From NCBI GenBank assembly GCA_016763255.1, contig JAESUA010000102.1:1-15637 (forward strand): a DNA stretch of 15,637 nucleotides, read 5' to 3'. This document shows positions 1 through 15,637 of this stretch, one piece after another. The first letter of the stretch is position 1, and each line of letters begins with the position of its first letter. The stretch is from Magnetovibrio sp. (GTDB lineage Bacteria > Pseudomonadota > Alphaproteobacteria > Rhodospirillales > Magnetovibrionaceae). The notes under the pieces were generated by a model. The model searched no databases, was not told the DNA's origin, and worked only from the letters and a program-made list of their open reading frames with translations. The position numbers and the translations under genes are program-made.

Positions 1-873
1 CACGCCCGTACTTTGATTGCCACTGTTGCGGCAGAACAGCTTGAAGGTGCTATTTTCGGCTATGTTTCGACGTTTGATGACATCACCGAATTGCAGTCGG
101 CGCAACGCAAAGCCGCATGGTCGGGGGTCGCACGGCGCATCGCCCATGAGATCAAAAACCCACTGACCCCAATCCAGTTGGCGGCGGAACGCTTGAAACG
201 CAAATATCTTAAGCAAATCACCGACGATCCGGAGACCTTTGTCATCTGCACCGACACCATCATCCGTCAAGTTGAAGATATTGGCCGCATGGTCGATGAA
301 TTTTCATCCTTCTCACGCATGCCGCAAGCGGTTTTAAAACCAACAAATTTATCGGAAGTGTGCCGCCAAGCGCTGTTTTTGGAAAAAAACCGCGGCACCG
401 GCATCGAGGTGCTGGATCAAATGCCAAACCTTGATGTGAAGGTTAGCTGTGATTCTCAGCAAGTATCACGCGCCCTCACCAATGTTTTGAAAAATGCCGC
501 CGAGTCGGTTGTGGAACGCGTCGAAAACGAAGGTGAAAATGCAAAACCGGGGCAGGTTTGTTTCTCCATGACACAGCAAAAAACCATCCAGGGGCAGCGC
601 ACCACCATCATCGTGGAAGACAACGGAACCGGCCTTCCCGAGACCGATTTGACCCGTTTGACCGAACCCTATGTCACCACCCGGGCCAAAGGCACAGGAT
701 TGGGGCTCGCGATCGTTAAGAAAATCATGGAAGATCATGGGGGGGATCTGATCATTGAGAATAGGGATGAGGGCGGCGCCCGCGTCGTGCTCATATTCCC
801 ACCGCAAGATGCGGTCAACGAAACCAATAAAGCTGGCCACGGCTTCGCCCAGGCCAGTGATTTAGGCCAGTGA
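1..873 (+). CDS. ntrY: Nitrogen regulation sensor histidine kinase NtrY, 3' part
   Basis: Membrane sensor kinase that phosphorylates NtrX in nitrogen (and in some species redox) control. The window opens inside the gene: the frame is open from base 1 and ends with TGA at 871-873, so the N-terminal membrane, periplasmic and HAMP parts are missing. Visible in order are the end of a PAS-like segment (VSTFDDITELQSAQR), the H-box ARRIAHEIKNPLTPIQ with the phospho-accepting His at bases 145-147, the N-box RALTNVLKNAAESV, and the G boxes VEDNGTGLP and GTGLGLAIVKK. The proline-rich H-box and the position directly before ntrX identify NtrY rather than NtrB. Its last codons lie within a 13-base tandem repeat (851-888). 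The catalytic core looks intact. The identification is sure at family level; the signal it senses cannot be seen. Confidence 0.95.
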   Translation, partial: HARTLIATVAAEQLEGAIFGYVSTFDDITELQSAQRKAAWSGVARRIAHEIKNPLTPIQLAAERLKRKYLKQITDDPETFVICTDTIIRQVEDIGRMVDEFSSFSRMPQAVLKPTNLSEVCRQALFLEKNRGTGIEVLDQMPNLDVKVSCDSQQVSRALTNVLKNAAESVVERVENEGENAKPGQVCFSMTQQKTIQGQRTTIIVEDNGTGLPETDLTRLTEPYVTTRAKGTGLGLAIVKKIMEDHGGDLIIENRDEGGARVVLIFPPQDAVNETNKAGHGFAQASDLGQ

Positions 874-888
874 TCTAGGCTAGTGAGT
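851..888 (+). repeat. Three-copy 13-base tandem repeat across the ntrY/ntrX junction
   Basis: The units are AGGCCAGTGATTT (851-863), AGGCCAGTGATCT (864-876) and a shortened, diverged AGGCTAGTGAGT (877-888), followed by a further AGG. The second unit carries the ntrY stop codon and the third leads into the ntrX Shine-Dalgarno. Since 13 is not a multiple of 3, a change of copy number would move the ntrY stop frame and the ntrY-ntrX spacing. This is read directly from the bases; any effect is inference. Confidence 0.85.
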
Positions 889-897
889 AGGAACGTC

Positions 898-2301
898 ATG
901 GGGCAAGACATCCTGATCGTCGATGACGAGGCAGATATTCGGGCGCTGGTCGCCGGCATCTTGGAAGACGAGGGCTTTCAGCCGCGTGAAGCCTCGTCCG
1001 ATGTCCAAGCGTTGGACATGATCGAAACCCGAAGACCCAACCTGGTGCTGCTTGATATCTGGCTGCAGGGCTCGCAGATGGATGGGCTGCAAATTCTCAC
1101 CGCCATCAAAAAACGCCATCCGACCTTACCGGTGATCATGATGAGCGGTCACGGCACCATTGAAACGGCGGTCAAGGCGCTCAAAGACGGCGCTTATGAC
1201 TTTATTGAAAAGCCATTTAAAGCCGACCGCATGGTGCTGGTGGTGGAACGCGCCATCGAAGCCGCGCGTTTGAAGCGTGAAAACGAAGAACTGCGCCTGC
1301 GCACCGATTCTGATGACAACCTGATCGGCACCTCGGCGTGTATCTCCCAGGTGCGCCAGTCTGTCGATCGTGTTGCACCGGCTAATTCTCGGGTTTTGAT
1401 CACCGGCCCCAGTGGCAGCGGCAAAGAAGTCGTGGCGCGCATGTTGCACAATCGATCGAGCCGCGCTTCGGGGCCATTTGTGGTGGTGTATTGCGCCACC
1501 ATGGAACCCGAACGCATGGAAATTGAGCTGTTTGGCAATCAAACCCCGCTTCAAGACGGTGAGGGGGGACGTAAGGTCGGTTATTTCGAATCCGCCCACA
1601 CCGGTACTTTGTTTCTCGATGAAATCACGGATATGCCGTTGGAGACCCAAGGTAAAATCGTGCGGGTGCTGCAAGAACAGATTTTTGAACGCGTCGGCGG
1701 CTCAACCAAAGTCGAGGTCGATGTGCGGGTGGTCGCCAGCGCTACCCGTGATATTCAAACGGAAATAGCCGCCGGAAAGTTTCGTGAAGACCTGTTTTAC
1801 CGCCTGTCGGTGGTGCCCATTGAGGTGCCGCCGTTAAGCACACGCCGCGAAGACATTCCGATGTTGGCCGCACATTTCATTGGTCAGGCCTCACGCCGGT
1901 CGGGCCAACCCGGGCGCAAGCTGTCTGAAGATGCCATCGCCGCCTTGCAGGCCTATGAGTGGCCCGGTAATGTACGCGAACTGAAAAACATCATCGAACG
2001 CCTGTTGATTATGGCACCGGGTGGTCCCGATGAGGCGATCCGTGCCGAAAACCTGCCCAGCGAAGTGACCTCCGATGCGCTTGCGGGGGGGAGCCTCAAC
2101 GGTGGCACGCAAGTCATGGGGCTGCCGCTCAAACAAGCCCGCGAAAGCTTCGAGCGCGACTACCTGCTGGGCCAAGTGACTCGCTTTGGTGGCAATATTT
2201 CACGCACGGCGGAATTTGTCGGTATGGAACGTTCCGCTTTGCACCGAAAACTGAAAACGCTGGGCTTAACCGGCGACGAGTTGACGAAGAAGACCGGATA
2301 A
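898..2301 (+). CDS. ntrX: Response regulator NtrX, GAFTGA-less AAA+ type
   Basis: Cytoplasmic response regulator partnered with NtrY. From the ATG at 898 it is 467 residues: receiver domain (about 1-120; acidic pair D9/D10, phospho-acceptor D53 in LVLLDIWL, Lys in EKPF), AAA+ domain (about 140-375; Walker A GPSGSGKE at 170-177, Walker B LFLDE ending at 242), and a C-terminal Fis-like helix-turn-helix (NISRTAEFVGMERSALHRKL). The stretch after ELFG, where sigma-54 activators carry GAFTGA, reads NQTPLQDGEGG, so this protein is unlikely to remodel sigma-54 polymerase and may act as a repressor or a sigma-70-linked regulator. A GTG at 883 could add five residues, but AGGA at 889-892 is well spaced for the ATG at 898 and the protein then begins MGQDILIVDDE as in the family. 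It is probably transcribed with ntrY. Confidence 0.95.
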   Translation: MGQDILIVDDEADIRALVAGILEDEGFQPREASSDVQALDMIETRRPNLVLLDIWLQGSQMDGLQILTAIKKRHPTLPVIMMSGHGTIETAVKALKDGAYDFIEKPFKADRMVLVVERAIEAARLKRENEELRLRTDSDDNLIGTSACISQVRQSVDRVAPANSRVLITGPSGSGKEVVARMLHNRSSRASGPFVVVYCATMEPERMEIELFGNQTPLQDGEGGRKVGYFESAHTGTLFLDEITDMPLETQGKIVRVLQEQIFERVGGSTKVEVDVRVVASATRDIQTEIAAGKFREDLFYRLSVVPIEVPPLSTRREDIPMLAAHFIGQASRRSGQPGRKLSEDAIAALQAYEWPGNVRELKNIIERLLIMAPGGPDEAIRAENLPSEVTSDALAGGSLNGGTQVMGLPLKQARESFERDYLLGQVTRFGGNISRTAEFVGMERSALHRKLKTLGLTGDELTKKTG

Positions 2302-2356
2302 CCGATCTTGTGAGCACTCTGATGAACTCTAATTTATTGCGGATAGGACCTTTTTC

Positions 2357-3733
2357 ATGAAGGTGATCGTTTGTGGCGCAGGGCAGGTTGGTTTTCACAT
2401 TGCCCAACATTTATCGCGCGAAAACAATGATGTAACGGTTATCGATCAATCCCCGGAACTGGTGCAGAGGATTTCCGATACCCTCGATGTGCAAGGGGTG
2501 ATCGGTCATGCCTCGCGCCCGGATGTTTTGGAACGTGCCGGCACCAACGATGCCGACATGATCATCGCCGTGACCGCCGCAGATGAAGCCAACATGGTGG
2601 CCTGCCAGGTTGCGCACTCGTTGTTTGATGTGCCGACCAAAATCGCCCGCATCCGCGCCCAGTCTTATCTAGAGCCCATGTGGGCCAACCTATTTTCGCG
2701 CGAACACATGCCCATCGATGTGATTATTTCCCCGGAAATCGAAGTTGCACGCGCCATTCAACGTCGCCTAACGGTGCCCGGATCGTTTGAAATGATCCCC
2801 TTGGTCAACGGCAAGGTCAAGCTGTTGGGGGTGCGCTGCGGTGAGGCCTGTCCGTTGGTCAACACGCCGTTGCGCCAAATCACCCAACTGTTTCCCGATC
2901 TGTCCATCACCGTCATCGGCATCGTGCGCGACGGAACCTTTTTGTTCCCCAACGCCGACAGCCAGATGATACCGGGAGACAGCGTTTATTTTGTGGTGGG
3001 GGCCGACAAGCAAGAACGAGCCATGGCGGCATTTGGTCACGATGAGCAAGAAGCCCGGCGCTTGGTGATTTTCGGTGGCGGCAACATCGGTTTGTTCTTG
3101 GCCGAAGAATTGGAAGCCTCGGAAAGTAACCTCAATGTTAAATTGATCGAATGGAACGCCGAACGCGCCAGCCTGTGCGCCAGTCGCTTGAAAAAAACCA
3201 TGGTCATTCAAGGCGACGTGTTGGATAGCCAGATCATGAGCGAAGCCAATATGGCGATGACCGAAACGGTGATCGCGGTGACCAACGATGATGAAAACAA
3301 TATTTTGTCTTCTTTATTGGCCAAGCGTGAAGGCGCACGGCGTGCGATCACGCTGATCAACAAAGGCGAATACGAAAGCCTGATCGGCTCGCTCGGCATT
3401 GATGTGGTGGTGGATCCACGCAACATCACCGTTTCGACCATCATCCAGCACGTGCGTCGCGGACGTATTCATTCGGTGCACACTTTGGGCGAAGGCTTTG
3501 GCGAAGTGATTGAAGCCGAAGCCCTGGAAACCTCACCAATGGTTGGCAAACCCTTGAAAGATGCGGGTTTGCCCGACGGTATGGTGATCGGATCGGTGGT
3601 GCGCGGTGATGAGGTCATCAGTCCGCGCGGCAACACCGTGATCCAAGCCAAAGACCGGGTGGTGGTGTTTGCCGCCTCGGATATCATTTCCCAGGTGGAG
3701 AAAATGTTCTCCGTCCAACTCGAGTATTTTTAG
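2357..3733 (+). CDS. trkA: Trk potassium uptake system, NAD-binding subunit TrkA
   Basis: Cytoplasmic, peripheral regulatory subunit that binds NAD(H) and gates the TrkH/TrkG K+ channel. At 458 residues it has the full length of TrkA, with two tandem RCK_N/RCK_C halves. The first Rossmann motif is CGAGQVG (G7, G9, G12) and the second is GGGNIG (G240-G245), each followed by an acidic strand end (VTVID and VKLIEW). The C-terminal parts (for example ISPRGNTVIQAKDRVVVFA) fit RCK_C. GGATAGGAC upstream of the ATG gives a reasonable ribosome site. It lies 55 bases after ntrX, and its TAG is directly followed by the ATG of the next gene. The channel subunit trkH is not in the window. The ntrX-trkA linkage is common in alphaproteobacteria. 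Confidence 0.95.
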   Translation: MKVIVCGAGQVGFHIAQHLSRENNDVTVIDQSPELVQRISDTLDVQGVIGHASRPDVLERAGTNDADMIIAVTAADEANMVACQVAHSLFDVPTKIARIRAQSYLEPMWANLFSREHMPIDVIISPEIEVARAIQRRLTVPGSFEMIPLVNGKVKLLGVRCGEACPLVNTPLRQITQLFPDLSITVIGIVRDGTFLFPNADSQMIPGDSVYFVVGADKQERAMAAFGHDEQEARRLVIFGGGNIGLFLAEELEASESNLNVKLIEWNAERASLCASRLKKTMVIQGDVLDSQIMSEANMAMTETVIAVTNDDENNILSSLLAKREGARRAITLINKGEYESLIGSLGIDVVVDPRNITVSTIIQHVRRGRIHSVHTLGEGFGEVIEAEALETSPMVGKPLKDAGLPDGMVIGSVVRGDEVISPRGNTVIQAKDRVVVFAASDIISQVEKMFSVQLEYF

Positions 3734-4591
3734 ATGTCCACAGCATATGTGAATGGCCGCTACCTTCCTAAAGCGTCGGCAGGGGTCCACATCGAAGATC
3801 GTGGTTTTCAGTTTGCCGATGCGGTGTATGAGGTCTTTGCCGTGCAAGACGGCCGCCTGGTTGATGAAGACGGCCACCTGCAACGTCTGGAACGGTCCTT
3901 GGACGAGTTGTCGATCCAGCCCCCCATGAGCCGCAAGGCCTTGACGCTGGTGATGCGCCAATTGCTGCGCGTCAATCACCTGCGTTATGGCAGCCTGTAT
4001 CTGCAGGTCAGCCGGGGTGTTGCGCCGCGCGACTTTCCGGCGCCACAAAATTTAACGCCCACCCTGGTGATGACCGTCACCCGCCAAAAGGCTTTTGATG
4101 CGGTGGCGGCGCGCAAGGGGGTGAACGTGATCACCACCCATGATTTGCGCTGGAAACGCTGCGACATCAAAACGGTACAACTGCTGGCCGGGGTTCTGGC
4201 CAAGACCGAGGCTGTCGCCCGCGGGGCGGCGGAAGCGTGGTTGCTGGATGACAAGGGCTTCATCACCGAAGGCTCCGCATCCAATGCCTGGATCATCACC
4301 CAAAACGATGAATTGATCACCCGCCACACGGACCACGCCATTTTGGGCGGCATCACCCGTCAAACGGTGCTGAAATTGGCGGCTGAGAACGGTCTGAAAT
4401 ATGAAGAGCGCGCCTTCAGTCTGGCCGAAGCCTTAGCCGCCCGCGAAGCCTTCACCACATCCTCGATCATAATGGTGCGCCCGGTGGTGAAAATTGATGA
4501 TACACAGCTGGGATCGGGTGAATGTGGCCCATTTTGCCGCACTATTATTGAGCTTTACGATTCGTATTTAAAAAACGGATTCTCCGCATGA
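3734..4591 (+). CDS. dat: D-amino-acid aminotransferase (PLP fold type IV)
   Basis: Class IV pyridoxal-phosphate transaminase; it probably interconverts D-alanine and D-glutamate with their 2-oxoacids, supplying peptidoglycan precursors or degrading D-amino acids. The 285 residues match the family. Visible are the N-terminal VNGRYLP and the conserved EDRGFQFADAVYEV, the segment RWKRCDIKTVQLL with the predicted Schiff-base lysine K146, and the phosphate-cup sequence EGSASNAWI. RCDIK is typical of D-amino-acid transaminase; branched-chain aminotransferase (IlvE) and aminodeoxychorismate lyase (PabC) are the alternatives in the same fold. The ATG is immediately after the trkA TAG and I see no good Shine-Dalgarno at proper spacing, so translation is probably coupled to trkA. 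Its stop overlaps the next start (ATGA). Confidence 0.88.
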   Translation: MSTAYVNGRYLPKASAGVHIEDRGFQFADAVYEVFAVQDGRLVDEDGHLQRLERSLDELSIQPPMSRKALTLVMRQLLRVNHLRYGSLYLQVSRGVAPRDFPAPQNLTPTLVMTVTRQKAFDAVAARKGVNVITTHDLRWKRCDIKTVQLLAGVLAKTEAVARGAAEAWLLDDKGFITEGSASNAWIITQNDELITRHTDHAILGGITRQTVLKLAAENGLKYEERAFSLAEALAAREAFTTSSIIMVRPVVKIDDTQLGSGECGPFCRTIIELYDSYLKNGFSA

Positions 4592-5250
4592 CCACGACCC
4601 CACAATCTCGGCCCAAAGCGATTCTCTTCGACTGGGACAACACCCTGATCGACAGTTGGGTGGTCATCCAAGATGCCTTAAACGCAACATTTGTTGAGTT
4701 TGGTGTCGAGCAATGGAGCCTGGATGAAACCAAAACGCGAGTCGCCAAGTCCATGCGCGATAGTTTTCCTGAACTGTTTGGCGATCAATGGGAAGAGGCC
4801 GGTAAAGCCTTTTATAAACATTTCGAATCCATCCATCTTGATCGCCTCACCCCATTGCCCGGTGCGGCCCGGGCCCTTGAAGAGTTGTTCGACCTGGGCA
4901 TCTACCTTGGCGTGGTGAGCAACAAAACCGGCAAACTTCTGTGGGCTGAAGCGCAAAAACTGGGCTGGGACAAACATTTTGGCAAAATTATCGGGGCCAC
5001 CGACGCCCCCAACGATAAGCCCGCAAAGGATCCCGTTTTGATGGCTTTGGCGCAAAGCGGCTTTGAACCCGGACCCGATGTTTGGTTTGATGGGGATGCC
5101 CGTATCGATATGGAATGCGCCGTAAATGCGGGCTGCATACCAATTTTGATTCGCCCCGATCCACCCTCAGATGGCGAGTTCGACGGGGTGCAACCACAGC
5201 TTTATTTTGATGGCGCGCAAAAGCTTTCCAATCTTGCCAAGAACCTGTAA
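4588..5250 (+). CDS. HAD-superfamily hydrolase, phosphoglycolate-phosphatase-like
   Basis: Small-molecule phosphatase of the haloacid dehalogenase superfamily, 220 residues, with a helical C1 cap between motifs I and II. Motif I is LFDWDNTL with nucleophile D15 and general acid D17; motif II is VVSNKTG with S111; motif III Lys is probably K144 in NDKPAKDP; motif IV is FDGDARID with D168 and D170. All catalytic residues are present. The substrate cannot be read from the sequence: phosphoglycolate phosphatase (Gph) is the nearest well-known relative, but a different sugar or cofactor phosphate is possible. The ATGA overlap with the transaminase gene indicates translational coupling and perhaps a shared pathway. 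It appears to be the last gene of the ntrYX-trkA run. Confidence 0.85.
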   Translation: MTTTPQSRPKAILFDWDNTLIDSWVVIQDALNATFVEFGVEQWSLDETKTRVAKSMRDSFPELFGDQWEEAGKAFYKHFESIHLDRLTPLPGAARALEELFDLGIYLGVVSNKTGKLLWAEAQKLGWDKHFGKIIGATDAPNDKPAKDPVLMALAQSGFEPGPDVWFDGDARIDMECAVNAGCIPILIRPDPPSDGEFDGVQPQLYFDGAQKLSNLAKNL

Positions 5251-5297
5251 TATCACGACTTCCATCTGGGGGGGCCTTTGATGTGGGGGCGAAAAGA

Positions 5298-5317
5298 GGG
5301 GGTATCCTCCATTTTTT
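5298..5317 (+). terminator. Weak intrinsic terminator candidate behind the HAD gene
   Basis: GGGGG (5298-5302), loop TAT and CCTCC (5306-5310) can pair with one G-T wobble and are followed by ATTTTTT. The stem is short, so termination may be partial and hfq could receive read-through from the ntrYX operon. The rest of 5251-5409 holds no gene; I found no convincing promoter in it, although one for hfq would be expected there. Confidence 0.4.
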
Positions 5318-5409
5318 CACCACACACTTGGCCTAACATGGGAAATAAAGGGTACGGATCGGCATTCCAGCTGATGCGTACTGATAATGTTGTAATTAGG
5401 GAAGCAACC

Positions 5410-5667
5410 ATGGCTTCGGAAAGATCTAAGAACGTACAAGACGTCTTTCTCAATCACATCCGTAAAGAGAAGACTCCCATCACCGTATTCCTGGTGAATG
5501 GCGTAAAACTTCAAGGCATAGCGACGTGGTTCGACAATTTCTCGGTGCTGTTGCGCCGCGATGGTCACACTCAGCTTGTTTATAAGCACGCCATCTCGAC
5601 CATCATGCCTTCACAGCCTATTCAGCTGTTTGATCCCGAGGCAGCCGCAAACGCTGCCGAGGAATGA
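5410..5667 (+). CDS. hfq: RNA-binding chaperone Hfq
   Basis: Hexameric Sm-like protein that pairs small regulatory RNAs with mRNAs; it acts in the cytoplasm. The 85 residues carry the Sm1 motif ([12 protein letters not shown], about 25-36, then FDNFSVLL) and the diagnostic Sm2 motif YKHAIST (58-64). Proximal-face residues Q10, D11, F13, L14 and N15 are kept. The rim has basic residues (IRKEK, 17-21) and the C-terminal tail after P67 is short and acidic, typical of alphaproteobacterial Hfq. The frame stays open upstream to 5278, but AGGGAAG just before the ATG at 5410 and the family start [11 protein letters not shown] settle the start. The final codons GAG GAA before the stop double as the likely ribosome site of hflX. 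Confidence 0.98.
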
Positions 5668-5673
5668 TCCGCT

Positions 5674-7044
5674 TTGTCTGACCGCTCCGTAGGGGGGGAG
5701 GGAAACAACGCAGATCAAGGTGGGGATGACAAAGATTTCGCCCGTGATTATGCACGGGGTGAACGTTGTTTGGTGATCCATCCGCATTTGAAAAAGACCT
5801 CCCATTCAGGTGGGGGCGCTCCTTCGCGTGCGCCCGAAGCCCGCCTGGAAGAGATTGTCGGCTTGGCCCAGGCCATTGACCTGGATATTGTTGCACGTGA
5901 AATTGTCGGCCTAAGTGCTTTAAAACCCGGCAGTTATTTCGGCAAAGGCACGCTTGAACGTCTCGACGCCATCATCAAAGGACGCGACGTCGGCGTGGTG
6001 ATTGTTGATGTGCAACTGAGCCCCATTCAGCAGCGTAATCTAGAGCGTGCCTGGGCATGCAAGGTGCTGGATCGCACCGGCATTATTTTGGAAATTTTCG
6101 GCGAGCGCGCCCGCACCAAAGAAGGTCGGCTGCAGGTCGAATTGGCACACATGTCATATCAGCGCTCACGCTTGGTGCGCTCTTGGACTCACTTGGAACG
6201 TCAACGCGGTGGCGCAGGTTTCATGGGCGGCCCCGGTGAAACCCAAATCGAAGTCGATCGTCGCTTGATCGATCAGCGTATCGCCAAGCTCAAACGCCAA
6301 CTCAAAGAAGTCAAACGCACCCGCGAATTGCATCGCAAAGCACGCCGCAAGGTGCCATACCCCATTGTCGCCCTGGTGGGCTACACCAATGCGGGTAAAT
6401 CGACCCTGTTCAATCGGCTCACCAATTCAGATGTCTTCGTCAAAGACCAGTTGTTCGCCACCCTAGATCCGACCATGCGCAGCCTCGAATTGCCATCGGG
6501 CAAAAACATTATCTTATCCGATACGGTTGGCTTTATTTCGGATCTTCCCCACGAACTGGTTGAAGCCTTCCATGCGACCTTGGAAGAGGTCCTTGAGGCC
6601 GAAGTCATCGTCCATGTGCGTGATGTTTCGCACCCCGATAGCGACGCTCAAAAGGGCGACGTCGATGCGGTGATGAAAGATCTGGGCCTGGCGGAAGATC
6701 GCCTAAGCGAACAGCTTATAGAAGTGCGCAATAAGTCCGATTTGCTTGGCCCGGATGAACACGAAATTCAAGCCAATACCGTCAAACGCGCCGATCACCC
6801 CATGGTGCTGACATCTGCGGTCAGTGGTGAAGGGGTCGACGCCTTCTTGGCGGCCATCGAAGAACGATTGAGCCACGCCACGCAAACCTTAGACGTCTGC
6901 GTTGATCCCGCCGATGGCAAAACCCTGTCATGGCTCTACGCCCATGGTGAGGTGATCAATCGCCGCGATGAAGACGATGGCATTCATGTCACCGTCCGCC
7001 TCGAACCGATCAATCTACAGCGTTTCGAGCAACTCAAACGCTAA
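5674..7044 (+). CDS. hflX: Ribosome-associated GTPase HflX
   Basis: GTPase that binds the 50S subunit and splits stalled or hibernating ribosomes. The 456 residues contain the HflX N-terminal domain (about 40-200; GSYFGKGTLERL, VDVQLSPIQQRNLE, the glycine-rich GGAGFMGGPGETQIE), a basic coiled linker, and the G domain with G1 GYTNAGKST (236-244), G3 DTVGF (283-287) and G4 NKSD (353-356). The start is a TTG at 5674: no in-frame ATG precedes the conserved core, and GAGGAA at 5659-5664, inside the end of hfq, sits nine bases before it. hfq-hflX is a widely conserved pair. A G7 run lies in the first codons. A strong terminator follows. Confidence 0.95.
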   Translation: MSDRSVGGEGNNADQGGDDKDFARDYARGERCLVIHPHLKKTSHSGGGAPSRAPEARLEEIVGLAQAIDLDIVAREIVGLSALKPGSYFGKGTLERLDAIIKGRDVGVVIVDVQLSPIQQRNLERAWACKVLDRTGIILEIFGERARTKEGRLQVELAHMSYQRSRLVRSWTHLERQRGGAGFMGGPGETQIEVDRRLIDQRIAKLKRQLKEVKRTRELHRKARRKVPYPIVALVGYTNAGKSTLFNRLTNSDVFVKDQLFATLDPTMRSLELPSGKNIILSDTVGFISDLPHELVEAFHATLEEVLEAEVIVHVRDVSHPDSDAQKGDVDAVMKDLGLAEDRLSEQLIEVRNKSDLLGPDEHEIQANTVKRADHPMVLTSAVSGEGVDAFLAAIEERLSHATQTLDVCVDPADGKTLSWLYAHGEVINRRDEDDGIHVTVRLEPINLQRFEQLKR

Positions 7045-7077
7045 CGATCCCCGTTTCACATTCCTAAATCTAAAGTA

Positions 7078-7112
7078 GCCGGTTGTAGGTTTTGCAACCG
7101 GCCATTTTTTTT
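7078..7112 (+). terminator. Rho-independent terminator of hfq-hflX
   Basis: Perfect 8-base stem GCCGGTTG (7078-7085) with CAACCGGC (7095-7102), 9-base loop, then CA and eight T (7105-7112). It lies 33 bases after the hflX stop. Confidence 0.92.
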
Positions 7113-7168
7113 GTGTGCATACCACAAATCGCCTGGATCACTTGAGTTTTGTTGACGGTTCCTTAATG

Positions 7169-7180
7169 TCTACTAGTAGA
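7169..7180. promoter_or_regulatory. Perfect 12-base palindrome, possible operator
   Basis: TCTACTAGTAGA is fully self-complementary and lies 80 bases before the small gene at 7260. A TTGACG (7152-7157) and TAGTAG/GATAAT-like bases around 7174-7184 make this a plausible promoter region, though no -35/-10 pair with ideal spacing can be fixed. A repressor bound here would cover the -10 region. A short hairpin CTGTCG/CGGCAG (7202-7218) follows in the presumed leader. The palindrome is seen; the operator role is inferred. Confidence 0.4.
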
Positions 7181-7259
7181 TAATGTTGGGATGCTCTTGA
7201 TCTGTCGTTTCGCGGCAGAATCCAATAAAAGGCCCTAAACGGGTGATAAGGAAAAAACG

Positions 7260-7529
7260 ATGGCCAGCGCACAGGCTCAACAAAAATGGCGGGATAAACA
7301 TCGCTTCGTAAAATCCCAACTTAATGTCATGGCGCGTAAGATTACCCATGACGGATTGCGTGAAATTTCGGACGCATTTAATTTAACCGGCAAAGCGGAA
7401 GCCGTGGCATTTAGCACTTACGTTGTGCGTGCGATGAAGCAAAAGGGTGAAAGTGATGCGGCAACGTATCTGTATCTCAACGCGCTCAAAGCAGGCTTCA
7501 AACGCGATCGTGATGTGTTTTCACCGTAA
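7260..7529 (+). CDS. Small conserved-type protein, possible ribbon-helix-helix fold
   Basis: An 89-residue basic, soluble protein with no signal peptide. The ATG at 7260 is preceded at seven bases by AAGGA, so it is very likely translated. I do not recognise a named family. The segment QLNVMARK could be a strand, followed by two helices (ITHDGLREISDAFN and a helix around AEAVAFSTYVVRAMKQ) joined by LTGK. That strand-helix-turn-helix order resembles MetJ/Arc ribbon-helix-helix DNA-binding proteins, and the palindrome at 7169-7180 would be a natural target. This is inference from pattern only; a purely structural or RNA-binding role is equally open. It follows the hflX terminator and precedes the phosphatase gene by 56 bases, so the two may be co-transcribed. 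Confidence 0.75.
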   Translation: MASAQAQQKWRDKHRFVKSQLNVMARKITHDGLREISDAFNLTGKAEAVAFSTYVVRAMKQKGESDAATYLYLNALKAGFKRDRDVFSP

Positions 7530-7585
7530 CAAAACTAGACCACAGGACTTTTACCCCCTTGTGCTGATCAAGACGAAGGCGAACT

Positions 7586-8422
7586 ATGATCTCTATGGAT
7601 AATTTGGTTGATGATGTTGAAGCGTTGATGCGCCACGTTGCGCAACTTGAAATCATGTCGCGTTTCCAGAAATTGGAGCGTCACGATATCCAGTCCAAGC
7701 AGCGTCCCGGTGATTTGGTCACCACCGCCGACCTGGAGGCTGAAAACCGCCTCACCGAAGGGCTGATGAAACTTCTTCCCTCAAGCACCGTCATCGGTGA
7801 GGAAGAAGCCTTTCGCAATCCTCAAATCCTCGAACGCCTCAATGGCGAACAACTGGTCTGGACGGTTGACCCACTAGATGGCACCAACAACTTTGCCAAA
7901 GGCAAGCCATGCTTCGCCATGATCTGCGCCCTGATCAAAAACGGGCAGACCCAAATGGGGTGGATTTTGGACCCCATTTCCGGTGTATGCGCCACCGCCA
8001 AGCTTGGGGAAGGGGTCTATGTGGCGGGCCAACGCGTCACGATCAAACAACCCGATGGTGTTCCAAGCATGACCGGCTCGCTTGGCGATGGGCTACGCAA
8101 ACGCATAAATGCGCGCAAAGACAATGGTGAAGCCGAGATGCCGCACCAATTGGTACGCTACCATTGTTGTGGCCGTGAGTATGTTGATCTCTTGATCGGC
8201 AAAATCAATTTTGCGCTTTATGGTGGACGCCTGATGCCTTGGGATCACGCCGCCGGCACACTTATGGTCAACGAAGCGGGTGGTTACGGTCGTATTGTTG
8301 AGGATCAAAGCACCTATGATCCCGCCAAACATGGCAATGGCGAGCAATTGATGCTGGCCCCAAACAAAGCGTCCTTTGAGCGGCTGCAACAAATGCTGTT
8401 CACCACCATAGACATGCCTTAA
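7586..8422 (+). CDS. Inositol-monophosphatase-family phosphatase
   Basis: Mg2+- or Li+-sensitive phosphomonoesterase of the IMPase/SuhB/HisN/CysQ superfamily, 278 residues. All metal-site motifs are present: GEEEAF with E72, WTVDPLDGTNNF with D95 and D98 at motif 2, and MPWDHAAGTLMVNEAGG with D220 at motif 3. DPLDGTNNF followed by AKGKPCFAM matches the inositol-1-phosphatase group generally; the true substrate (inositol phosphate, histidinol phosphate, PAP or fructose bisphosphate) cannot be decided here. GAAGG at 7575-7579 supports the ATG at 7586; an ATG at 7595 in frame is a weaker alternative. Downstream, 44 bases away, is the dehydrogenase gene, probably in the same transcript. Confidence 0.88.
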   Translation: MISMDNLVDDVEALMRHVAQLEIMSRFQKLERHDIQSKQRPGDLVTTADLEAENRLTEGLMKLLPSSTVIGEEEAFRNPQILERLNGEQLVWTVDPLDGTNNFAKGKPCFAMICALIKNGQTQMGWILDPISGVCATAKLGEGVYVAGQRVTIKQPDGVPSMTGSLGDGLRKRINARKDNGEAEMPHQLVRYHCCGREYVDLLIGKINFALYGGRLMPWDHAAGTLMVNEAGGYGRIVEDQSTYDPAKHGNGEQLMLAPNKASFERLQQMLFTTIDMP

Positions 8423-8436
8423 AGTGCCCCTAAATT

Positions 8437-8446
8437 ATCAATTGAT
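8437..8446. repeat. 10-base palindrome before the dehydrogenase gene
   Basis: ATCAATTGAT is perfectly self-complementary and lies in the 44-base gap between the phosphatase and dehydrogenase genes. It may be chance or a minor regulator site. Confidence 0.25.
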
Positions 8447-8466
8447 TACTTTTGGGAGTATTGCAG

Positions 8467-9336
8467 ATGAAAACCGCATTTATTGGTCTTGGCGTGATGG
8501 GTTACCATATGGCGGGGTACCTGCAAAAAGCCGGGCATGAGACCACGGTCTACAACCGCACCACGGCTAAAGCCGACAAATGGGTCACTGAATTCGGTGG
8601 AACATCCGCCGACACCCCCGCAAAAGCCTGTGACGGGGCGGCCATCGTTTTTGCCTGCGTCGGCAACGATCATGACCTGCGGGCCATCGTTTTGGGTGAA
8701 AATGGTGCCTTTGGTGGCATGAAGTCAGGTTCGATCTTCGTCGACAATACCACCGCTTCGGCAGAGGTGGCCCGCGAACTGTACGCGGCAGGCCAAGAAC
8801 GCGGCATCAGCTTCATCGACGCGCCGGTTTCGGGTGGGGAAGCTGGGGCGCAAAACGGTGCCCTGACGGTGATGTGTGGCGGTGACGAAGACGCCTTCAA
8901 TACCGCATATCCGGTCATCGATACCTTTGCCAAGGCCGTCACCTTGATGGGCGGCAGCGGCAGTGGTCAATTGACCAAGATGGTCAATCAGGTATGCATC
9001 GCGGGTCTGATGCAAGGGCTGTCCGAAGCGCTGAATTTTTCTGACCGGGCCGGTCTTGATTCCAAATTGGTTTTGGACGTTATCTCAAAGGGTGCGGCGC
9101 AGTCCTGGCAGATGGATAACCGCGGCACCACCATGGCCGACAACGAATTCGAATTTGGTTTTGCGGTGGACTGGATGCGCAAGGACCTGGGCATCGTGAT
9201 GAACGAAGCCGACAGCAACGGCGCGCAAATGCCGCTCACCGCACTGGTGGATCAATTTTATAAAGAAGTCCAGGCCATGGGTGGCGGGCGCTGGGATACC
9301 TCAAGCCTGATCAAGCGCCTGCGTCAAAACGGCTAA
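8467..9336 (+). CDS. NAD(P)-dependent beta-hydroxyacid dehydrogenase (3-hydroxyisobutyrate / glyoxylate reductase type)
   Basis: Oxidises or reduces a small beta-hydroxyacid with NAD(P). From the ATG at 8467 it has 289 residues, the usual size. Visible are the Rossmann motif GLGVMG near the N-terminus, VYNRT after strand 2 (an Arg there favours NADPH, as in glyoxylate/succinic-semialdehyde reductases), the substrate loop DAPVSGGEAGAQNG and the catalytic lysine K171 in TKMVNQ. Candidate functions are 3-hydroxyisobutyrate dehydrogenase (MmsB), tartronate-semialdehyde reductase (GlxR) or a GLYR-type reductase; the sequence alone does not choose. The frame is open to a TTG at 8452, but GGGAG at 8454-8458 is placed correctly for the ATG at 8467. 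No valine-catabolism genes are adjacent. Confidence 0.9.
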   Translation: MKTAFIGLGVMGYHMAGYLQKAGHETTVYNRTTAKADKWVTEFGGTSADTPAKACDGAAIVFACVGNDHDLRAIVLGENGAFGGMKSGSIFVDNTTASAEVARELYAAGQERGISFIDAPVSGGEAGAQNGALTVMCGGDEDAFNTAYPVIDTFAKAVTLMGGSGSGQLTKMVNQVCIAGLMQGLSEALNFSDRAGLDSKLVLDVISKGAAQSWQMDNRGTTMADNEFEFGFAVDWMRKDLGIVMNEADSNGAQMPLTALVDQFYKEVQAMGGGRWDTSSLIKRLRQNG

Positions 9337-9384
9337 GGCCAAACGCACAGTGATCGAGTAGATCTCGCACCGCTGAACCCTACG

Positions 9385-9415
9385 AAAAGAGAGGCTTTAA
9401 AGCCTCTCTTTTTTT
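9385..9415 (+). terminator. Strong terminator with 28-base perfect palindrome
   Basis: The arms are AAAAGAGAGGCTTT and its exact complement (9385-9412, centre 9398/9399), running into T7 (9409-9415). It closes the phosphatase-dehydrogenase unit, 48 bases after the stop. Because of A and T flanks it could also work on the other strand. Confidence 0.9.
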
Positions 9416-9438
9416 ATGTGCCCACGCTTAATACCAAG

Positions 9439-9525
9439 CTGCTCCCGGCCTCAAATGAGCTCACCACGCAATCGGAAATGTTCCGCGCCACGGATGCAGG
9501 CTTTCTCAAGGCTGTGAAGTCTGCC
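9439..9525 (+). pseudogene. Remnant of a chemoreceptor C-terminal tail
   Basis: In the frame opening with GTG at 9418, residues translated from 9439-9525 align without gaps to the last 29 residues of the intact receptor (bases 11334-11420): 17 of 29 are identical, including ELxxQSEMxRAT and the final SA. Upstream of 9439 nothing receptor-like remains; the frame instead begins at the end of the preceding terminator. Downstream the frame runs on with unrelated residues to a stop at 9658-9660. The fragment therefore looks like the residue of a deleted or displaced methyl-accepting chemotaxis gene, or one end of a duplication. No Shine-Dalgarno supports the GTG at 9418 and I do not think the 80-residue frame is a working gene. 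Confidence 0.7.
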
Positions 9526-9697
9526 TCGTTACAAGGCAAGGTTGGAGGTGTAAATCAAGATCATCATTTTGCACTGCAGCATGATTTAACGGCAGTTTTG
9601 GGTATTTTATATCGCACCTGCGAAGCTGCTGCTAATGTTGTACGAATCAATCACTTATGAATGGGGCAGCTCATTCTGAGTGAGTTTTTATTGGTCA
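9526..9697. other. Intergenic stretch before the chemoreceptor gene
   Basis: Part of a roughly 400-base region (9337-9737) without an intact gene. Beyond the receptor remnant I see no coding signal, no tRNA and no recognisable sigma-28 or sigma-54 promoter. A weak hairpin, GCTCAT pairing with GTGAGT and then TTTTTA (about 9669-9690), could be a degraded terminator of the lost receptor gene. Confidence 0.4.
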
Positions 9698-9716
9698 GGG
9701 AAGAAACCATCTTCCC
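9698..9716 (+). promoter_or_regulatory. Hairpin in the chemoreceptor leader
   Basis: GGGAAGA (9698-9704), loop AACCA, TCTTCCC (9710-9716): a perfect 7-base inverted repeat ending 21 bases before the ATG and 8 bases before AGGTG of the likely ribosome site. It is not followed by T residues, so it is not a terminator. It may be an operator or an mRNA structure. Confidence 0.45.
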
Positions 9717-9737
9717 ACAACAACAGGTGCGCGTGAC

Positions 9738-11423
9738 ATGTCACTCCAAAACCTCCAAATCAGCCGTAAACTGATGCTTATCGTCGCAATGGCGGCCGTG
9801 GGCATGCTGATTATTTTTGCCATCAGCTTGTTTGAGCTGCGCGGTGAATTGATGAGCAGTCGTCAACAAAAGACGAAGAGCATCGTCGAAACGACGGTGT
9901 CCATCATCCAGCATTATGAGAGCCAGGCTGCCGGGGGGGATTTGAGCATCGCTGACGCCCAAGAGCGCGCTAAAAAAGCGATCTCTGATCTGCGTTATGA
10001 CGGAGATAATTACGTCTGGATCAATGACATGGACGTGCGCATGGTGATGCACCCGTTGAAGCCGAATTTGAACGGCAAAGACCTTCGCGGCGTTAAGGAC
10101 CCCAACGGTCTCAAGCTGTTTGTGGCCTTTGTTGATACCGTGCGCGCTGATAAGGCCGGTTTTGTGCCCTACATGTGGCCCAAGCCCGGCAGCGACGCCC
10201 CGCAGCCGAAAATTTCCTATGTTGCCGGTTTTGCCCCCTGGAATTGGGTGGTCGGTACCGGTGTTTATGTCGATGACGTTGACGCCGCATTTATGAAACA
10301 GGCGCTGTTTTTTGCCGGCCTGTTTGTGATCGTCATGGGCGTCGTGCTGGTTTTATCCATCGCCGTGGAAAGAGACATCTCCAAATCCCTCGACGTCTTA
10401 TCACGTGCCATGGGGGCGTTGGCGAAAGGCGACAAAACCACCGACATTCCCGGACTGGAGCGTGGTGATGAAGTCGGCGGTATGGCCCAGGCCGTTGATG
10501 TGTTTAAGCAAGAAATGATCCGTGCGGACCAGCTTGATGCCCAGAACAAAGCCGATGAAGCCGCCCGCCAAGCCCGTGCCGATAAGATCGATGCCCTGAC
10601 CCATAAATTCGACACCGATGCGGCAGCCATGATCCATACCGTATCATCGGCAGCGACTGAATTGCAGTCCTCGTCAAAATCCATGACCACCACCGCGGAT
10701 CAAACTATGCAGTTGTCCACCGGGGTTGCCACGGCGTCAGAACAGGCCTCGGCCAATGTTCAGACGGTGGCCAGCGCCGCGGAAGAGCTGTCCAGCTCGA
10801 TCTCGGAAATTTCACGCCAAGTGTCACAATCGACTCTGGTTGCCGGCAACGCGGTGGACGAGGTTTCAAGCGCCAATGATAAGGTCCAAAGCCTGGCCCT
10901 TGCCGCCAATAAAATCGGTGAAGTGGTGGCCTTGATCACCGATATTGCCGATCAAACCAACTTGCTGGCGCTTAACGCCACCATCGAAGCCGCGCGTGCG
11001 GGCGAAGCCGGTAAAGGCTTTGCCGTGGTGGCCTCGGAAGTGAAAAATTTGGCCAACCAAACGGCCAAAGCCACGGAAGAGATCTCCACACAAATTGGTG
11101 GCATTCAGAGCGCAACTCAGGATGCCGTGGGAGCCATCGGATCGATCGGTTCGATCATCACGCAAATCAATGAGATCACGTCGGCCATCGCGGCTGCGGT
11201 CGAAGAACAGGGCGCGGCCACCCAGGAAATTGCCCGCAATGTCGAGCAGGCCGCCATCGGCACCCAAGAGGTGTCCTCAAACATCGCCGAAGTGACCCAA
11301 GGGGCTAGCGAAACCGGTAACTCGGCTTCGGAAGTGCTCTCGGCATCGGGCGAGCTGTCACGCCAGTCTGAAATGCTGCGCGCCACAGTCGATACCTTCC
11401 TTGCCGATGTCCGCTCCGCTTAA
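9738..11423 (+). CDS. Methyl-accepting chemotaxis protein with sCache sensor
   Basis: Inner-membrane chemoreceptor that signals through CheA/CheW to the flagellar motor, 561 residues. In order: TM1 (about 12-34, [20 protein letters not shown]), periplasmic single-Cache domain (about 35-185, with [12 protein letters not shown] and the closing [17 protein letters not shown] typical of sCache_2), TM2 (about 189-211), HAMP (about 212-260), and the coiled-coil signalling domain with the conserved hairpin tip [19 protein letters not shown] (from 405) and [12 protein letters not shown]. sCache_2 receptors often bind short organic acids, but the ligand here is unknown. The C-terminus ends LADVRSA, with no NWETF-type CheR/CheB tether. 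AGGTG eight bases before the ATG supports the start. It stands alone between terminators; no che genes are adjacent. Confidence 0.95.
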
Positions 11424-11447
11424 GCCGACATCACAAAGGCACGAATG

Positions 11448-11474
11448 AAAAGGGGGGCTACGGCCCCCTTTTTT
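11448..11474 (+). terminator. UACG-tetraloop terminator behind the chemoreceptor gene
   Basis: GGGGGC (11453-11458), loop TACG and GCCCCC (11463-11468), extended by an A run on the left and T6 (11469-11474) on the right that also pair. A UACG loop on a C-G closing pair is especially stable. It lies between convergent genes and, with A on one side and T on the other, probably serves both strands. Confidence 0.92.
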
Positions 11475-11479
11475 GCTGA

Positions 11480-12115
11480 CTATTCGATGATAAAAACCGC
11501 CCGTGGCCGGGGGCTCATGATGCTTGCAACATCCCACACCAGCCACGTAAAGCGCTTGTCGCGGGGGTCTTTCTTTTCCGATGTGGCGTTGTGGCTTTTG
11601 ATCGGCATATCGGTTTTGAGACGGAGTTGGCCTTGCATGTCGAGGCCCATCTGCCGAATGCGCTTGCGGTTATCTTTGGTGATCGACTTGCCTTCGAACA
11701 CGATGTACCCCGATTTGGCCACGTACTTCAGCTGGAAAATCAATTCCGTACGGCGAATAAAGGTGACCATCTTGGCTTTGAGGAGGTCGCCACTGCGCTC
11801 CCAATTCACCTTGAAGTGGCCGTCACGGAGATATTCAAAACTCTTGGTGTTAGAATCGCGGCCAAAATCACGTTCGATCACCGCGATTTTAGTTTTCTCT
11901 TCCTCAGCTGAGATCGTGCCATCTTTAAGCCCTTGATAAAGCCCCACATCAGCCATGTATCCGTCGAAAATAATCGAATAATAGCCTGCCTTATCCAGCT
12001 CGATTTCGGCATCGAAACGCGCCGGGAGGTAGCATGATGCCAGCACCACGGCGGCCGCACTTAAGGAAATGACTTTAGCAATGATGTGTTTTGCGGGCAG
12101 GGCCTTGAAGTTCAT
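11480..12115 (-). CDS. Predicted lipoprotein of unknown function
   Basis: A 211-residue exported protein. The N-terminus has a basic start (K4, K9, K14), a hydrophobic core (VISLSAAAVVLAS) and a lipobox LASC with the predicted lipidated Cys at C28, so the mature protein should be anchored in a membrane facing the periplasm. The mature part is hydrophilic, rich in K/E/D, with alternating beta-type stretches (FDAEIELDKAGYYSIIFDG, AKSGYIVFEGKSITKD) and GQLRLKTDMPIKSHNA near the C-terminus. The last pattern recalls beta-rich LppM-like lipoproteins, but only loosely. I do not recognise a named family. It lies 45 bases downstream of mazG on the same strand and may be co-transcribed with it. An overlapping plus-strand open frame (11445-11936) lacks any such features. 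Confidence 0.8.
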   Translation of the reverse strand: MNFKALPAKHIIAKVISLSAAAVVLASCYLPARFDAEIELDKAGYYSIIFDGYMADVGLYQGLKDGTISAEEEKTKIAVIERDFGRDSNTKSFEYLRDGHFKVNWERSGDLLKAKMVTFIRRTELIFQLKYVAKSGYIVFEGKSITKDNRKRIRQMGLDMQGQLRLKTDMPIKSHNATSEKKDPRDKRFTWLVWDVASIMSPRPRAVFIIE

Positions 12116-12160
12116 ATCAATTATAAATCCTAAAATGGCGAGTGTGCAAATGGTGCAGGC

Positions 12161-12985
12161 TTAATCAACGGTCTTCTTAGCCTCGGTCCACAATTGATCG
12201 AGTTCTTCAAGCGAGGTGTCTTCAACTTTGCGATTGTCGCCCCACAATGTGTGCTCAATATGGCCAAAACGGCCTTCGAAACGGCCGTTGGCATGACGCA
12301 GTGCAGTTTCCGGGTCGATATCGAGCTTGCGCGCCAGGTTGACACAGGTGAACAGCAAATCACCGACCTCATGCTCCATGCCCTTGGTATCCCCCGTTGC
12401 GACCTCAGCTTCCAACTCGGCCACCTCTTCGCGAAATTTATCGAATACCGGCAGGGTGCTCGGCCAATCAAAGCCAACCCTGGCGGCGCGTTTTTGCAAT
12501 TTGGCCGCACGCATCAAGGCTGGCAGGCCACGGCTGACCCCATCAAGTGCGCCATGGGGGGCGCCGCTATTGGATTTAGCGGCATTATTTTTGCGCTCCT
12601 CAGCCTTTAAGGACTCCCAATTGGCGGTCTGGGCATCGGCATTTTCGATACCGGTTTGATCGCCGAAGACATGGGGGTGGCGACGCACCATCTTCTCGGT
12701 GATGGCGGCGACGATGTCGTGAAAGTCAAAGTCACCCGCTTCATTGGCCATCTGGGCATAAAACACCACCTGAAACAGCAAATCACCCAGCTCATCTTTA
12801 AGGTGGGCCATATCGCCTTGGTCGATGGCATCGGCGACTTCGTAAGCTTCTTCGATGGTGTGCGGGGCGATGGAAGAAAAACTCTGCTCCAAATCCCACG
12901 GGCAGCCGCCATCGGGGTTACGCAGGCGTGCCATCAGGTGCAACAAACCGTCGAGATCATTGGAAGGGATTGGAGATTTTGTCAT
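12161..12985 (-). CDS. mazG: Nucleoside triphosphate pyrophosphohydrolase MazG
   Basis: Hydrolyses (d)NTPs to NMP and pyrophosphate; a housekeeping enzyme linked to clearing non-canonical nucleotides and to ppGpp-related stress control. The 274 residues carry two MazG domains. The N-terminal one has the diagnostic GGCPWDLEQS (26-35) and the metal ligands EEAYE (E45, E46, E49) and DELGD (E65, D68). The C-terminal one has EEVAELEAE and HEVGDLLF. Length and motifs match full-length bacterial MazG. In many alphaproteobacteria mazG follows hfq-hflX in the same direction; here it points the opposite way, about 5 kb distant. The gap 12986-13189 must hold its promoter, which I cannot define. Confidence 0.96.
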   Translation of the reverse strand: MTKSPIPSNDLDGLLHLMARLRNPDGGCPWDLEQSFSSIAPHTIEEAYEVADAIDQGDMAHLKDELGDLLFQVVFYAQMANEAGDFDFHDIVAAITEKMVRRHPHVFGDQTGIENADAQTANWESLKAEERKNNAAKSNSGAPHGALDGVSRGLPALMRAAKLQKRAARVGFDWPSTLPVFDKFREEVAELEAEVATGDTKGMEHEVGDLLFTCVNLARKLDIDPETALRHANGRFEGRFGHIEHTLWGDNRKVEDTSLEELDQLWTEAKKTVD

Positions 12986-13189
12986 GCGCCGGATTATGAC
13001 GTCAGTTGCCGCAAATCAAAACACTTACCGTACGCATTATGTTGAGAAACTTAAAATCTTGTGGGCTACGGCTGAATAGCCAAATTTCACGCACAAGGGG
13101 CGACATCAAACTTTCGGCACTTGCGAGATTTTTCCTGCTGTAGAGCCTGCACCGAGTCCTATATATCAAGAGGCAATGGAGAGCCTTTT

Positions 13190-13567
13190 ATGCATTGGCC
13201 GCATCAAGACAATGGCTGCGTGGATTGGGAATCTGTGTTTGATGATGAAGACACGGGCCTCACTGTGTATGCCGAACGCGCAAAAACCACGCAAGCCCTG
13301 GCACGCTGCGCCCATATGATTGTGCAAAGCCTGTTCATCCGTGACGACGACCCGCCCCATCGTGATGCCTATAATAACGCCATCCGTGAACTGGTCGCAT
13401 CTGAAGACGCGCACACCCGCGATAAACTTCTTCTCATGATCCAGGATATCAAGCTCGACCGTATTAAACGCTCAGGCCATGTTCTGAGCCAAGGTGATGG
13501 TGATGGTGAGCGTCGTCATGAGCAAAACGATCCAACAAAATCACTTAAAGTACTTCGCAAAAATTAA
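13190..13567 (+). CDS. Hypothetical soluble protein
   Basis: A 125-residue protein with no signal peptide or membrane segment and no domain I recognise. It is acidic at the N-terminus (DWESVFDDEDTGL), followed by probable helices (AERAKTTQALARCAHMIVQSLF, AYNNAIRELVAS, RDKLLLMIQDIKLDRIKRSG). Near the C-terminus is a run of GGTGAT hexamer repeats coding GDGDGE. GGAG at 13179-13182 supports the ATG at 13190; the open frame extends upstream to 13121 without a ribosome site. It is transcribed divergently from mazG and convergently with the YkgJ-type gene, with 20 bases between stops and no visible terminator. Coding is supported by the ribosome site and gene-like composition rather than by family recognition. 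Confidence 0.65.
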   Translation: MHWPHQDNGCVDWESVFDDEDTGLTVYAERAKTTQALARCAHMIVQSLFIRDDDPPHRDAYNNAIRELVASEDAHTRDKLLLMIQDIKLDRIKRSGHVLSQGDGDGERRHEQNDPTKSLKVLRKN

Positions 13568-13587
13568 ACGATATCTCACTGAAAGCG

Positions 13588-14352
13588 CTATGGTTTTGCG
13601 TCGATGGTGCGCCGATAGTCTTCGGCACACGCGGTGTAGTGCTGATGTTCGTCTTTGTGGTTTGCCTGTCCCCGCGTTAGGTCGGCAAAGGCCTGAATAA
13701 TGGGCAATTGCTGGGCGGCGAAGGCGAAGACGTCCACGTTGCCCAGGCGTGCCAGGAGAGTCGAAAAGTTGACGATCACATGGCCGCCTTGGGGGCGTAG
13801 GGCCATCTTATGCAAATCCATGCGCAAGCTGGGCAGGCTGTCGAGCATCAGTTGCGCATAGGGCCGTAAAATTTCGGCATCGGCCACAAGCTGCTTGCGT
13901 TCGGCTTCGAATTCACTCCGCGCGATGATCTGTTTATCACGATAAAGCAGGGTGGATTCGCTCGAGATGTCACAGTCCCAACCGGGCGAGGGGATCAGCA
14001 AATCGGTTTGGTCGTTTTCCGCACGTGAACCCGACAACGGCATGGTCTTGCAGCGCTGCGGCTTGGTTTCGTGCACCACACATTTGCCGTCTTCAGCCAA
14101 GGCTGGGCAGGGCATGTGCGACGCCACATATGAAATCGCCGTGATGCGCACCGCCGCCTTTTTACGATTTTTCAGCTTGATCGTGATGCCCAGCTTGGCG
14201 GTGAGATCAAAGGACTTGCCGCCGGGGCGCATCGGAGTCCACAGCAAAAAAAGTGGGAAACGCCCAGCGTGGGCCAGCGCATCGTCAAGCGACAGCGGCA
14301 GCCAGCCCTGGCAGCACTTTCCACACGCCGTGCACTCAAAATGGCGCTCCAT
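13588..14352 (-). CDS. YkgJ-family cysteine-cluster protein
   Basis: Member of the zinc/iron-chelating YkgJ-type cysteine cluster family; biochemical role not established. The N-terminus MERHFECTACGKCCQGW supplies C7, C10, C13 and C14, followed by CPALAEDGKCVVHETKPQRC and a last Cys in GWDCDIS, the family order of a CxxCxxCC start and then CP...C...P..C. The cluster would bind one or more metals or an Fe-S centre. The C-terminal half (after about 140) is helical and not diagnostic. The frame opens at a TTG (14358), but AGAGG lies eight bases before the ATG at 14352, which I prefer. It is 28 bases downstream of ychJ on the same strand, so the two metal-binding proteins are probably made from one transcript. 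Confidence 0.85.
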   Translation of the reverse strand: MERHFECTACGKCCQGWLPLSLDDALAHAGRFPLFLLWTPMRPGGKSFDLTAKLGITIKLKNRKKAAVRITAISYVASHMPCPALAEDGKCVVHETKPQRCKTMPLSGSRAENDQTDLLIPSPGWDCDISSESTLLYRDKQIIARSEFEAERKQLVADAEILRPYAQLMLDSLPSLRMDLHKMALRPQGGHVIVNFSTLLARLGNVDVFAFAAQQLPIIQAFADLTRGQANHKDEHQHYTACAEDYRRTIDAKP

Positions 14353-14380
14353 GACCAAGGCCTCTCAGTTCAGATTGGGA

Positions 14381-14869
14381 TCAGTTGGCGCCGCAGCACT
14401 TCTTGAACTTTTTACCCGAGCCACAAGGGCAGGGATCGTTGCGCCCGACCTTGTCGATGCGCCGTGGTTCAATCTGCGGATTGATTTTGCCATCCACATA
14501 GACCCAGTCACCGTTTTCACGGCGAAAATCGGAGCGTTCGCGGTGGGCATGCATTTCGCCGTTTTCTTCAAATCGGGCGGTAAAGGTCACCGTGCCGATC
14601 TCATCATCGGGCCCGCCATCAATCGTTTCGGTGATCTCCAAACCAACCCATTTGGTTTTTTTGGATTGGGCTTTGGCGGCCGACACATTGTAAGACGCCT
14701 GGGCTTCCGGGGCATGGGTGTTGGCGACATGCTCGAAGTTGCCTTTGACGTGCGCGGTGTAGCGCGAGCGCATCAAAGCTTCAGCCGTATCGGACTTGAC
14801 CGATCCATCAAGGATCGGGCCACAGCAGGTGTCAAAATCTTTGCCGGAATTACAGGGGCAGGTGGTCAT
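14381..14869 (-). CDS. ychJ: YchJ-family protein with SEC-C motifs at both ends
   Basis: A 162-residue protein of the YchJ/UPF0225 type; the function is unknown. The N-terminus has [13 protein letters not shown] and the C-terminus [15 protein letters not shown], both SEC-C zinc-binding motifs, flanking a small NTF2-like domain that contains the family signature [10 protein letters not shown] and the stretch [10 protein letters not shown]. The frame runs up to an ATG at 14893, but no ribosome site precedes that codon and family members start just ahead of the first CPC, so the ATG at 14869 is chosen; AAAGAG lies about ten bases ahead of it. It heads the pair with the YkgJ-type gene. A 322-residue plus-strand open frame lies antisense to both genes and is a shadow. 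Confidence 0.9.
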
Positions 14870-15041
14870 GGTTGGGAACTCTTTCGATCTCATAAAACGG
14901 TCAAATCAATGCGTGGCTAATCTAGTCGTATGAACGGCGAAGAACAATGGTGTTGGAAAACATCACCAGGTTCGATAAGCGCCGCATGTGCACTTGCGTG
15001 TGATGGAGTATGGAATTACTATTTCAACCATGGAGATTTTG

Positions 15042-15254
15042 ATGGAATTTATCTTTGAAATTGTCTTATGGCTTTTTTGGCCAAAAGGCAAAGATGCGTT
15101 TGGTAAAACCGCAATCCTTTCATTTTGGGTATTGCTGTTCGTCGCGACAGCTTTGGCCTTCACCAATCAATACATTCCAGCCATCGGATTTGTAGTCGCC
15201 GCAATTTTTGCTTTCTTTCTTGCTTCACGACATTCGAAAAGTGAACAGAGTTAA
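15042..15254 (+). CDS. Small membrane protein, two predicted helices
   Basis: A 70-residue protein (from ATG 15042) with a hydrophobic N-terminal patch (FIFEIVLWLFW), then TM segments AILSFWVLLFVATALAF and AIGFVVAAIFAFFLA, ending in the polar tail RHSKSEQS. GGAG at 15032-15035, six bases ahead, favours 15042 over in-frame starts at 14988 (GTG), 15003 and 15030. No family is recognised. Its composition is more AT-rich than the genes to its left. Its stop is 4 bases from the stop of the minus-strand phage-like gene. It could be a host membrane protein of unknown role or part of a mobile element. The upstream gap 14870-15041 should contain divergent promoters for this gene and ychJ; I could not define them. 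Confidence 0.6.
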   Translation: MEFIFEIVLWLFWPKGKDAFGKTAILSFWVLLFVATALAFTNQYIPAIGFVVAAIFAFFLASRHSKSEQS

Positions 15255-15258
15255 TTTT

Positions 15259-15637
15259 CTATCGAAAGGTAGCGATAAGGAACACCACACTTATCGCATA
15301 ATGTATAGTCTGGTTAGATTGCGTTGTGATTTGTTCACCCAACGTTCGTGCGCGTGCATCCGGCGCGGCAAGTAACGTCAGAAGTAAAAGCGCAATCACC
15401 GCAGGGCCTTTACTGGACTTATGCATCGCCTTTAGGGCGGTTTCCCATATCCCAGCAACGACGTCTTGTTTGCGTTTCTTGGCTTCCCAATAAGAGAGCC
15501 AAGTTAAAGCTTCTGTGTGATCCATGCCGATCATGTCGGCTAGAAGCAGTATTCTATCTGAGGATGGGAGGACACCATCGCGGCGCATCTTGGATACAAT
15601 TTGACCACTGTAGCCTAATGCATTGTTGAGCTTGCGA
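15259..15637 (-). CDS. DUF3693-like filamentous-phage protein, 5' end outside window
   Basis: The frame is open from the window edge (first full codon 15636-15634) to TAG at 15261-15259, 125 residues seen. The N-terminal part, KLNNALGYSGQIVSKMRRDG followed by LPSSDRILLLADMIGMDHTEALTWL, has the shape of a phage-type helix-turn-helix unit (A-L-G-S-V-S and L-A-G-D spacing). A charged linker and IWETALKAM follow, then one membrane helix (PAVIALLLLTLLAAP) and a short tail. From family knowledge this layout, HTH-like domain plus a single C-terminal TM helix, is that of DUF3693 proteins of inoviruses (Xanthomonas and Ralstonia relatives). The tail (QTIHYAISVVFLIATFR) covers a dif-like core. Family assignment is by pattern, not by search. 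Confidence 0.6.
   Translation of the reverse strand, partial: RKLNNALGYSGQIVSKMRRDGVLPSSDRILLLADMIGMDHTEALTWLSYWEAKKRKQDVVAGIWETALKAMHKSSKGPAVIALLLLTLLAAPDARARTLGEQITTQSNQTIHYAISVVFLIATFR
15272..15297. repeat. 8-base inverted repeat beside the dif-like core
   Basis: GCGATAAG (15272-15279) and CTTATCGC (15290-15297) are exact complements with 10 bases between. There is no T run on either side, so a terminator is unlikely. The right arm overlaps the first bases of the dif-like match. Confidence 0.6.
15291..15318. other. dif-like XerC/XerD site candidate
   Basis: CGCATAATGTATA (15295-15307) equals 13 consecutive bases of the E. coli dif site: most of the XerC arm (CGCATAA) and the whole central hexamer TGTATA. 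The XerD arm is poor: 15308-15318 matches 5 of 11 ungapped, or 8 of 11 if one extra G is allowed. A good XerC side and degenerate XerD side is known for phage-type attachment sites. It lies inside the 3' end of the phage-like gene. Chance cannot be excluded. Confidence 0.4.

Follow-up and report, generated by a model that had tools for sequence, protein, structure and literature searches.

The window analysed here is a stretch of 15,637 nucleotides that makes up an entire contig (C31) in a Magnetovibrio draft genome (G000) of 2.71 Mb, 425 contigs and 67% completeness. At its right end, a gene for a YchJ-like protein is followed by a dif site and by a reading frame that crosses this site. The features are as follows.

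14381..14893, minus strand: host YchJ-like (SEC-C) gene, located on the XerC side of dif in the genus (PF17775, E 1.4e-29; PF02810)
14988..15254, plus strand: orphan hydrophobic ORF of 88 amino acids on the host side, between YchJ and dif, with no family match over the cut-off
15259..15636, minus strand: predicted phage regulator ORF (phrog_638, E 2.2e-8) of 125 amino acids, truncated on its 5' side where the contig stops
15272..15297, plus strand: inverted repeat GCGATAAG/CTTATCGC of 8 bp with a loop of 10, overlapping the XerC arm (fold z -2.9)
15291..15318, plus strand: attL-type hybrid dif site of 28 bp, 22/28 identical to the dif of the genus, the left 17/17 identical and the right arm diverged
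15291..15301, plus strand: host-derived XerC arm, TTATCGCATAA, the same as in G002, G003 and G007
15302..15307, plus strand: central region TGTATA, where strand exchange takes place, the same in 10 of 13 aligned family dif sites
15308..15318, plus strand: degenerate, element-derived XerD arm, GTCTGGTTAGA, identical to TTATGGAAAAT at 5/11 positions
15308..15637, no strand assigned: sole assembled part of the inserted element, ending with the contig at 15637

The XerC and XerD arms are named according to the E. coli dif layout. The first-pass annotation had reported 13 bases identical to the dif core at positions 15295-15307, and this observation holds. The pattern search found CGCATAATGTATA at this position with no mismatch and nowhere else as an exact copy in the 2.71-Mb draft, where 0.05 exact matches to the 13-mer would be expected (0.0003 in the window). 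The identity extends to 17 of 17 positions (15291-15307) in comparison with the dif sites of G003, G002 and G007, as seen in an alignment of 13 dif sites from the family, and the dif of five congeners reads CGCATAAT(G/T)TATATTATGGAAA. When up to two mismatches were allowed, the window contained one match versus 0.18 expected, and since 34 of 200 shuffled sequences reached one match, this looser test says little taken alone. The draft contains another 25 such matches, all with two mismatches, which are background, as the total of 26 compares with 22 for a reversed control pattern. A degenerate dif pattern run on 60 genomes, the draft and 59 relatives, matched in 52, background included.

The identification of 15295-15307 as the host's dif is based on synteny and orientation. 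The YchJ ortholog and dif are located on one contig in four of the five congeners (G001, G003, G004 and G005), in the same orientation as in the window and at distances of 0.2 to 3.4 kb, compared to 0.4 kb in the window; in the fifth, G002, YchJ is on a contig other than that of dif. Five genes are arranged in the same order up to dif in the window and in G004, and the pairing of YchJ with dif was not found in family genomes outside the genus. The stretch at 15272-15297 folds more stably than expected, with none of 200 shuffled sequences folding equally well, and its 8-bp inverted repeat mirrors the XerC arm in part; at the sites of 13 relatives the longest such repeat is 0-6 bp.

A BLAST comparison of the 88-aa ORF between YchJ and dif with 13 loci around dif from 12 relatives gave no match at E ≤ 1e-6, and the best profile matches of the ORF, to MIGRI (E 0.009) and to the holin family phrog_1129 (E 0.03), are below the cut-off. 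It is placed in a stretch of low GC content, with 41.5% G+C at 14900-15258 versus 54% in the preceding sequence. Further upstream, a 148-aa ORF at 13121-13567, one of three window proteins scanned with PADLOC, gave a weak partial match to DndH (E 2e-4) that is probably not meaningful.

To the right of the central region, the similarity to the family is lost. The XerD arm of the window is identical to TTATGGAAAAT at only 5 of 11 positions, and TTATGGAAAAT is carried by all 13 dif sites found in 12 family genomes. The pattern used to collect these sites gives preference to those whose right arm is intact, and five family genomes yielded none. Both dif and a gene for an MBL-fold protein were found in 12 family genomes, and in 11 of them, all except G004, the gene follows on the right of dif at no more than 0.6 kb. 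The distance is only 65-136 bp in four congeners without an insert (G001, G002, G003 and G005), and the gene is absent from the 330 bp beyond the junction here. The gene has no match in the draft, and its absence is weak evidence given the 67% completeness and the lack of a match in three more of the 18 drafts searched. The fully conserved left half, the diverged XerD arm and the missing MBL-fold gene fit an attL-type junction, in which the arm on the side of the element has been replaced. Foreign sequence starts at dif, and the reading frame that crosses it is chimeric. It is thus very probable that an element is integrated at the dif site of the host and that the window contains its left edge, of which about 330 bp were assembled. 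No DNA match to the region 15259-15637 was found in phages, and the att string is absent from viral_contigs. When the 67% complete draft was searched for a second att site with up to two mismatches, three matches resembling background and no credible dif were obtained.

The protein encoded across the junction matches phrog_638, annotated as a transcriptional regulator, over residues 2-114, which reach the dif core. The match covers positions 22-129 of the 145 in the profile and is near full-length, the N-terminus of the protein being cut off, and a second match was obtained to phrog_4441 (E 3.4e-5). The dif centre corresponds to residues 110-112, the reading frame is open up to and through the junction, and residues 112-125 are host-encoded, in agreement with the previous suggestion that the last dozen or so residues would be read from host DNA. 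A hydrophobic segment spans residues 78-96, in agreement with the family layout of an N-terminal HTH and a C-terminal hydrophobic segment. A structure model inferred from eight sequences contains helices only, with a low mean pLDDT of 60, and the identity to eight regulators from prophages and phages is 22-34%.

The protein had also been likened in its layout to inovirus proteins with the DUF3693 domain, and this stands as a resemblance only. No match to any Pfam or NCBIfam family was found at E ≤ 1, and hence none to PF12472 (DUF3693). As positive controls, six gammaproteobacterial inovirus regulators, including two near-identical ones from Vibrio, matched PF12472. Taken together, DUF3693 matches six of the seven inovirus-type regulators scanned (the two from Vibrio, SMA6, XacF1, Cf2 and VGJ, not that of G288) and none of the five regulators from double-jelly-roll phages. 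The profile matches place the protein with the phage regulators of phrog_638 and outside the inovirus regulators with DUF3693. Relatives of the protein were found neither in viral_contigs nor in genome_contigs; an alignment of three relatives retrieved three loci from genome_contigs and none from viral_contigs. A tblastn search in phages returned five records only (E 0.1), all from Vibrio, the two examined being inoviruses, and a sequence search in the PDB gave nothing at E ≤ 1.

To place the junction in context, we searched for phrog_638 genes in 317 genomes of the order. A match at E ≤ 1e-3 was obtained in 167 of them, many through short HTH stretches, and since 10 of 14 control genomes also matched, only strong matches were counted. 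Twenty loci were taken, and gene contents were compared in 12 of these (L129-L140), besides G004 and four loci obtained by searching the genomes of the class with the window protein, where 5 of 385 matched, the draft included. The other eight loci (L141-L148) were scanned for dif only, and no match was found at ≤ 9 mismatches.

The closest parallel is an 11.4-kb insert at dif in G004 (C67, about 49340-60823; L074/L128), which is apparently a complete tailless double-jelly-roll provirus. It encodes a PM2-type coat protein P2 (PF18628, E 1e-27; PF25513, E 5e-24), a packaging-type ATPase (phrog_2666, E 2e-7) for which the match to Zot in Pfam is below the cut-off (E 0.07), and a cell-wall hydrolase (PF07486). 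SleB-type hydrolases are described as typical of alphaproteobacterial Vinavirales (PMC9502842). The insert ends with the phrog_638 gene, whose reading frame continues across the right half-dif and enters the chromosome immediately ahead of the MBL-fold gene. The G004 provirus thus resembles the window in genus, in the dif site used and in having a phrog_638 gene that continues through a half-dif into the chromosome. The two differ in that the regulator of G004 is located at the side of the MBL-fold gene (the right att), with the XerD half kept, whereas the window has its regulator at the YchJ side, with the XerC half kept, such that the insertion is reversed. At the left site of G004 the frame stays open for another 25 residues, which suggests what the tail of the regulator would be in the circular phage.

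Similar gene sets were observed elsewhere. Matches to the coat protein and the ATPase share a stretch with phrog_638 in G066, G279, G033, G224 and G384, the last two with a fragment of the coat gene. The same is true of a prophage in Kiloniella spongiae (NZ_LAQL01000004, L155), where a P2-type coat protein and a packaging ATPase were identified by phmmer beside a phrog_638-type gene with a half-dif; unlike in the window, the element is visible and the opposite att half, the XerD half, is kept (17/17). A gene of the Zot family adjoins phrog_638 in G288 and G290 (L130 and L131) and in G193 (L139), all from the same alphaproteobacterial order as the window, and L130 also encodes a G2P-type replication protein. 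An inovirus in this bacterial order would therefore not be without precedent, and Alphaproteobacteria are also named in the legend to the host figure of a 2019 inovirus survey (PMC6813254). At the G131, G016, G085 and G685 loci, the regulator is located at a half-dif, and no match to a coat protein, packaging ATPase or Zot was found in the stretch read.

Among the alphaproteobacterial phrog_638 loci that could be typed and have a half-dif of at least 14/17, five are of the double-jelly-roll type (G004, G066, G279, G033 and Kiloniella spongiae) and one is of the inovirus type (G288), with two of the six (G279 and G288) matching at only 14/17. The count omits untyped loci, loci below 14/17 (G224 with 13 and G384 with 12 of the double-jelly-roll type, and G193 with 10 of the inovirus type) and G290, for which the Zot and replication genes score as those of G288 and which has no half-dif score. 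Of 1500 random 400-bp windows taken from these loci, 55 reach at least 14/17, including 26 at 17/17, true sites included. The central region and XerD arm are kept (17/17) in G004, Kiloniella, G066, G131 and G685, and the XerC arm and central region in the window (17/17), G033 (15/17) and G085 (16/17). In the inoviruses, the XerC half is kept in XacF1 and phiLf, and the XerD half in Cf2 and G288. Both halves occur in inoviruses, and the att orientation is therefore uninformative about the phage type.

Sequence comparisons lean weakly toward a double-jelly-roll phage. The window protein scored 41.5 bits on a profile of six double-jelly-roll proteins and 32.8 bits on a profile of 13 inovirus proteins, five of which are IMG/VR relatives of SMA6 (5 of 15 loci) that were classed by similarity. 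The margin of +8.7 is just under that of the lowest known double-jelly-roll member, the leave-one-out margins being +10.5 to +64.8 for the six and -136 to -13 for the 13 inovirus proteins. Six of seven untyped proteins scored on the double-jelly-roll side (+31 to +70). The seventh, from the 4.6-kb contig of G011, which encodes a transglycosylase and neither Zot nor coat, fell on the inovirus side (-15.8), which means that classification by the profile is not safe. In a phylogeny, which like the profiles leaves out the regulators of G193 (short and divergent) and Kiloniella, the nodes adjoining the window protein have 23-37% support, and the protein is placed outside the inovirus clade, which includes G011 (UFBoot 80). 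With phmmer, it is closest to G131 (untyped), G066 and G279 among the first 12 loci and G004, and to G551 and G685 (both untyped) and G384 in the class-wide set.

Searches of the 67% complete draft for phage genes are weak evidence against either type. The best match to Zot (E 0.6, on C283) was rejected as below the cut-off, and no match to the P2-type coat protein (PF18628) was found. The best match of a packaging-ATPase profile of five sequences, on C82, was rejected, as its sequence and the host genes beside it identify it as the host FtsK; five weaker matches followed (E 0.008-0.23).

Given an integrated element, we consider that it is probably a tailless double-jelly-roll phage (order Vinavirales, PM2/Jorvik-like), an inovirus being the clearly less likely type. 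Overall, we assign a probability of roughly 0.6 to the reading that the junction belongs to a temperate phage at dif that is more likely of the tailless double-jelly-roll type than an inovirus.

The main alternative is the one originally proposed, a dif-integrated inovirus (Tubulavirales) with the genes for Zot, the replication protein and the coat to the right of the contig end. Such an element would have its attP in a gene homologous to those of XacF1, Cf2, phiLf and VGJ, in the orientation seen in XacF1 and phiLf, and the sets of Zot and phrog_638 genes in G288/G290 and G193 come from the same order; moreover, forcing the window protein into the inoviruses costs 7.4 log units, which is not significant (AU test, p 0.143). 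Against this, PF12472 matches the six gammaproteobacterial inovirus regulators and not the window protein, albeit it also misses that of G288, the profile scores lean the opposite way, the inovirus clade excludes the protein, no Zot was found above the cut-off in the incomplete draft, and only one of the six typed alphaproteobacterial loci is of this type. Tailless double-jelly-roll phages likewise combine the regulator with dif, and one such phage occupies the same dif in a congener. The assignment to an inovirus is thus not upheld as it was stated and appears unlikely, and the regulator by itself is not enough to identify such an edge as that of an inovirus.

It is improbable that the element is not a phage or is a decayed one, such as a remnant, satellite or cassette that targets dif and has kept a phage regulator at its edge. 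Only 330 bp are seen, and the stretches read around the half-dif regulators in G131, G016, G085 and G685 likewise gave no coat, packaging-ATPase or Zot match, but the reading frame continues uninterrupted to the junction and across it, and capsid-type or Zot genes, which served for the typing, are present at all six typed half-dif loci. A reading without any insertion, in which a resident regulator adjoins a native dif whose right arm has diverged, or in which the contig is mis-joined, is very improbable: the contig ends shortly past a single junction and the dif sites compared came from a pattern biased toward intact right arms, but the right arm is kept at all 13 family sites, the MBL-fold gene is missing from where the insert-free congeners have it, and the break coincides with the region of strand exchange and is followed by a gene of a phage family.

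If the junction belongs to a small temperate phage, its attP would be placed inside the 3' part of the regulator gene and would have recombined with the host dif, most likely by means of the host XerC and XerD, as the use of a dif site suggests. Recombination would leave a hybrid site with the XerC arm and centre from the host and the XerD arm from the phage. The last residues of the regulator would be exchanged for host-encoded ones, and the DNA-binding part would remain on phage DNA. By analogy with ORF12 of XacF1 and the immunity determinant of Cf, the regulator may keep the prophage repressed and stably integrated. In XacF1, attP lies within ORF12, which is split on integration, the integrated state is unstable when most of ORF12 is deleted, and the ORF12 region corresponds to the primary immunity determinant of Cf (PMC5666396). 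The records of Cf2, phiLf and VGJ annotate attP inside the regulator gene, and that of VEJ has the annotated att 3' of the annotated regulator ORF. The window is like XacF1 and Cf in that attP, with a CGCATAATGTATAG core, is inside the 3' part of a regulator gene of the phrog_638 type, in that the XerC half is conserved and located on the strand opposite to the gene, and in that integration at dif splits the ORF. It is unlike XacF1 in that the XacF1 regulator contains DUF3693, which the window protein does not, and in that the body of the phage is outside the assembly.

Integration by XerCD has also been proposed for tailless phages, namely the Jorvik-like phages of alphaproteobacteria (Vinavirales) and Vibrio phage NO16 (PMC10589892, PMC9966536). 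Their att sites resemble dif, as does that of the window, and Jorvik is described as having no predicted integrase (PMC10589892, PMC9966536). In contrast to the window, where only an edge without capsid genes was assembled, the sequenced lysogens carry Jorvik in the RuBisCO operon (PMC10589892). In a study of Vibrio, all of its filamentous prophages and a few tailless ones were located at dif, the use of host recombinases by the tailless ones is left open, and a gene often annotated as a transcriptional regulator flanks a hotspot of accessory genes near the prophage borders (PMC11630473). Inoviruses and tailless phages integrated at dif, as well as attP in an inovirus regulator, are thus already in print. 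In the open-licence literature, we found no statement that a gene combining regulator and attP is common to inoviruses and double-jelly-roll phages, and no paper for the term DUF3693.

Since integration at dif swaps the C-terminal tail of the regulator past its hydrophobic segment, the protein would come in a 'free' and an 'integrated' form. A speculative and rather doubtful extension is that filamentous ssDNA phages and tailless dsDNA phages, which belong to different realms, share a portable lysogeny module consisting of the phrog_638 gene and the attP embedded in it, and that the two protein forms could serve as a switch by which integration is reported. If the swap of the tail matters, integration and phage repression would be linked in a simple way that can be tested. 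The comparisons show the dif site as a single chromosomal site contested by unrelated small phages with the same kind of regulator-plus-attP gene.

Other features of the dif sites in the relatives were also observed. A conserved block is located immediately to the left of dif in L073, L076, L079, L083 and L090 (G003, G001, G006, G008 and G015), and contains the inverted repeat GTTCCCGTGAACAGAACGGGAAAC in most copies; it is absent from the window and the other sites compared, and could represent either an accessory Xer site or the terminus of a further element that targets dif. In G033, both arms of the second site resemble dif (15/17 and 13/17), consistent with the retention of a working dif. 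More than one good copy of dif per genome was identified in G031 (three contigs) and in G015 (C27 and C154), as expected after integration at dif.
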